NCBI RefSeq assembly: GCF_014644415.1
Contig: NZ_BMKQ01000001.1
Location: 248,001-312,000, forward strand
Direction: 5' to 3'
DNA: 64,000 nucleotides
From: Marmoricola endophyticus
GTDB taxonomy: Bacteria > Actinomycetota > Actinomycetes > Propionibacteriales > Nocardioidaceae
Shown here: piece after piece, positions 1 through 64,000 of the stretch
Layout of the letters: every line of letters starts with the position of its first letter
Position numbering within the stretch: position 1 is the first letter of the stretch
Notes under the pieces: generated by a model
What the model saw: the letters and a program-made list of their open reading frames with translations, nothing else
The model's database searches: none
Told to the model about the DNA's origin: nothing
Made by a program: the position numbers and the translations under genes

Positions 1-1
1 G

Positions 2-1147
2 TTCGTCAACGTGATCGCCACCCCCAAGGGAGGCAGCCACGTCAGCGGGTTCGAGGCGGCGCTGACCAAGACCTTCAACGACGCGATGCGCGCGGCCAAG
101 GTGCTCAAGGTCAACGACCCCGACGTCGTCAAGGACGACGTCCTCGAGGGCCTCACCGCGGTGGTCACCGTCCGCCTGGCCGAGCCGCAGTTCGAGGGTC
201 AGACCAAGGAGATCCTGGGCACCCCCGAGGCCCGTGGCGTGGTCCGCAAGGTGGTCGCGGCCCAGCTGAAGGAGCTGCTCGGCTCGACCAAGCGGCTGGA
301 GAAGGCGCAGGCCCGGTCGCTGATGGACAAGGTCGCCGGAGCCGCGAGGACCCGGATCGCGGCCCGCCAGCAGCGCGACACCCAGCGCCGCAAGAACGCC
401 CTCGAGTCCAGCGCGCTGCCGGCCAAGCTCGCCGACTGCCGCTCCAACGACGTCGACCGCTCCGAGCTGTTCATCGTCGAGGGCGACTCCGCGCTCGGCA
501 CGGCGAAGCTGGCGCGGAGCTCGGAGTTCCAGGCGCTGCTGCCGATCCGCGGCAAGATCCTCAACGTCCAGAAGGCCGCCATCGCCGACGTGCTGAAGAA
601 CGCCGAGTGCTCCTCGATCATCCAGGTCGTCGGGGCCGGGTCCGGGCGCACGTTCGACCTCGACGCCGCGCGCTACGGGAAGATCATCTTCATGGCCGAC
701 GCGGACTCCGACGGCGCGCACATCCGCTGCCTGCTGGCGACGCTGTTCTTCCGCTACATGCGCGAGATGGTCGAGGCCGGCCGCGTGTTCACCGCCGTGC
801 CGCCGCTGCACCGCATCGAGCTGTCCAACCCGAAGAAGGGCATGGACAAGTACGTCTACACCTACTCCGACCCGGAGCTGCAGCGGAAGCTGGCCGAGCT
901 GAGCAAGAAGGGCGTGCGCTGGAAGGACCCGATCCAGCGCTACAAGGGCCTGGGCGAGATGGACGCCGACCAGCTGGCCGAGACCACGATGGACCCCCGC
1001 CGCCGCACGCTGCGCAAGCTGACGATGGACGACGTCGAGTCGGCCACCGAGGTCTTCGAGATGCTGATGGGCTCCGAGGTCGCGCCGCGCAAGGACTTCA
1101 TCGTCGCCGGCGGCGGCGGGCTGGCCGTGGAGGACCTGGACTTCTAG
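2..1147 (+). CDS. parE: DNA topoisomerase IV (type II) subunit B, C-terminal part
   Basis: This is the ATPase/TOPRIM subunit of a type II topoisomerase, cut by the left edge of the window, so the GHKL ATPase domain is missing. The visible part holds the end of the transducer domain and a full TOPRIM domain: EGDSA supplies the catalytic Glu, followed by PIRGKILNV and the metal-binding DADSDG. The C-terminal QRYKGLGEM segment is typical of GyrB/ParE. I prefer the ParE paralogue over gyrase because a ParC-like subunit A lies 3.3 kb away on the opposite strand and no oriC or dnaA context is present, but the GyrB/ParE split is not certain from this fragment. It converges on the carbonic anhydrase gene, with a strong hairpin between them. 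Confidence 0.9.
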   Translation, partial: FVNVIATPKGGSHVSGFEAALTKTFNDAMRAAKVLKVNDPDVVKDDVLEGLTAVVTVRLAEPQFEGQTKEILGTPEARGVVRKVVAAQLKELLGSTKRLEKAQARSLMDKVAGAARTRIAARQQRDTQRRKNALESSALPAKLADCRSNDVDRSELFIVEGDSALGTAKLARSSEFQALLPIRGKILNVQKAAIADVLKNAECSSIIQVVGAGSGRTFDLDAARYGKIIFMADADSDGAHIRCLLATLFFRYMREMVEAGRVFTAVPPLHRIELSNPKKGMDKYVYTYSDPELQRKLAELSKKGVRWKDPIQRYKGLGEMDADQLAETTMDPRRRTLRKLTMDDVESATEVFEMLMGSEVAPRKDFIVAGGGGLAVEDLDF

Positions 1148-1154
1148 AGGTCGG

Positions 1155-1200
1155 GTCGAGTGCTGGAGCGGTCGCCACGGCGACCGCCCCAGCACTCGAC
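1155..1200. terminator. Long hairpin between convergent parE and carbonic anhydrase genes
   Basis: A 12-bp outer stem (1155-1166 with 1189-1200) and a 9-bp inner stem (1168-1176 with 1179-1187) are separated by one mismatch and close on a 2-nt loop. It sits between convergent genes, which fits a bidirectional terminator. However, the core GTGCTGNAGCGGTCGCC also recurs in a hairpin at 62171-62214 between divergent genes, so this may be one copy of a dispersed hairpin repeat doing terminator duty. Confidence 0.65.
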
Positions 1201-1213
1201 TCGGCCCAGCCGG

Positions 1214-1738
1214 TCAGGCGCGGCGCTCGAGCTCTCCGGAGTCGACGTCGTAGACGAAGCCGCCGACGTGGACGGACTCCGGGACCAGCGGGTGGTGCAA
1301 GATCCGCTGGACGTCGTCGACCAGCGAGCCCTGCTGGTCGGCGACGACGCCGAAGGTCGCCCACGAGGCGTCGTGGCCGCAGGAGGCGGCGACCTTCTCG
1401 CGGACCTGGTCCTGCGTCGAGGCCGCCATCGCGCAGCTGGTGTGCGGGACCACGAGGACGCGGTCGACGCCCAGCAGGTTGACGCCCAGCACCACGGCCT
1501 CCAGGGCCGCGTCCGTGACCCGGCCGCCGGGGTTGCGTACGACCTTGGCGTCGCCGACCTCGAGCCCGAGGACGCGCAGCGGGTCGATGCGGGCGTCCAT
1601 GCAGGTCACGATCATGACGCCCTTGGCCGCCCTGCCCTCCAGCCCTCCGTCGAAGGAGGCGGCGAAGTCGCGGTTGGCGGCCAGCAGGTCGTCGAAGGCC
1701 TCGTCGGATCCGGTGTCGAGCACGGGGTAGTCGGTCAT
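1214..1738 (-). CDS. Beta-carbonic anhydrase-like protein
   Basis: This is a predicted beta-class carbonic anhydrase interconverting CO2 and bicarbonate with a zinc ion. The zinc ligands are visible as CMDAR (Cys46, Asp48, Arg50) and HTSC (His99, Cys102) in the 174-residue product. This short form is common in Actinobacteria. I chose the ATG at 1738 because the hexamer TAGATT (1746-1751 on this strand) sits 7 nt upstream and there is no Shine-Dalgarno, as expected for a leaderless transcript; a longer form starting at 1765 lacks such support. It lies downstream of, but 10 bp apart from, the P55-like exporter on the same strand. Activity is inferred from the family. Confidence 0.88.
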   Translation of the reverse strand: MTDYPVLDTGSDEAFDDLLAANRDFAASFDGGLEGRAAKGVMIVTCMDARIDPLRVLGLEVGDAKVVRNPGGRVTDAALEAVVLGVNLLGVDRVLVVPHTSCAMAASTQDQVREKVAASCGHDASWATFGVVADQQGSLVDDVQRILHHPLVPESVHVGGFVYDVDSGELERRA

Positions 1739-1748
1739 GGCGCCAAAT

Positions 1749-3686
1749 CTAGGAGACGGCGACAACGCGGTGCGCGCTGGTGCCGACGGCCCGCAGCAGC
1801 ACCAGCGCGAGCACGGCGGCCACGACGGCGCACCCGGCTGCGCCGAGGAAGATGGTCTCGGTCTGGTTCAGCGCTGCGGCCAGCTCGTCACCAGGTGTCA
1901 GGGTGGCGTAGTAGCGGCGCAGACCGACCGCGCTGAGCACCGAGATCCCGACCAGCATGCCGACCATGCGCGCCACCACCGCCAGCGCGCTGACCAGGCC
2001 GTGCGCGGACGCCGGGGTCGCGTCGAGCAGTGCGGCGTTCACCGGGGCGAGGGCGAGGCCGAAGCCGAGCCCGGTCAGCAGCAGGGGGAGCGTGACCAGC
2101 GGGTTCTCCAAGGTCCGTGCACCCCACTGGGACATCACGACGAAGCCCGCTGCGCTGGCGAGCATGCCCACGGCGGTGACGAGAGCGACGGGGACGCGGC
2201 GGGCGGCGTACCCGCCGAGGATCGCGCCGACCGGGATCGCGACAAGGAGTCGTACGAGGACGAGGGCGGCGTCGAGCTGGGAGTCGCGGTACGTCGTCAG
2301 CCGCGCGTACACCGGGATGTCGACCAGTGCGGCGATCAGCGCGGCGCCGACGAAGAAGCTGACCAGCAGGCTGCCCCAGGCGGGGCGGCGGGCCATCGCG
2401 CCGCGGGGGACGAGGGGGTGGCGCGCCCGGCGCAGGTGGAGCACGAGCACGACGGCCGCCACGGCGGCCGCAGCGAGGAGCCAAGGACCGGCAGGGGAGA
2501 AGGTCGAGACCGCCGGATCGGCCGACGCGAAGGTGAGGATCACGCAGGCGAGCACGACGGCCAGCAGCGCGGACCCGAGCGGGTCGGCCTGACGCAGCGA
2601 CGCCGCCCACCCGCGGAGGTCGAGGAGCGGCCGACGTGCGGTGAGGCTGCGGACGACGAGCAGCACGAGACAGGCGAGCGCGGCGAGAGCCAGCGGCGTC
2701 AGCCAGCGGCTCTCGCCCGTCAGGGGGACGAAGGCGAGCCCGAGCTCGACGTCGGTGACCAGTGTCTGCGGCTCTGCGAGGAGCAGCACGGCGCTCGCTG
2801 TGCCGACGAGCAGCAGGAGGGCGGAGAGCACGTCGGGGAACGCTCGTCGCGTGGGGGCGGGGGTCTCGACAGGCTCGACCTCCGGTGCAGGGGTCTCGAC
2901 GCGCTCGCTGGCGCTCGCTGCTTGACCACCGTGCTCGCCGCTGGCGCTCGCTGCTCGACCACCGTGGTCGCTGCTGGCGGTCCCTTCTGAGCCTGTCGAA
3001 GAGCCCGCTGCTCGACCACCGTGGTCGCTGCTGGCGGTCCCTTCTGAGCCTGTCGAAGAGCCCGCTGCTCGACCACGGTCCGCGCCGTGGGCGTCGACCG
3101 CGCGCGCATCCGTGGGGCGACGGCGCACGGTGCGCAGGGCGGCGGCGAGGACGAGGGCGACGGCCAGGTTGAGCCAGAAGATCGCCTCCCAGTCCGCGAC
3201 GGCGAGGACGAGGGCGCCGTACAGCGGGCCGAGGACGCTGCCGACCTCCTGCACGGCCGACACGACCCCGAGCGGGACGGCGCGCCGGTGGGGCGGGTAG
3301 AGGTCGGCGACCAGGGCGAGCGTCGCGGGGACCAGACCGCCGCCGCCGACACCCTGGAGGAACCGTCCGGTGACGACGCTCGGGAGGTCGAAGGCGAGCG
3401 CGGTCACCAGCGACCCGAGGGCGAACACCACCAGCGACCCGACCAGCACCGGCACACGTCCGCGCAGGTCGGCGATCCTGCCGACGAGCGGGAGCACGGC
3501 GACGTACCCCAGCAGGAAGCCGGACACGATCGGTGCCGCGCGCTGCAGCTCGTCGACCCCGAGGCCGACGGTCGTCATCATGTCCGGCAGCGCGAGGACG
3601 ACGACGTAGGTGTCGGCGGCCGCGAAGGCCACCGCCACCGCGGCCAGGGTCAGCAGCGTCCGCGACCCGGCCGCCGGACCGGTCAC
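1749..3686 (-). CDS. P55-type MFS exporter with an expanded repeat-containing loop
   Basis: This 645-residue multi-helix transporter closely resembles the mycobacterial P55 (Rv1410c) family. It shares the N-terminal DTYVVV motif, the helix-2/3 loop LLGYVAVLPLVGRIADLRGR and QELGS/GPLYG-like motifs (here QEVGSVLGPLYG). P55 proteins act with the lipoprotein LprG in exporting triacylglycerides and related lipids across the inner membrane. The GTG start overlaps the stop codon of the lprG-like gene by 4 bp (GTGA), so the two are translationally coupled as in mycobacteria. Residues about 201-278, between the sixth and seventh helices, are a low-complexity insert holding two exact 19-residue repeats (57 bp each). 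The insert is encoded by dispersed-repeat DNA and is not expected in the family. Confidence 0.9.
   Translation of the reverse strand: MTGPAAGSRTLLTLAAVAVAFAAADTYVVVLALPDMMTTVGLGVDELQRAAPIVSGFLLGYVAVLPLVGRIADLRGRVPVLVGSLVVFALGSLVTALAFDLPSVVTGRFLQGVGGGGLVPATLALVADLYPPHRRAVPLGVVSAVQEVGSVLGPLYGALVLAVADWEAIFWLNLAVALVLAAALRTVRRRPTDARAVDAHGADRGRAAGSSTGSEGTASSDHGGRAAGSSTGSEGTASSDHGGRAASASGEHGGQAASASERVETPAPEVEPVETPAPTRRAFPDVLSALLLLVGTASAVLLLAEPQTLVTDVELGLAFVPLTGESRWLTPLALAALACLVLLVVRSLTARRPLLDLRGWAASLRQADPLGSALLAVVLACVILTFASADPAVSTFSPAGPWLLAAAAVAAVVLVLHLRRARHPLVPRGAMARRPAWGSLLVSFFVGAALIAALVDIPVYARLTTYRDSQLDAALVLVRLLVAIPVGAILGGYAARRVPVALVTAVGMLASAAGFVVMSQWGARTLENPLVTLPLLLTGLGFGLALAPVNAALLDATPASAHGLVSALAVVARMVGMLVGISVLSAVGLRRYYATLTPGDELAAALNQTETIFLGAAGCAVVAAVLALVLLRAVGTSAHRVVAVS
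2862..3078. repeat. Dispersed/tandem repeat DNA inside the P55-like gene
   Basis: Positions 2950-3063 are two copies of a 57-bp unit in tandem, with the first 15 or so bases of a third at 3064. Just next to them, 2892-2930 matches the reverse complement of 43868-43906 in an intergenic region at 38 of 39 bases. The short palindromic words GGTCTCGAC and CTCGACCACC recur throughout the segment. The unit length is divisible by three, so the frame stays open. Confidence 0.9.
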
Positions 3687-4378
3687 GGGGCGCTGATCGG
3701 GATCGTCTTCCCGTAGTCGCTGAACCGGAGCGTGTACGTCGCGTCGTCGGCGTCGCCGTAGAACGGGCCGGTGACGACGGCCTTCTGCAGGCGGTCGTCG
3801 TCGTCGAGGGTGAACGTCGCGCGGAAGCCGGCGCCCTTGTCCGCGCTGGGGATGATCGTGGCGACCGCGGTGCCGGGCACGGTCGCGGTGACCGTGGAGA
3901 GCACCTGCTTGCCGTCCCGGGTGTCCTTGCCCGCCTTGACGTCCTCGAGGCCGCGCAGGAGCGTCGAGATGCCGCCGGAGGGCCCGAAGAGCGAGGCAGG
4001 GTCGGGCGCGGAGTAGGTCGCCGGGTCGATCGTGCGCCACGTGCCGACGAACTTCACGTAGACCTTGCCGGCGACGGCGATCACCGGCACGTCGACGGAC
4101 AGCCCGCTCTGCACGACGGTGATCTCACCCTTGAACGCGGGCGCGCTGGTGCCCGTGCCGGATGCCTTCAGCACGCCCTGGACACCCTGCGGCAGCTTCT
4201 CGGTGCCCAGCGCGATGGTGAGTCCGTCGGCCTCGCTCAGCGCGGTACGGGCGTTCCCGATCCGGTCCGCGGCCGCCCGCGTGTCGCCGCCACCGCCGTC
4301 TCCGCCGCAGCCGGAGACGACCAGCGCGAGGACCGCGGCGACGACCAGGAGCGGGAGACGGCGCAGGGAGACGGGCAT
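3683..4378 (-). CDS. lprG: LprG/LppX-family lipoprotein
   Basis: This exported lipoprotein of 231 residues begins with a classic signal: two Arg near the N-terminus, a hydrophobic stretch and a VSGCGG lipobox with the lipidated Cys around residue 24. The body matches the LprG/LppX fold family, for example the segment FKGEITVVQSGLSVDVPVIAVAGKVYVK. In mycobacteria LprG binds triacylated lipids in a hydrophobic pocket and passes them from the P55 exporter; the P55-like gene here follows with a 4-bp overlap, reproducing that operon. I chose the ATG at 4378 because it gives a compact signal peptide; the region upstream to 4447 overlaps the end of parC. Confidence 0.88.
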   Translation of the reverse strand: MPVSLRRLPLLVVAAVLALVVSGCGGDGGGGDTRAAADRIGNARTALSEADGLTIALGTEKLPQGVQGVLKASGTGTSAPAFKGEITVVQSGLSVDVPVIAVAGKVYVKFVGTWRTIDPATYSAPDPASLFGPSGGISTLLRGLEDVKAGKDTRDGKQVLSTVTATVPGTAVATIIPSADKGAGFRATFTLDDDDRLQKAVVTGPFYGDADDATYTLRFSDYGKTIPISAP

Positions 4379-4404
4379 CACGGGACCCAGCCTGCCAGGC
4401 GCGC

Positions 4405-6873
4405 TCACGCCTCGCCCCCGGATCCGACCCGTACGGGACCGGCGCACGCCGCGACCGGCTGGGCGAGGGGGACGCCGGAGCCGTCGCGGCGTCCGGTCGG
4501 CTCGGGCAGGTCGACCGGGGCACCGCTGGCGGCCGCGGCCCGGGCCGGGCCCGCACCGACCCAGGCGAAGACGAGGGCGTCCTCACCCTTGAGGAACCGG
4601 TGGCAGCGGACACCACCGGTGGCGCGGCCCTTGGCGGGGTACTCGGCGAACGGGCTGACCTTGACCGACCCCGCGTCGGTCCCCGGCAGCGCGGAGGACG
4701 ACCCCGCCGAGGTCACCACGACCGCGTCGGCCGGGTCGAAGGCGGTGAAGGAGACGACGTGCTGCCCGGTGCCGAGCTTGATCCCGGCCATCCCGCCGCC
4801 GGCCCGGCCCTGGGGCCGGACCGACGAGGCGTTGAAGTGCAGCAGCCCGGCGTCGCTGGTGACGAAGCACAGCTCCTCCTGGCCCGTGCTCAGCTGCACC
4901 GCCCCGACCACCTCGTCGCCGTCGGCCAGGCCCATCACGTCCCACTCCTCGCGGGCCAGCAGCTCGGGCTTCACCCGCTTGACCACACCGGCCCGCGTGC
5001 CCAGTGCGAGGCCCGGCGCCGAGTCGTCGTACGCCGTCAGGGAGACCAGCGCCAGCACCCGTTCTCCGTCGGCCAGCGAGAGGAACTCGGTGACCGGGGC
5101 CCCGCCCTGCAGGTTGGGGTGGTTGGCGGTGGCCGGCAGCGTCGGCAGGTCCAGGACCTGCAGTCGTACGAGCCGGGCGCGGCTGGTGAGCACGCCGACC
5201 TCACCGCGTGCGGTGGCCGACACCGCGGAGACGATCACGTCGTGGCGCGATCGGGCGCCCTCGGTCCCGGGCGGATCGGCGTCCGTGCTGCGCGCCAGCA
5301 GCCCGGACGAGGACAGGTAGACCAGGCACGGGTCGTCGGCCACCTCCAGCGGCGCCGCGGTCGCCGTGGTGGTCACGCCGGAGGCGGCGAGCAGCACGGT
5401 GCGACGGGGGGTGCCGTACGTCTTCGTGACCTCGGCCAGCTCCTCCGAGACGACGGCGCGCAGCCGCTCGTCGCTGGCCAGGATCTCCTCGAGCTCCTCG
5501 ATCTCCCGGCGCAGCTCCTCCTGCTCCTTCTCCAGCTCGATCCGGCTGAACCGGGTCAGCCGGCGCAGCTGCAGGTCGAGGATGTACTCCGCCTGCGGCA
5601 CGGAGAGGTCGAAGACCCCGATCAGGCGCTCCTTGGCGGTGCCGGCGTCGTCGCTGGAGCGGATCACCTGGATCACCTCGTCGATGTCGACGAGGGCGAT
5701 CAGCAGTCCCTCGACCAGGTGCAGCCGCTCGGCCTTCTTGTCGCGGCGGTACGTCGAGCGCCGTCGTACGACGTCGAAGCGGTGCTCGAGGAACACCTCG
5801 AGCAGCTCCTTGAGCCCCAGCGTCCGCGGCTGGCCGTCGACGAGCGCGACGTTGTTGATGCCGAACGACTCCTCCAGCGGCGTCTGGCGGTAGAGCTGCT
5901 CGAGCAGCGCGTCGGGGTTGATCCCGTTCTTGACCTCGATCACCAGCCGCAGGCCGTTCTGGCCGTCGGTGAGGTCGACGACGTCGCTGATCCCCTGCAG
6001 TTTCTTGGACTGCACGAGGGTCTTGATCCGCTCCACGACCTTCTCGACACCGACCGTGTACGGGAGCTCGGTGACGACGATCCCCTTGCGCCGCGGCGTG
6101 ACGTTCTCGATCCGGGCGGTCGCGCGCATCTTGAACGAGCCCTTGCCCGAGGCGTACGCGTCGCGCACCCCGTCGAGCCCGACGATCTTGCCGCCGGAGG
6201 GCAGGTCCGGACCGGGGACGAAGCGCATCAGCCCGTCCAGGTCGGTCCCCGGGTGCTTGATCAGGTGCCGCAACGCCTGCACGACCTCGACCAGGTTGTG
6301 GGGAGCCATGTTCGTGGCCATCCCGACGGCGATGCCGGTGGTGCCGTTGACCAGCAGGTTCGGGAACGCCGCGGGGAGCACGACGGGCTCGGTCTCCCGG
6401 CCGTCGTAGTTGGGCTTGAAGTCGACGGTCTCCTCGTCGATGGACGCGGTCATCGCGACGGCCGGCGGACCCATCCGGCACTCGGTGTACCGCATCGCCG
6501 CGGGGGAGTCGTCCAGGGACCCGAAGTTGCCGTGGCCGTCGACGAGCGGGAGTCGCATCGACCACGGCTGCGCGAGGCGCACCAGGGCGTCGTAGATCGC
6601 GGTGTCGCCGTGCGGGTGCACCCGCCCCATCACCTCGCCGACCACGCGCGAGCTCTTCACGTGGCCGCGGTCGGGGCGCAGGCCCATGTCGTTCATCGTG
6701 TAGAGGATCCGGCGCTGCACGGGCTTGAGGCCGTCGCGCGCGTCGGGCAGGGCGCGCGAGTAGATGACCGAGTAGGCGTACTCCAGGAAGCTGCCGCGCA
6801 TCTCCTCGCCCACGTCGATGTCGACGACGTGCTCCTCGAAGTCAGGCGGGGGCGCAGCAGGTGTACGAGCCAT
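4405..6873 (-). CDS. parC: DNA topoisomerase IV (type II) subunit A
   Basis: This is the DNA cleavage/religation subunit of a type II topoisomerase, 822 residues. The winged-helix region has the quinolone-determining segment [11 protein letters not shown] (Thr91 where E. coli GyrA has Ser83) and the catalytic tyrosine Tyr129 in [11 protein letters not shown] coiled-coil segment near residue 460 and six-bladed C-terminal repeats follow. No canonical GyrA box (QRRGGKG) is visible, which favours ParC over GyrA. The ATG at 6873 is 65 bp from the divergent acetyltransferase-fusion gene. The 3' end lies 26 bp before the chosen lprG start. Confidence 0.92.
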
Positions 6874-6938
6874 GGCGACATCCTCCCAAGGCTGCGGCGA
6901 GGAGGCGGCCCCGGCACGCCGCCGGTAACTTTGGTCCC

Positions 6939-9695
6939 GTGAGCGAGGAGCAGCCGGATCAGGCCCCGGCCCAGGGGTCTGCGGGCGAGGAGGGGCCGGG
7001 GCCTGCGTCCGAGAGCCCCGGCTACCCCGCGCACTGGGAGGCCGACGTGCTGCTGCGCGACGGGCACACCGCCCACCTGCGGCCGGTGCGGCCCGAGGAC
7101 GCCGAGCTGCTGCGCGAGTTCTACTCCCGGGTCTCCGACGAGTCGAAGTACTACCGCTTCTTCGCGCCCATGCCGACGCTCTCCGCACGCGACGTCACCC
7201 GCTTCACCACCGTTGACCACCACGACCGCGTCGCCCTGGTGCTGACGGTGGCCGACCGGATGATCGCGATCGGCAGGTACGACTCGCTCGGGCACGGCCA
7301 GGCGGAGGTGGCGTTCCTCGTCGAGGACGCCCACCAGAGGCGTGGCATCGCCCAGCTGCTGCTCGAGCACCTCGCCCAGGCCGGTCGTGAGCGCGGGATC
7401 GAGAAGTTCGTCGCCGAGACGCTGCCCGCCAACAAGAAGATGATCCAGGTCTTCGCCGACGCGGGCTACCACGTCTCGCGCGGCTTCGAGGAGGGCGTGG
7501 TCCACCTCGAGTTCCCGATCGACCCCACCGACACCGCGATCGGGGTGATGCAGGACCGGGAGCACCGTGCCGAGGCGGCGTCGATCGCCACCTTCTTCAA
7601 CGCCCGCAGCGTCGCCGTCATCGGTGCCTCGCGCCGGCGCGACACGATCGGGCAGGCGCTGGTGCGTCACCTGGTGCTGGGCGACTACAGCGGGCGGGTC
7701 TACGCCGTGAACCCGACCTCGGAGTCGGTGGCCGGCCTGCCCTCGTACGACTCGGTCTCCGACATCCCCGGTGAGGTCGACCTCGCGGTGATCGCCGTGC
7801 CGGCCGACGCCGTGCCCGACGTCGTGCTCGACTGCGCGGCCAAGGGGGTCAACGGGCTGGTGGTGATCAGCTCCGGCTTCGCCGAGGCGGGGCCGGACGG
7901 CTGGGCGAGGCAGCGGCGGATGCTGGGACTGGCCCGCAGCTACGGCCTGCGGGTGATCGGCCCGAACTGCCTGGGCATCGTCAACACCGACCCCGAGTTC
8001 AACCTCAACGCCTCGCTGGCACCGGTGATGCCGCAGCGCGGACGGGTCGGGTTCTTCTCCCAGTCCGGGGCGCTGGGGACGGCGATCCTCGAGACCGCGT
8101 CGGCACGCGGGCTGGGCATCTCGACGTTCGTCAGCGCCGGCAACCGCGCGGACGTCTCGGGCAACGACCTGCTGCAGTACTGGGAGGAGGACCCCGCCAC
8201 CGAGGTGATCCTGCTCTACCTGGAGTCGATCGGTAACCCGCGGAAGTTCTCCCGCATCTCCCGTCGCGTCTCGCGGCACAAGCCGATCGTCGTGGTGCGG
8301 TCGGGCCGCTCGACCCAAGGTGTGCCGATGGGTCACGCGGTGCGGGCGATCGGCGCCCCCCAGCCGGCCGTGGACGCGATGTTCAAGCAGGCCGGCGTGA
8401 TCCTGGTCGACAGCCTGGACGAGATGTTCGACGTCGCGCAGCTGCTGGCCCACCAGCCGCTGCCGCGCGGCAGCCGGGTCGCGCTGGTCGGCAACTCCGA
8501 CGCGATCGGGCTGCTGGCCGCCGACGCCGCGTCGGCCAACGGGCTGCGGGTCGCGAAGTCGGTGGCCCTGGGCTCCGAGGCCGGTGCCGAGGCGTACGAG
8601 GACGCGCTGGACGAGGCGATCGACGACGAGGACGTCGACGCGGTCGTGGCGATCTACATCCCACCCCTCGACGTCTCCTCGGAGGCGGTGGCCAACGTGC
8701 TGGCCAGCGTGGGGGAGCAGTCCGACAAGCCGATCGTGTCCACCTTCCTCGGTGCCCGCGGTGTGCCCGAGCTGCTGCGGGTGCCGGACCTGGCGGGGAA
8801 CGTCGCCGGCCGCGGGTCGGTGCCGTCGTACTCCGCGGTGGAGTCGGCCGTGCGCGCCCTGGCCCGCGTCGTCGAGTACGCCGCCTGGGTCGACAAGCCC
8901 GAGGGCGGTGGGACCCAGATCGAGGACATCGACGCCTCGACGGCCAAGCGGATGCTGGGCCGGATCCTCATCGCCAGCCCGGAGGGGCGGGAGCTGGGCC
9001 ACGAGGAGCTGGCCGCGCTGCTGGCCTGCTACGGCATCGACGTGTGGGACCGGATCCCCGTCGCGACGCTCGACGAGGCCCTGGACGCGGGCGAGCGCCT
9101 GGGCTGGAACGTCGTCCTCAAGGGGACGGCGCCGCGGCTGCGCACCCGCCCGGACCAGGCGCACCTGTGGCGCAACATCGACGACGCCGACGAGATGGCC
9201 GAGGCCTGGGAGGCCCTGACCGCGATGATCGACGACCCGGGGACGGCCGGGTTCGTCGTGCAGCGGATGGCCGCACCCGGCGTGCCCGTCGACATCGGTG
9301 GTGTCGAGGACCCGCTCTTCGGGCCCACCGTGTCCTTCTCGATCGCCGGCGCACTGACCGACCTGGTGGGCGACCGTGCGTACCGGATCCCGCCGATCAC
9401 CCCGCTCGAGTCGGCCGAGATGGTCCGGGAGATCCGGGCGGCGCCGCTGCTGTTCGGCTTCCGCGGCTCCCCGGAGGTCGACGTCGCCGCGCTGCAGGAC
9501 CTGCTGCGCCGGTTCGCGGCGCTGAAGAACGACCTCCCTCAGCTCTCGGCGATCGACCTGGGACTGGTGCAGGTCTCCGAGCACGGCGTGTGCGTGCTCA
9601 GCGTCAGCGGAGCGGTCGCGCCGGTGCCCGACGTCCGCTCCGACTGGTTCACCCGGCGCCTGAACTCCCACCCCGGCGACACCCTGCCGGGGTGA
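6939..9695 (+). CDS. GNAT acetyltransferase fused to ADP-forming acyl-CoA synthetase domains (Pat-like)
   Basis: This 918-residue protein joins an N-terminal GNAT domain (about 40-190) to a CoA-binding domain (about 215-310, [10 protein letters not shown]), a succinyl-CoA-ligase-like middle part ([19 protein letters not shown]) and a C-terminal ATP-grasp domain (about 690-900). Proteins with these domains, such as Salmonella Pat and actinobacterial homologues, acetylate acetyl-CoA synthetase and other lysines and sense metabolites through the large domain. The GTG at 6939 is favoured because TAACTT (6926-6931) lies 7 nt upstream and there is no ribosome-binding site. Whether the synthetase part is catalytic cannot be judged by eye. 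Confidence 0.9.
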
Positions 9696-9708
9696 CACAC
9701 TGACCGGC

Positions 9709-10326
9709 ATGCGCAGCCACACCAGCAGCTCGCGGCCTCGTCACGACGAGCCGAGCGACCGCACCGCGGAGTTGGTCGCCGCCGTCGAGCAGACCGGGTA
9801 CTACCCGGTCGTCGTGAACGACGGCATCGCCGGTGCCGTCGCCGGGGAGCCGGTGCTGGCCTACCTCGTGCACCACGAGCCGACCATCGACCGCGACGAG
9901 GTCCGTCGGCACATCACCGTCGCCGTCATCACCCCGAGCCGGCTGGTGATCGCCCACACCGACGAGAACCCGCCCGACGAGCTGCTGCCCGAGCCGTACA
10001 CCTCGACCTCGACGGAGGCGATCGGCCTGGGGCGGATCCGCTCGGTCGTCGTCAACCGGATGGTGGCCAACCCGGGCGACCTCGTCCGCGAGGTCCCCCC
10101 GGCCGCCGAGGCCGTGCTGACGGTCGGCTGGGGTGGCGTCTCGCGCGTCGACCTCGAGCCGGCCGGGTGTGCCGATCCCGAGTGCGACGCCGACCACGGC
10201 TACACCGGCGTGCTGGGCACCGACGACTTCTCGCTGCGCGTCTCCGCCGCCGCCGACGGCCAGGGCGCGGTCGACCTGCTCCTCGCGTTCGCCGAGACGC
10301 TGTCCGCCAGTACGCAGCACCGGTGA
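9709..10326 (+). CDS. DUF5998 family protein
   Basis: This 205-residue soluble protein matches the actinobacterial DUF5998 family by my reading, through segments such as TGYYPVVVNDGIAGAVAGEPVLAYLVHHEPTID at the N-terminus and a C-terminal CADPECDADHGYTGVLGTDDFSLRVSAAADG. The cysteine pair may bind metal. No enzyme motif is recognised. Its stop overlaps the start of the nucleotide pyrophosphatase-like gene by 4 bp (GTGA), which suggests the two products act together, and this pairing is common in Actinobacteria. The function is unknown. Confidence 0.75.
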   Translation: MRSHTSSSRPRHDEPSDRTAELVAAVEQTGYYPVVVNDGIAGAVAGEPVLAYLVHHEPTIDRDEVRRHITVAVITPSRLVIAHTDENPPDELLPEPYTSTSTEAIGLGRIRSVVVNRMVANPGDLVREVPPAAEAVLTVGWGGVSRVDLEPAGCADPECDADHGYTGVLGTDDFSLRVSAAADGQGAVDLLLAFAETLSASTQHR

Positions 10327-11486
10327 CCTCGTCCGACGCTGCGGGGCTCCTGGTCCCCTCGTACGGCTCGCGCACCCTCGCCGACGTCCTCCCCGCGGTC
10401 GGGGCCGCGCTCGGCGTCGACGCCGGCTACCCACCCGTGGAGCTCGCGCTGCCGGACGCCCCGGCGTACGTCGTGCTCCTGGTGGACGGGATGGGTGCGG
10501 AGCTGATCCGCAGCCACCGCGACCACGCGCCGTACCTCCACGCGATGCTGACGCGTGCGGGGGACGACGGGCTCGGCACCTGCGGGGTGCCGTCGACCAC
10601 CGCGACCAGCCTGACCTCGCTCGGCACCGGGCTGCCGCCCGGCGCGCACGGCGTCGTGGGCTTCACCTCCCGGATCCCCGAGGGGCAGGGGCCCAAGCCC
10701 GGGACGCTGCTCAACGCGCTGCAGTGGAACCCCGACAAGCTCGAGCCCGAGCGGTGGCAGCCGCACGAGACGGCGTTCGACCGGCTCGGCCGGGCCGGCG
10801 TGGTGACCAGCGTGGTCAGCAAGCGGGAGTACGCCGGCTCCGGCCTCACCCGCTCCGCGCAGCGGGGGGCGTCGTACGTCGGCGCGGACCACGTGGGGGA
10901 GCGGGTCGCCGCCGCGGTGGCGGGGTCGTCGTACTCGCCGTCGCTGACGTACGTCTACGACAACGAGCTGGACTGGACGGGGCACCGCTTCGGCGTGGAC
11001 TCCCCGGCCTGGCGCCAGCAGCTGATCTCGATCGACGCCCAGGTCGAGCAGCTGCGGGAGGCGCTGCCGCCGGCGGTACGGCTGCTGGTCACCGCCGACC
11101 ACGGGATGGTCGACGCGACCGGGCCCGAGGACCGTGTCGACGTCGACGAGGTGGAGGGCCTGCGCGACGGCGTGGCGCTGCTCGGCGGTGAGGCCCGCCT
11201 GCGTCACGTGTACGTCGCTCCCGGTGCCGCCGAGGACGTCCGCGAGACCTGGGCGGCGCAGCTCGGGCACCGGGCCACGGTGCTGCTGCGCGAGGACGCC
11301 GTGGCACGCGGGTGGTTCGGCGCCGTCGAGGACCGCGTGCTCCCGCGACTCGGCGACGTCGTCGTGGCAGCGACGGGCAGCGTCGGGCTGTTCTCCTCGG
11401 TGGACTTCTCCTACGAGACCCGTCTGGTCGGTCTCCACGGGTCGCTGACGCCGACCGAGATGCGGGTGCCGCTCCTGCTCGACTGA
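10323..11486 (+). CDS. Nucleotide pyrophosphatase/phosphodiesterase-like protein (alkaline phosphatase superfamily)
   Basis: This 387-residue protein has the type I phosphodiesterase/nucleotide pyrophosphatase fold. Signs are LLVDGMGAE (first metal Asp), the nucleophile region GVPSTTATSLTSLGTG, the following GAHGVVGF and the second metal site TADHGMVD. Members hydrolyse phosphodiester or pyrophosphate bonds using two metal ions; the substrate here is unknown. The GTG start overlaps the stop of the DUF5998 gene by 4 bp, so the pair is translationally coupled. No signal peptide is seen, so a cytoplasmic location is likely. Confidence 0.85.
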   Translation: MTSSDAAGLLVPSYGSRTLADVLPAVGAALGVDAGYPPVELALPDAPAYVVLLVDGMGAELIRSHRDHAPYLHAMLTRAGDDGLGTCGVPSTTATSLTSLGTGLPPGAHGVVGFTSRIPEGQGPKPGTLLNALQWNPDKLEPERWQPHETAFDRLGRAGVVTSVVSKREYAGSGLTRSAQRGASYVGADHVGERVAAAVAGSSYSPSLTYVYDNELDWTGHRFGVDSPAWRQQLISIDAQVEQLREALPPAVRLLVTADHGMVDATGPEDRVDVDEVEGLRDGVALLGGEARLRHVYVAPGAAEDVRETWAAQLGHRATVLLREDAVARGWFGAVEDRVLPRLGDVVVAATGSVGLFSSVDFSYETRLVGLHGSLTPTEMRVPLLLD

Positions 11487-11646
11487 GCCAACCCGGCGCA
11501 GACCTGCATCTCGGCGATGCCGACACGGCGGCAAGCACCAGGACCGCGGTGGGTACCGCGCCGGGTCGGGGAGGCACAGGTGCGGATCGGCGACGGGTCG
11601 TGGCGCTGGCGCTGCAGGTCCGCGCCGGGTCGGCATGATGGACGTC

Positions 11647-12441
11647 ATGCACCCGCTGATCTCGCCCCTCGACCTGCGCTCCCGCCTCGGTGAGGTCACC
11701 GTGCTCGACGTCCGCTGGCAGGTCGGTGGCCCTCCGGGGCGTGCGGAGTACGACGCCGGTCACGTGCCCGGTGCCGCCTTCGTCGACCTCGACGAGCAGC
11801 TCGCCGGCACCGGCGGTGGGGGCCGGCACCCCCTGCCCTCGCCGGACGACCTGCAGGCGGCGATGCGCAGCGTCGGCGTCCGGGAGAACCGCCCGGTGGT
11901 GGTCTACGACGACTGGGGCGGCCGAGCCGCGGCGCGTGCCTGGTGGCTGCTGCGGTGGGCCGGCAAGGACGACGTCCGGGTGCTCGACGGTGGGTGGTCG
12001 GCCTGGGACGGACCGGTCGCCACCGGCCAGGAGGTGCCCGAGCACGGTGACCTCGTGGTCAGGCCCGGCGCGATGCCCACGCTCGACGCCGCGGGCGTGG
12101 CGTCGTACGACGGCGTGCTGGTCGATGCCCGTGCTCCCGAGCGGTACCGCGGTGAGGTGGAGCCGATCGACCCGGTCGCCGGCCACGTGCCGGGCGCGGT
12201 CAACGTCCCCACCGAGACGAACCTCGGTGCGGAAGGACGCTTCCGTCCGGCGGACCAGCTCGCGGCGCTCTACGCCGCGTCCGGTGTGGACGGCACCCGG
12301 CCCGTCGCTGCGTACTGCGGGTCGGGCGTCACCGCCTGCCACGACGTCCTGGCCCTCGAGGTCGCCGGCGTGCGGGCCGCGCTGTACGCCGGCTCCTGGA
12401 GCGACTGGGTCAGCGACCCGGGCCGACCGGTCGATGCCTGA
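11647..12441 (+). CDS. Sulfurtransferase with two rhodanese domains
   Basis: This 264-residue protein has two rhodanese domains. The first (about 10-125) lacks a catalytic Cys; the second carries CGSGVTA with Cys224. The CGSGVT loop is associated with 3-mercaptopyruvate sulfurtransferases rather than thiosulfate sulfurtransferases, so transfer of sulfur from 3-mercaptopyruvate is the favoured reaction. The ATG at 11647 is preceded by CATGAT 7 nt upstream, which resembles a leaderless -10; an ATG at 11635 is the alternative. The stop overlaps the following MOSC gene by 8 bp, suggesting joint roles in sulfur or molybdenum-cofactor chemistry. Confidence 0.88.
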   Translation: MHPLISPLDLRSRLGEVTVLDVRWQVGGPPGRAEYDAGHVPGAAFVDLDEQLAGTGGGGRHPLPSPDDLQAAMRSVGVRENRPVVVYDDWGGRAAARAWWLLRWAGKDDVRVLDGGWSAWDGPVATGQEVPEHGDLVVRPGAMPTLDAAGVASYDGVLVDARAPERYRGEVEPIDPVAGHVPGAVNVPTETNLGAEGRFRPADQLAALYAASGVDGTRPVAAYCGSGVTACHDVLALEVAGVRAALYAGSWSDWVSDPGRPVDA

Positions 12442-12883
12442 GGTCGTCTCGATCCACGTCGCGCCCGGGCACCGCTCCGCGATGCAGCCGCGTGCGGCGA
12501 TCAGCGTCGAGGCCGGTGCCGGGATCGTCGGCGACCGGTACCACGGCAGCCGGCACCGCCACCTCACCGTGCAGGCGCGCGACGAGCTGGACGCGGCCGC
12601 GGTCGTGCTCGGGGGACCGGTCGACGACGCCGCCACCCGTCGCAACGTCACCGTGGCGACCGGTCCGCTCCCCAGCGAGCCGGGCGACCGCCTCCGGATC
12701 GGTCCGGTCGAGCTCGAGGTGGTCCGCGTCGCCGCGCCCTGCCGAGTCATGGAGGAGACGCTCGGCGTGGGCGGTCGTGCATCCCTGCGCCGCCGTGGCG
12801 GGGTGGTGTGCCGGGTACTGACCTCGGGTCGCGTCCGGATCGGCGATGAGTTCCATGTCGTCAGCCGGTCGGAGCAGCCATGA
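12434..12883 (+). CDS. MOSC domain protein
   Basis: This 149-residue protein is a single MOSC domain, the sulfur-carrier module at the C-terminus of molybdenum-cofactor sulfurases. The conserved cysteine is Cys103 in APCRVMEE, and the N-terminal GDRYHG motif is also present. It could transfer sulfur, or detoxify N-hydroxylated bases as YiiM does. It overlaps the upstream sulfurtransferase by 8 bp and the downstream RibD-like gene by 4 bp (ATGA), so the three form one operon. Confidence 0.88.
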   Translation: MPEVVSIHVAPGHRSAMQPRAAISVEAGAGIVGDRYHGSRHRHLTVQARDELDAAAVVLGGPVDDAATRRNVTVATGPLPSEPGDRLRIGPVELEVVRVAAPCRVMEETLGVGGRASLRRRGGVVCRVLTSGRVRIGDEFHVVSRSEQP

Positions 12884-13527
12884 CAGCGCAGCTTCTCCGC
12901 GTCCAGAACCTCACCGTCTCCAGCGACGGCTACGCGGCAGGCGAGGGGATGACTCTCGAGCGTCCCTTCGGACATGCCGACCCGGCGGCGCTGATGTCGT
13001 GGGCCGGCGCCACCGCCAGCTGGCCCCACCGCACGGACGGTGGTGGCAGCCGCGGGCTCGACGACCACTTCACCCGCGACTTCACCCGCAACATCGGTGC
13101 CGAGATCATGGGCCGCGGGAAGTTCGGGCCGCAGACCGGGCCCTGGGAGGACCACGAGTGGCTCGGCTGGTGGGGGGACGAGCCGCCCTTCCACACGCCG
13201 GTGATCGTGCTGACCCACCACGAGCGACCGTCGTACACGCTCGGTGACACCACGTTCCACTTCCTCGACGCGTCGCCGGCGGACGCTCTGACGCGGGCCC
13301 GGCACGAGGCCCACGGAGCCGACGTCCGGTTGGGAGGAGGGGCGACGCTGATCCGGTCCTTCCTCGCGGACGACCTCGTCGACACGATGCACGTGGCGGT
13401 GGCCCCGGTCGAGCTCGGCGCGGGATCGCGTCTGTGGGAGTCACCCGACGAGCTGCTCGACCGCTTCCACTGCGATGTCGTGCCGAGCCCGAGCGGCGTC
13501 ACGCACCACCTGTTCTGGCGGCGCTGA
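12880..13527 (+). CDS. Dihydrofolate reductase/RibD C-terminal family protein
   Basis: This 215-residue protein belongs to the RibD_C/DHFR-like family of NADPH-dependent reductases. Typical marks are MGRGKFGP in the middle, PVIVLTHHERP, and the GGGATLIRSFLADDLVDTMHVAVAPVELGAG segment that forms the NADPH site. It is likely a stand-alone reductase of unknown substrate rather than a riboflavin enzyme, as no rib genes are nearby. It is the last gene of the sulfurtransferase-MOSC operon (ATGA overlap) and its 3' end overlaps the convergent TVP38-like gene by 29 bp. Confidence 0.82.
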   Translation: MTAQLLRVQNLTVSSDGYAAGEGMTLERPFGHADPAALMSWAGATASWPHRTDGGGSRGLDDHFTRDFTRNIGAEIMGRGKFGPQTGPWEDHEWLGWWGDEPPFHTPVIVLTHHERPSYTLGDTTFHFLDASPADALTRARHEAHGADVRLGGGATLIRSFLADDLVDTMHVAVAPVELGAGSRLWESPDELLDRFHCDVVPSPSGVTHHLFWRR

Positions 13528-14176
13528 CGCCGAGGCGTACCCGCCGCTGACGCCGGACCCCGAGACTCGCCAGCACGAGCACCCCGAGGAGGGCGAGACC
13601 GAACGGCCACGACACCGGGCTAGTGCCGTACGCCGCCAGGGTCACGTACGCCACGCTGTTCGGCAGCACGCCGAGCGCGGTGGCGGCGATGAACGGCGCG
13701 TAGCGCTGCGAGGTCAGGCCGAGGGCGTAGTTCAGCACGGTGTACGGGATCACCGGGACCAGCCGAGCGACCAGGATCGTCACGAACCCGCCCTGCGCCA
13801 GACGCTCGTCGATCGCGCGGACGCGGACCGGCAGCCGGTTCTCGATGAGGTGCCGCGCGTGGTGCCGGCCGAGCCAGCGGGACAGGGCGAAGGTCAGCAC
13901 CGAGCCCGCGACCGAGCCGAGCAGGACGAGGGGGAGCCCGGCCAGGAGACCGAACGCAGCGCCCCCCGCGAGGGACATCACGCCCTTGGGCAGCGGCAGC
14001 AGGCAGACGAGGGCGTACGCCACCACGAACGCCGGTGCCGCCCACGGCCCCAGCCCGTCGGCCAGCGAGCGGACCTCGTCCCTCGAGGGCAGGCCCGGGC
14101 CGAGCGAGACCACCACCACGGCGGCGACGAGGACCAGCAGCACCACGGCCCGCAGCGCCGGCTTCGCCCACCGCAC
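13499..14176 (-). CDS. TVP38/TMEM64 (DedA-like) membrane protein
   Basis: This is a five-to-six-helix inner-membrane protein of the TVP38/TMEM64 (SNARE-associated) family. The conserved region is visible as LPKGVMSLAGGAAFG and RLVPVIPYTVLNYALGLT. Relatives are implicated in lipid scrambling and undecaprenyl-phosphate or phospholipid flipping; the role here is inferred. I chose the GTG at 14176, 7 bp after the thymidine kinase stop and preceded by GGGGAC; a GTG at 14212 inside the thymidine kinase gene would add 12 residues. Confidence 0.82.
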   Translation of the reverse strand: MRWAKPALRAVVLLVLVAAVVVVSLGPGLPSRDEVRSLADGLGPWAAPAFVVAYALVCLLPLPKGVMSLAGGAAFGLLAGLPLVLLGSVAGSVLTFALSRWLGRHHARHLIENRLPVRVRAIDERLAQGGFVTILVARLVPVIPYTVLNYALGLTSQRYAPFIAATALGVLPNSVAYVTLAAYGTSPVSWPFGLALLGVLVLASLGVRRQRRVRLGVSAARTGGA

Positions 14177-14183
14177 GACTGCT

Positions 14184-14855
14184 CTAGTCCCCGAACGGAA
14201 GCGGCTCGGCACTGAGCGAGACGGCGCGAGCGCGTGCGCTCGTCATCGAGCGCCTGTGGTGCTGGCGGCAGAGGACCTCGTACCCGACCTGTCCGGGACG
14301 GGACCCGGTCGCGGGCGCGCTGCGGTCGCCCACGTCGCCCACCACCAGGACGTCACCCTCGGTCACCATCTCTCCGTCGAGAGTACGGGCGTTGTGGGTG
14401 GCCCGGCGCCCGCACCAGCACAGGGCCTCGACCTGGAGGGTGACCACCCGGTCGGCCATCTCGACGAGCCGGGCGCTGCCGGGGAACAGGCAGGTGCGGA
14501 AGTCGGTGAGGATCCCGAAGCAGAAGACGTCGATCCCGAGGTCGTCGACGACGCGCGCGAGCTGGTCGACCTGCGCGGGCGCGTAGAACTGGGCCTCGTC
14601 GCAGATCAGGTAGTCGACCTGCGCGCCGCGGGTCAGCTCGTCGACGACGTACTCCCACAGGTCGAGGTCCGGGCCGACCTCCACGGCGTCGGCGGTGAGC
14701 CCCAGCCGACTGGAGATCGTCGCCTCGCCGGCGCGGTCGTGGGCGGTGAAGATCCGTCCGACCAGGCCGCGTGCCGCGTGGTTGTGGTTGGTCTGCAGCG
14801 CCAGCGTGCTCTTGCCGGAGTCCATCGTCCCGGTGAAGAACGACATCTCGGCCAT
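14184..14855 (-). CDS. tdk: Thymidine kinase
   Basis: This 223-residue enzyme phosphorylates thymidine in the pyrimidine salvage pathway. The P-loop GTMDSGKST is at residues 9-17, the DEAQF Walker-B motif is present, and zinc-ribbon cysteines appear as CWCGR and CRQH near the C-terminus, as in type II thymidine kinases. The ATG at 14855 is preceded by TAGGAT with an 8-nt spacer (14864-14869 on this strand), suggesting a leaderless message. Confidence 0.93.
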   Translation of the reverse strand: MAEMSFFTGTMDSGKSTLALQTNHNHAARGLVGRIFTAHDRAGEATISSRLGLTADAVEVGPDLDLWEYVVDELTRGAQVDYLICDEAQFYAPAQVDQLARVVDDLGIDVFCFGILTDFRTCLFPGSARLVEMADRVVTLQVEALCWCGRRATHNARTLDGEMVTEGDVLVVGDVGDRSAPATGSRPGQVGYEVLCRQHHRRSMTSARARAVSLSAEPLPFGD

Positions 14856-14866
14856 GGCCGAGGATC

Positions 14867-15421
14867 CTAGGCGGACGCCCGGCGTGCCCGCCACGGACGC
14901 AGGAGCAGACCGAGGAGGAGGCCGGGTACGACGCCCAGCGCCGCGCCCGTGGCGTTGTCCACCATGTCCGTGACGTCGCAGGCACGGTCCAGGCGTGCCA
15001 GCGCGAGCTGGGTGACCTCGATGCCCACGGACCCGGCGGCCAGCGCGGCGACGCCGAGCGGGACGAGCAGCGTCGCCGCCCGGGGCCAGCGCAGGCACAG
15101 CAGGGTCCAGCACGCGCCGGCGGGGACGAAGAGCGCGGTGTTGAGCGCGCGCTGGGCGCCGGAGAAGATCCAGAATCCGTCCGGCGCCGGGCCGCCGTAG
15201 TCGAAGGAGCAGCTCGCGGCGCGGGTCTCGGCGGGCACGATGGTGATCACGCCCGACGGCGGGGTCAGGGTGGCGAGGCCGATGGCCAGGAGCGACCAGC
15301 CGAGCGCAGCGGCGGACCAGGCGGTGACGGCGCCGACCCGGGGCGTCGCGAGTACGGCGCCCACGGCGAGCACGACCGCGAGGCCGACGGCGGACAGCAC
15401 CAGCACTGCTCCCGCTCCCAT
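14867..15421 (-). CDS. VanZ-like membrane protein
   Basis: This 184-residue membrane protein has about five hydrophobic segments and the VanZ-like signature GIEVTQLALARLDRACDVTDMVDNATGAALG. VanZ proteins confer low-level teicoplanin resistance in enterococci, but chromosomal actinobacterial members have no established function. The ATG at 15421 is supported by TAGCGT 7 nt upstream; a GTG at 15430 is inside that hexamer. It lies 11 bp upstream of tdk on the same strand. Confidence 0.78.
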   Translation of the reverse strand: MGAGAVLVLSAVGLAVVLAVGAVLATPRVGAVTAWSAAALGWSLLAIGLATLTPPSGVITIVPAETRAASCSFDYGGPAPDGFWIFSGAQRALNTALFVPAGACWTLLCLRWPRAATLLVPLGVAALAAGSVGIEVTQLALARLDRACDVTDMVDNATGAALGVVPGLLLGLLLRPWRARRASA

Positions 15422-15502
15422 GCCGGCCACGCTAGGGCACGCTGCTCAACCCGTGGCCTGCTGCGCGCGCACGGGGACGTACCCAGGCCGTAGGTTCGCC
15501 GG

Positions 15503-16051
15503 GTGGACGAGGTGTCGGTGAGGACGCGGCGCGACGGCGATCTCCCTGCCCTGCTCGAGATCATCAGCGCCCAGCAGGCCGAGACCGGCTACCCGCTGCG
15601 GTGGCCCTGGCCCGGTGATCTCGCCGACTTCGTGCGCCGCCCGGAGGAGGTCGCCGCGTGGGTGGCCGAGGTGGACGGTGCCGTGGCCGGCCACGTCGCG
15701 CTGCACAGGGTCGCCGATGACGAGCTCGGCGCGCTGTGGTCGGCGGCGCACGGTGTGCCGATCGACGAGCTGCGGTGCGTCGGCGTCCTGTTCGCGGACC
15801 GTCGGCGCTCCCGCCGCGGCGTCGGGTCGGTCCTGCTCGACCGGGCCACGCGGGCCGGCCTCCGCGACGGCAAGGCACTCGTCCTCGACGTGGTCGCCGG
15901 GCACCGCGAGCCCGTCGAGCTCTACCTCCGGCGGGGCTGGGTCGTGGTCGGGCATGCCCGGCCGGACTGGCTGCCCGCGTCCGAGGACCCGGTCCTCGTC
16001 ATGGTGCTGCCGAGGTCGAGCGAGCACGGTCCGTCGACGACCCGCGGGTGA
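15503..16051 (+). CDS. GNAT-family N-acetyltransferase
   Basis: This 182-residue protein is a single GNAT domain. The acetyl-CoA site is seen as LRCVGVLFADRRRSRRGVGSVLLDRA (the R/Q-x-x-G-x-G/A loop), followed by LYLRRGWVVVGHARPDW near the C-terminus. The acceptor substrate is unknown. GTG at 15503 lies 6 nt after TAGGTT (15491-15496), which fits a leaderless start. The gene is divergent from the VanZ-like gene and converges on the acyl-CoA reductase-like gene. Confidence 0.85.
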   Translation: MDEVSVRTRRDGDLPALLEIISAQQAETGYPLRWPWPGDLADFVRRPEEVAAWVAEVDGAVAGHVALHRVADDELGALWSAAHGVPIDELRCVGVLFADRRRSRRGVGSVLLDRATRAGLRDGKALVLDVVAGHREPVELYLRRGWVVVGHARPDWLPASEDPVLVMVLPRSSEHGPSTTRG

Positions 16052-16065
16052 CCACGCGCTGACCC

Positions 16066-16096
16066 GGTGACGGAGCCCCAGCGGCGCTCTGTCACC
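16066..16096. terminator. Hairpin between convergent GNAT and acyl-CoA reductase-like genes
   Basis: An 11-bp stem (16066-16076 with 16086-16096, one G:U pair in RNA) closes a 9-nt loop. The downstream arm covers the stop codon of the minus-strand gene. This position between convergent ends fits a bidirectional terminator. Confidence 0.55.
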
Positions 16097-18110
16097 AGTG
16101 GATGCCCTTGAGCAGCCGTGCGAGGGCCATCTGCTCGCCCTCGGAGCGGCCGGAGTCGCCGCGTGCGGCGGCCGAGTCCGGGAACACCTGGTACGCGAGG
16201 TGCAGGACGCGGAACGCGGTCTTCGGCGCCAGCGTGTGCGCGACGGCGCCCAGGTTGCCGAGGTGCGTGTTCACCTCGTGCGGCCGGTCGACGAGTGCGC
16301 CGATCACCTTGTCGGCGGCCTGCGCCGGGGTGATCGTGGGGAACCGGTCGTACAGCTTCGTCGGGGCGATCATCGGCGTGCGCACCAGCGGCATGTGGAT
16401 CGAGGTGAAGGAGATCCCGTCACCGACCAGCTCGGAGGACACCACGTTGCTCCACGAGTCGAGCGCGGACTTCGAGGCGACGTACGCGCTGAAGCGCGGC
16501 GGGTTGGTCTGCACGCCGATCGAGGAGATGTTCACGATGTGGCCGTGCCGCTGCTCCCGCATCATCGGCAGCAGCCCGATGATCAGCCGGATCGCGCCGA
16601 AGTAGTTCAGCTGCATCGTCCGCTCGAAGTCGTGGAAGCGGTCCTCGGACAGGCGCAGTGAGCGGCGGATCGAGCGCCCGGCGTTGTTGACCACGTAGTC
16701 GATGTGCGCGAAGTCCTCCCCGAGCTGCTTGGTCAGGGCATCGATGGCATCCATGTCGGAGAGGTCGCAGGCGTACGCGTACGCCTCGCCGCCCTGCAGC
16801 TCGAGCTGGTCGCGCAGCGCCTCGAGGTTGGGCAGCCCGCGGGCGACGAGGATCGGGATGCCACCGGCCTTCGCGACCTTCACCGCGGTCGCCTGGCCGA
16901 TGCCGGACGAGGCGCCGGTGATCACGACGTGTCGACCGGCGAGGGCCCGGACGGCGTCCTTGTCCTGCCGGATGGACTCGTCGAGGAACTCCTCCCAGTA
17001 GCCCCAGAGCTTGTCGGCGTACCCCTCGAGCGTCGGGACGGCGAGTCCGGAGCCGGCCAGCGCCTGCTCCGTGCGGCGCGAGGCGAAGACCGGGACGAAC
17101 GACACGTGGCCGAGCACCTCGGGGGGCACGCCGAGCCGGCCGATCGTCTGGTCCAGCACCAGTCGTCCGACCCCGTTGTCGGCGATCGCCCGCAGCAGCG
17201 AGGAGGGCCGCAGTGCCGAGGGCAGGACGGCGGACGCCACGCCGGTCAGGCTGCGGTCCAGCGGTACGACGAAGCGCGGGGCCCGCGCCGCGGCCGCGAT
17301 CGTGTTGATCAGACCGATCGCCGGCTGCGGGTCGGGGTTGACCAGGTGGAAGGCCTCGCCGTCGCGACCCTCGAGGTGCGCCAGGTGGTCGATGGCCTTC
17401 GCGACGTAGTCGACGGGGACGACGTTGGTGTCGCCGAGGTCGACCCCGACCAGGGGGACCCACCCCGGGACGAGGTCGCGGATCCGCTGGAGGAGGCCGA
17501 AGAAGTAGTACGGGCCGTCGACCTTGTCCATCTCGCCGGTCTCGGAGTGACCGACGACGATCGCGGGCCGGTAGACCCGCCAGGGGACGGCGCTCTGCTC
17601 ACGGACCACGCGCTCGGACTCGTACTTCGTGCGGTGGTAGGCCGAGGGCAGCGACTGCCCCTCGTCGAACATCGTCTCGTCGAACAGGCCCTCGTAGTCA
17701 CCGGCCGCGGCGACCGAGGAGACCTGGTGGAAGCAGCCGACCTCGAGCGCCTCCGCGAGGGCGAGCGCCTCCTGGGTGCCGCCGACGTTGAGCTGCTCGT
17801 TCTGCTCCTCGGTGGCGGTCATGTCGTAGATCGCTGCGAGGTGGAGGAAGTGGTCGACGGAGCCGGCGTGCTCGGCGATCCACTCGGGGTCGACCGCGAG
17901 CCGCTCGCCGGTGAGATCGCCGGTCACCACGGCCAGCCGGTCGATGTCGGCGTCCGGCGCGGCGGCCTGCCAGCGCCGCTTGAGCACCTCGACCTTCGCG
18001 GCGGACCCCTCGCGGACGAGCAGGTGGATCTCACCCTCCCGGTTGGCCAGGAGCTCGGGCACCAGGTGCCGTCCGATGAACCCGGTCGCGCCGGTCACGA
18101 AGATCGCCAT
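16092..18110 (-). CDS. Two-domain fatty acyl-CoA reductase-like protein (SDR fusion)
   Basis: This 672-residue protein joins two Rossmann domains. The N-terminal half is an extended SDR/fatty-acyl-reductase domain (TGATGFIGRH at 6-15, YHRTK catalytic pair). The C-terminal half is a classical SDR (ITGASSGIG around 395-403, YVASK catalytic pair). The same architecture and length occur in Marinobacter bifunctional fatty acyl-CoA reductases and mycobacterial AcrA1 (Rv3391), which reduce acyl-CoA through the aldehyde to the alcohol. The ATG has TAGGCT 6 nt upstream, a likely leaderless start. Substrate and product are inferred; wax ester or alkyl-lipid synthesis is plausible. Confidence 0.85.
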   Translation of the reverse strand: MAIFVTGATGFIGRHLVPELLANREGEIHLLVREGSAAKVEVLKRRWQAAAPDADIDRLAVVTGDLTGERLAVDPEWIAEHAGSVDHFLHLAAIYDMTATEEQNEQLNVGGTQEALALAEALEVGCFHQVSSVAAAGDYEGLFDETMFDEGQSLPSAYHRTKYESERVVREQSAVPWRVYRPAIVVGHSETGEMDKVDGPYYFFGLLQRIRDLVPGWVPLVGVDLGDTNVVPVDYVAKAIDHLAHLEGRDGEAFHLVNPDPQPAIGLINTIAAAARAPRFVVPLDRSLTGVASAVLPSALRPSSLLRAIADNGVGRLVLDQTIGRLGVPPEVLGHVSFVPVFASRRTEQALAGSGLAVPTLEGYADKLWGYWEEFLDESIRQDKDAVRALAGRHVVITGASSGIGQATAVKVAKAGGIPILVARGLPNLEALRDQLELQGGEAYAYACDLSDMDAIDALTKQLGEDFAHIDYVVNNAGRSIRRSLRLSEDRFHDFERTMQLNYFGAIRLIIGLLPMMREQRHGHIVNISSIGVQTNPPRFSAYVASKSALDSWSNVVSSELVGDGISFTSIHMPLVRTPMIAPTKLYDRFPTITPAQAADKVIGALVDRPHEVNTHLGNLGAVAHTLAPKTAFRVLHLAYQVFPDSAAARGDSGRSEGEQMALARLLKGIHW

Positions 18111-18185
18111 GCCCGGAGCCTAGGCCTCGAGTGACGTGTCGCACAGGCGCACGAGGGACGTCGGCGCCAGGGAATCAGTGCGTCC

Positions 18186-19235
18186 CTAGTCCCGTCCGCC
18201 GAACATGATCTCGTCCCAGCTCGGCACCGAGGCGCGGCCGCGCTGCTTGCGCGGGTGGCGGCGGGCCAGACCGGTCGTGTCCTCGCGGTCCTCAGGCTCG
18301 GGAGCGTCCTCGGGGACGTCAGGGGCGTCGTCCGCAGCCGACGCGTCCGGGAGCGGGTGGTCGAAGAGCATGTCGAGCATGCCCTCCTCGACCGGCGTCT
18401 CGTCGACGTCCGCGGTCGGCTCCCCGGGCGAGGACAGGACCGCACCGGTGTCGGGCAGGTCGGGCGGCGGAGCCAGGCGCAGGCGCCGGGGGGCACCGAG
18501 CGCAGGGTCGACCTCGACGGGCGCGGCAGAGGCTCCGGGGACCGGAAGGGGGTCGGGCTCGGCGGGAGGCGTCAGGGGGGCCTCGCCCACCAGCCAGCGT
18601 CCGGCGTCGTCGAGGGGCGTGACGAAGCGGCCGCGGTGGTCGAAGCTGAACGTGGCCTCGCGGGCGTCGCCGTCGACGGAGTACGACGCCGTGAGCGTCC
18701 AGCGGCCGTCCTCGCGGCGCCAGGCGTCCCACTCCACGGAGCCGTACTCGATGCCGGCCTCCACGGCGCGTGCGGTGCAGGCGTCACCGAGCGTGCGCGC
18801 CGGACCGACCTGACCGTCGGTCGCCTCGGGGGAGCGGCGGACCGACGCGGACAGCGCGGTGTCGGCCACGTGGGCGCGCTCGGCGAGCACGGGCCCGGCG
18901 TACGCGAGCACCTTGGCGACGGGGTTGCCGGTCGTCTCGGCGATCGTCTCGGCGGACTCGCCCGCGCGCACCCGGTCCTGGATCTCCCGCGGACGCAGGG
19001 GCACGGGCGTGGTTGGCTCGGTCGACTTCGACACGGTGGGCTCCCTCTGCTGAGGACCAGCACCGGGGGTGCCGGCGGCTGACCCACTCGAGGCCGAGCA
19101 GGCCACGGGGTCGAGGAGGTCGTGCAGGCGAGCATCGACGGGAACGGCGTACTCCACCCCGGCGGCGTCGACCAGCAGCAGCATCGCGCCACCCCCGGTC
19201 AGCCGCACCGGTTCGAGTGCTCGTGGGTCCCTCAT
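18186..19235 (-). CDS. sepH: Septation protein SepH
   Basis: This 349-residue protein matches SepH (DUF3071), an actinobacterial FtsZ-binding protein that promotes Z-ring assembly. The conserved N-terminal helix-turn-helix-like module appears at about 80-120 (LRPREIQDRVRAGESAETIAETTG), and the final SVPSWDEIMFGGRD motif is the hallmark C-terminus. Between them lies an acidic, proline-rich, likely disordered linker. It starts with ATG at 19235. The neighbouring 139 bp up to the MFS gene hold no other coding sequence. Confidence 0.9.
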   Translation of the reverse strand: MRDPRALEPVRLTGGGAMLLLVDAAGVEYAVPVDARLHDLLDPVACSASSGSAAGTPGAGPQQREPTVSKSTEPTTPVPLRPREIQDRVRAGESAETIAETTGNPVAKVLAYAGPVLAERAHVADTALSASVRRSPEATDGQVGPARTLGDACTARAVEAGIEYGSVEWDAWRREDGRWTLTASYSVDGDAREATFSFDHRGRFVTPLDDAGRWLVGEAPLTPPAEPDPLPVPGASAAPVEVDPALGAPRRLRLAPPPDLPDTGAVLSSPGEPTADVDETPVEEGMLDMLFDHPLPDASAADDAPDVPEDAPEPEDREDTTGLARRHPRKQRGRASVPSWDEIMFGGRD

Positions 19236-19374
19236 CGCCTCGTCCGCCTCCTCCTGTGCCCCGTGACGACCAACCTAGGACCCGGCAAGGGTGGGCGTGG
19301 GGAGCCGGGCCGCGACGCGCCCGGAGAGTCACGCATCGGTCACGGGTCCTGTGACTGACGAGACGGATGAGACC

Positions 19375-20664
19375 TCAAGTGACGGGAGTGAACTCGTCGG
19401 GTGACGATCGAGGTCCGCCGTCACGGGCGGCGGCGGCAGCGACCACGGCCAGCACCGCGGACGCGACGCCGACCCCGTAGGCGGCGGAGCCTCCGGCGCG
19501 GTCGACGACGAGGCCGGCGAGCGCCGCACCCGGGGCGATCCCCGCCCCCAGGCCCGCCTGCATCAGCCCCATGCCCTCGGTCAGGCGGGTCGGCGGGACC
19601 GTCTCCTCCACCCGGGTGATCGCCGCGACCAGCGTCGGGGAGATCGCCACCCCGGCGACCAGCAGCACCACGCCCATCGGCACCAGGCCCGGGAGGAACG
19701 GGGTCGGCGCCATGGCCAGGGCCAGGAAGGTAGCGCCGGCCCGCAGCCGTACGACGCTCGAGGCCCGCCAGGTGACCGCGCCGACCACGACCCCGGAGAC
19801 CAGGCTGCCCAGCGCCCACGCGGCCAGCAGGACTCCCGACGCTGCCGGCGCACCGGCCTCGCGTGCGAACGCCACCGTCGCGACCTCGACCGAGCCGAAC
19901 ATCGAGCCGGCCGCGACCCCGGACGCGGTCAGCACGAGCAGTGCTCCCCAGGGCATCGGGCCGGACCTGGTCCGAGGCGTGTCGGGCACGCGGCGTCGAG
20001 GCGGTGGCGCCGTGCGGTCCTGCAGCGCGAGCGCGACCGTCCCGGAGGTGCCGAGGACGACCGCGGCCACCAGCCCGGCGACCGGGGCGACCAGTGTGGC
20101 CAGGAAGGTCGCCACGGTCGGGCCGACCATGAACACCACCTCGTCGAGCACCGCCTCGAGCGCGAACGCCGTCTGCTTGGCCGGGACGTCGGCGGCGAGG
20201 ACGTGCGCCCAGCGGGCGCGGACGCTGCCGCCGACCTGCGGCTGGGTCGCGCCGGCGAGGGCCGCCGCCGCATGGGGCCAGGGCGCCGACCAGTCGTCCA
20301 GGACGGCTCCGACGACCAGCCCGGTCCCGAGGGCGAAGAGCACGCCGGCGACCAGGAGCACCGGCCGCTGGCCGAAGCGGTCCAGCAGCCGGCCCTGCGG
20401 CACGGCGAGCGCCGCGTTGGCGACGACGAAGGCGGCGGAGACCTGCCCGGCGAGGGTGTACGACCCGTCGCGCGAGGTGATCAGCAGCACGATCGCCAGC
20501 GTCATCATCGACAGCGGCATCCTGCCGATCACGCCCGAGCCGGAGAAGGCGAGGGCGCCGGGCCGGGAGAGCACCCGGCGGTACGCACCGAGCCCCGCGC
20601 GTGCGGCGGTGAGTGGCCGGCTGCGCACGGTCGGTCCCGTCCCGGGGGAGGGAGGATTCGCCAC
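19375..20664 (-). CDS. MFS transporter
   Basis: This 429-residue protein has about 12 predicted hydrophobic helices and the MFS loop GRLLDRFGQRPVLL after helix 2. It resembles small actinobacterial drug/sugar exporters with no assigned substrate. The GTG at 20664 follows a TAGGAT hexamer by 7 nt; that hexamer is one half of a palindrome that also serves the divergent ferrochelatase gene. An upstream GTG at 20694 would overlap the hemH start codon and is less likely. Confidence 0.85.
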   Translation of the reverse strand: MANPPSPGTGPTVRSRPLTAARAGLGAYRRVLSRPGALAFSGSGVIGRMPLSMMTLAIVLLITSRDGSYTLAGQVSAAFVVANAALAVPQGRLLDRFGQRPVLLVAGVLFALGTGLVVGAVLDDWSAPWPHAAAALAGATQPQVGGSVRARWAHVLAADVPAKQTAFALEAVLDEVVFMVGPTVATFLATLVAPVAGLVAAVVLGTSGTVALALQDRTAPPPRRRVPDTPRTRSGPMPWGALLVLTASGVAAGSMFGSVEVATVAFAREAGAPAASGVLLAAWALGSLVSGVVVGAVTWRASSVVRLRAGATFLALAMAPTPFLPGLVPMGVVLLVAGVAISPTLVAAITRVEETVPPTRLTEGMGLMQAGLGAGIAPGAALAGLVVDRAGGSAAYGVGVASAVLAVVAAAAARDGGPRSSPDEFTPVT

Positions 20665-20671
20665 GTCGGCG

Positions 20672-20681
20672 ATCCTAGGAT
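20672..20681. promoter_or_regulatory. Palindromic bidirectional -10 element (MFS / hemH)
   Basis: The 10-bp perfect palindrome ATCCTAGGAT supplies TAGGAT on both strands. On the plus strand it is 6 nt upstream of the hemH GTG, on the minus strand 7 nt upstream of the MFS GTG. Both positions match the actinobacterial leaderless spacing, so one element may start both transcripts, which would exclude simultaneous initiation. Confidence 0.6.
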
Positions 20682-20687
20682 CGAGGG

Positions 20688-21839
20688 GTGCCACTCAGCG
20701 ACGCAACCACCGTGCCCGACACCAGCCCGTACGACGCACTCCTGCTGGTCTCCTTCGGCGGGCCGGAGAAGCCGGCGGACGTCGTGCCGTTCCTCCGCAA
20801 CGTGACCGCCGGCCGGGACATCCCGGACTCGCGCCTGGAGGAGGTCGGCGAGCACTACTACCAGTTCGGTGGCCGCAGCCCGATCAACGGCCAGAACCGC
20901 GCCCTCCTCGCCGCGATCCGCGAGGACCTCGCCGCCGCCGGCATCGACCTGCCCGTCTACTGGGGCAACCGCAACTGGGCGCCGTACCTCGTCGACGAGG
21001 TCGCGCGGATGCGCGGGGACGGCGTCCGCCGAGCCCTGTGCTTCGTGACCTCGGCGTACTCGTCGTACTCCGGGTGCCGGCAGTACCGCGAGGACCTCAC
21101 CGCGGCGCTGGCCGAGCTCGGTGACGCGGGGGGTGTCGACCTCGTCCTGGACCGGACGCGGGTGTACTTCAACCACCCGGCCTACGTCGACACGATGGTC
21201 GACGCCGTCGTCGCCGCGCTGGCCGAGCTGCCGGACGAGGTGCGCACGGACGCCGAGATCGCCTTCGTCACGCACTCGGTGCCGGACTCGATGAACGCCT
21301 CGAGCGGGCCGACGGGGGAGGCGTACGTCGCTCAGCACCGCAGCGTTGCGAGCCGAGTCGCCGCGGGGGTCGCCGAGGCGACCGGGACGGCGCACGACCA
21401 GAGCCTGGTCTTCTGCTCCCGCTCGGGGCCGCCGACGGTGCCGTGGCTCGAGCCCGACGTCAACGACCACCTCCGGGCGCGCGCGGACGCCGGCGCGCGG
21501 GCGGTGGTGCTGGCGCCGATCGGGTTCGTCTCCGACCACATGGAGGTCATCTACGACCTCGACACCGAGGCGATGGCCACGGCGAGGGAGCTGGGGCTGC
21601 CGTGCACCCGCGCCGCGACGGCGGGGGTGGAACCCCGCTTCGTCGCCATGGTCCGCGAGCTGCTGCTCGAGCGCGCCGCGGCCGAGCGTGGCGAGGATCC
21701 GTCGCGCCCCGCCGTCGGCGACCTCCCACCGGCCTGGGACCGGTGCGCACCCGACTGCTGCGCGAACGCGCGCTCGCAGCGCGAGGCGCTCGTCGGCGCC
21801 GCGTCGAGCATCGAGGACATCGGGGCGCCACTGCCGTGA
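20688..21839 (+). CDS. hemH: Ferrochelatase (coproporphyrin type)
   Basis: This 383-residue enzyme inserts Fe2+ into coproporphyrin III in the actinobacterial haem pathway. The N-terminal LLLVSFGGPE, the catalytic His in FVTHSVPDSMN and Glu in APIGFVSDHMEVIYDLD are visible. The C-terminal CAPDCC cluster together with the inner Cys of YSSYSGCRQYRED matches the [2Fe-2S] ligands known from mycobacterial ferrochelatases. It is followed by the inositol monophosphatase gene with a 4-bp overlap (GTGA). Start choice follows the leaderless spacing. Confidence 0.94.
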   Translation: MPLSDATTVPDTSPYDALLLVSFGGPEKPADVVPFLRNVTAGRDIPDSRLEEVGEHYYQFGGRSPINGQNRALLAAIREDLAAAGIDLPVYWGNRNWAPYLVDEVARMRGDGVRRALCFVTSAYSSYSGCRQYREDLTAALAELGDAGGVDLVLDRTRVYFNHPAYVDTMVDAVVAALAELPDEVRTDAEIAFVTHSVPDSMNASSGPTGEAYVAQHRSVASRVAAGVAEATGTAHDQSLVFCSRSGPPTVPWLEPDVNDHLRARADAGARAVVLAPIGFVSDHMEVIYDLDTEAMATARELGLPCTRAATAGVEPRFVAMVRELLLERAAAERGEDPSRPAVGDLPPAWDRCAPDCCANARSQREALVGAASSIEDIGAPLP

Positions 21840-22648
21840 CGGCGTACGACGACCTGCGCGACCTGGCGCGCGACGTGGCCCTGACGGCCGGCGCGCTCGT
21901 GCGGCAGATGCGGGCGGACGGGATGGACGTCGCCGCGACGAAGTCCTCGCCCACCGACGTCGTCACCGCCGCCGACCAGGCCTCCGAGCGGCTGCTGCGC
22001 GAGCGGCTGCTCGACGCCCGCCCCCAGGACGGGTTCCTCGGCGAGGAGGGCGACGCCGTCGAGGGCAGCTCCGGCGTCACCTGGGTGGTGGACCCGATCG
22101 ACGGCACGGTCAACTACCTCTACGGCGACCCCCAGTACGCCGTCAGCGTGGCCGCCCGGGTCGACGGGCGCTCGGTCGCGGGTGCCGTCTTCCAGCCGCC
22201 CACCGGGGCGCTGTTCACCGCCACACTCGGCGGCGGGGCGTGGCTGGGGGAGCGGCGGCTCGCCGTGCGACCTGTCGTGCCGGCCGCGCAGGCGCTCGTG
22301 CACACCGGGTTCGGGTACGAGGCCCACGTGCGCGCCCGCCAGGCCGCGGCCGTGGCGGAGCTGCTGCCGAGGGTGCGCGACATCCGTCGCCCCGGGTCGT
22401 GCGCGCTGGACCTGTGCGCCCTCGCCGCCGGGTGGTGCGACGCGTACGTCGAGGAGGGTCCCCACCTGTGGGACCACGCCGCGGCAGGACTCGTCGCGAC
22501 CGAGGCGGGAGCGCGGGTCGAGGTGCTCGACCCCGGCACCGGTCTGGACCTCGTGATGGCCACCCCTGAGGGTTCTTTCTCGGCATTTCGCGACCTCTGT
22601 GAGGCCTGCGGTTTCGTGGGCGACGGGGCCGGGAACACTTCGGGCTGA
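21836..22648 (+). CDS. Inositol monophosphatase family protein
   Basis: This 270-residue Mg2+-dependent phosphatase has motif A DPIDGTVNY, the GEEG metal site and the C-terminal WDHAAAGLVATEAGA. It likely acts on inositol-1-phosphate or a similar phosphate, as SuhB-type proteins do, supporting inositol lipid or mycothiol precursors in Actinobacteria. The GTG start overlaps the hemH stop. Its position next to the DUF4193 gene is the same as M. tuberculosis suhB (Rv2701c) near Rv2699c. Confidence 0.9.
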   Translation: MTAYDDLRDLARDVALTAGALVRQMRADGMDVAATKSSPTDVVTAADQASERLLRERLLDARPQDGFLGEEGDAVEGSSGVTWVVDPIDGTVNYLYGDPQYAVSVAARVDGRSVAGAVFQPPTGALFTATLGGGAWLGERRLAVRPVVPAAQALVHTGFGYEAHVRARQAAAVAELLPRVRDIRRPGSCALDLCALAAGWCDAYVEEGPHLWDHAAAGLVATEAGARVEVLDPGTGLDLVMATPEGSFSAFRDLCEACGFVGDGAGNTSG

Positions 22649-22811
22649 CCGTGCGTTCGTCAGGTCCGGTGCCCCAGTGACGGAGCCGACGTACGACGCA
22701 CACAGCAACGTCGTGCAATCGGGACCCCGATGCTGCACAATCCGGCACCGACGAGGACCACACGCCGCCCACCCGTCACGAGCGGGCTGCGGCAGAAAGA
22801 GGGAGGACACC

Positions 22812-23102
22812 ATGGCCACCGACTACGACGCACCGCGCAAGACCGACGAGGAGCAGGGCGAGGAGAGCATCGAGGAGCTCAAGGCCCGCCGCCACGACAA
22901 GAACTCCGGCAAGGTCGACGAGGACGAGACCGAGGCTGCCGAGTCCTTCGAGCTGCCCGGCGCCGACCTGTCCCACGAGGAGCTCGCGGTGGAGGTCAAG
23001 CCGCGGCAGGACGACGAGTTCACCTGCATGAGCTGCTTCCTGGTGCACCACCGCAGCCAGCTCGCCGACGAGAAGAAGCTGATCTGCAAGGACTGCATCT
23101 GA
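22812..23102 (+). CDS. DUF4193 zinc-ribbon protein
   Basis: This 96-residue acidic protein belongs to DUF4193, a family almost confined to Actinobacteria. The C-terminal CMSC and CKDC pairs form a four-Cys zinc ribbon, while the N-terminal 60 residues are charged and probably disordered. A good ribosome-binding site, GGGAGG, precedes the ATG. The function is unknown, but its strict conservation next to dut and DUF3093 suggests a core role. The 163 bp upstream contain nothing else recognisable. Confidence 0.9.
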   Translation: MATDYDAPRKTDEEQGEESIEELKARRHDKNSGKVDEDETEAAESFELPGADLSHEELAVEVKPRQDDEFTCMSCFLVHHRSQLADEKKLICKDCI

Positions 23103-23160
23103 CGCCTTCCGCCTCGACGTCACCCGTCGTGGTCGGTCCTCGTCGCGTCGTTGACGCCGC

Positions 23161-23192
23161 TCGGCCCCGCACCGCACCAGGTGCGGGGCCGA
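23161..23192. terminator. Bidirectional terminator between DUF4193 and DUF4235 genes
   Basis: A perfect 13-bp stem (23161-23173 with 23180-23192), almost entirely G+C, closes a 6-nt loop. It lies between convergent genes. No clear T-run follows, as is usual for high-GC actinobacterial terminators. Confidence 0.8.
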
Positions 23193-23205
23193 GCGCGCTC
23201 CAGCC

Positions 23206-23604
23206 CTACTTCTTGCTCTTCTTGCGCTTCTTCTTGTCGTCGCCGTCGTCGATGCCGGCCTCCGCAGCGGCGTAGCGCGCGGCTCGTACGTCGTCGGCCT
23301 CCAGCTCGGGCGGCAGGTGCCCGGTCGACTTGACGTAGTAGCCCGCCGCCCGGCGCGTCGCCAGCATCCGGATCACCGCCACGGCCGTGCCGGACACGGT
23401 CGCCCACACCACGGCCTCGCGCAGCGCGACGTCGGGGTCGGCGGGGTTGGCCGGCGGCTCCTTGCCGGTCGCGGCCTTCCAGCCGCCGTTGAGGGCCTTG
23501 CGGGTCACGCTCGCCGCGCCGACACCCACCACCAGGGACATCAGCGACCAGACCTTCGAGGAGTCCTTCGGCAGGTCCTTGGACTTCTTGCCCTTCTTCG
23601 CCAT
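23206..23604 (-). CDS. DUF4235 small membrane protein
   Basis: This 132-residue protein matches DUF4235, with a Lys-rich N-terminus (MAKKGKKSK), a central pair of hydrophobic segments (around 22-35 and 60-80), and a strongly basic KKKRKKSKK tail. It is probably a membrane protein with basic cytoplasmic ends; its role is unknown. The ATG is preceded by TAGGGT with a 6-nt spacer on this strand, consistent with a leaderless start. Confidence 0.82.
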   Translation of the reverse strand: MAKKGKKSKDLPKDSSKVWSLMSLVVGVGAASVTRKALNGGWKAATGKEPPANPADPDVALREAVVWATVSGTAVAVIRMLATRRAAGYYVKSTGHLPPELEADDVRAARYAAAEAGIDDGDDKKKRKKSKK

Positions 23605-23638
23605 GGCACCACCCTAGGGCGCCTCGGCGCCGACGTCG

Positions 23639-24136
23639 TCAGGACCGCGTACGGGCGGACTCCACGGCGCGTGCCAGCCGCTCGGGCCGGCGGGTCGAGA
23701 GCAGCCAGTACGGCGTCGGGTCGTCCGGGTCGGTCAGCGTCACCCGTACCGAGCGCTTGAGGTACGGGCGGGTGAGCAGGAACGCACGCACGTCGGCGTC
23801 CACGCCGAGCACGCGTCGCGTGCCCTCGGCGTCCAGCGCCTCGGCGCCGCCCAGCAGCGACACGGGGATCCTGGCCCTGCCGGCCAGCAGCTCGCCGCCG
23901 GTGACGGCGATGCGCGCCGATCCCAGCCGGAACAGCATCGCGTAGCCGAGGGCGGCCAGCGCGGCGGTGACCGCCCACGCGACCACGGAGGGGATCGCCA
24001 CGATCATCGCGAGCCAGAGCGTGGCCAGCAGCATGGTGCCCTGGACGTACCACCGCAGCGGTGCCGTCAGCCGCTCGGAGTACGACCCACGCGAAGCCAC
24101 CTGCGCCCCGCCCGCCGTCGTCGCATCCTCGTCCAC
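23639..24136 (-). CDS. DUF3093 membrane protein
   Basis: This 165-residue protein has two adjacent transmembrane helices near residues 35-75 (VQGTMLLATLWLAMIVAIPSVVAW onward) followed by a soluble domain containing ARIAVTGGELLAGRARIPV, typical of DUF3093. It is the homologue of the gene next to dut in M. tuberculosis and Streptomyces. GTG at 24136 is preferred because GGGAGG lies about 10 nt upstream; a start at 24154 lies over that site. The function is unknown. Confidence 0.82.
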   Translation of the reverse strand: MDEDATTAGGAQVASRGSYSERLTAPLRWYVQGTMLLATLWLAMIVAIPSVVAWAVTAALAALGYAMLFRLGSARIAVTGGELLAGRARIPVSLLGGAEALDAEGTRRVLGVDADVRAFLLTRPYLKRSVRVTLTDPDDPTPYWLLSTRRPERLARAVESARTRS

Positions 24137-24163
24137 GGCGGTCAAGCCTCCCACCCCGCCTGA

Positions 24164-25099
24164 TCAGCGCGTGCCCCGGTAGGCCCTCCGGTACGCGCTC
24201 GGCGACGTCCCCGTGTCCTCCTGCAGCCTCGCGCGGAGGTTCGCCGCGCTGCCCAGCCCGCTGCGCGCGGCGACCTGCTCGACACCCAGGTCGGTCGTCT
24301 CCAGCAGGTGCCGCGCGAAGGCGACCCGCCGCCGGCCGAGCCACCGGCCCGGGGTCGTCCCGGTCTCGGCGACGAAGCGGCGGGCGAAGGTGCGCGGCGC
24401 CCAGCCCGCGTGGGCCGCGAGGTCCGTGACGCTCAGCGGCTCGGCGAGGTGCTCCTCGGCCCACCGGTACGTCGGCCCCAGCCCGTCGCCGCCGGCGGGG
24501 ACCGGTCGGTGGAGGTACTGCGCCTGGGTCTCGGTGCGGTGCGGCGCCACCACCATCCGCCGGGCGACCTCGGTGGCGACCCGCTCGCCGAGGTCGTGGC
24601 GGACCAGGTGCAGGCACAGGTCGATGCCGGCGGCCACCCCCGCGCTGGTCAGCACCCGCCCGTCCTCGACCCAGAGCACGTCGGGGTCCACCTCGGCCCC
24701 CGGACACCTCCGGGCCAGCTCGGGGGCGTCGCGCCAGTGCGTGGTCGCGCGGCGGCCGTCGAGGATGCCGGCCGCCGCGAGCGCGAACGCGCCCGTGCAC
24801 ACCGACACCGTCCGGGCGCCCGACCGGTGCGCTCGACGCAGCGCCTCGAGAACCACCGGGGGCGGCTCGTCGAGCGGGGCGTACCCGGGCACGACGACGG
24901 TGTCGGCGTCCGCCACCGCGTCCACCCCGCGGTCGAGCAGGACCGAGAAGCCGGTCGTCGTACGCACCTCGCCGGCCTCCGTCCCGCACACGGACAGGCG
25001 GTAGTCGCCGGCCTGGTCGGGGTGGCCGAAGACCTGGGCCGGAACGGCGAGGTCGAAGGCGACGACGCCCGGCAGCGCGAGGACGACGACGTGGTGCAC
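24164..25099 (-). CDS. GlxA-type transcriptional regulator (DJ-1 domain + AraC HTH)
   Basis: This 311-residue protein joins an N-terminal DJ-1/PfpI-like domain (VHHVVVLALPGVVAFDLAVP, with SVCTGAFALAAAG giving the nucleophile-elbow Cys) to a C-terminal AraC helix-turn-helix (about 215-305, with WAPRTFARRFVAETGTTPGRWL). GlxA-type regulators sense small metabolites. It is divergent from a DJ-1 family gene 81 bp away, its likely target. The pair and the following cupin interrupt the conserved DUF3093-dut order. Confidence 0.88.
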   Translation of the reverse strand: MHHVVVLALPGVVAFDLAVPAQVFGHPDQAGDYRLSVCGTEAGEVRTTTGFSVLLDRGVDAVADADTVVVPGYAPLDEPPPVVLEALRRAHRSGARTVSVCTGAFALAAAGILDGRRATTHWRDAPELARRCPGAEVDPDVLWVEDGRVLTSAGVAAGIDLCLHLVRHDLGERVATEVARRMVVAPHRTETQAQYLHRPVPAGGDGLGPTYRWAEEHLAEPLSVTDLAAHAGWAPRTFARRFVAETGTTPGRWLGRRRVAFARHLLETTDLGVEQVAARSGLGSAANLRARLQEDTGTSPSAYRRAYRGTR

Positions 25100-25180
25100 C
25101 GGCCCAGTGTGGCAGGAAAGTTGCGCTACAGGTCTTTCCTGCCCCTGGCTGGAGACGCCCCGAGACCCGAGGGTGGGCGC

Positions 25181-25795
25181 ATGGACGAGGGCGACGGCGC
25201 GCGTGGGGGTCGGACCATCGGGATCGTGCTCTTCGAGGGGGTGGAGGAGCTGGACGCCGTCGGCCCCTGGGAGGTGCTGGCGTACTGGTGCCGGGAGTTC
25301 CCCGGCGACGGGTGGGACGTGATCTGCCTGAGCCCCGACGGCGAGGCGGTCACGGCGGCCAAGGGGCTCGTGCTCACCCCGCACCGCGGGTTCGGCGACG
25401 CCCCGCCGCTCGAGGTGCTGGTCCACCCCGGCGGTCGGGGGACCCGTGCCCTGGTGGACGACGAGAGCCACCTGGCCTGGGTACGTCGCCAGCGCGGCGC
25501 CGCCTCCCTCCTCACGAGCGTGTGCACGGGCTCGCTCGTACTGGCCGCCGCGGGCCTGCTCGCGGGGCGCCCCGCCACCTCGTACCACGACAGCCTCGAC
25601 GAGCTCGCGGCGCTCGACCCGAGCGTCGAGGTCCGCGACGACGCTCGCTTCGTCGACGACGGTGACGTCATCACGTCGGCGGGTGTCTCCGCCGGTATCG
25701 ACATGGCGCTGCACCTGGTCGTACGGCTCGCGGGGGCGGACCGGGCGCGACAGGTGCGCCGCGGCATCGAGTACGACCCCGAGCCCCCGGTCTGA
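25181..25795 (+). CDS. DJ-1/PfpI family protein
   Basis: This 204-residue protein is a stand-alone DJ-1/PfpI domain. The nucleophile elbow SVCTGSLVLAAAGLLAG supplies the conserved Cys, and the acidic residue is in the FEGVEELDAVGPWEV segment. Relatives include isonitrile hydratases and glyoxalase III-like enzymes; the substrate is unknown. The divergent GlxA-type regulator has the same domain, so the two may recognise related molecules. The cupin gene follows by 11 bp. Confidence 0.85.
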   Translation: MDEGDGARGGRTIGIVLFEGVEELDAVGPWEVLAYWCREFPGDGWDVICLSPDGEAVTAAKGLVLTPHRGFGDAPPLEVLVHPGGRGTRALVDDESHLAWVRRQRGAASLLTSVCTGSLVLAAAGLLAGRPATSYHDSLDELAALDPSVEVRDDARFVDDGDVITSAGVSAGIDMALHLVVRLAGADRARQVRRGIEYDPEPPV

Positions 25796-25806
25796 GGAGG
25801 AGAGCG

Positions 25807-26127
25807 ATGAGGATCATCGACGCCGCGAAGGTCACCGGCGCGGCCGCATGGGACGCCCTGGACCTGGTCGGGCCCGGTGTGCTCGACCCGGCGACCGTGC
25901 GGCTGCACTGGACGGACCGGCCGTACGTCTGGCACGTGAACGACGGGGTCGAGGTGTTCGTCGTGCTCGACGGCGCGGTGGACATGCACCACCGCGTCGC
26001 GGGCCGCGAGGAGGTGGTCCGGCTCGTGGCCGGACGGGTGTGCGTGGTCGAGCCGGGCGACGAGCACGTCGCGCACCCCGCGCCCGAGGCACGCGTCCTC
26101 GTCGTCGAGCGCGCCGGGAGCGTCTGA
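25807..26127 (+). CDS. Cupin domain protein
   Basis: This 106-residue protein is a small cupin, with a beta-barrel pattern including HVNDGVEVFVVLDGAVDMHH and VEPGDEHVAHPA, where His and Glu residues can bind a metal. It has a strong ribosome-binding site (GGAGGAGAG) and lies 11 bp after the DJ-1 gene, so both are likely co-transcribed. It may be an isomerase or binding protein for the same compound; the specific role is unknown. Confidence 0.82.
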   Translation: MRIIDAAKVTGAAAWDALDLVGPGVLDPATVRLHWTDRPYVWHVNDGVEVFVVLDGAVDMHHRVAGREEVVRLVAGRVCVVEPGDEHVAHPAPEARVLVVERAGSV

Positions 26128-26175
26128 GACATGCCCGAGGCCATGACTCTCCATTCGTGGCCTAGCCTGCCGCCC

Positions 26176-26652
26176 GTGGTCCAGATCCTGCTCAAGCGGC
26201 TCGACGACGGCGTTCCGGTGCCGTCGTACGCCCGACCCGGCGACGCGGGCGCCGACCTCTGCACGAGCGTCGACGTGCGCCTGGGACCGGGGGAGCGTGC
26301 CCTGGTGCCCACCGGCGTCGCCATCGCGCTGCCCGAGGGGTACGTCGCCCTGGTGCACCCGCGGTCCGGGCTCGCCCTGCGCCACGGGCTGTCGATCGTG
26401 AACGCCCCCGGCACCGTCGACGCCGGCTACCGCGGCGAGGTCAAGGTGCTCCTGGTGAACACCGACCCCAGGACTCCGGTCGAGCTCTCCCGCGGGGACC
26501 GCGTCGCCCAGCTGGTCGTGCAGCGTGTCGAGCGGGCCGAGTTCGAGGTGGTCGACGACCTTCCTGCCTCCGAGCGCGGCGTCGGCGGCTACGGTTCGAC
26601 GGGTGGGTTCGGGCCGTCGGGGTCCGGACCGGACCAGACCACGTCGACCTAG
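26176..26652 (+). CDS. dut: dUTP pyrophosphatase
   Basis: This 158-residue trimeric dUTPase hydrolyses dUTP to dUMP, limiting uracil incorporation and supplying dTMP synthesis. The five motifs are visible: [35 protein letters not shown] and the C-terminal [14 protein letters not shown] chose GTG 26176 because TAGCCT (26163-26168) is exactly 7 nt upstream and the usual dUTPase N-terminus begins here; a start at 26131 adds unconserved residues. The DUF3710 gene follows 15 bp later. Confidence 0.94.
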
Positions 26653-26667
26653 CAGGAGGACCGCCGC

Positions 26668-27354
26668 GTGAGGTTCCGCAGGAAGCCCACCGACCAGCCC
26701 GAGGGGACTGGGGCCGAGACGGGCACGGACGAGCCGACCGCCGACCCGGTCGAGGACGTCGTACCCGCGGGGCCGTGGGACGACGCGGAGGTCGACCTGC
26801 GCGACGACCCGGCGTTCGCCGACCACGTCGACCTCGGTGGGCTCCTGGTCGCCCCGCCGTTCGACGGCGCGGACCTGCGTCTGCAGATCGACGAGCAGAG
26901 CGGTGCCGTGCTCGCGGTCCTCGTGGCAGGGGAGGACGGCGCGCTCGAGCTGCGGGCCTTCTCGGCGTCGCGCAGCGACTCGCTGTGGCCCGAGGTGCGC
27001 GAGGCGATGCAGGAGGAGGCGCTGGCCCACGAGGGACAGGTCTCCGAGCGGACGGGGGCGTGGGGGACCGAGCTGCTGTGCCAGATGCCCGTCGAGCTGC
27101 CTGACGGGCAGAGCGGCATCCAGCCCTCGCGCGTCATCGGGGTCGAGAAGGGGCGCTGGCTGCTGCGGGCGACGCTCCTGGGCCGCCCCGCGCTGGAGCC
27201 GGAGGACGCCGCGCAGTGGGAGGACGCGATCCGCAGCACCGTCGTCCGCCGGGGGACCCAGGCCATGCCTCCCGGCGAGCCGATCCCGCTGGCGCTGCCC
27301 GCGGACCTCGAGGAGCAGCTGCGGCAGCAGGCCGAGGAAGCCGGCGATGGGTGA
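26668..27354 (+). CDS. DUF3710 family protein
   Basis: This 228-residue soluble protein belongs to DUF3710, an actinobacterial family found next to dut. The core DLGGLLVAPPFDGADLRLQIDEQSGAVLAVLVAGEDGALELRAFSA is typical. The first 45 residues are acidic and probably unstructured. The GTG has an AGGAGGA site upstream. It overlaps the OB-fold gene by 8 bp. The function is unknown; genomic linkage suggests a DNA- or nucleotide-related role. Confidence 0.85.
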   Translation: MRFRRKPTDQPEGTGAETGTDEPTADPVEDVVPAGPWDDAEVDLRDDPAFADHVDLGGLLVAPPFDGADLRLQIDEQSGAVLAVLVAGEDGALELRAFSASRSDSLWPEVREAMQEEALAHEGQVSERTGAWGTELLCQMPVELPDGQSGIQPSRVIGVEKGRWLLRATLLGRPALEPEDAAQWEDAIRSTVVRRGTQAMPPGEPIPLALPADLEEQLRQQAEEAGDG

Positions 27355-27700
27355 GCGGTCCCGGCTGCGGACCAGCCTCAGCAGGCTGGCCAGCCACGAC
27401 CGGGAGGAGGCGCGCGAGCTGCGCAAGGAGTCGCGCGACTCCGGCGTGGTCTCGATCGCCGACGCCGTCGAGCGTGAGCGGGTCACCCTGCAGGGCAAGA
27501 TCTCGACGGTGACCCTCCGCCCCCGTGGCGGGGTGCCCGCGCTGGAGGCGGAGCTGTACGACGGCTCGGACTCGCTCACGCTGGTCTTCCTCGGGCGTCG
27601 CCGGATCGCGGGCGTCGCGCCGGGTGTCGCGATGCGGGTCCAGGGTCGCTTCGGCACCGACAAGGTGATGTTCAACCCGCGCTACGAGCTGCGCCCATGA
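27347..27700 (+). CDS. OB-fold nucleic-acid-binding protein
   Basis: This 117-residue protein has an OB-fold (about 40-115) with RVTLQGKISTVTLRPRGGVPALEAELYDGSDSLTLVFLGRRRIAGVAPG, resembling the nucleic-acid-binding OB domain of helicases such as RecG. The N-terminal 35 residues are helical and charged. It overlaps the DUF3710 gene by 8 bp and the DUF3159 gene by 4 bp (ATGA), forming one translational unit. A single-stranded nucleic-acid target is inferred only. Confidence 0.85.
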   Translation: MGERSRLRTSLSRLASHDREEARELRKESRDSGVVSIADAVERERVTLQGKISTVTLRPRGGVPALEAELYDGSDSLTLVFLGRRRIAGVAPGVAMRVQGRFGTDKVMFNPRYELRP

Positions 27701-28452
27701 CCGACGACGCACCCGGTGACCGGCCGGCGACGGATGCCGCCGGCGGCCCGGCGGCCCTCGCCGAGACGACCGTCGAGGCGGCGCTGCGCTCCCAGCTCTC
27801 CGAGGCGCTGGGCGGCGTGCGCGGGATGCTCGAGGCCGCGGTCCCGACGGCGCTGTTCACGCTCGTCTTCCTGGTCGGCAAGGACCTGCGCATCGCGCTG
27901 GCGGTGAGCGTGGTGGCGGCGGCGGTGCTGCTCGTCGTACGCCTCGTGCAGCACTCGGCGGTCCAGTTCGTCCTCAACGCGTTCGTGGGGATCGCGATCG
28001 GCGCCTTCTTCGCGTGGCGCTCGGCGCGCGGTGGGGGCGACGCCAACGACCAGGCCCTGGCGTACTTCCTCCCCGGTGTGCTCTACAACCTCGGCTACGC
28101 CGTCGTCATGGTGCTCAGCATCGCGCTGCGCTATCCGGTCGTCGGGTTCATCGTCGGCAGCGTCACCGCCTCGCGCGGCGAGGGCGACCCGATGGCCTGG
28201 CGGGGGGACCCGCAGGTGGTGCGGCTGTGCGGTCGGCTCACCTGGCTGCTGGCCGCTCCTTGCGTCGTCCGCGTGGTCGTCCAGGGTCCGCTCTACCTCG
28301 CCGGCCGCAGCGGGGCGCTCGATGCGGATGCGGCGATCGCGGCGCTCGGCGCGGCGAAGCTCGTGATGGGCTGGCCGCTCCAGGTCGCGGCCCTCGCCCT
28401 CATGGTGTGGCTGCTCTCGCGCAACGCGACCCCGGTCTCGGGAGAAACCTGA
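27697..28452 (+). CDS. DUF3159 membrane protein
   Basis: This 251-residue protein has about six transmembrane helices after a hydrophilic N-terminus and matches DUF3159 of Actinobacteria. Conserved pieces include GGVRGMLEAAVPTALFTLVFL and FLPGVLYNLGYAVVMVLSI. It is the third member of the DUF3710/OB-fold/DUF3159 unit. The function is unknown; it might be a transporter or channel linked to the neighbouring potassium genes. Confidence 0.85.
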   Translation: MTDDAPGDRPATDAAGGPAALAETTVEAALRSQLSEALGGVRGMLEAAVPTALFTLVFLVGKDLRIALAVSVVAAAVLLVVRLVQHSAVQFVLNAFVGIAIGAFFAWRSARGGGDANDQALAYFLPGVLYNLGYAVVMVLSIALRYPVVGFIVGSVTASRGEGDPMAWRGDPQVVRLCGRLTWLLAAPCVVRVVVQGPLYLAGRSGALDADAAIAALGAAKLVMGWPLQVAALALMVWLLSRNATPVSGET

Positions 28453-28530
28453 GGGTCTCGTTCGTTGGGCCCATGACAGCGCCCACCGCGCGAGCCCCCG
28501 ACCCGACCACTGATCGAGGACCCACACCCG

Positions 28531-29721
28531 ATGGACGTGCCCAGCTGGATCTGGACCCTGACCGCCGTAGGCATCGTCGGTCTGCTGCTCTTCGACTTCT
28601 TCTTCCACGTCCGCAAGGCGCACGTGCCGACGCTGCGCGAGGCGGCGGTGTGGTCGGCGCTGTACGTCGGCGTCGCTGTGCTGTTCGGCCTGGGCGTCCT
28701 CGTCTTCGGCGGAGGCACGGCGGGAGGGGAGTACTTCGCGGGCTACCTGACCGAGAAGGCGCTCAGCGTCGACAACCTGTTCGTCTTCCTCATCATCATG
28801 GGCTCGTTCCGGGTGCCGCGCGAGGACCAGCAGAAGGTGCTGCTCTTCGGCATCGTGTTCGCACTGGTCGCCCGGACCGCCTTCATCTTCGTCGGCGCCG
28901 GGCTGATCAACTCCTTCGCCTGGGTGTTCTACCTCTTCGGGCTGGTGCTGATCCTGACCGCCGGCAACATGCTGAAGTCGGAGTCCAGCGGCGAGGGCCA
29001 CCAGGGCGAGAACATCATGGTCAGGCTGGCCCGCAAGGTCGTGCACACCTCCGAGGAGTACGACGGCGACAAGCTCTTCACGACCGTCGACGGCAAGCGG
29101 GTGCTGACCCCCATGCTGCTGGTGATGGTGGCGATCGGCGGCACCGACATCCTCTTCGCGCTGGACTCGATCCCGGCGATCTTCGGGCTGACGCAGAACA
29201 CCTTCATCGTGTTCACGGCGACGGCGTTCTCGCTGCTGGGCCTGCGCCAGCTGTTCTTCCTCATCGAGGGTCTGCTCGACCGGCTGATCTACCTGTCGTA
29301 CGGGCTGGCCGCGATCCTCGCCTTCATCGGCGTGAAGCTGGTCCTGCACGCCCTGCACGAGAACAACCTGCCCTTCGTCAACGGCGGCGAGCACGTCGAC
29401 GTCGTCGAGATCAGCACCGGGCTGTCCCTGAGCGTCATCCTCGGCGTCCTCGTCGTCACCGTCGTCGCCTCGCTGGTCAGCAAGAAGGGCCGCGCGCAGA
29501 CCGCGATCGGCAACGCGCGCCGCCACGCCACGGAGTACCTCGACCTGGGCTACACCGCCGACCTGGCCGAGCGGGAGCGGATCTACGCGAAGCTGGTCCA
29601 GGAGCGCGAGCAGATCGCGGCGCTGGAGGAGAAGTACCGGCCGCTGCTGCGCGACGAGCCCGAGCTCACCGCCATGATCGAGCGCTGCGAGGCCCAGCAC
29701 GCCGAGCTCAGCACCCGCTGA
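28531..29721 (+). CDS. TerC family membrane protein
   Basis: This 396-residue protein is a TerC-family integral membrane protein with about seven to nine helices. The two conserved acidic segments are SVDNLFVFLIIM and GGTDILFALDSIPAI. TerC proteins are linked to tellurite resistance and to manganese export and metalation of exported proteins. The last 80 residues are a charged helical tail. There is no visible yybP-ykoY riboswitch in the 78 bp upstream. It is an extra gene relative to the usual dut-to-trkA order. Confidence 0.9.
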   Translation: MDVPSWIWTLTAVGIVGLLLFDFFFHVRKAHVPTLREAAVWSALYVGVAVLFGLGVLVFGGGTAGGEYFAGYLTEKALSVDNLFVFLIIMGSFRVPREDQQKVLLFGIVFALVARTAFIFVGAGLINSFAWVFYLFGLVLILTAGNMLKSESSGEGHQGENIMVRLARKVVHTSEEYDGDKLFTTVDGKRVLTPMLLVMVAIGGTDILFALDSIPAIFGLTQNTFIVFTATAFSLLGLRQLFFLIEGLLDRLIYLSYGLAAILAFIGVKLVLHALHENNLPFVNGGEHVDVVEISTGLSLSVILGVLVVTVVASLVSKKGRAQTAIGNARRHATEYLDLGYTADLAERERIYAKLVQEREQIAALEEKYRPLLRDEPELTAMIERCEAQHAELSTR

Positions 29722-29729
29722 CCCGCGAC

Positions 29730-29796
29730 GCGTCGCGTAGACGCGACGTCTCGCGGGGGTGTGCGGTGAGGCGTCGCGTACACGCGACGTCTCGCG
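29730..29796. terminator. Two tandem hairpins between terC and trkA
   Basis: Two 26-bp direct repeats (29730-29755 and 29771-29796; one mismatch) each contain an 8-bp perfect stem with a 2-nt loop (stem arms 29731-29738/29741-29748 and 29772-29779/29782-29789). They lie between convergent genes and the second abuts the trkA stop codon. A double bidirectional terminator is likely. Confidence 0.65.
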
Positions 29797-29797
29797 G

Positions 29798-30472
29798 TCA
29801 GCGGTCCTTGTGCTCCTCGGGCGCGAGCAGCTCCTCGAGCTCGTCCTCGAGGTCGGTCGCGACGACCAGCAGCAGCTCGTCGCCGGCCTCGACCGGCTGC
29901 TCGGCGTCGGGGACGTAGACCTGTCCGTCGCGCAGGATCGTGACGAGCGAGCAGTTCTCGGGGAACGGGATCAGCCCGGCCGGCTTGCCGACGTACGGCG
30001 AGTCGGCCGGCAGCGTCATCTCGACGAGGTTCGCGTTGCCCTGGCGGAACGTGAACAGCCGCACCAGGTCGCCCACGCTCACCGCCTCCTCGACGAGGGC
30101 GGACATGATCCGCGGGGTGGAGACGTTGACGTCGACGCCCCAGGCCTCGGTGAACAGCCACTCGTTGTCCGGGTGGTTGACCCGGCCGACGGTCCGGGGG
30201 ACCGCGAACTCGGTCTTGGCCAGGAGCGAGGTCACCAGGTTGGCCTTGTCGTCGCCTGTCGCGGCGATCACGACGTCGCAGCGGTCCAGGCTCGCCTCCT
30301 CGAGCGAGGACAGCTCGCACGAGTCCGCGAGCAGCCACTCGGCGTCGGGGACGCGCTCGGGCTTGATCGAGGCGGGGTTCTTGTCGATGAGCAGGACCTG
30401 GTGACCGTTGTCGATCAGCTCTCGCGCGATGGAGCGGCCGACGGCCCCGGCCCCGGCGATGGCGACCCTCAT
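29798..30472 (-). CDS. trkA: TrkA-family potassium uptake regulator (CeoC-like)
   Basis: This 224-residue protein has an N-terminal RCK_N NAD-binding domain (MRVAIAGAGAVGRSIARELIDNGHQVLLIDKN) and a C-terminal RCK_C domain from about residue 135. Such proteins gate potassium transporters in response to nucleotides such as NAD(H), ATP or c-di-AMP. It follows a second trkA-like gene by 16 bp on the same strand, as ceoB-ceoC do in mycobacteria. No TrkH/TrkG membrane subunit is present in the window; the nearby APC/KimA-like permease is the likely partner. Confidence 0.9.
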   Translation of the reverse strand: MRVAIAGAGAVGRSIARELIDNGHQVLLIDKNPASIKPERVPDAEWLLADSCELSSLEEASLDRCDVVIAATGDDKANLVTSLLAKTEFAVPRTVGRVNHPDNEWLFTEAWGVDVNVSTPRIMSALVEEAVSVGDLVRLFTFRQGNANLVEMTLPADSPYVGKPAGLIPFPENCSLVTILRDGQVYVPDAEQPVEAGDELLLVVATDLEDELEELLAPEEHKDR

Positions 30473-30488
30473 CGTCTTCCTCCGGTGG

Positions 30489-31151
30489 TCATTCCTTGTC
30501 CGGTCCCTTCTCCATCTCGGCGTACACCGCGGCCGCCGTCTCCTCGCGCATCACCAGGTGCAGCCGGTCGCCCTCCTGGATGACCATCTCGCGGGTGGAG
30601 AGGATGCCTTCCCCGAGCCTGTCGATCCAGGCGATCCGGGAGCCGGTCTGGGCCTGGAACAGCACGGTGCGCACGCCGACCCAGGCATCCGGCGCCGGGA
30701 CCTGGTCGACGCGGATGGTGCCGGTCGGGTCGCGGAAGTCGGGCTCGGCGTCGACCGGCAGCAGCCGGCGCAGCACCTGGTCCGCGGTCCACTTGACCGT
30801 GGCCACCGTGGTGATCCCGAGCCGTTGGTAGACCTCCGCGCGGCCGGGGTCGTAGATCCGGGCGACGACGGAGGTCAGTCCGAACGTCTCCCGGGCGACC
30901 CGTGCGGCGATGATGTTCGAGTTGTCACCCGAGCTCACGGCGGCGAACGCGTCGGCGCGCTTGATGCCCGCCTCGGTGAGGACGTCCTGGTCGAACCCCA
31001 TGCCCGTCACCTTGGTGCCGTTGAACAGCGGGCCGAGGCGGCGGAAGGCGTCCGGGTCGGAGTCGATGACGCTGACGGTGTGGTTGCGGTCCTCGAGACT
31101 GCGGGCCAACGTGGAGCCGACGCGGCCGCAACCCATGATGACGACGTGCAC
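30489..31151 (-). CDS. trkA: TrkA-family potassium uptake regulator (CeoB-like)
   Basis: This 220-residue protein has an RCK_N domain with MGCGRVGSTLARSLEDRNHTVSVIDSD and an RCK_C domain in the last 80 residues. It is a paralogue of the following trkA-like protein, and the two probably form a hetero-oligomeric gating ring. GTG 31151 is preceded by TAACGT with a 7-nt spacer, so the transcript is likely leaderless. The gene is divergent from the APC/KimA-like permease, with start codons 76 bp apart. Confidence 0.9.
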   Translation of the reverse strand: MHVVIMGCGRVGSTLARSLEDRNHTVSVIDSDPDAFRRLGPLFNGTKVTGMGFDQDVLTEAGIKRADAFAAVSSGDNSNIIAARVARETFGLTSVVARIYDPGRAEVYQRLGITTVATVKWTADQVLRRLLPVDAEPDFRDPTGTIRVDQVPAPDAWVGVRTVLFQAQTGSRIAWIDRLGEGILSTREMVIQEGDRLHLVMREETAAAVYAEMEKGPDKE

Positions 31152-31158
31152 GCGCGGA

Positions 31159-31219
31159 ACGTTACCGCCGTACCGGTGCCGGCGTCCGGTGCACTCTCGG
31201 GGCGGATGTGATCTAACGT
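31159..31219. promoter_or_regulatory. Divergent leaderless promoter pair (trkA / APC permease)
   Basis: On the minus strand TAACGT (31159-31164) is 7 nt before the trkA GTG; on the plus strand the same hexamer TAACGT (31214-31219) is 8 nt before the permease GTG. Using the same hexamer for both genes suggests similar promoter strength or shared control of a potassium uptake unit. Confidence 0.5.
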
Positions 31220-31227
31220 TGCCGCCC

Positions 31228-33252
31228 GTGGGTGTCGGCGACGTCTCGAAGAGGATCCTGCTCGGGCGCAAGCTCCGCAGCTCCCAGCTCGGGGAGACCC
31301 TGCTGTCGAAGCGGATCGCCCTGCCGGTCTTCGCCAGCGACGCCCTGTCCTCGGTCGCCTACGCGCCCGACGAGGTCTTCATCATGCTCTCGATCGCGGG
31401 GGTCTCGGCCTACGCGTTCTCGTGGAAGATCGGGATCGCCGTCGCCGTCGTCATGCTGACGGTGGTGGCGTCGTACCGCCAGAACGTGCACGCCTACCCC
31501 TCGGGCGGTGGCGACTACGAGGTCGCCACGGTCAACCTCGGGCGCAAGGCGGGGCTGACGGTCGGGAGCGCCCTTCTGGTCGACTACGTCCTCACCGTGG
31601 CGGTGTCGGTCTCCTCCGGGGTGCAGAACATCTCCTCGGCACTGTCGTTCATGCAGGGCCACGAGACCGAGTACGCCGTCGGGCTCGTCGTCGTGCTCGC
31701 CGCGATGAACCTGCGGGGGGTGCGCGAGTCGGGGGCCTTCTTCGCCGTGCCGACGTACGGCTTCATGCTCGGCGTCCTCGGCATGGCGGCGTACGGCGCG
31801 ATCCGCGCGTTCACCGGCGACCTCCCGCAGGCGGAGAGCGCGGACCTTCGGCTGGCGCCGGACCCGTCGTACGCCGGCAACCTCAGCCAGATCGCGCTGA
31901 TCGTGCTCCTCGCCCGGGCGTTCTCCTCCGGCTGTGCGGCGCTGACCGGCGTCGAGGCGATCTCCAACGGCGTGCCCGCGTTCCGCAAGCCGAAGTCGAA
32001 GAACGCCGCGTCGACGCTGCTGCTGCTCGGCGCCATCGCGATCACGATGCTGCTGAGCATGATCATCCTGGCCCGCGAGATGGGCCTGAAGTACGTCGAC
32101 CCCGCCGACATCGAGCGGCTCACCCGGGCCGACGGCTCGGCGCTGCCGGCCGGCTACGACCAGCCGACGGTGATCGCCCAGGTCTCGAAGGCGATCTTCG
32201 ACGGCTTCCCTCCGGGCTTCTACTTCCTCGTGGCGATGACCGGGATCATCCTGATCCTGGCGGCGAACACCGCGTTCAACGGCTTCCCGGTGCTGGGCTC
32301 GATCCTCGCCCGCGACGGCTTCATGCCGCGCGCGCTGGCCTCCCGCGGCGACCGGCTCGCGTACAGCAACGGCATCTTGATCCTCGCCGGGTTCGCCGTG
32401 GTGCTGATCGTCGCCTTCCAGGCCGAGCCGACGCGTCTGATCCAGCTCTACATCGTCGGCGTCTTCGTCTCCTTCAACCTCTCCCAGCTCGGGATGATCC
32501 GGCACTGGACCCGCCACCTGAAGACCGAGAAGGACGCGAGCGAGCGGCGCCGGATGGTGCGCTCGCGGGTGATCAACACCTTCGGGCTGGCGATGACGTC
32601 GGTGGTGTTCGTGATCATCCTGGTCACGAAGTTCCTCGCCGGGGCCTGGATCGCGATCCTGGCGATGGTCGCCTTCTTCATCCTCATGACCCGCATCCGC
32701 GGTCACTACGACAAGGTCTCCGAGGAGCTCGTCGCCGGGGACGAGGACCAGCTGCTGCCCACCCGGGTGCACGCGCTCGTGCTGGTCTCCAAGCTGCACA
32801 AGCCGACGATGCGGGCGCTGGCCTTCGCCAAGGCGACCCGGCCGAACGTGCTCGAGGGGATCTTCGTCGACACCGATCCCGAGACCACCGACGCCCTGCT
32901 CAAGGAGTGGGACAAGCGCAACCTCGACGTGCCGCTGAAGGTCCTCTACTCGCCGTACCGCGAGATCATCCGGCCGATCGTCATGTACGCGACCAGCATC
33001 CGCGAGTCCAACCCGCGCGGCGTCGTCGCGGTCTACATCCCCGAGTACGTCGTCGGGCACTGGTGGGAGCAGCTGCTGCACAACCAGACCGCCCTGCGCC
33101 TCAAGGGCCGGCTGCTGTTCTCGCCGGGCGTCATGGTGATCTCGGTGCCGTACCAGCTGCGCTCCTCCGAGGCCGCCCTCGAGCGTCGCGTCGACGAGCT
33201 GGAGCGGGTGCGCGCGGGCGACGTGCGCCGTGGGCGCACGAGGCGTCGATGA
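31228..33252 (+). CDS. APC-superfamily permease, KimA/KUP-like
   Basis: This 674-residue protein has about 12 helices (to about residue 490) followed by a cytoplasmic C-terminal domain of about 180 residues. The first helix region LPVFASDALSSVAY (32-45) resembles that of KimA-type high-affinity K+/H+ symporters of the APC superfamily. The divergent pair of TrkA-like regulators supports a potassium role, matching Rv2690c-Rv2692 in M. tuberculosis. An amino-acid permease function is the alternative. It ends with a 4-bp overlap (ATGA) with the RNA methyltransferase gene. Confidence 0.85.
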   Translation: MGVGDVSKRILLGRKLRSSQLGETLLSKRIALPVFASDALSSVAYAPDEVFIMLSIAGVSAYAFSWKIGIAVAVVMLTVVASYRQNVHAYPSGGGDYEVATVNLGRKAGLTVGSALLVDYVLTVAVSVSSGVQNISSALSFMQGHETEYAVGLVVVLAAMNLRGVRESGAFFAVPTYGFMLGVLGMAAYGAIRAFTGDLPQAESADLRLAPDPSYAGNLSQIALIVLLARAFSSGCAALTGVEAISNGVPAFRKPKSKNAASTLLLLGAIAITMLLSMIILAREMGLKYVDPADIERLTRADGSALPAGYDQPTVIAQVSKAIFDGFPPGFYFLVAMTGIILILAANTAFNGFPVLGSILARDGFMPRALASRGDRLAYSNGILILAGFAVVLIVAFQAEPTRLIQLYIVGVFVSFNLSQLGMIRHWTRHLKTEKDASERRRMVRSRVINTFGLAMTSVVFVIILVTKFLAGAWIAILAMVAFFILMTRIRGHYDKVSEELVAGDEDQLLPTRVHALVLVSKLHKPTMRALAFAKATRPNVLEGIFVDTDPETTDALLKEWDKRNLDVPLKVLYSPYREIIRPIVMYATSIRESNPRGVVAVYIPEYVVGHWWEQLLHNQTALRLKGRLLFSPGVMVISVPYQLRSSEAALERRVDELERVRAGDVRRGRTRRR

Positions 33253-34367
33253 GTCGAGGTCCCCGTCGCAACCGGCCGCGCTCGCGGCCGGCATCGTCTC
33301 GTCCCAGCCGTGCGGGGGAGCGCCACGAGGTGGTCTGCGGCCCGGTCGCCCACGGCGGGCACGTGGTGGCCCGCGCCGAGGACGGCGTGGTGCTGTTCGT
33401 GCGGCACGCCCTGCCCGACGAACGGGTCGTCGCGCTGGTGACCGAGGGTAGCGAGGGCGACCGCTTCCTGCGCGCCGACGCCGTGCAGGTCCTCGACGGC
33501 TCGGTCCACCGGGTGCCGCCGCCCTGCCCGTACGCCGGGCCCGACGCCTGCGGGGGGTGCGACTTCCAGCACGCGGACCCGGCGTACCAGCGCGAGCTGA
33601 AGACGACCGTCGTGCGCGAGCAGCTGCAGCGGCTCGCCGGCCTGGAGTCCGAGGTGGTCGTCGAGGAGGTCGACCCGCTGCTCGGCTGGCGCACGCGGAT
33701 GCAGTACGTCGACGTGCCCGGCGGCGGGCAGGGGCTGCACAAGCACCGCTCCCACGACGTCGTCGAGGTCGAGACCTGCCTGATCGACGCGGGTCTGCCG
33801 GCCAGCGGCCACGAGCAGGTCGGCCCGCACGTGTTCGCCGTCGAGCCGGACGGCTTCTGGCAGCCGCACGTCGCCGCGCCGCAGGTGCTGGTCGACACGG
33901 TGCGCGAGATGGCGCGACCGCAGCCGGGGGAGAGTGCGCTCGACCTGTACGCAGGCGTCGGCCTGTTCGGCGCCTTCCTCGCCGACGACGTCGGCCCGGC
34001 CGGGTGGGTCACGGGTGTGGAGGGTGACGCGGCGGCGTCGGCCCACGCGGCGGAGAACACCCGCGCCGAGGCGGTCCACGCCGACGTGCAGCGCTGGCTG
34101 GAGGGACCCGACTCGCCCCGTCACGTCGACCTCGTCGTCCTGGACCCGCCGCGGACCGGCGCCAAGCAGCGCGTCGTCGAGGGCATCGTGGGGCGTACCC
34201 CTCGGGCGGTGGTGTACGTCGCCTGCGACCCCGCCGCCCTCGCCCGGGACGTCGCGCTGTTCGCCGAGCGTGGCTACGGGCTGGTCGCGCTGCGCGCGTT
34301 CGACCTGTTCCCGATGACGCACCACGTCGAGTGCGTCGCGCTGCTGGAGCACGTGACCGACCAGTAG
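33249..34367 (+). CDS. TrmA/RlmD-family RNA m5U methyltransferase
   Basis: This 372-residue class I SAM-dependent RNA methyltransferase has an N-terminal TRAM domain (about 25-75), a putative [4Fe-4S] site (CPYAGPDACGGC plus a Cys in VETCLI), the SAM motif ALDLYAGVGLFG, the DPPRTG motif and the catalytic YVACDPAALARD. It likely makes 5-methyluridine in tRNA or 23S rRNA; the exact target is not resolvable here. It overlaps the permease gene by 4 bp, as in Rv2689c-Rv2690c. Confidence 0.9.
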   Translation: MSRGPRRNRPRSRPASSRPSRAGERHEVVCGPVAHGGHVVARAEDGVVLFVRHALPDERVVALVTEGSEGDRFLRADAVQVLDGSVHRVPPPCPYAGPDACGGCDFQHADPAYQRELKTTVVREQLQRLAGLESEVVVEEVDPLLGWRTRMQYVDVPGGGQGLHKHRSHDVVEVETCLIDAGLPASGHEQVGPHVFAVEPDGFWQPHVAAPQVLVDTVREMARPQPGESALDLYAGVGLFGAFLADDVGPAGWVTGVEGDAAASAHAAENTRAEAVHADVQRWLEGPDSPRHVDLVVLDPPRTGAKQRVVEGIVGRTPRAVVYVACDPAALARDVALFAERGYGLVALRAFDLFPMTHHVECVALLEHVTDQ

Positions 34368-34404
34368 CCGGCCGTGGTCGTCGTACGACGCGCTGTCCCG
34401 TAGC

Positions 34405-34423
34405 GTAGGAAAGGCTCACCTAC
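34405..34423. promoter_or_regulatory. Candidate DtxR/IdeR iron box upstream of siderophore importer
   Basis: The 19-mer GTAGGAAAGGCTCACCTAC matches the classic DtxR/IdeR consensus (TTAGG-TTAGGCTAA-CCTAA) at 14 of 19 positions and keeps the dyad pattern. It ends 14 nt before the GTG of the first permease gene, just upstream of its GGAGG site. Iron-dependent repression is inferred. Confidence 0.65.
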
Positions 34424-34437
34424 CCTCGGAGGCGAAC

Positions 34438-35511
34438 GTGTCGGCACCGGCCAGCCCGGCCCAGGCGACTGACCCGACCGACCCCGGTCAGGTTCCGGCG
34501 CTGCGCCGTGCCCCGCTGTCACGCAAGCTGCTGATGGCGCTGGTGCTGCTCGCGCTCCTGGTGCTCGCCTGCGCGGCCAGCCTGGCGATCGGCGTGCGCG
34601 AGGTGTCGCTGCCGACGGTGTGGGACGCCTTGTGGCACCCGGTGGCGGGCAACAACGACATCAGCGTGGTGCGCGAGCAGCGGGTGCCGCGGACCCTGGT
34701 CGGCGCCCTCGCCGGGGCAGCGCTCGCGGTCTCGGGCGCCCTGCTGCAGGGGCTGACCCGCAACCCGATCGCGGATCCCGGCCTGCTCGGCGTCAACGCG
34801 GGGTCCTCGCTCGCGGTGATCGTGGCGATCACCGTCTTCGGGCTGGGTGACCTCGACGCCTTCGTGTGGTTCGCGTACGCCGGGGCCGCGATCGCGGCCG
34901 CCCTGGTCTACGGCGTGGCGTCCACGGGCTGGGAGGGTGCGACCCCGGTACGTCTGGCGCTCGTCGGCGCCGCGGCGACGGCCATGATGACCTCGCTGAT
35001 CACGCTGGTGCTGCTGACCAGCCGCGAGGCGCTGGAGCAGTACCGCTTCTGGTCCGTCGGGTCGCTCAACGCCCGCGGTGTCGGCACGGTGCTGCTCGTG
35101 CTCGCCCCGCTCGTCGTCGGCATGGTGGCGGCCCTCAGCGCGACCCGCTTCCTCAACGCCACCGCCCTCGGGGACGACCTGGCCCGCGGGCTGGGGCAGA
35201 ACATCGCTGTCGGCCGCACGCTCGTGATCGTCGGGGCGGTGCTCCTGGCCGGCTCCGCCACGGCGCTGGCCGGGCCGGTGGCGTTCGTCGGGCTGATGGT
35301 CCCGCACGCGGTGCGAGCCCTGATCGGCCCGGACTACCGCTGGGTCGTGCCGCTCTCGGCGCTCGGTGGCCCGGTGCTGCTGCTGCTCGCCGACGTCGTC
35401 GGCCGGGTGCTCGTACGACCCAGCGAACTCGAGGCGGGCATCGTCGTCGCGGTCCTCGGCGCGCCTGCGCTCATCGCGCTCGTCCGCCGCTCGAAGGCGG
35501 TGTCGATGTGA
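34438..35511 (+). CDS. FecCD-family iron-siderophore ABC transporter permease
   Basis: This 357-residue inner-membrane permease of the FecCD/BtuC family has about ten helices. Markers are RVPRTLVGALAGAALAVSGALLQGLTRNPIADPGLLGVNAGSSLAV and the ATPase-coupling region GLMVPHAVRALIGPDYR. It pairs with the next permease as a heterodimer for import of ferric siderophores. A GGAGG ribosome-binding site lies 5 nt before the GTG at 34438. It overlaps the second permease by 4 bp. Confidence 0.93.
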   Translation: MSAPASPAQATDPTDPGQVPALRRAPLSRKLLMALVLLALLVLACAASLAIGVREVSLPTVWDALWHPVAGNNDISVVREQRVPRTLVGALAGAALAVSGALLQGLTRNPIADPGLLGVNAGSSLAVIVAITVFGLGDLDAFVWFAYAGAAIAAALVYGVASTGWEGATPVRLALVGAAATAMMTSLITLVLLTSREALEQYRFWSVGSLNARGVGTVLLVLAPLVVGMVAALSATRFLNATALGDDLARGLGQNIAVGRTLVIVGAVLLAGSATALAGPVAFVGLMVPHAVRALIGPDYRWVVPLSALGGPVLLLLADVVGRVLVRPSELEAGIVVAVLGAPALIALVRRSKAVSM

Positions 35512-36581
35512 CGACGACCGACGAGCGCGCGGTGCGCGCCGAGCACGACCGCGAGGCGGCCCTCGCGACCCTGGCCGTCGTACGACGCAAGCGCCTCTCG
35601 CGCCGCCTGGTCGTGACGATCGGGCTCGTGGTGGTCGCGGTCGCCGCCTGCCTGGCCGCACTGTCGGTCGGTGACCTGACGGTCAGCCCGCTGCAGGTGC
35701 TGCTCACCCTGACCGGTGGCGGTGACGACGTGAGCCGGCTGGTGCTCCTGGAGTTCCGGCTGCCGCGGTTGGCGGTGGACCTCTCGGTCGGTGTCGCCTT
35801 CGGCCTCGCCGGGGCGATGTTCCAGAGCGTGCTGCGCAACCCGCTGGCCAGTCCGGACATCATCGGGGTCTCGCAGGGGGCGAGCGTCGGCGCGGTGGCG
35901 GTGCTGCTGGTGGCGGGCGTCTCCGGGCCGCTCGTGCCCGTGGGTGCGCTGGTCGGAGCGGCGGCGGTCGCCGGGCTCAACCTGGCGCTCGCGTGGCGCG
36001 GCGGCGTCTCCGGCTACCGCTTCGTCCTGTGCGGGATCGCCCTCGCCTTCGTGGCGAGCAGCATCCTCAACTACTTCCTCACGCGTACCGACTCCCGCGC
36101 CGCCCAGGGCGCACTGACCTGGATCGCCGGGTCCACGATCTCGGCGACGTACGCCGACTTCTGGCCGGTGCTGGTCGTGGTCGTCGTCCTGCTGCCGGCC
36201 GTGCTCTGGCTGGACCGTCGCCTCGGCCTGCTGGAGATGGGCGACCAGACGGCGGAGGCGCTGGGGGTGTCCGCGCTGCGCACCCGGCTGGTCGCCGTGC
36301 TCTGCGGCGTCGTGCTCGCCGCCGTGGCGACCGCGGCCGCCGGGCCGGTCGCCTTCGTCGCGCTGATCTCGGGCCCGGTCGCCCGCCGCCTGGCCGGCGA
36401 CGGGCACCCGGCCCTGCCGCAGGCGGCGCTGGTCGGGATGAGCCTGATGGCGCTGGCCGACCTGGCCGCGCAGTACGTCCTGCCCGACGCCCAGGTGCCG
36501 GTGGGCATCGTCACCGGGATCATCGGAGGTCCCTACCTGGTCTGGCTGCTGGCCACCGGGTCGCGAAGGAGGAGTGCCTGA
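35508..36581 (+). CDS. FecCD-family iron-siderophore ABC transporter permease
   Basis: This second FecCD permease has 357 residues, with a longer cytoplasmic N-terminus than its partner. RLPRLAVDLSVGVAFGLAGAMFQSVLRNPLASPDIIGVSQGAS and ALISGPVARRLAGDG are typical. The GTG start overlaps the stop of the first permease (GTGA) and its own stop shares one base with the ATPase start (TGATG), so the importer core is one tightly coupled unit. Confidence 0.93.
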   Translation: MTTTDERAVRAEHDREAALATLAVVRRKRLSRRLVVTIGLVVVAVAACLAALSVGDLTVSPLQVLLTLTGGGDDVSRLVLLEFRLPRLAVDLSVGVAFGLAGAMFQSVLRNPLASPDIIGVSQGASVGAVAVLLVAGVSGPLVPVGALVGAAAVAGLNLALAWRGGVSGYRFVLCGIALAFVASSILNYFLTRTDSRAAQGALTWIAGSTISATYADFWPVLVVVVVLLPAVLWLDRRLGLLEMGDQTAEALGVSALRTRLVAVLCGVVLAAVATAAAGPVAFVALISGPVARRLAGDGHPALPQAALVGMSLMALADLAAQYVLPDAQVPVGIVTGIIGGPYLVWLLATGSRRRSA

Positions 36582-37420
36582 TGAGTGCGACCGACACCGT
36601 CGCCGCGCGCGACGGGGCCGAGGTCCCGTCCTTGGTCGCCCACGGGGTGAGCCTGGCGTACGACAAGCAGCGCATCGTCCACGAGCTCGACCTCGACATC
36701 GAGCCGGGGCAGGTCACCGTCATCGTCGGCGGCAACGGCTGCGGCAAGTCGACGCTCCTCAAGGGCCTCGGCCGGCTGCTGCGGCCCGACGGCGGCCGGG
36801 TCGAGCTGGGGGAGCAGGACATCACGACGATGTCGTCGCGTGCGGTCGCGGTGCTGCTCGGGCTGCTCCCGCAGTCCCCGATCGCCCCCGAGGGGATCAC
36901 CGTCGGCGACCTCGTGGCGCGCGGGCGCTACCCGCACCAGGGGATGTTCACCCGCCACAGCAGCACCGACGACCAGATCGTCGCCCAGGCGCTCGCGGAC
37001 ACCGGGACCGCCGACCTCGCGGATCGTCGTGTCGAGGAGCTCTCGGGCGGTCAGCGGCAGCGCGTCTGGATCGCGATGGCACTGGCCCAGCAGCCCAAGG
37101 TGCTGCTGCTCGACGAGCCGACGACGTACCTCGACGTGTGCCACCAGGTCGAGCTCCTCGACCTGCTCGCCGACCTGAACCAGCGCACCGGGACGACGGT
37201 CGTGATGGTCCTGCACGACCTCAACCTCGCCGCGAGGTACGCCGACCGTCTCGTCGTCATGCGCCAGGGGCGGCTCCTGTGCCAGGGCACGCCGCGCGAC
37301 GTGCTCACGCCCGCGACGTTGCAGGAGGCGTTCGGGCTGGAGGCGCTCGTCGTCGACGACCCCGTCACGGGGGACCCGATGATGGTGCCGGTCTCGTCCC
37401 GGCGCCGCCCCCGGTCCTGA
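36581..37420 (+). CDS. Iron-siderophore ABC transporter ATP-binding protein
   Basis: This 279-residue ATPase of the FepC/FhuC type has Walker A GGNGCGKST (50-58), a Q-loop in LLGLLPQSP, the signature LSGGQRQR, Walker B VLLLDEPT and the H-loop His in VLHDLNLAARYAD. It powers the two FecCD permeases. The last 20 residues are basic. The binding-protein gene follows after 71 bp with its own DtxR-like box, so it can also be transcribed separately. Confidence 0.94.
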   Translation: MSATDTVAARDGAEVPSLVAHGVSLAYDKQRIVHELDLDIEPGQVTVIVGGNGCGKSTLLKGLGRLLRPDGGRVELGEQDITTMSSRAVAVLLGLLPQSPIAPEGITVGDLVARGRYPHQGMFTRHSSTDDQIVAQALADTGTADLADRRVEELSGGQRQRVWIAMALAQQPKVLLLDEPTTYLDVCHQVELLDLLADLNQRTGTTVVMVLHDLNLAARYADRLVVMRQGRLLCQGTPRDVLTPATLQEAFGLEALVVDDPVTGDPMMVPVSSRRRPRS

Positions 37421-37430
37421 GCGCCGCGAG

Positions 37431-37449
37431 TTGGGTTAGGCTTGCCTTA
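37431..37449. promoter_or_regulatory. Candidate DtxR/IdeR iron box upstream of the binding protein
   Basis: The 19-mer TTGGGTTAGGCTTGCCTTA matches the DtxR/IdeR consensus at about 15 of 19 positions, including an unbroken TTAGGCT core. It ends 42 nt upstream of the chosen GTG, giving the binding-protein gene its own iron-regulated promoter. Confidence 0.7.
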
Positions 37450-37491
37450 GTCATGGCCGACCGGCCGCCCCGACCGACCAGGAGAGACCCG

Positions 37492-38517
37492 GTGTCCCTC
37501 AGCTCCTCCCCCCGCCGTGGCCCCGTGCGCGGCCTCCTCGCACTGCTGGCAGCCGTCGCCATGCTCGCCCTGGTCGCCTGCGGCTCCGGCGGGTCCGACT
37601 CCGACGCCGCCGGCTCCGGCAGCAGCGACGGCGTGACGATCAAGCACGCCTTCGGGACCACGACCGTGAAGAAGACCGACCGCATCGTCACCTGGGGCTG
37701 GGGCTCGGACGACGCGACGCTCGCCCTGGGGGAGACGCCGGTGGCGATCCCCAAGCAGGAGTACGGCGCGAACGCCGAGGGCCTGATGCCGTGGACGGCC
37801 GAGAAGCTGAAGGCCGAGGGCGCCTCGACCCCGGCGCTGCTCACCAACGGTGACGAGCCGCCGTACGACCAGATCATCAAGGCCAAGCCCGACGTCATCC
37901 TCGCCACCTACTCCGGCATCACCAAGGACCAGTACGACAAGCTGTCCGCGATCGCGCCGACCGTGGCGTACCCGGGCAAGCCGTGGTCGACGCCGTGGCG
38001 CGAGGTCATCGAGACCACGGGCAAGGTGCTGGGCAAGGAGAAGCAGGCCGACGAGGTCATCGCCGGGATCCAGAAGACCGTGCAGCAGGCCGCCGACGCG
38101 CACCCCGAGTTCCAGGGCAGGTCCATCGCCGCCGTGGCGACCGACCCGAACGGCACGAACTACGTCTACACGCCCGACGACCCGCGCGTGGAGTTCCTCG
38201 AGGACCTCGGCTTCACCTCCGCCCCGGCGGTGAAGAGCCTCTACAACGGCGACATCAGCTTCTACTACACGCTCAGCTCGGAGAAGCTGGACGCGTTGAA
38301 GTCCGACGTGCTCCTGGAGTACCTCGAGGACGCCAAGACCGAGCAGACGTTCAACGCCTCGCCCGGCGTGAGGACGATGCAGCAGGTCAAGGACGGAGCC
38401 GTCGCCAAGGTGGTCGGGCCCAGCGTGATCTCGTCGGTCTCCCCGCCGACCGCGCTGTCGCTGGACTACAGCCTCGACACCTACGTCGACGCGCTGGCCA
38501 AGGCGGTCAAGCAGTAG
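37492..38517 (+). CDS. Iron-siderophore ABC transporter substrate-binding lipoprotein
   Basis: This 341-residue exported lipoprotein has a signal peptide ending in a LVACGSGG lipobox (Cys30) and a periplasmic-binding-protein type 2 (FecB/FhuD-like) fold, with YDQIIKAKPDVILATYSGITKDQYDKLSAIAPTVAY near the middle. It captures ferric siderophore for the preceding ABC transporter. GTG 37492 is chosen because AGGAGAG (37479-37485) sits 6-7 nt upstream; an ATG at 37453 lies just after the iron box. A 14-bp perfect hairpin follows the gene. Confidence 0.92.
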   Translation: MSLSSSPRRGPVRGLLALLAAVAMLALVACGSGGSDSDAAGSGSSDGVTIKHAFGTTTVKKTDRIVTWGWGSDDATLALGETPVAIPKQEYGANAEGLMPWTAEKLKAEGASTPALLTNGDEPPYDQIIKAKPDVILATYSGITKDQYDKLSAIAPTVAYPGKPWSTPWREVIETTGKVLGKEKQADEVIAGIQKTVQQAADAHPEFQGRSIAAVATDPNGTNYVYTPDDPRVEFLEDLGFTSAPAVKSLYNGDISFYYTLSSEKLDALKSDVLLEYLEDAKTEQTFNASPGVRTMQQVKDGAVAKVVGPSVISSVSPPTALSLDYSLDTYVDALAKAVKQ

Positions 38518-38536
38518 TCTCGCGATCGCGTTGATC

Positions 38537-38568
38537 GACGCCGCCCGTCCAGCCGGACGGGCGGCGTC
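38537..38568. terminator. Terminator after siderophore-binding protein gene
   Basis: A perfect 14-bp G+C-rich stem (38537-38550 with 38555-38568) closes a 4-nt AGCC loop. It lies between the convergent binding-protein and reductase-like genes, so it can stop transcription from both sides. Confidence 0.85.
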
Positions 38569-38583
38569 GCCGCGTCCGGACGG

Positions 38584-39264
38584 TCAGCGCCCCTGGCGGA
38601 CGGACTCCTCGAGCAGGCCGGCGAGGCCGGCGCGGTCGTTGACCCGCGGGCGGGAGAAGTCGCCGTCGACCGTGTACGCAGCGGCGTACGCCGGCCGGTC
38701 GCGCTCGAAGCGCCAGCTGTCGGCCAGCGCGCCGGTGTCGAAGGTGTCGTAGCCCAGCGCGTCGATCACGCCCGCCGCCTCCGTCTTGGCCTGCTCGTCG
38801 TCGCCCGCGATGAGCAGCGTGTTGCGGTCATCCGCGCCGCTCGGGCGGGCCATCGACGCGAGGTGCTCGAAGTAGATGTTGTTGAACGCCTTCACCACAC
38901 GAGCCCTCGGCAGGTGCGCGGCGACCAGCTCGCTGGTCGTGGTGGCGTTCTCGTCGAGCGCAGGGACGGCGCCGTCGCGGTCGGGGTAGTAGTTGATGGT
39001 GTCCAGGACCAGCTTGCCGGCCAGCGGCTCGACCGGGACGTCCTCGAGCGCCTTGAGCGGCACCGTCGTGACGACCAGGTCACCGGCCGCGGCGGCCTCC
39101 TCGCGCGTCGCGGCCCGAGCGCGCGGGCCGAGGGACTCCACGAGGTCGGCGAGCGTGTCGGGCCCGCGCGAGTTGCTCATCACCACGTCGTAGCCGGCGT
39201 CGACCGCCAGCCTCGCGAGGGTGCTTCCGATGTTCCCGCTGCCGATGAAACCGATGGTCGTCAT
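38584..39264 (-). CDS. NADPH-dependent F420 reductase-like protein
   Basis: This 226-residue protein has an N-terminal Rossmann motif IGFIGSGNIGSTLARLAVDAGYDVVMSNSRGP, typical of the NpdG/F420-dependent NADP reductase family and related NAD(P)-binding oxidoreductases. The segment VVKAFNNIYFEHLA is also characteristic. F420 or another hydride acceptor could be used; many actinobacterial members are annotated only as NAD(P)-binding. The gene stands alone between the iron cluster and the Erm-like gene. Confidence 0.82.
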   Translation of the reverse strand: MTTIGFIGSGNIGSTLARLAVDAGYDVVMSNSRGPDTLADLVESLGPRARAATREEAAAAGDLVVTTVPLKALEDVPVEPLAGKLVLDTINYYPDRDGAVPALDENATTTSELVAAHLPRARVVKAFNNIYFEHLASMARPSGADDRNTLLIAGDDEQAKTEAAGVIDALGYDTFDTGALADSWRFERDRPAYAAAYTVDGDFSRPRVNDRAGLAGLLEESVRQGR

Positions 39265-39354
39265 GGTGGTCCCAGCCGCCCGAGCCTCGCGGGCATTCCC
39301 GAGCTCGACGGTCGGCTCGGCGGCGCGCGGCCGGCACCCGGCGGACGACGTGGC

Positions 39355-39876
39355 TCAGCGGTGACGCACCTCCAGCACCGCCGAGTCCACTCGCGGCATC
39401 GGCCTGAACGCGCGCCTCGGCACGGGCAGACCGACGGCTGCGTCGTACCTCCTCGTGCCTCTGCCCGGCGGGAGCCGCGTCGCCAGCCGCCGGGCTGCGC
39501 CGTGTTCGAGGACCAGGTCCGCCGAGAGCAGGCGGTCGGTGCCGAGCAGGCGCCGCACCAGCGCGCTCGTCAGCAAGTACGGCGGTGCGGCGACGACGCG
39601 GAACGGGCGTCGCGGCAGCCGCAGGTCTCGGAGGTCCGTCTCCAGCACGGTGAGGTCCGCACCGAACCGGCGGCGCAGCCGGTCGGCCCGACCTGGGTGC
39701 CTCTCCACCGCGAGCACGCGCGCGCCGGAGTCCAGCAGCGGTCGGGTCAGCGCGCCGGTGCCGGCGCCGACGTCGAGGACGAGGTCACCGGGACCGACGG
39801 GGGAGGCGGCCACCACGCGGGCGGCCCACTCGCCGCTCAGCGCGTGCCACCCCCACTCCCGCCGCGAGCCGGGCAC
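39355..39876 (-). CDS. Short Erm-type 23S rRNA adenine N-6-methyltransferase-like protein
   Basis: This 173-residue SAM-dependent methyltransferase matches the Erm/KsgA family. It has the Erm-like N-terminus RREWGWHALSGEWAARVV, SAM motif I VLDVGAGTGALT, the acidic AVERHPGRADRLR, motif IV AAPPYLLTSALVRRLL, and the ending FRPMPRVDSAVLEVRHR. Typical Erm proteins have 240 or more residues with a C-terminal helical domain; this one lacks it, like the mycobacterial Erm(37) type. The first motif-IV residue is Ala where Asn, Asp or Ser is usual. Macrolide-lincosamide resistance by A2058 methylation is possible but unproven. Start is GTG at 39876. Confidence 0.75.
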   Translation of the reverse strand: MPGSRREWGWHALSGEWAARVVAASPVGPGDLVLDVGAGTGALTRPLLDSGARVLAVERHPGRADRLRRRFGADLTVLETDLRDLRLPRRPFRVVAAPPYLLTSALVRRLLGTDRLLSADLVLEHGAARRLATRLPPGRGTRRYDAAVGLPVPRRAFRPMPRVDSAVLEVRHR

Positions 39877-40093
39877 GACGGACCATCACGGTGACTGTGT
39901 GCATGGGGAGGACCGTGCCAGCCGGTCACCCTCCGCGCACCCGAGTTTCTCGTCGGGTCGGGCCCGGTGCCGCTGCGAGTCGCCAGCTCCGCCCGGTGAC
40001 GGGCGAGTCGACCGGCAGAAGGCACCACTCGAGCCGGTACTACGCACCACTCGCCCCGCAGGGGGCACGGCTCGGTGGGGGTGCGTGCTACCG

Positions 40094-40113
40094 TTATCTT
40101 GATATCAAGATAA
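40094..40113. promoter_or_regulatory. Perfect 20-bp palindrome upstream of acnA
   Basis: TTATCTTGATATCAAGATAA is a perfect inverted repeat of 10+10 bp, far too AT-rich to arise easily in this genome. It starts 129 nt before the acnA ATG and is likely the operator of a dimeric repressor of the MarR or TetR type. The regulator is not in this window. Confidence 0.7.
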
Positions 40114-40117
40114 ACGC

Positions 40118-40136
40118 GAAGGTTAGGTCTGCCTTT
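40118..40136. promoter_or_regulatory. Candidate DtxR/IdeR iron box upstream of acnA
   Basis: GAAGGTTAGGTCTGCCTTT matches a degenerate DtxR consensus (TWAGGTTAGSCTWACCTWA) at about 14 of 19 positions, with the left half and the CCT of the right half kept. It lies 4 bp from the palindrome and 86 nt before the acnA ATG. Iron control of aconitase is known in corynebacteria through a DtxR-RipA cascade; direct control here is inferred. Confidence 0.5.
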
Positions 40137-40222
40137 CTTACGGTCGGCGGTGCGCCGCGGGCAGGATGGGGAACCGGACCGGATCGCACCACACGCTGCA
40201 CCACAGGAACGAGGAGACGCAG

Positions 40223-42946
<2,724 letters not shown>

Positions 42947-42988
42947 GCGAAGCGAAGGACGACGTCGTGCGAACAGATCGAGCCGGAG

Positions 42989-43020
42989 CACGTCGGGCAC
43001 GCGTCAGCGGGCCCGACGTG
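42989..43020 (+). terminator. Hairpin downstream of acnA
   Basis: A perfect 10-bp stem (42989-42998 with 43011-43020) closes a 12-nt loop, 42 bp after the acnA stop codon and before the next co-directional gene. It is a plausible intrinsic terminator. Confidence 0.55.
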
Positions 43021-43058
43021 AGCCGTGTCGAGATCTAGCCGTCTGACGCGCGTTGTCG

Positions 43059-43799
43059 GTGGCCGGGGTCGACCTCGTGGTCGACCCCGGCCTCTTCGCG
43101 TTCCTGTGCGCCGTCGTCCTGCTCGGCGCCCTGCTCCAGGGCGTCGTGGGGCTGGGGATCGGCCTGCTCGGCTCGCCGGTGCTGACCCTGGTGCGACCGG
43201 ACCTGATGCCCGGCTCGATGCTGGTCCTGGCCCTGCTGCTGCCCTTCCTCACGCTGGTCCGTGAGCACGACGGGGTCGACTGGCGCGGTCTCGGCTGGGC
43301 GCTGCCGCCGCGCGTGGTCGGCACCGCCGCGGGCGTGGCCGTCGTGAGCGCGCTCGACGACCGGTTGATCGGGCTGGTGGTGGGCGCGTTCGTCCTCGGC
43401 GCGGTGCTGGTGACCTGGCGCGCCGTCCACATACCGATCACCCGGGGCGCCCTCGTCTCGGCCGGTCTGGTCTCGGGCCTCACCGGGACGACGTCCTCCA
43501 TCGGCGGCCCGCCGCTGGCGCTGCTCTACCAGCGTCGCCCGCCCGAGGAGTCGCGCCCGACGATCGCGATCTACTTCGTCGTCGGCTCGGCGCTGAGCAT
43601 CGCCGGGCTGCTGCTCGCCGGCGAGATGACGTGGGAGGAGGTGCGCCTCTCGCTCTCGCTGCTGCCCGCCATGGCCGTCGGCGTCGTCCTCGCCGTGCTC
43701 CTGCGCGGCCGCGTCCCCCAGGCCCGCGTGCGCGGCGTGATGCTCGTCGTCTGCGCCGCCTCGGCGCTGGTGCTGATCCTGCGGTCGCTGCTGGGCTGA
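43059..43799 (+). CDS. TauE/SafE-family membrane transporter
   Basis: This 246-residue protein has about eight helices and the TauE/SafE (DUF81) pattern with GLGIGLLGSPVLTLVRP and a repeated GLTGTTSSIGGPPLALLYQ. The family exports sulfite, sulfoacetate or related organosulfonates; the substrate here is unknown. I chose GTG 43059; a TTG at 43053 is an alternative. It is followed by a repeat-rich spacer. Confidence 0.85.
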   Translation: MAGVDLVVDPGLFAFLCAVVLLGALLQGVVGLGIGLLGSPVLTLVRPDLMPGSMLVLALLLPFLTLVREHDGVDWRGLGWALPPRVVGTAAGVAVVSALDDRLIGLVVGAFVLGAVLVTWRAVHIPITRGALVSAGLVSGLTGTTSSIGGPPLALLYQRRPPEESRPTIAIYFVVGSALSIAGLLLAGEMTWEEVRLSLSLLPAMAVGVVLAVLLRGRVPQARVRGVMLVVCAASALVLILRSLLG

Positions 43800-43808
43800 G
43801 GGCGCGGG

Positions 43809-43907
43809 GGGTCTCGACGTCCTCGTTCGCTGCGCTCACGTCGGGCTCGACCACCCGCAGCGCTTCGGGTGGTCGAGCAGCGAGCGCCAGCGAGCGCGTC
43901 GAGACCC
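43809..43907. repeat. Dispersed palindromic repeat element
   Basis: The 99-bp segment is bounded by inverted GGGTCTCGACG (43809-43819) and CGTCGAGACCC (43897-43907), with a second inner inverted pair around CTCGACCACCC and GGGTGGTCGAG. Positions 43868-43906 match the reverse complement of 2892-2930 at 38 of 39 bases. It looks like a REP-like dispersed element. Confidence 0.8.
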
Positions 43908-43945
43908 GGTGACGGGGACGCCGGTCATCGACTATGTCGAGACCC

Positions 43946-43967
43946 GACGAGCCGTTGACGGCTCGTC
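43946..43967. terminator. Hairpin after the proline iminopeptidase-like gene
   Basis: A perfect 10-bp stem (43946-43955 with 43958-43967) with a 2-nt loop lies just beyond the stop codon of the minus-strand hydrolase gene, between convergent genes. It fits a terminator. Confidence 0.55.
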
Positions 43968-43975
43968 GCAGCAGG

Positions 43976-45196
43976 TCAGCGGGGCGGCACCATCGAGAAG
44001 AGCCGGTCGAGGATCTCGGGGCCACTGGTGCGCAGCCCGTCGTGCTCGTGGTCGGGGGTCACCCAGGCCTCGACCCCCGGCACCTCGGCGAGGGTGCGCT
44101 CGGACAGCCCGCGGTCGACGTACGCGTCGTGGGCGTAGACCGCAGCGGCCCCCGGCACGTCATTGCTCCCCAGCACGCCCTCGTCGTACAGCCGGGGCCA
44201 GTGCCGCTGCGCGAGCAGCTCCGCCGTCTCGGCGTACAGCGCGAGCGACGCGTCGTCGGCGTACGTCGCCGGGAACAGGTGCTCGCCGAAGAACAGCGTC
44301 GGGTCCTCCATCTCGCCGGGCAGGGTGCGCCGGGCCGCCCAGTCGGTGACCGTGCCGTCGGCGTAGCAGGCCTCCTGCAGCAGCGCGTACAGCGGGCTGC
44401 TGCCGCTGAACGACATCGCGTCGCGCAGCCCGAGCCGGAAGCCGGGGGAGCGCGGGTCGCGCTCGAGCAGCGCGTGCAGGTCCCAGGTGCCGTAGCTCAT
44501 CCCGAGCGGGTGCCCGACCTGGCGCAGGCGCAGCGGCGTGACCGGCTCGCCGTCGGGCAGCAGCAGTGACCCCTCGGCCGCGAGGTCGAGCAGGTGCCGG
44601 AAGCGGGGCAGGTCCTCGGGGTAGCGCTCCCAGTGCGCCCGGCTGCGGGCCGCCATCGTGGCGTACGTCCGCGGGTAGACCGCGTCGGGCCCGGCACCGA
44701 CCGGCGGCACGCCGCCGGTGAGGTACGCCGCAGCCAGTGCGCCCGGCGCCCGGGACAGGTAGGTCATCGTGCAGAACCCGCCGAACGACTGTCCCAGCAG
44801 GCTCCAGCGCTCGATCCCGAGAGCCTCGCGCAGCAGCTCGGCGTCGGCCACGATCGAGTCGGCGCGGAACAGCGCCAGGTGGTCGGCCTGCTGCTGCGGC
44901 GCCATCGTCTCGAGGTCGACCAGGGGAGCCGAGCGCCCGGTGCCCCGCTGGTCGAGCAGGAGGACGCGGAAGTCCTGCAGCGCGCGGCCCAGCCAGCTCG
45001 GCGAGAGCGGGCTCAGGTGGGGCCGAGGCGGCTCGCCGCCGGGACCGCCCTGCAGGAAGACGAGGGAGGGACGCCGCTCGCCACCCGGAGCGACCAGCTC
45101 CCGGGCGAACAGCGGCACCGTCGGCCCGTCCGGTCGTCCGTGGTCCAGCGGGACCTCGATCTCGTGCTCGATGACCTGGGGTACGTCCTCACTCAC
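43976..45196 (-). CDS. Proline iminopeptidase-like alpha/beta hydrolase
   Basis: This 406-residue serine hydrolase matches the S33 peptidase family. LQGGPGGE is the oxyanion-hole region, LDQRGTGRSAP is the family motif, GQSFGGFCTMTYL holds the nucleophile Ser, and the His is near the C-terminus in TPDHEHDGLR. It may release N-terminal proline from peptides; no signal peptide is seen, so it is cytoplasmic. It starts with ATG at 45196 and is divergent from the DoxX gene. Confidence 0.88.
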   Translation of the reverse strand: MSEDVPQVIEHEIEVPLDHGRPDGPTVPLFARELVAPGGERRPSLVFLQGGPGGEPPRPHLSPLSPSWLGRALQDFRVLLLDQRGTGRSAPLVDLETMAPQQQADHLALFRADSIVADAELLREALGIERWSLLGQSFGGFCTMTYLSRAPGALAAAYLTGGVPPVGAGPDAVYPRTYATMAARSRAHWERYPEDLPRFRHLLDLAAEGSLLLPDGEPVTPLRLRQVGHPLGMSYGTWDLHALLERDPRSPGFRLGLRDAMSFSGSSPLYALLQEACYADGTVTDWAARRTLPGEMEDPTLFFGEHLFPATYADDASLALYAETAELLAQRHWPRLYDEGVLGSNDVPGAAAVYAHDAYVDRGLSERTLAEVPGVEAWVTPDHEHDGLRTSGPEILDRLFSMVPPR

Positions 45197-45288
45197 CGGG
45201 TCACCCTCCCACCACCGCGGCAGCGCGCCCTCAGGGGCACCGCGCGGACCGCGCGCACGGGCGTGGGCACGGTGGCTAGCGTCGTTCC

Positions 45289-45831
45289 ATGAGCACCGTC
45301 TCCCGCGACCGCACCGCGGACACTCCTCCCCGCACCGGCGCCGTGCAGTCCGACATCGGGCTGCTGCTCCTGCGGCTCGTCCTCGCGACCTCGTTCGTCG
45401 GCCACGGCGCGCAGAAGGTGTTCGGTGCGTTCGACGGCAGCGGTATCCACGGCTTCGCCCAGGGCACGCTCGCCGGCTACGGCTTTCGCTTCCCCGAGGT
45501 GCTCGCGTGGATCACGGGCCTGACCGAGCTGCTCGGCGGCCTCGCGGTCGCCGTCGGCGTTTTCACGCCGCTGGCGGCGACAGGGCTGATGGCGGTCATG
45601 ATCAACACGGTGCTGCTGAAGTTCCACAACGGCTTCTTCTTCCAGCTGCCCGGCGGCTTCGAGGTGGACTTCCTGCTCGCCGGTCTGGCCGCGGGTCTGG
45701 TGCTCGCCGGCCCCGGGCGGCTGGCCCTGGACTCGGTCGGCGTGCTGCACCGCGTGCTGGCCCGGCGCTGGGCGTTCCTCGTGCTCGGCGTCGTCGCCGG
45801 ACTGGCGTTCTACTTCCTGCTGCGCACCTGA
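45289..45831 (+). CDS. DoxX-family membrane protein
   Basis: This 180-residue protein has four to five helices with the DoxX pattern LLLLRLVLATSFVGHGAQKVFGAF and LLGGLAVAVGVFTPLAA. DoxX proteins take part in membrane oxidoreductase complexes linked to thiosulfate or oxidative-stress response; the role here is inferred. ATG 45289 is 6 nt downstream of TAGCGT, consistent with leaderless translation. Confidence 0.87.
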   Translation: MSTVSRDRTADTPPRTGAVQSDIGLLLLRLVLATSFVGHGAQKVFGAFDGSGIHGFAQGTLAGYGFRFPEVLAWITGLTELLGGLAVAVGVFTPLAATGLMAVMINTVLLKFHNGFFFQLPGGFEVDFLLAGLAAGLVLAGPGRLALDSVGVLHRVLARRWAFLVLGVVAGLAFYFLLRT

Positions 45832-45858
45832 GCCGGACCAGCCTGGCAGGCTGGCCCC

Positions 45859-46161
45859 ATGATCGTGGCGTTCAGCATCAGTCCCTCCGGCGGCGACGAG
45901 ACCGGCGGGGTGAGCGAGGCGGTGGCGGCCGCCGTACGCGTGGTCCGCGCCAGCGGCCTGCCCACCGAGACCAACGCGATGTTCACCAACATCGAGGGGG
46001 AGTGGGACGAGGTGATGGCGGTCGTCAAGCAGGCGGTGGACGCCGTGGCCGCGGTCTCACCGCGGGTGTCGCTGGTGCTCAAGGCCGACATCCGTCCCGG
46101 CTACGACGGCCAGCTCACCGCGAAGGTGGCACGCATCGAGGAGCACCTGCGCGGGTCGTGA
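45859..46161 (+). CDS. MTH1187/YkoF-like thiamine-binding family protein
   Basis: This 100-residue protein belongs to the MTH1187 (DUF77) family, recognised by [12 protein letters not shown] near the start, [22 protein letters not shown] in the middle and [21 protein letters not shown] near the end. Family members fold like YkoF and some bind thiamine or hydroxymethylpyrimidine. A YjbQ gene lies 636 bp downstream. CAGGCT 6 nt before the ATG may be a weak -10. Confidence 0.85.
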
Positions 46162-46201
46162 GCCCCACGGGGGGCCATGACCTCACCTCAGGCGCACGAC
46201 C

Positions 46202-46747
46202 TCAGGCCGGGAGTGCGCCCAGGTGCGCGAGCGCCTCGCGCAGCAGCGACCCTCGACCGCCCTCGAGCTCGTCGAGGACGCCCGGGTCGGCGGCCTCCTC
46301 GGGTGTCATCCAGGTCAGCTCGAGCGCGTCCTGGCGCGGCTCGCACTCGCCGGTGACGGGGACGACGTACGCCAGGGCGACGGCGTGCTGCCGCGTGTCG
46401 TGCAGCGGGGTCAGACCCGGCAGCGGGAAGAACTCCGCCACCGTGAACGGCACCGTGCTCAGCGGCAGCCGTGGGAACGCCGCAGGCCCCAGGTCCTTCT
46501 CGAGGTTGCGCATGAGAGCGTCGCGCAGCGACTCGCCGTGCATGACGCGGCCGGAGACGAAGCAGCGCGTCATCTGCCCCGTCGAGGAGCCGCGGAGCAG
46601 GATGCCGATGTGCTCCACCCGGCCGCTCGCGTCGACGCGCACCGGGATCGCCTCGACGTAGAGGATCGGCACCCGCGACCGCGTCTCGTCCAGCGCCAGC
46701 TCGGAGAGCCAGCCGGGGTTCGGGTCGGGCGTGCGCACGGACGACAT
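46202..46747 (-). CDS. DUF4916 Nudix-like protein
   Basis: This 181-residue protein resembles the actinobacterial DUF4916 family of Nudix-fold proteins. The usual position of the Nudix box, SGRVMHGESLRDALMRNLEKDLGPAAFPR, lacks the REUXEEXGU core, so classical pyrophosphohydrolase activity is doubtful. ATG 46747 gives the conserved WLSELALDETRSRVPILYVEAIPVR start. It may bind rather than cleave a nucleotide. Confidence 0.78.
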   Translation of the reverse strand: MSSVRTPDPNPGWLSELALDETRSRVPILYVEAIPVRVDASGRVEHIGILLRGSSTGQMTRCFVSGRVMHGESLRDALMRNLEKDLGPAAFPRLPLSTVPFTVAEFFPLPGLTPLHDTRQHAVALAYVVPVTGECEPRQDALELTWMTPEEAADPGVLDELEGGRGSLLREALAHLGALPA

Positions 46748-46796
46748 GACCCCATCCTCGCGGACCGCTGTCGACCGCGGGTGACAGGGTGAGCAC

Positions 46797-47201
46797 ATGA
46801 GGTCCGAGACCGTCCGCGTGTCCACCGGCGGCGACGAGGTGGTCCACGACCTCACGCGGACGTGTGCGGAGTTCGTGGACGGCGCCGGCGACGGCCTGCT
46901 CCACGTCTTCGTCCCGCACGCCACCGCCGGGATCGCGATCATCGAGACGGGCGCGGGCTCGGACGAGGACCTGCTGGCGGCGCTGGCGGAGCTGCTGCCC
47001 GCCGACGACCGCTGGCGGCACCGCCACGGTTCGCCCGGTCACGGCCGGTCGCACGTGATGCCTGCGCTCGTGCCGCCGTACGCCACCGTCCCGGTCCTCG
47101 CAGGGCGCCTCGCCCTGGGGACCTGGCAGAGCATCTGCCTGGTCGATCTCAACGTCGACAACCCCGACCGGCAGGTCCGGCTGAGCCTTCTCGAGGGGTA
47201 G
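46797..47201 (+). CDS. YjbQ family (UPF0047) protein
   Basis: This 134-residue protein matches YjbQ (UPF0047), with GLLHVFVPHATAGIAIIETG, the His-rich RHGSPGHGRSHVMPALVPPY and GTWQSICLVDLN. E. coli YjbQ has weak thiamine-phosphate synthase activity, and the His residues bind metal. It is divergent from the DUF4916 gene, with start codons 49 bp apart. CAGGGT 6 nt before the ATG fits a near-consensus leaderless promoter. Confidence 0.88.
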   Translation: MRSETVRVSTGGDEVVHDLTRTCAEFVDGAGDGLLHVFVPHATAGIAIIETGAGSDEDLLAALAELLPADDRWRHRHGSPGHGRSHVMPALVPPYATVPVLAGRLALGTWQSICLVDLNVDNPDRQVRLSLLEG

Positions 47202-47234
47202 CACACACGTTCGAACCGGCGTAGGATGCCGGCC

Positions 47235-47606
47235 GTGCCGTCGTACGTCGCGCCCGCCGGGTGGCCCGGCCCGGTCCGTCCCCCGGGTGCGCCCGAGTGG
47301 GAGCGGACGGCGCAGGCCTGGCTGCTCGACCAGTGCCCGCCGGAGTACCGCACGCACACCGTCCTGCGCCGTCACCTGGTGCTGCTCGCGCGCCTGGCCG
47401 TGCTCCACGTCGAGGCGTCCCAGGCGGCGCTTGCTCGCGGTCTCGGGGAGATCCGGCCGAGCCTGCGTGAGCAGGTGGCGCCGCACACGGTGGAGGAGGC
47501 GGTGGTCCTGCTCGAGAGGGAGACGGCGCGGCTCGTGGGCCTGCGCCGCGCGGTTGGGCTGGTGGAGGAGGCCGTGCGCGGCCGCCGGTTCGTGGCCCGC
47601 CTGTGA
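47235..47606 (+). CDS. Conserved hypothetical protein
   Basis: This 123-residue protein is not recognised as a named family. It is mostly helical after a Pro-rich N-terminus (PAGWPGPVRPPGAPEW) and carries a WLLDQCPPEYRTHTVLRRHLVLLARLAVLHV segment that looks like a packed helix. GTG 47235 is chosen because TAGGAT (47222-47227) lies 7 nt upstream; the ATG at 47226 is inside that hexamer. Codon use is like its neighbours. Confidence 0.7.
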   Translation: MPSYVAPAGWPGPVRPPGAPEWERTAQAWLLDQCPPEYRTHTVLRRHLVLLARLAVLHVEASQAALARGLGEIRPSLREQVAPHTVEEAVVLLERETARLVGLRRAVGLVEEAVRGRRFVARL

Positions 47607-47651
47607 GGCGAAACCCCGCGTCCGCGGGCGGGAGGTTCTAGCCTCGGTGCC

Positions 47652-48131
47652 ATGCAGGTACTGCTGGCGTCCGTGCTGCTTGTCGACCCACGTGGCTGGG
47701 TGCTGCTCCAGGAGCGCGACGAGCACGCGCCGCGTGGCGCGAACCAGTGGGGCATGCCCGGAGGGCACGTCGAGGAGGGCGAGAGCTTCGAGGAGGCGGC
47801 CTACCGCGAGCTCGAGGAGGAGACCGGCCTGCGTCTCCTGCCGGGCCACCTCTACCTCTGGCGCGAGGAGATCATGACCGTCCAGGGGTCCGACGAGGTC
47901 CAGTGGCTGCACGTCTACGTCGCCCGGGTCGACGACGTCACCGACGCCGACGTCGTCTGCGGCGAGGGGCGGCGGATCGTGTTCGTCGACCCCGCCACCG
48001 TGTCCGGGCTGAGCCTGTACGACACCGCCGAGCTGCTCCTCCCGCAGTTCCTGGCCTCCGAGGACTACGCGCGGCTGGCCGGCTTCGAGTCCGGCGGTGG
48101 GCACGAGGACGAGCGCATCCCCGCCGGCTGA
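47652..48131 (+). CDS. Nudix hydrolase
   Basis: This 159-residue protein has a complete Nudix box, [24 protein letters not shown], so it should cleave a nucleoside-diphosphate-linked compound with Mg2+. The substrate is unknown. ATG 47652 is 7 nt after TAGCCT (47639-47644), a leaderless pattern. dxs follows 70 bp downstream. Confidence 0.88.
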
Positions 48132-48201
48132 CGGTGTCGTCCTGCCACCCGGGCTAGTCTGGTCCGTCGTGCCCCGATCGACGAGCCACGGGAGGCGGAG
48201 G

Positions 48202-50136
48202 ATGGGTCACCTGGAGCGGCTGACCGGACCGGCGGACCTGCGCGAGCTCGAGGCGCGCGAGCTCGACGAGCTCGCCACCGAGATCCGTGACTTCCTGGTC
48301 GCCAAGGTCTCGCGCACCGGCGGTCACCTCGGTCCCAACCTCGGGGTGGTCGAGCTGAGCATCGCCCTGCACCGGGTCTTCGACTCCCCGCGCGACCGGG
48401 TGGTCTTCGACACCGGGCACCAGGCGTACGTCCACAAGATCCTCACCGGGCGCGCCGACGGGTTCGACAAGCTCCGCCAGCACGGCGGGCTCTCGGGCTA
48501 CCCGAGCCAGGCGGAGTCCCCGCACGACATCGTCGAGAACTCGCACGCCTCGACCTCGCTGTCGTACGCCGACGGGCTCGCCAAGGCCTACGCCATCCGC
48601 GGGGAGGACCGCCACGTCGTCGCCGTGATCGGTGACGGCGCGCTGACCGGGGGGATGGCCTGGGAGGCGCTCAACAACATCGCCGACACGGTCCAGGGCG
48701 GCGACGAGCGTCGCCTGGTGATCGTCGTCAACGACAACGGCCGCTCCTACACCCCGACCATCGGCGGACTGGCCAACGCCCTCACCGCGCTGCGCACCAA
48801 CCCCCGCTACGAGCCACTCCTCGACGTGGTGAAGCGCCGTCTCAACGGTGTCCCCGGCGTCGGGCCGGCGGTGTACGACGCGCTGCACGCCATGAAGAAG
48901 GGCATGAAGGACGCGCTCGCCCCGCAAGGGCTCTTCGAGGACCTCGGCCTGAAGTACGTCGGACCCGTCGACGGCCACGACCGGGCGGCGATGGAGCAGG
49001 CGTTGACCCAGGCGAAGCGGTTCGGCGGGCCGGTCATCGTGCACGCGATGACCCGCAAGGGGTTCGGCTACGACCCGGCCGAGCAGCACGAGGCCGATCA
49101 GTTCCACGGTCCCGGCCCGTTCGACGCGCTCACCGGCGTCGAGACCCCGAAGGGACGGATCTGGACCGACGTCTTCAACGACGAGATGGTCGCCATCGGC
49201 CGCGAGCGGCGCGACGTCGTCGCGATCACCGCCGCGATGATGCACCCGGTCGGTCTCGACGGCTTCGCCGCGCACTACCCCGACCGGACCTTCGACGTCG
49301 GCATCGCCGAGCAGCACGCCGCCACCTCGGCGGCGGGGCTCGCGATGGGTGGTCTGCACCCGGTGGTCGCGCTCTACGCGACGTTCCTCAACCGGGCCTT
49401 CGACCAGGTGCTGATGGACGTCGCGCTGCACCGGTGCGGCGTCACGTTCGTCCTCGACCGCTCGGGTGTCACCGGCGACGACGGTGCCAGCCACAACGGC
49501 ATGTGGGACATGTCGGTCCTGCAGGTCGTGCCGGGGCTGCGGCTCGCCGCGCCGCGCGACCCCGCCCGGCTGCGCGAGCTGCTGCGCGAGGCGATCGCGG
49601 TCGACGACGCCCCGACCGTGGTGCGGTTCCCCAAGGGGGCACCGCCGGCGGACATCGAGGCGGTCGGCACCGTCGGCGCGATGGACGTCCTCGCCCGGCG
49701 CGGTGACCGCGACGTGCTCCTGGTCGGCGTCGGGTCGATGGCGAGCACGGCCGTCGAGGTGGCGGAGCGGCTGACCGCGCAGGGGATCGGCGTCACCGTG
49801 GTCGACCCTCGCTGGGTCAAGCCGTACGACGACGCGATCGTCGCTCTCGCCGGCGAGCACCGGATGGTCGTCGTGGTGGAGGACAACGGGGTGAGCGGCG
49901 GGTGCGGCGCGAGCCTGCTCCAGCTGCTCAACGAGCGGCGGGTGTCGACGCCGGTCCGGCTGCACGGCATCCCGCAGGAGTTCCTCGACCACGCCAAGCG
50001 GAACGCGATCCTCGAGCGGGTCGGCCTGACTCCGCAGGCGATCGCGCTGAGCGTGACCGAGGAGTTCGCCGCCGGTCTGGGGGACGGCGACGCGGAGCGC
50101 GCGCCCGCCCCCCACCACCCGGCGGACCGCGCCTGA
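48202..50136 (+). CDS. dxs: 1-deoxy-D-xylulose-5-phosphate synthase
   Basis: This 644-residue thiamine-diphosphate enzyme condenses pyruvate and glyceraldehyde-3-phosphate to DXP, the first step of the MEP isoprenoid pathway and a source for thiamine and pyridoxal. The TPP-binding [17 protein letters not shown], the N-terminal [17 protein letters not shown] and the [15 protein letters not shown] motif are present. ATG 48202 follows GGAGGCGGAGG; TAGTCT at 48155-48160 then gives a short leader. The family length is as expected. A hairpin overlaps the stop codon. Confidence 0.95.
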
Positions 50137-50152
50137 GCGGAGGCGCTCAGGC
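50131..50152. terminator. Hairpin over the dxs stop codon
   Basis: A 9-bp perfect stem (50131-50139 with 50144-50152) with a 4-nt loop spans the stop codons of both dxs and the convergent secreted-protein gene. It can serve as a compact bidirectional terminator. Confidence 0.6.
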
Positions 50153-50479
50153 AGTCCACCTCGTGCTGTACGCGTGCGCGGCGCCGTGCGCCGGGACGAG
50201 GAACGTCACCAGGGCACGGTGGGCGCCGTCGCAGGCCGGGTAGCGCCACACCACTGCGCCCGCGCCGCCGCTCGTGGTGGCGACGTGGCGCGCGCCGAGC
50301 GTGCGGTCGACCGTCGCGGTGGTCATGCCGCGATGGACGTGGCTCAGCTCCACGGCGGAGGCACACCCGCGGGCACCGGAGGCGGCGGCCTCGGCCGGGG
50401 CGGCCAGCGCGGCCAGTGCGAGCACCGAGGCCAGCGAGCCCAGCAGGGCGGCGGACAGGGTCAGCATTCGGCGAACCAT
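50147..50479 (-). CDS. Small secreted protein, BamE/BLIP-like fold candidate
   Basis: This 110-residue protein has a signal peptide (MVRRMLTLSAALLGSLASVLALAALAAPAEA, cleavage near residue 32). The mature part has two Cys and the phrase HVHRGMTTATVDRTLG, which resembles the start of BamE/SmpA and beta-lactamase-inhibitor-like repeats (VxxGMTxxxVxxLLG). The function is unknown. Other start codons up to 50563 would destroy the signal peptide. Confidence 0.7.
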   Translation of the reverse strand: MVRRMLTLSAALLGSLASVLALAALAAPAEAAASGARGCASAVELSHVHRGMTTATVDRTLGARHVATTSGGAGAVVWRYPACDGAHRALVTFLVPAHGAAHAYSTRWTA

Positions 50480-50580
50480 GTCTCCCGACGCTACGAGCCA
50501 CCGCCGACACCTGTCGACCCAGGGAACACGGCGTCCTGCCCGGGGGTTGCCGAGCGAGGGCACGCCCTAGGCTGGGGCGG

Positions 50581-51516
50581 GTGAGCGAGAGGGGACCGAT
50601 GTCGCAGCGGATCGTGCACATCGTGGACGACGTGCCGGAGCTCGCCGGTGAGCACTCGAGGCCGGTGCTGCTCGTCGCGCTGGAGGGCTTCCTCGACGCG
50701 GGCAACGCGTCGGCGCTCGCGGTGCAGCACCTGGTCGGCGACGAGTCGCGGGTGGTGGCCAGCTTCGCGGTCGACGAGCTGCTCGACTACCGGGCGCGGC
50801 GGCCGCCCATGACGTTCTCGCGCTACCACTACACCGACTACGAGGCGCCGCGCCTGGTCGTACGCCTGCTGCACGACGGCGACGGGACCCCGTACCTCCT
50901 GCTGTCCGGCCCCGAGCCCGACGTCCGGTGGGAGGCCTTCTGCGCAGGCGTGCGCGAGGTGGTCGACCACTTCGACGTGCCGATGGTCGGCTTCCTCGCG
51001 GCCATCCCGATGGCCGTCCCGCACACGCGTCCCGTGCAGCTGACCAACCACGCCACCGACGAGCGGCTGGTCACCCAGGACAACATGTGGCAGGCCGAGA
51101 TCCGGGTGCCCTCCAGCGCCCAGTCGCTCCTCGAGCTGCGGCTGGGGGAGTGGGGGCACGACGCGGTCGGCTACGTCGCCCACATCCCGCACTACGTCGC
51201 GCAGCTCGGCTACCCGCTCGCGTCCGCCGCGCTCCTGGACTCGCTGGGTCCGGCCGTCGGCCTGACCTGGGACTCTGCGCCGCTGCGCGAGGCCGCGGCG
51301 CGCCAAGCCGGTGAGATCGAGAGCCAGATCGAGGACTCCGAGGAGGTGCGCGACGTGGTGCACGGACTGGAGCAGCAGTACGACGCGTACCAGCGCTCGC
51401 AGGAGTCCGGCTCCAACCTGCTGGCCGACGACGAGCCGCTCCCGTCCGGCGACGAGATCGGCGAGCAGTTCGAGCAGTTCCTGGCCGGGTTGGACCGACC
51501 CGACGAGGAGAAGTAG
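50581..51516 (+). CDS. PAC2 family protein
   Basis: This 311-residue protein is a PAC2 (proteasome assembly chaperone 2-like) protein of the actinobacterial type. The core has PVLLVALEGFLDAGNASALAVQHL and GYVAHIPHYVAQLGYPLASAALLDSL. The C-terminus is acidic and helical. GTG 50581 is 7 nt after TAGGCT (50568-50573). Function is not established. It ends directly before the tesB ATG (no gap). Confidence 0.85.
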   Translation: MSERGPMSQRIVHIVDDVPELAGEHSRPVLLVALEGFLDAGNASALAVQHLVGDESRVVASFAVDELLDYRARRPPMTFSRYHYTDYEAPRLVVRLLHDGDGTPYLLLSGPEPDVRWEAFCAGVREVVDHFDVPMVGFLAAIPMAVPHTRPVQLTNHATDERLVTQDNMWQAEIRVPSSAQSLLELRLGEWGHDAVGYVAHIPHYVAQLGYPLASAALLDSLGPAVGLTWDSAPLREAAARQAGEIESQIEDSEEVRDVVHGLEQQYDAYQRSQESGSNLLADDEPLPSGDEIGEQFEQFLAGLDRPDEEK

Positions 51517-52395
51517 ATGCCCGAGTCCGTGGACGACCTGCTCGCCATCCTCGACCTGGAACGCATCGAGGACACGCTCTACCGCGGTGACTCCCCGCAG
51601 ACCGAGCGGCAGCGCACCTTCGGCGGGCAGGTGGCGGCCCAGGCCCTGGCCGCCTCCGACCACACCGTCGACGACGACTTCGCCGTCCACTCGCTGCACT
51701 CCTACTTCCTGCGCCCGGGCGACCCGACGGTGCCGATCGTGTACGACGTCGACGACCTGCGCGACGGCCGGTCCTTCGTGACCCGCCGCGTAGCGGCACG
51801 GCAGCACGGCAAGGAGATCTACTTCTCCACGCTGAACTACCAGCGGGAGCAGGACGGCTGGTCGCACCAGGACGCGATGCCGCAGGTCCCGGGTCCCGAG
51901 GAGTGCCCCTCGCTCGCGGACCTGATGGGCGCCCGCAGCCCGGAGGCCGCCGAGGCGTGGGCCAAGGAGTGGTCCGCCCTCGACATGCGGCTGGCGGGGT
52001 CCTCGGTCTCCATCCCGGGCGTGCCCGACCTGCAGGACGACGAGCATCCCGGGCGGCAGCGGATGTGGATCCGCGTCGCCGGTGACCTGCCCGACGAGCC
52101 GAAGCTGCACCGGGCTGCCTTCACCTTCGCCAGCGACCTCAGCCTGCTCTCGGTCACGCTGCTGCCGCACGGGGTGTCCATCGGGTCGCGACGGGTGAAG
52201 CCGGCATCGCTGGACCACAGCATCTGGTTCCACCGCCCGATGCGCGCCGACCGGTGGTGGCTCTACGACCAGGTCAGTCCCTCCGCCCAGGGCGGTCGCG
52301 GGCTGGCGATCGGTCGGGTGTTCGCGGAGGACGGCACGCTTCTCGCCTCGGTGGCCCAGGAAGGCATGATCCGCCGGGTCGACCCGGCGGGGTGA
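51517..52395 (+). CDS. tesB: Acyl-CoA thioesterase II
   Basis: This 292-residue enzyme hydrolyses acyl-CoA to free fatty acid and CoA. It has the double hot-dog TesB architecture, with RTFGGQVAAQALAAS and HSLHSYFLRPGDPTVPIVYDVDDLRDGRSF in the first domain and SLDHSIWFHRPMRADRWWLYDQVSPSAQGGRGLAIGRVF in the second. It starts at the base after the PAC2 stop codon, so the two are co-transcribed. Confidence 0.93.
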   Translation: MPESVDDLLAILDLERIEDTLYRGDSPQTERQRTFGGQVAAQALAASDHTVDDDFAVHSLHSYFLRPGDPTVPIVYDVDDLRDGRSFVTRRVAARQHGKEIYFSTLNYQREQDGWSHQDAMPQVPGPEECPSLADLMGARSPEAAEAWAKEWSALDMRLAGSSVSIPGVPDLQDDEHPGRQRMWIRVAGDLPDEPKLHRAAFTFASDLSLLSVTLLPHGVSIGSRRVKPASLDHSIWFHRPMRADRWWLYDQVSPSAQGGRGLAIGRVFAEDGTLLASVAQEGMIRRVDPAG

Positions 52396-52823
52396 CGGTG
52401 TCGCGCCGGCGGCGACCTCACGGGGTCGCGGGCTAGGGCGTGTCTCTCAATTCTGGCCGTGGCGAGCGTCGTCCAGCGCGTGCGCTGACAAGGCGCCGGA
52501 ACGCACGCATACCGGGCGTCTGTGCAGTGACGGCAACGCCGCCGGCGCGCGTGATGGGCGGCGCGCAGCAGGCCACTGAATTGAGACATGCCCTAGGGTG
52601 CGGGTCTCGCCCCACCCCTGGGGCGGACGGGCCACGGCAGGTCTCGACCCTGTGTGGCGACCGTGATCCGTGAACAGTGGTTCGACCACGTCGGCAGGGG
52701 TTGACGACGGCCACGCCGGACGGCGTGGCCGTCCACCCGGCGTGGCGCCACAGAAACTCGAAAAGCATCATGTAATGGACATATGGCACATACGGTTGTG
52801 CCGTCAGCGTCCTTCTGTGACTG
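52396..52823. other. 428-bp spacer with a MITE-like element and hairpins
   Basis: This gap between tesB and the M23 peptidase gene holds a 156-bp inverted-repeat element (52437-52592) flanked by CTAG, a perfect 13-bp hairpin with a 2-nt loop (52706-52718 with 52721-52733), and a locally AT-rich stretch (about 52750-52800) with the inverted repeat GGCACA/TGTGCC at 52785-52802. The AT-rich part is the likely promoter region of the peptidase gene. Confidence 0.7.
52437..52592. mobile_element. MITE-like element, probably derived from an IS5-family (IS427-like) insertion sequence
   Basis: Both ends carry inverted repeats reading inward from GGC[G/A]TGTCTC...AATTC...TGGCC, with a 2-bp indel, over about 20 bp. 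Each end is flanked by CTAG (52433-52436 and 52593-52596), the target duplication known for the IS427 group of IS5 elements. The 156-bp interior codes for no transposase, so movement would need one in trans. Confidence 0.7.
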
Positions 52824-52838
52824 GTGGTGCTTCTCGTG

Positions 52839-54047
52839 GTGACCAAGAAGATGCTCGCGGCCGGCCTCGCCGCCCTCGGGGCAGCGCTGCTGGTGGCGGG
52901 TCCGGCTGCAGCGGCCGCGCCCACTCCGGGCACGGGCCCGGACTACGAGCTGCCGTTCGCGTGCGGTGAGACGTGGACCGGGTCCTCGCGGGCGAACCAC
53001 TCGCCGAGCTCGCGGGCGATCGACTTCAACCGGACGAACGACCTCAACATGCCGGTGCTGGCGTCCGCGCCCGGCACGGTCACCAAGGTCGCCGATCTCG
53101 GCAAGAAGAGCTACGGGCGCTACGTCGTCCTCGACCACGGCAACGGCACCAGCACCGTGTACGCCCACCTCAACGCGTACGTCGTCACGCTGGGCCAGCG
53201 GGTCGACCAGGGCCAGATGATCGGGCTGCTCGGCTCGACCGGTGGCTCCACCGGTCCGCACCTGCACTTCGAGGAGCGCTACTCGGGGTCGGTGCTGACC
53301 TCGTACTTCCACCGGGCCACGTACGCGATGGGGCGCGCCATCACCTCGGCCAGCTGCAACGACACCCCGGTCATCGGCGACTGGAACGGCGACGGCAAGG
53401 ACGACGTCGGCGTCTACCGCGACGGCGCGCGGGGCGGCACGTTCTTCGAGAACGGCGCACGAAGCATCGCGTTCGGGACCGGTCGCGACAACGTGTTCGC
53501 CGGGGACTGGGACGGCAACGGGGTGACCGACGTCGGCGTCCGCCCGGCCAGCGGCACCACCACCGTCATGCGTGCGGCCAGCGGCGCCCTCAGCCGTGCC
53601 ACCCTCGGCGACCTCTACAGCCTGCCCGTCGTCGGCGACTGGAACGGGGACCGCAAGGACGATGTCGGCACCTTCCGCCCCGACACGGCGACGTGGACGC
53701 TGCGGGCGGCCAACGGCGCGCTGACCCGGATCCAGTACGGCCAGCGCGGTGACCTCCCGCTCCCCGGCGACTGGAACGGCGACGGCAAGGACGACCTCGG
53801 GGTCTACCGGCCCGCCACCCGCACCTTCTACATGCGCGTCGTCGCCGGTGGGAAGCAGCAGCCCAGCCGGACCGCCGTGTTCGGCACCACCACCCAGCTC
53901 CCGATCGCGGGGGACTGGAACGGCGACCGCTACGACGACGTCGGTGCCTGGTCCCCGGCGACCTCCACCTTCACCCTCCGCACCGCGCAACCCAGCGGAG
54001 CGTCGCCGGCGTACCGCACCCTGCGGTACGGCTCCGGCCGCGGCTGA
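52839..54047 (+). CDS. Secreted M23 peptidase with FG-GAP-like repeats
   Basis: This roughly 400-residue exported protein has a signal peptide, then an M23 (LytM-like) domain. The zinc site is seen in NHSPSSRAIDFN and in GPHLHFEE, with the catalytic His in VYAHLNAY. The C-terminal half has five repeats around GDWNGDGKDDVGVYR, the FG-GAP/VCBS-like calcium-binding pattern, about 45 residues apart. M23 enzymes cut peptidoglycan cross-bridges; the repeats may anchor it to the wall or a partner. GTG 52839 gives the best signal peptide; GTG 52824 is possible. It precedes a secreted lectin gene. Confidence 0.85.
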   Translation: MTKKMLAAGLAALGAALLVAGPAAAAAPTPGTGPDYELPFACGETWTGSSRANHSPSSRAIDFNRTNDLNMPVLASAPGTVTKVADLGKKSYGRYVVLDHGNGTSTVYAHLNAYVVTLGQRVDQGQMIGLLGSTGGSTGPHLHFEERYSGSVLTSYFHRATYAMGRAITSASCNDTPVIGDWNGDGKDDVGVYRDGARGGTFFENGARSIAFGTGRDNVFAGDWDGNGVTDVGVRPASGTTTVMRAASGALSRATLGDLYSLPVVGDWNGDRKDDVGTFRPDTATWTLRAANGALTRIQYGQRGDLPLPGDWNGDGKDDLGVYRPATRTFYMRVVAGGKQQPSRTAVFGTTTQLPIAGDWNGDRYDDVGAWSPATSTFTLRTAQPSGASPAYRTLRYGSGRG

Positions 54048-54195
54048 TCCCGCCCGTCACCGGCGGGGATCGGGGCAATGCGGGCACGTGGCCTAGCCCA
54101 TCGGCGCCCGTGTTCGGCGTTCGACGGTGTGGACGAGGCGTCGCTGCGTACGTTCGCGGCGCACGTACCCCCTCACCGCCTCGCAGGAGCACCTC

Positions 54196-54993
54196 ATGAA
54201 CCGCACCTTCCACCGCGGCCTGGCCGCGCTCGGCGCTGCCGGCATCGCCGCCACGGTCCTCGGCACGACCGGCACGGCGCAGGCCGACACCACCTTCACC
54301 AACCCGGCCAACGGCCACACCTCGACGTACGCCGCGGTCGGCGGGTACGTCACCTGGGCGGATGCCCGGGACGTGGCGGCCGCCACGCCTGCGTCGGCGG
54401 GCTGCACCAACCACCTCGCGGTGCTCACCTCGGAGGCCGAGAAGAGCTTCGTCGACGACACGCTCGGGCTGCAGGGCGGCTACTGGCTCGGCGGCGTGCG
54501 CGATCGCAGTGCCGAGGGGGCTCCGTTCACCTGGGTCACCGGTGAGGCCTTCGACTACACCAACTGGGACGCCGGCGAGCCGAACGACTACCTGGGCAGC
54601 GAGGACTACGTCCAGCTCGCCGCCGGGAACCGCTGGAACGACATCTACGACAGCTACCAGCCGGGCTACGTCCTCGAGACCGAGTGCGTGCCGCTGCAGC
54701 GCGCCGTCGTCACCGGGGTCACCCCGGCGTCGGGGTCCCGCTCGGGAGGTACCTCGGTCACGATCACCGGCGAGCACTTCACCGGAGCCAAGCAGGTGAC
54801 GTTCGGGGGCGTCGCCGCGACGTCGTACGCCGTCGTCTCCGACACCGAGATCACGGCCACCACCCCGGCGTACTCGGGCGCGGTCTCGAAGAAGGGCAGG
54901 ACCGTGCAGCTGCGGGTCCAGACCAAGGGCTCGAACGTGAAGTCCAAGGCGGCCCGCTTCACCTACATCGCCGACGCCGCCGCCCGGCGCTGA
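54196..54993 (+). CDS. Secreted C-type-lectin-like protein with TIG domain
   Basis: This 265-residue exported protein has a signal peptide (about 1-31), a C-type lectin-like domain (about 33-173) and an IPT/TIG domain (about 178-262). The lectin part holds EPN (128-130) and WND (147-149), the Ca2+/mannose-type motifs of sugar-binding lectins, and Cys70 and Cys164 as a likely disulfide. An AGGAG site precedes ATG 54196. It probably binds glycans on its own or other cells. It follows the M23 peptidase gene by 148 bp. Confidence 0.85.
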   Translation: MNRTFHRGLAALGAAGIAATVLGTTGTAQADTTFTNPANGHTSTYAAVGGYVTWADARDVAAATPASAGCTNHLAVLTSEAEKSFVDDTLGLQGGYWLGGVRDRSAEGAPFTWVTGEAFDYTNWDAGEPNDYLGSEDYVQLAAGNRWNDIYDSYQPGYVLETECVPLQRAVVTGVTPASGSRSGGTSVTITGEHFTGAKQVTFGGVAATSYAVVSDTEITATTPAYSGAVSKKGRTVQLRVQTKGSNVKSKAARFTYIADAAARR

Positions 54994-54999
54994 GCCGCC

Positions 55000-55038
55000 G
55001 ACGCCCGGGTCGTCTCGCCGCGAGACGACCCGGGCGTC
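55000..55038. terminator. Strong terminator after the lectin gene
   Basis: A perfect 18-bp stem (55000-55017 with 55021-55038) closes a 3-nt loop, between convergent genes. It is the strongest hairpin in the window and should terminate in both directions. Confidence 0.9.
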
Positions 55039-55044
55039 CGGTGC

Positions 55045-55944
55045 TCAGGCCGGTGTCGCGCGCCCGACGAGGTGCGGCGCGCCGTCCTTGGGGCGGGTGA
55101 GGGAGAAGTCCACCCGGTCCTCTGCGACGAGGGAGCCGAAGGCGACCTTGCCGGGCAGCAGGATCGGCTTCTTGAACTCCACGTGCACGGTCACCGCGTC
55201 GGGCAGCCGGTTGTCGAGGAACGCGACGCAGCGAGCCTTGGACCACATGCCGTGCGCGATCTGCCGCGGGAACCCGAAGGCCTTCGCCGTCAGCGGGTAG
55301 AGGTGGATCGGGTTGGAGTCGCCGGACACGGCGGCGTACTGCCGGCCGAGGTCCGCGGGCAGCTTCCAGGTGGCCGGGCCCGCGGGGACGACGTCGATCC
55401 GCTCGCCGCCGGTCGTCGCCTCGGTGTCACCCCGTCCGGGGCGGAGGTACTCGGAGGTCGACTCCCAGAGTGTCTCCCCGCCGGAGGTGACCGTGCTGAG
55501 CAGGTCGAAGACCGTGCCCTTGGGGTGGGCGCGCTTGTTCGCTGCGCGGACGGTCACGTCGAGCCGCTCGTCGAAGCCGATCGGGCGGTGCGAGGTGATC
55601 GTGTTGGCCAGGTGCACCGTGCCTATCGCGGGGTAGGGGAACGACGAGTCCGTCATGATCCCCATCTGCAGCCCGAACGCGAGCATGTGCGGGTACGTCA
55701 GCGGCAGGTGCTGCCGGGGCTCGAAGCCGCAGACGGACGCGTACGCCGCCACCCGCGCGCGGTCGATCCCCACGTCGTGACGGGTCAGCGTCAGGTCCGG
55801 CAGCTCTCCACCGGACTTGCCGACGCCCGGGAGCAGGTTGACCCCGGGGAGGACCGGCAGCGCGGCCTTGGCGATGAAGCCGAGCCCGGTGCCGGTGCCC
55901 GCGTCGACCTCCCGCGTGAGTGCCCCGGACTTCTGGGAGGCCAC
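55045..55944 (-). CDS. htdX: MaoC-like 3-hydroxyacyl-thioester dehydratase
   Basis: This 299-residue protein is a double hot-dog MaoC-type dehydratase. The N-terminal half lacks the catalytic motif; the C-terminal half carries YAAVSGDSNPIHLYPLTAKAFGFPRQIAHGMW, the Asp/His hydratase motif. It matches HtdX (Rv0241c), which acts on (3R)-hydroxyacyl thioesters. The GTG lies one base after the fabG4 stop codon, so both are co-transcribed. With fabG4 and fadA2 it reproduces the Rv0241c-Rv0243 neighbourhood. Confidence 0.88.
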   Translation of the reverse strand: MASQKSGALTREVDAGTGTGLGFIAKAALPVLPGVNLLPGVGKSGGELPDLTLTRHDVGIDRARVAAYASVCGFEPRQHLPLTYPHMLAFGLQMGIMTDSSFPYPAIGTVHLANTITSHRPIGFDERLDVTVRAANKRAHPKGTVFDLLSTVTSGGETLWESTSEYLRPGRGDTEATTGGERIDVVPAGPATWKLPADLGRQYAAVSGDSNPIHLYPLTAKAFGFPRQIAHGMWSKARCVAFLDNRLPDAVTVHVEFKKPILLPGKVAFGSLVAEDRVDFSLTRPKDGAPHLVGRATPA

Positions 55945-55945
55945 C

Positions 55946-57280
55946 TCAGGCGCCCAGCATCATCTGGCCGCACACCCGCACGACGTTGCCGTTGACCGCG
56001 GTGGAACCGGGGGAGGCGTACCACGCGACAGCCTCGGCGACGTCCACCGGCTGACCGGCCTGGCTCATCGCGTTCATCCGCTGACCGACCTCGCGGCTGG
56101 CGAACGGCATCGCGTCGGTCATCTTGGTGGCGATGAAGCCGGGGGCGACGGCGTTGATCGTGATGCCCTTCTTGAGGCTCTTGGCCAGCGAGTCGATCAG
56201 GCCGATGACGCCGGCCTTGGACGCGGCGTAGTTGGTCTGACCGAGGTTGCCGGCGATCCCGGCCATGGAGGACACGCCGATCACGCGGCCGTTGTCCTTG
56301 ATCAGTCCCTGGTCGAGCAGCTCGCGGGTGATCTTGTCGGGCGCCTCGAGGTTGACCGCGATCACCGACTCCCAGCGGTCCTCACCCATGTTGGCGAGCT
56401 TCTTGTCACGGGTGATCCCGGCGTTGTGGACGATGACGTCGATGCCGCCGAAGGTGTCCTTGACGTGCTGCGCGATCCGCTTCGGCGCGTCGTCGTTGGT
56501 GATGTCCAGCGTCAGGCTCTCGCCGCCGATCGAGCTGGTCACCTCGAGCAGCTCACTGGCCGCCTGGGGTACGTCGATGCCCAGCACCGTCGCGCCGTCA
56601 CGGTGCAGCACGCGGGCGATCTGCTCACCGATGCCTCGCGAGGCACCCGTCACGACGGCGACCTTGCCGTCGAGCGGCTTGTCCTGGTCGGCGACCGGCT
56701 TGGCCTTGGTGGTCCCGGTCGCACCGATCCGGACGACCTGCCCCGAGACGTACGCCGACTTCGGGGAGAGGTAGAACGCCAGAGTCGAGTCCAGCGCCTG
56801 CTCGGCGCCGTCGGCGACGTAGACCAGCTGGACCGTGGCACCCTTGCCGATCTCCTTGCCGAGCGAGCGGGTGAACCCCTCGAGCGCTCGCTGCGCGATC
56901 CGCTCGTCGCCCTCGAGCAGCTCGGGCACGCCGCCGAGCACCACGACGCGCGCACACGGCTCGAGGCTGCGCAGCTTCGGGGTGAAGAACTGCTGCAGGG
57001 CGACCAGGTCGGCCGGGGTCCGGCACCCGGTGGCGTCGAAGACCAGCCCCTTGTACTTCTGACCCTCCACCGTCTCGGCGACGTTGGGGATCTCCAGCGA
57101 GTCGAGGGCGGTACGGACCGGATCCACCAGGCGTCCGGTGCCGCCGAGGACGACCGTTCCGTCGACGAGGGGTGCACCCTCGGTCCAGCGGTCCAGCTTG
57201 ACGGGGGCCGGGAGACCGAGGTTCTTGACCAGCAGCTTGCCGATCGGGGTGGCGGTGAAGGCCTGGTAAGCGTCGCTCAT
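55946..57280 (-). CDS. fabG4: 3-oxoacyl-ACP/CoA reductase FabG4-like
   Basis: This 444-residue high-molecular-weight SDR has an N-terminal flavodoxin-like domain without catalytic function and a C-terminal ketoreductase domain. There, VTGASRGIG binds NAD(H), and catalytic Ser/Tyr/Lys appear in GVSSMAGIAGNLGQTNYAASKAG. This is the layout of mycobacterial FabG4 (Rv0242c). ATG 57280 is 7 nt after TACGTT on this strand, within a GTTAC-N7-GTTAC repeat, so expression is likely under TetR control. A TTG at 57289 is less likely. Confidence 0.92.
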   Translation of the reverse strand: MSDAYQAFTATPIGKLLVKNLGLPAPVKLDRWTEGAPLVDGTVVLGGTGRLVDPVRTALDSLEIPNVAETVEGQKYKGLVFDATGCRTPADLVALQQFFTPKLRSLEPCARVVVLGGVPELLEGDERIAQRALEGFTRSLGKEIGKGATVQLVYVADGAEQALDSTLAFYLSPKSAYVSGQVVRIGATGTTKAKPVADQDKPLDGKVAVVTGASRGIGEQIARVLHRDGATVLGIDVPQAASELLEVTSSIGGESLTLDITNDDAPKRIAQHVKDTFGGIDVIVHNAGITRDKKLANMGEDRWESVIAVNLEAPDKITRELLDQGLIKDNGRVIGVSSMAGIAGNLGQTNYAASKAGVIGLIDSLAKSLKKGITINAVAPGFIATKMTDAMPFASREVGQRMNAMSQAGQPVDVAEAVAWYASPGSTAVNGNVVRVCGQMMLGA

Positions 57281-57287
57281 GCTCGTC

Positions 57288-57307
57288 AACGTAACGAGTG
57301 GTGTAAC
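57288..57307 (-). promoter_or_regulatory. Leaderless fabG4 promoter with GTTAC-N7-GTTAC operator
   Basis: On this strand GTTAC (57307-57303), 7 nt, then GTTAC (57295-57291) is followed immediately by GTT, giving the -10 hexamer TACGTT (57293-57288), then 7 nt and the fabG4 ATG. The same arrangement precedes the tetR gene at 58846. Confidence 0.65.
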
Positions 57308-57382
57308 TCAGTGTCCACATTTCGTGACCTGCCGCTCACCGTGTTGTCGTGGCCCGGTCGCGCCGGGAGGATGGGCCGTGAC

Positions 57383-57396
57383 TTACCTGCCGGTAA
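57383..57396. promoter_or_regulatory. Inverted repeat in the fadA2 promoter region
   Basis: TTACC-TGCC-GGTAA is a 5+5 bp inverted repeat with a 4-bp centre, 43 nt before the fadA2 ATG. It contains GTAAC on one arm, so it may be a second type of site for the same regulator. Evidence is by sequence only. Confidence 0.4.
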
Positions 57397-57438
57397 CCTC
57401 ACCGTGCAGAAGGCATCGACCGACGAGGAGCAACAGCC

Positions 57439-58719
57439 ATGGAGTCCAGCACGCGGAAGGTCGGTGTCCTCGGCGGCAACCGGATCCCCTTCGCCCGCTC
57501 CAACACCGTCTACGCGACGGCCAGCAACCAGGAGATGTTCACCGCGGCCCTCGACGGGCTCGTCGCGCGCTTCGGTCTCGAGGATGAGCGCCTCGGCGAG
57601 GTCGCGGCCGGTGCGGTCCTCAAGCACAGCCGCGACTTCAACCTGACCCGCGAGTCCGTCCTCGGCTCCCGCCTGGCTCCGACCACGCCCGCGGTCGACC
57701 TGCAGCAGGCCTGCGGCACCGGGCTGCAGGCGGCGATCTACATCGCCAACAAGATTGCTCTGGGCCAGATCGACTCCGGTGTTGCCGGCGGGATGGACAC
57801 CACCTCCGACGCCCCCATCGCCGTCGGCGAGGGTCTGCGGAAGAAGCTGCTGGCCGCCAACCGCGCCAAGACGACGCAGGGCAAGCTCGCCGCACTCGCG
57901 AAGATCCGCCCCGCCGACCTCGCGCCGTCGATCCCCCAGAACGGCGAGCCGCGCACCGGGCTGTCGATGGGTGAGCACCAGGCGCTGACCGCGCTGGAGT
58001 GGCAGATCACCCGCGAGGCCCAGGACGAGCTGGCCGTCGCCTCGCACCACCACCTCGCCGCGTCGTACGACGCCGGGTTCCAGGACGACCTGATCACGCC
58101 GTTCAACGGCCTCGAGCGGGACCAGAACCTGCGCGCCGACTCCTCGGTGGAGAAGCTGGCGAAGCTGAAGCCGGTCTTCGGCAAGGGTGCCGCGGCGACG
58201 ATGACCGCGGCGAACTCCACCCCGCTGACCGACGGCGCCTCCGCGGTCCTGCTCGGGACGCAGGAGTGGGCCGAGGCGCACGGGCTGGAGGTCAAGGCGT
58301 GGTTCGTCGACGCCGAGACCGCGGCGGTGGACTACGTGCACGGAGGCGAGGGTCTGCTGATGGCGCCGGCGTACGCCGTCCCGCGGCTGCTGGCCCGCAA
58401 CGGCCTGACGCTGCAGGACTTCGACTTCTACGAGATCCACGAGGCGTTCGCCTCGCAGGTGCTCTCCACGCTCAAGGCGTGGGAGGACCCGGTGTTCTGC
58501 ACCGAGCGCGCCGGCCTGGACGGGCCGCTCGGCTCGATCGACCGCAGCAAGCTCAACGTCAACGGCTCGTCGCTGGCGGCCGGGCACCCGTTCGCCGCGA
58601 CCGGCGGGCGGATCATCGCCAACCTGGCGAAGCTGCTGGAGCAGAAGGGCTCGGGCCGCGGCCTGATCTCGGTCTGCGCGGCCGGCGGCCAGGGCGTGAC
58701 CGCCATCCTCGAGCGCTGA
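57439..58719 (+). CDS. fadA2: Acetyl-CoA C-acyltransferase (thiolase) FadA2-like
   Basis: This 426-residue thiolase cleaves 3-ketoacyl-CoA or makes acetoacetyl-CoA. The nucleophile Cys92 is in LQQACGTGLQAA, the active-site His residues are in EIHEAFA and SLAAGHPFAATGGR, and the second Cys is in SVCAAGGQGV. ATG 57439 follows GAGGAG by 8 nt. It is divergent from fabG4-htdX, the arrangement of Rv0241c-Rv0243, and is followed by a tetR gene. Together with FabG4 and HtdX it can run the beta-oxidation cycle or its reverse. Confidence 0.93.
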   Translation: MESSTRKVGVLGGNRIPFARSNTVYATASNQEMFTAALDGLVARFGLEDERLGEVAAGAVLKHSRDFNLTRESVLGSRLAPTTPAVDLQQACGTGLQAAIYIANKIALGQIDSGVAGGMDTTSDAPIAVGEGLRKKLLAANRAKTTQGKLAALAKIRPADLAPSIPQNGEPRTGLSMGEHQALTALEWQITREAQDELAVASHHHLAASYDAGFQDDLITPFNGLERDQNLRADSSVEKLAKLKPVFGKGAAATMTAANSTPLTDGASAVLLGTQEWAEAHGLEVKAWFVDAETAAVDYVHGGEGLLMAPAYAVPRLLARNGLTLQDFDFYEIHEAFASQVLSTLKAWEDPVFCTERAGLDGPLGSIDRSKLNVNGSSLAAGHPFAATGGRIIANLAKLLEQKGSGRGLISVCAAGGQGVTAILER

Positions 58720-58749
58720 CTCGGCGCTCGTCGTGGGTCGACGGTCGCT

Positions 58750-58785
58750 GACCCGGCGCGTGCGGGCTCTCACACGCGCCGGGTC
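58750..58785 (+). terminator. Terminator downstream of fadA2
   Basis: A perfect 13-bp stem (58750-58762 with 58773-58785) closes a 10-nt loop, 31 bp after the fadA2 stop codon and upstream of the co-directional tetR promoter. It separates the two transcription units. Confidence 0.75.
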
Positions 58786-58818
58786 GGCGTGCGGTCGGTC
58801 ACGCTGGTGCAACAAGCA

Positions 58819-58838
58819 GTTACATCGGGCGTTACAGT
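58819..58838 (+). promoter_or_regulatory. Leaderless tetR promoter with GTTAC-N7-GTTAC operator
   Basis: GTTAC (58819-58823), 7 nt, GTTAC (58831-58835), and the -10 hexamer TACAGT (58833-58838), then 7 nt and ATG 58846. The repeat, its spacing and its register with the start codon match those at fabG4, which suggests autorepression by TetR. Confidence 0.65.
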
Positions 58839-58845
58839 TCGTCGC

Positions 58846-59523
58846 ATGGCCTCCAGCACGTCCGACACGCGGCGGACGGCGGCGCTGGCCCGCCGCCGCG
58901 CCAGGGAGCGCGAGATCCTCGACGCCACCCGTGCGCTGTTCGACGAGCGCGGGGTCCGTGACGCCCAGATCGAGGACATCGCACGGGCTGTGGGCGTCAA
59001 CCGGGCGATCATCTACCGGCACTTCTCCGGCAAGGAGGAGCTCTTCGCACTCACCCTCGTCGGCTACCTCGACGACCTCGCCGCCCGCCTCCGCGCCGTC
59101 TCGGTCGACATGTCGCCGGAGGCTCGCGTCGCGGAGATCACCGGCGCCTTCGTCGACTTCGGGCTGGAGCACCCGGCCTTCGTCGACTGCGCGCAGACGC
59201 TGATGCGCCGGCCCGGGCCGGAGCTGCTCGACGAGATCTCCGAGAGCGCGCTGTTCCGGCTCGGTCGCGGCATCGCCGGCTGCCTCGCCGTCCTGACCGA
59301 GGCGCTGAGGGCGGGCAACGAGGCGGAGGACTTCGCGGTCGAGGACGTCGACCTCCTGGCCAACACGTTGTACGCCTCCGGCCTCGGTGCCCTCCAGCTC
59401 GCCAGGGTGGGCATGAAGGTGAAGGAGGCCGCGCCGGGGATCCCGGCCGTCGAGCCGCTGAGCCCCGAGCAGATCAAGCAGCACCTCGTCTCCAGCGCCC
59501 TCACCTTCGCGCGGGGGCGCTGA
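58846..59523 (+). CDS. TetR-family transcriptional regulator
   Basis: This 225-residue repressor has a TetR helix-turn-helix at about residues 20-65 (ILDATRALFDERGVRDAQIEDIARAVGVNRAIIYRHFSGKEELFAL), and a helical ligand-binding domain. Its likely ligand is an acyl-CoA, given the neighbours. ATG 58846 is chosen because TACAGT is 7 nt upstream and there is no Shine-Dalgarno. The operator-like repeat upstream is shared with fabG4. Confidence 0.92.
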   Translation: MASSTSDTRRTAALARRRAREREILDATRALFDERGVRDAQIEDIARAVGVNRAIIYRHFSGKEELFALTLVGYLDDLAARLRAVSVDMSPEARVAEITGAFVDFGLEHPAFVDCAQTLMRRPGPELLDEISESALFRLGRGIAGCLAVLTEALRAGNEAEDFAVEDVDLLANTLYASGLGALQLARVGMKVKEAAPGIPAVEPLSPEQIKQHLVSSALTFARGR

Positions 59524-59526
59524 GCG

Positions 59527-59793
59527 TCACCGGATCTGTTCGCGGATCCGCAGGCCCGTCGACTTCACGCAGGCACAGACCGCGAAGGTGGCGCTGCCCA
59601 CGAGCGCGAACCCGGCGATGGTCAGCTCCAGCACGGGCGAGGACGCGGTGCCGTCGACGAGCAGTCCCCAGAGTGCCGCGAGCACGGCGACACTGCCCAG
59701 CAGCCATGCGAAGCCGATGAGGGACAGCACCTCTCGGTGATCGGGGTCGAGCGTGCCGGGGCGGATGTCGTCGCGGCGTCCGGTGTCGGTCAT
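59527..59793 (-). CDS. DUF2530 small membrane protein
   Basis: This 88-residue protein has two transmembrane helices (about 23-45 and 55-75) and matches DUF2530. It converges on tetR, its stop 3 bp from the tetR stop. The ATG is 6 nt after TACGGT on this strand, a leaderless pattern. Its role is unknown. Confidence 0.78.
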   Translation of the reverse strand: MTDTGRRDDIRPGTLDPDHREVLSLIGFAWLLGSVAVLAALWGLLVDGTASSPVLELTIAGFALVGSATFAVCACVKSTGLRIREQIR

Positions 59794-59846
59794 GAGAGAA
59801 CCGTAGGCCGCCGGCAGCCGTCGGGACCGGCAATCGCGCCAGCCGA

Positions 59847-61355
59847 TCACGCGAGAGCGCGCACCATCGCGATGGTGTCGGCCTGCTCGGCGGTCTTGTC
59901 CTCGCGGTAGCCCAGCACCCGGGCGAAGCGCAGCGCGAGGCCGCCGGGGTAGCGGGTCGAGCGCTGCAGCCCGTCGAAGGCGATCTCGACGACCTGCTCG
60001 GGGCGCACGTGCACGACGTGGCTCTCGCGGTGCGTCTCGAGACCGAGGAACCGCTCCGTCTGCCAGGCGAGGGTCTCGTCGGTCATCCCCTTGAAGGTCT
60101 TGCCGAGCATCACGAAGCCCGTCGGGGAGGAGTCGTCGCGCGCGCCGAGGTGGATGTTGGACAGCAGTCCCCGGCGCCGGCCGCTGCCCCACTCGACCGC
60201 GAGCACGACCAGGTCGAGGGTGTGACGGGGCTTGACCTTGACCCAGCCCGACCCACGCCGACCGGCCTCCCACCTCGAGTCCAGCGACTTGACGACGACG
60301 CCCTCCTGGCCGGCCGAGAGTGTCCGCGACCAGAACTCGGTCACCTCCTCGAGGGTCTCCACCTGGCGTCGCTCCACCCGGTCCTCGGCCGGGACGAGCC
60401 GGTGCAGCGCCTCGGTGCGTACGGTCACCGGCTCGTCGAGCAGGTCCTGACCGTCGAGGTGCAGCAGGTCGAAGAAGTACGGAGACAGCGCCAGGTCGCT
60501 CGCGCTCCTGGTGCCGGCGCGCGACGCCGTGTCCTGGAACGCCCGCGGCCGGCCGTCCTCTCCGACCAGCAGCGCCTCACCGTCGAGCACGAAGGCCGAC
60601 GCGGGGTACGACCGGACCCGGTCGACCAGCTCGGGGAACCGCCCGGTGAGGTCGTCCAGGCTGCGTGACCACACGCCGACCCGGTCGCCGTCGCGGTGCA
60701 CCTGGATCCGGATGCCGTCGAGCTTGGCGTCGACCACCGCCGGCAGCCCGGTCTGCTCCAGCGCCCTGGCCAGGTCGGGGGCGCTGGCGGCGAGCATGGG
60801 CTGCGCCGGGCGCATCAGTCGCAGCCGGACCTCCGACAAGCCGGGCTCCCCGGAGCGGGCGGCGACGGCGGCGGCGACGGGGGCGGAGCCGGCGAGCATG
60901 ACGGCCCGGCGCACGGTGGCCCTGGGGACGTCGTAGGCCGTCGCGATCGCCTCCACGAGCACTCCCTCGAGCGCTCCGGTGCGGACCTCGCCGGTGACCA
61001 GCCCCCGCAGCAGCGACTGCTCGTCGTCGGTGGCTCGGGCGAAGAGGTGGGCGAGCCCGTCGCGCCTTCCCGACTGCGAGCCGGGGCCGGCGAGCGAGGA
61101 CAGCTCCTCGAAGGCGTCGTCGACGTCGCGCACCGTCAGGCTCGGATCGGCGGCGGGGCCGGGCAGGTCGTTCAGTGAGCGCCAGCCGATCCCGGTACGC
61201 CGCTGCCGCAGCGCGCCCATGAGGTACGACGCGACCAGCTCAACCTCGTCCGGCTCCGCGGCCCGCAGCGCGGTCGCGACCGCCTCGGTCTTCGCCGTGC
61301 GCGAGCGGGTGCGGCGTACGTCGTCGAGCGTGGCGACCAGGTGGGCGAAGCGCAT
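59847..61355 (-). CDS. ligB: ATP-dependent DNA ligase LigB-like
   Basis: This 502-residue ligase seals DNA nicks with ATP. The adenylated lysine is Lys211 in VVDAKLDGIRIQVH, with motifs FVLDGEALL and EGVVVKSLD, and the C-terminal OB-fold. The N-terminal helical DNA-binding domain of about 170 residues matches the mycobacterial LigB family (Rv3062). It is an accessory repair ligase next to an NAD-dependent LigA elsewhere. ATG 61355 is chosen by family N-terminus MRFAHLVATLDDV. Confidence 0.92.
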   Translation of the reverse strand: MRFAHLVATLDDVRRTRSRTAKTEAVATALRAAEPDEVELVASYLMGALRQRRTGIGWRSLNDLPGPAADPSLTVRDVDDAFEELSSLAGPGSQSGRRDGLAHLFARATDDEQSLLRGLVTGEVRTGALEGVLVEAIATAYDVPRATVRRAVMLAGSAPVAAAVAARSGEPGLSEVRLRLMRPAQPMLAASAPDLARALEQTGLPAVVDAKLDGIRIQVHRDGDRVGVWSRSLDDLTGRFPELVDRVRSYPASAFVLDGEALLVGEDGRPRAFQDTASRAGTRSASDLALSPYFFDLLHLDGQDLLDEPVTVRTEALHRLVPAEDRVERRQVETLEEVTEFWSRTLSAGQEGVVVKSLDSRWEAGRRGSGWVKVKPRHTLDLVVLAVEWGSGRRRGLLSNIHLGARDDSSPTGFVMLGKTFKGMTDETLAWQTERFLGLETHRESHVVHVRPEQVVEIAFDGLQRSTRYPGGLALRFARVLGYREDKTAEQADTIAMVRALA

Positions 61356-61404
61356 GGACCCATCCAAGCGGTCGCCACCGACGCCCCGCCGCACCCGGAG
61401 AGGC

Positions 61405-62136
61405 TCAGGCGACGTCGACGTGCACGTGGTCGCGGTGCTCGAGGATCGCCGCGGTGGCCGCGTCCCGGCCCGAGGTGTCGACCTCGTAGTCGCGCCAGCC
61501 CTGGGAGGAGCGGCCCGAGGACCAGATCCGGTCGTCGAAGATCACGGTGCGCACCGAGAGCCGCTCGGCGTGGGCGACCAGCCACTGGGCCGTGGCCCAC
61601 CCGCGGGTACGGCTGGCGGCGGAGACCGGACGGTAGAAGACGTCGACGGCGCGCCCCTCGTAGTGCGCCGACCCCGCCGAGTGACCGGTGGACACGCCGC
61701 CGGGGGCGAACCCGCCGACCCGCTGCCGTCCGAAGGCGGCGTCCAGCTCGCGTCGTACGGCGGCGGCACGCGCGGTCAGCCCCTGCGGGCCGAGCGACTG
61801 GTCGTCGGCGTCGTCGAGGTAGCCGGGTCCGTGCTCGCAGGTGAGCGCAGCCGGAGCGCGGCCGGACAGCGCGGCGGTGACCGCACTCGCCTCGGCGGGA
61901 GTGAGGGCGCCCGGCACCTGCCCGTCGGCGACCCTGCTCGCAGCATCCTCGGCCTCTTCGGTCGTCAGCTCGACGTCGGCGCCGTCGACGCTCACCCGGC
62001 ACTCGTCGGCGCCCGGCAGCGCGGAGCGCACCCCACCGGGGAGCACGCCCGCGAGCGCGACGGCGGCGCCGCCGAGCACGAGCGCGAGGACCAGCAGGCC
62101 GGCGACGACGCGCCCGAGCACCGGTTGCCTGTCCAC
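61405..62136 (-). CDS. Exported M15-like (ARB_07466 C-terminal domain) protein
   Basis: This 243-residue protein has an N-terminal membrane anchor (RVVAGLLVLALVLGGAAVALAG) and an extracytoplasmic C-terminal domain of the ARB_07466 type. SAHYEGRAVDVF and DHVHVDVA give the H-x6-D and HxH pattern of M15/VanY-like zinc peptidases, so a peptidoglycan target is possible. Activity is not proven. GTG at 62136 or 62139 is the start; I list the former. Confidence 0.75.
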   Translation of the reverse strand: MDRQPVLGRVVAGLLVLALVLGGAAVALAGVLPGGVRSALPGADECRVSVDGADVELTTEEAEDAASRVADGQVPGALTPAEASAVTAALSGRAPAALTCEHGPGYLDDADDQSLGPQGLTARAAAVRRELDAAFGRQRVGGFAPGGVSTGHSAGSAHYEGRAVDVFYRPVSAASRTRGWATAQWLVAHAERLSVRTVIFDDRIWSSGRSSQGWRDYEVDTSGRDAATAAILEHRDHVHVDVA

Positions 62137-62170
62137 CACCCCAGTCTCTCGAGGCGCTCCAACCCTCGAC

Positions 62171-62214
62171 TCGTGTGCTGCAGCGGTCGCCAGGGCGACC
62201 ACCGGAGCACACGA
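62171..62214. repeat. Dispersed hairpin repeat, copy 2
   Basis: Outer arms TCGTGTGCT/AGCACACGA (62171-62179 with 62206-62214) and inner arms GGTCGCC/GGCGACC (62185-62191 with 62194-62200). The core matches the hairpin at 1155-1200, yet here it is between divergent genes, where a terminator is not needed. Confidence 0.6.
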
Positions 62215-62245
62215 CTCGTCGGTGCCGGCTCCTAGGCTGGCTCAC

Positions 62246-63163
62246 GTGCAGGAACGGGTCTGGCGGGTGGAGCGGCCGGTGCCGGTCGCGCAGATCCTCG
62301 GCATCCTGCGGCGCGGGCGCGGCGACCCGACGTACAAGACCACGCCGGACGGCGCGGTGTGGCGCGGCATCGGCGCCCCGACCGGCCCGGCGACGCTGCG
62401 GGTGAGTGCCACACCGGCACACGGAGAGGTCCACGGGCGGGCCTGGGGGCCGGGCGCCGAGTGGGTGCTGGACCGGCTGCCCACCATGCTAGGAGACACC
62501 GACGACGTCAGCGGGTTCGAGCCACGGCACGCCGTCCTCGTCGATGCGCACCGCCGGCACCCGCACTGGCGGCTCACCCGCACCGAGCGCGTGATGGAGG
62601 CGCTGACCCCGGCGATCATCGAGCAGAAGGTGACCGGCCAGGAGGCGTTCGCAGGGTTCCGCCGGCTGTGCTTCCGGTTCGGGGAGCGCGCACCGGGCGA
62701 GGGTGCGGACGTCGGTCTGTGGGTCCAGCCGGGGGCGACCACGATCCGCGGCATCGCGTCGTGGGAGTGGCTGCGCATGCACGTCGACCCGGCACGGTCT
62801 CGAGCACTCGTCAACGCCGCGAGGTACGCCGCCAACCTCGAGCGGACCCTCGAGCTCGGTGTCGAGGAGGCCGACCGCCGGCTGCGCGCGCTGCCGGGGA
62901 TCGGCGTGTGGACCTCGGCGGAGGTGCGGTTCCGCGCCCACGGGGACGCCGACGCCGTGAGCTTCGGCGACTACCACGTCGGGAAGAACATCATCTGGGC
63001 GCTGACCGGCGAGCACGTCGACGTCGAGGACGGGCTGGCCGAGCTGCTCGAGCCCTGGGCCGGGCACCGTCACCGGGTGCAGCGGCTGGTCGAGTTCGCC
63101 CGCCTGGGCCGACCGCGGCACGGACCGAGGATGGCGCCGCGCACGCACCTGCCGGTGCGCTGA
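62246..63163 (+). CDS. DNA-3-methyladenine glycosylase II-like (AlkA family)
   Basis: This 305-residue base-excision glycosylase has a helix-hairpin-helix at about 213-235 (LRALPGIGVWTSAEV) and the catalytic Asp242 in AVSFGDYHVGKN. It removes alkylated bases such as 3-methyladenine. GTG 62246 lies 7 nt after TAGGCT (62233-62238). It is a second DNA repair gene close to ligB; a common control is not visible. Confidence 0.9.
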   Translation: MQERVWRVERPVPVAQILGILRRGRGDPTYKTTPDGAVWRGIGAPTGPATLRVSATPAHGEVHGRAWGPGAEWVLDRLPTMLGDTDDVSGFEPRHAVLVDAHRRHPHWRLTRTERVMEALTPAIIEQKVTGQEAFAGFRRLCFRFGERAPGEGADVGLWVQPGATTIRGIASWEWLRMHVDPARSRALVNAARYAANLERTLELGVEEADRRLRALPGIGVWTSAEVRFRAHGDADAVSFGDYHVGKNIIWALTGEHVDVEDGLAELLEPWAGHRHRVQRLVEFARLGRPRHGPRMAPRTHLPVR

Positions 63164-63186
63164 GCTGCGGACGGCGGCCGCGCGGA

Positions 63187-64000
63187 TCAGGCGATGGTCG
63201 CGGCCAGCTCGGTCATGATCTGGTCCATCGCGCCGACGCCGACCGAGAGGTGGCCCTCGTCCTGCAGCAGGTGCGGAGTCGCGCCGGCGACGTGGGCGGC
63301 CAGCCACTCACCGTGGGCGAACGGGACCATGAGGTCGGCCGAGCCCTGCCAGACGAAGACGGGCACGCTCATCGCCGCCGGGTCGAAGCCCCAGTCCCGG
63401 GTGAAGGCCAGGTCGTCGTCGAGCCAGCCGTCCACCCCCGGCCGCAGCCCCTCGGCGAACGCCGCGAGCATGTCGACGGCGTACTCGCCGGTGAGGAGGG
63501 CGCGGTCGACGTCGGGGAGCAGCGAGTCCAGCGAGCTGACCAGGTCGTCGGGGTCGACGTCGCTGAGCCCGCTCCGCTGACCTTCCAGCCACGGGCGCAG
63601 CGTCGTCTCGCCGGCGAGCGCCGCACCGAACTCCTCGACGTTGTCCTCGCCCATGCCGGCGAGGAAGTCCAGGTCGTCGGCGGTGTACGCCCCCACGCCG
63701 GCGATCGTCGTCACCCCGGCCACGCGGTCCGGCAGCAGGGCGCCGACGGCGAGGGCGTGCGGTCCGCCGCCGGACCAGCCGGCGACCACGCACCGGTCCA
63801 CGCCGAGGTGGTCGAGCACCGCGGCGGCGTCGTCGGCGACCGAGGCGACGGTGCGTCCGGCCTGCCGCGAGGACGAGCCGTACCCGGGACGCGACCAGCC
63901 CACCGCCCGCAGCCCGTGCCGCGCGGCTCCGCCCGCGATCCTCCCGAGCCCCCGCACCGACCCCGGGGTGCCGTGCTGGAAGAGCAGGACCGGGCCGTCA
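63187..64000 (-). CDS. Alpha/beta hydrolase, 5' end outside the window
   Basis: This protein is cut by the right edge; 271 residues are seen. FQHGTPGS forms the oxyanion region, GWSGGG holds the nucleophile Ser, and the acid/base residues are in [10 protein letters not shown] and QDEGHLSVG. It belongs to the general alpha/beta hydrolase fold; the substrate is unknown. Confidence 0.87.

Follow-up and report, generated by a model that had tools for sequence, protein, structure and literature searches.

A TetR-family regulator of Nocardioidaceae, its predicted palindromic operator at the tetR and fadE promoters, and predicted half-sites at fabG4-htdX

In a 64,000-nucleotide stretch of the Marmoricola endophyticus genome (the window), two promoters carry the same pair of short words, which raises the question of whether one TetR-family regulator controls both, and through what kind of operator. 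An htdX-like MaoC dehydratase gene (55045-55944, minus strand; MaoC_dehydratas 48.6 bits, cutoff 27) abuts fabG4, the gene of a 3-oxoacyl reductase and predicted target of the regulator (55946-57280, minus strand; NF006110, 639 bits, cutoff 410). Both run leftward; the thiolase gene fadA2 (57439-58719, plus strand; NF006740, 784 bits) diverges from fabG4 and is followed by tetR (58846-59523, plus strand), encoding a TetR/AcrR-family regulator of 225 aa (TetR_N 61.9 bits, cutoff 24). A sequence-only reading had proposed that fabG4 and tetR share one layout, GTTAC-N7-GTTAC with a TANNNT -10 box, 7 nt and ATG, and we could confirm both its sequence and its spacing. At fabG4, on the minus strand, the pair GTTACACCACTCGTTAC (57307-57291) leads into TACGTT (57293-57288), 7 nt and the ATG at 57280; at tetR, on the plus strand, GTTACATCGGGCGTTAC (58819-58835) leads into TACAGT (58833-58838), 7 nt and the ATG at 58846. 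At both promoters the TAC of the TANNNT box, which ends 7 nt before the ATG, comes from the second GTTAC.

The exact pair occurs only twice in the 3.66-Mb genome, at these two promoters, and its reversed control not at all. A bare count of this kind is nevertheless weak evidence: when one mismatch is tolerated, at least two matches appear in 5 of 100 dinucleotide shuffles of the window, and of the family's 149 genomes, 71 contain the exact pattern and 64 the reversed control (the control counted by hand). Genome-wide pair counts were therefore rejected as evidence, and the reality of the pair was decided by its conserved position at promoters. The 149 genomes sample a larger family, and loci were taken for part of the genomes holding each gene: fabG4 was scored in 100 loci for the GTTAC pair and in 99 for the comparison with tetR, of 132 genomes with a match; tetR was scored in 88 promoters and fadE in 61, of 122 genomes with the latter gene. 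Two tetR loci in which no start was found (L052, L100), rows with less than 80 bases of upstream DNA and one fabG4 locus whose match starts late (L097) were left out; 11 of 12 tetR-less genomes with fabG4 were counted, L117 of G025 giving no row. Shuffles for the pair, operator, box, fadE and fadA2-repeat counts keep single-base content only. Conservation of the pair in relatives had been named as the test of the shared operator, and the outcome was divided. Of 100 fabG4 promoters, 65 retain the pair with no more than one mismatch (0.3 in shuffles). Of the 88 tetR promoters, two carry it exactly, those of the window and of its nearest relative G028 (0.1 in shuffles), and the remaining 86 show two or more mismatches.

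What the tetR promoters of relatives have in common is an inverted repeat, for example GTGCAACTCCGAGTTGCAC, lying upstream of the -10 box or abutting it, with the 19-bp consensus GTGYAACT-N3-AGTTRCAY. Its core, GTGYAAC-N5-GTTRCAY, is present within two mismatches in 59 of the 88 promoters (20 exact, 35 with one mismatch and 4 with two; single-base shuffles, 0.2), so that by sequence the regulator's own promoter carries the palindromic motif expected for the TetR/AcrR family. The predicted operator of the window, GTGCAACAAGCAGTTACAT (58807-58825, plus strand), is of the form GTGCAAC-N5-GTTACAT, matches the core with 0 mismatches and holds the first GTTAC in its right arm. It is the only place within the window with two or fewer mismatches, in a search that also yields two matches in 27 of 100 shuffles of the window. 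The 29 tetR promoters lacking the repeat belong to other genera (19; g5, g8, g10, g11, g14, g17, g19, g21 and g26), to a subclade with relocated tetR (8), to G098 and to G130, the last counted here because its start call missed a repeat that the exact-repeat search finds. The direct repeat was accordingly rejected as a general TetR operator: the element at tetR is an inverted repeat, the pair is exact in just two of the 88 promoters, and in those two, the window and G028, its second GTTAC is the -10 box.

Leaderless initiation, which had been predicted for both genes, fits tetR better than fabG4. Of 72 tetR promoters, 64 have a TANNNT box that ends 5-7 nt short of the start, compared with 10 of 1,667 other ATGs scanned for a box at 5-9 nt. 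With the box so close to the start codon, most relatives probably transcribe tetR without a leader. The same is predicted for the window, in which the box overlaps the second GTTAC (58831-58835); -10 boxes reading GTTAC were seen in 3 of the 64. At fabG4 the arrangement is not general: the ATG follows the GTTAC pair after 9-10 nt in 8 of 57 promoters, window included, and after 34-97 nt in the other 49.

The inverted repeat also pointed to a third target. With at most one mismatch, GTGYAAC-N5-GTTRCAC is found at two places only in the window's own genome, tetR and the promoter of fadE, 140 kb from the tetR/fabG4 locus. This second site, GTGTAACTCCGAGTTACAT (G000:C1:447623), is followed after 7 nt by the ATG of an acyl-CoA dehydrogenase gene, and this gene by a second dehydrogenase-like one (26% identity). 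The right arm of the site itself contains the -10 box TACATT; fadE is a predicted leaderless promoter whose -10 box forms part of the predicted operator. Allowing two mismatches in this genome yields noise (10 more places; reversed control, 35 per strand). Among relatives, the repeat is present within two mismatches in 55 of 61 fadE promoters (shuffles, 0.1), with the ATG 7-8 nt after it in 43 of the 55. Its presence follows that of tetR: it was found in 55 of 58 genomes with tetR, 3 lacking it, and in none of 3 without (G074, G083, G092; Fisher 6e-4, a test that, like the one below, ignores kinship, many tetR-less genomes being small or fragmentary).

Family-wide, the exact inverted repeat occurs in 48 of 149 genomes and its reversed control in 1. 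The 61 places, matched by hand to genes, comprise 39 at fadE, 13 at tetR and 9 elsewhere (one each in G133, G124, G096, G140 and G024, two each in G008 and G031), from which it follows that the regulon is wider or that some of these are chance. The extra repeat in G124 (L262) lies ahead of a gene resembling, by eye, a flavin monooxygenase.

At fabG4 the promoter as a whole is conserved. In a profile of 57 rows, the block reads TGAG-x-TCACGAAA-x-TGTGGAC-N5-GTTACAC-N5-GTTACATT, with 18 bp between TGGACN and TACATT. In the window, on the minus strand, this corresponds to a putative -35 box TGGACA (57312-57317; 18 bp from the -10, TGGAC kept in 56-57 of 57 rows), a first heptamer GTTACAC between the -35 and -10 boxes, which is a predicted TetR half-site (57301-57307), and a second heptamer GTTACGT with the -10 box TACGTT, assigned from sequence and profile (57288-57295). 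A generic sigma-70 scan found no promoter at the -35 region. The rows were picked by the GTTAC pattern and the conservation of its ten bases is thus circular; the bases that follow are A in 57 and C in 55 of 57 rows after the first GTTAC, and A in 48 and T in 49 after the second.

Scored as direct or inverted with up to two mismatches, the box formed by the two heptamers accompanies tetR: 78 of 88 tetR-positive loci have it and 1 of 11 tetR-negative ones (Fisher 1e-7), compared with 0.7 of 99 loci in shuffles. The single tetR-negative case is a two-mismatch pair in G027; 10 of the 88 tetR-positive loci lack a box. The two heptamers do not share the same fate. Two tetR-less genomes, G041 and G116, keep the flanking TGAG..TCAC and TGGAC, with a decayed box (GTGACCC-N5-GTTTCAT) in G041 and nothing resembling one in G116. 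G098 retains GTTACAC with TTATACT in place of the second GTTAC, and the tetR-less G001, G027 and G042 retain GTTACATT, which holds GTTACAT. From these patterns we take the first heptamer as a TetR element and the second as mainly a promoter element, the -10 box, which is our main reading though not a proven one. The second heptamer may be more than this: in four relatives (L065, L070, L071, L072) it reads GTTGCAT, in which the half-site is kept and TANNNT is broken, and these count against a -10 box and nothing else. Thus an operator common to tetR and fabG4-htdX, as first proposed, stands in so far as half-sites overlap both promoters and the box tracks tetR, and is not supported as a direct repeat in general.

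Could the fabG4 words be promoter elements, or sites of another regulator, unrelated to TetR? The second GTTAC overlaps the -10 box, and the whole promoter block, rather than the GTTAC words alone, is conserved. It includes TGAGCGGCAGGTCACGAAA (57320-57338, minus strand), between the divergent fabG4 and fadA2 promoters, whose TGAG and TCAC are kept in 53-55 of 57 rows and which suggests that another factor acts at fabG4. Yet the first heptamer tracks tetR while the flanking promoter elements persist in G041 and G116, and the palindromes at tetR and fadE are built from the same half-site, so that we regard an origin unrelated to TetR as very improbable. The 57320-57338 element is itself imperfectly inverted (GTGA-N8-TCAC like), with TGAGGGCCACGTCACGAAA as its commonest form, and is found in Nocardioides-like genomes.

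A closer competitor holds that at fabG4 the direct repeat GTTACAY-N5-GTTACAY is the operator, bound in a non-palindromic mode or by two dimers on half-sites 12 bp apart. It would account for the retention of the pair in 65 of 100 promoters, for the extra half-site bases in both heptamers (AC after the first, AT after the second) and for the GTTGCAT variants, which preserve the half-site and not TANNNT. It is less easily reconciled with the inverted repeats at tetR and fadE and at 12 tetR-positive fabG4 promoters, or with the persistence of the second copy without an orthologous TetR in G001, G027 and G042; furthermore, with two dimers 12 bp apart the middle half-site would have to be shared, which seems sterically unlikely. 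We consider a direct-repeat operator unlikely, even at fabG4, and an ordinary palindrome the most likely operator from the sequences compared.

The fabG4 promoters themselves offer some indication of how the two forms may be related. Among the 88 tetR-positive loci, 66 have the direct pair, 12 the inverted repeat and 10 neither. The inverted form includes G079 (GTGCAAC-N5-GTTGCAC, the right arm without TANNNT), G117 (GTGTAAA-N5-GTTACAT), G014 and G010 (both TGTAAC-N5-GTTACA), G122 and G124, while for most Nocardioides neither register offers a good left arm and the direct pair is very well kept. In a shallow clade of eight rows in the FadA2 tree the labels alternate, with G067, G082, G142 and G140 direct, G117, G122 and G124 inverted, and G120 neither, and the starred branches of the tree imply at least 9 changes of the direct and at least 6 of the inverted label. 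The labels are mismatch counts, and G122 and G124 (inverted 1, direct 2) and G140 (direct 2) differ by a base or two; several forks in this clade are not starred. On our reading the middle heptamer would serve as the right arm of a site over the -35 and spacer or, flipped, as the left arm of a site over the -10. A bolder reading, which we consider less probable than not, is that the fabG4 operator slides by one DNA turn (12 bp) among close relatives, a half-site being tolerated in either orientation, and that the middle half-site acts either as the right arm (GTTRCAC) of an upstream palindrome or as the left arm (GTGYMAC) of one on the -10 box. If so, the same promoter would stay under control while its operator slides. 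The direct and inverted forms provide a natural series for studying how the symmetry of a TetR dimer is relaxed or bypassed in evolution.

Taken together, the common motif, its placement in promoters and its correlation with tetR emerge directly from the sequence comparison, and a common TetR regulon is well supported and extended by it. In the reading we favour as probable, TetR is an autorepressor acting on the 19-bp inverted repeat GTGYAACT-N3-AGTTRCAY that also controls fabG4-htdX and the fadE operon at G000:C1:447623, the first GTTAC of each pair being a half-site and the second chiefly a -10 box. The dimer would cover the region from -35 to -10 of promoters that in this genome are predicted leaderless, and would block RNA polymerase until a ligand releases it. 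We infer binding, repression and ligand alike; gene neighbourhood and targets suggest that the last is most likely an acyl-CoA. For an environmental actinobacterial family, tetR, fabG4-htdX and fadE would thus form a testable regulon.

The regulator itself belongs to a clade that, judged by its matches, is centred on Nocardioidaceae. An orthologue is present in 121 of 149 family genomes by hand count, at E 9e-52 or better, the next match being 6e-14. Of 197 genomes drawn from across the class, 16 had a match at E 1e-20; 15 are of the window's family, its own genome included, and in the sixteenth, G177, fabG4, fadA2 and tetR adjoin in the common order. A plasmid search gave two weak TetR matches. 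The recognition-helix region is near-identical in 14 TetRs compared across genera. A structure model built from a 28-row alignment (pLDDT 92.6) shows the helical fold of the TetR/AcrR family and two short strands besides (190-204), and the sequence has the family's N-terminal TetR_N helix-turn-helix; Foldseek matched the model to PfmR at E 8e-7, among 457 hits at E 0.001. Across 80 named-record loci, tetR, fadA2 and fabG4 stand together with tetR convergent to fadA2 in 58, mostly Nocardioides and Marmoricola. The two genes run in the same direction in the window, G078 and G134, whereas they converge in G028 and most other loci, which suggests local inversions of tetR relative to fadA2.

Repressors of fatty-acid degradation of the TetR/AcrR family include Bacillus FadR, Thermus PfmR and Pseudomonas PsrA. 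With these the window's TetR shares its fold (PfmR 3vpr and FadR 3whb are among the Foldseek hits), a predicted palindromic operator in fatty-acid gene promoters and a presumed acyl-CoA ligand. It differs in its operator, GTGYAACT-N3-AGTTRCAY, in its few targets and in its predicted leaderless promoters, and its sequence is only marginally like those of FadR (22.4 bits, NCBIfam cutoff 200) and PsrA (30.5, cutoff 300). Like mycobacterial KstR, KstR2 and FasR, it would be an actinobacterial TetR regulator of lipid genes, and its DNA-binding part resembles that of KstR2 (4w1u, 42.5 bits), but it scores low against KstR (20.3 bits, cutoff 280) and FasR (43.8 bits, cutoff 330), and the operators of all three are not known to resemble the one predicted here. 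The best NCBIfam match is the SACE_7040 family regulator (NF050111; residues 20-114), at 52.7 bits against a cutoff of 250, a kinship confined to the helix-turn-helix part. No NCBIfam model reached its curated cutoff with this TetR, those for FasR, KstR, Bacillus FadR and SACE_7040 equivalogs included.

The records returned by our literature searches, mostly titles and the openings of abstracts, held no description of this regulator or its operator, nor of any regulator of these genes for Nocardioidaceae. In two studies, regulator motifs Lcin1, Lcin2 and Acin are predicted in Nocardioides simplex (PMC7593942, PMC7807495). These are, like the TetR operator, predicted regulator motifs of the same genus; Lcin1, the one compared by sequence, is steroid-linked and reads TCCCGGT[C/G]ACCGGGA, unlike the TetR operator (PMC7593942, PMC7807495).

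Upstream of fadA2, a related inverted repeat had also been reported. The repeat, TTACC-TGCC-GGTAA (57383-57396), is real, but its sequence differs from that of the TetR operator and we rejected it as a copy; a search with up to two mismatches gave no TetR inverted repeat belonging to fadA2 in the window. Within the fabG4-fadA2 intergenic region, only the window, G028 and G079 have TACC-N4-GGTA; TACC-N3-GGTA was seen at another 15 loci, which all belong to other genera, and the two forms together account for 18 of 97 regions (shuffles, 0.7). Because both recur in relatives, the repeat may belong to another regulator. It is possibly a relative of the palindrome ATACC-N3-GGTAT, which in other genera lies in the fabG4 leader (L087-L094, L096, L098-L100, L121, L122, L151), as AGATACCnnnGGTATnCGAGAGATAGGACACA in many. 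At fadE of three g19 genomes (G129, G069, G143; L329, L333, L338) the same palindrome immediately precedes the TetR repeat, and its occurrence at fabG4 and fadE perhaps points to a second shared regulator.

Two further features were seen at single loci. In L091 (g19), the FadA2 frame starts with a lysine/alanine-rich, histone-H1-like tail (MAESTPAKKAPAKKSPAKKAPAQKAA...) that is absent from FadA2 of the window, and in L101, from the tetR-less G092, the DNA some 100-150 nt ahead of fabG4 carries a short tandem repeat of the GGCTGTGACTT type.
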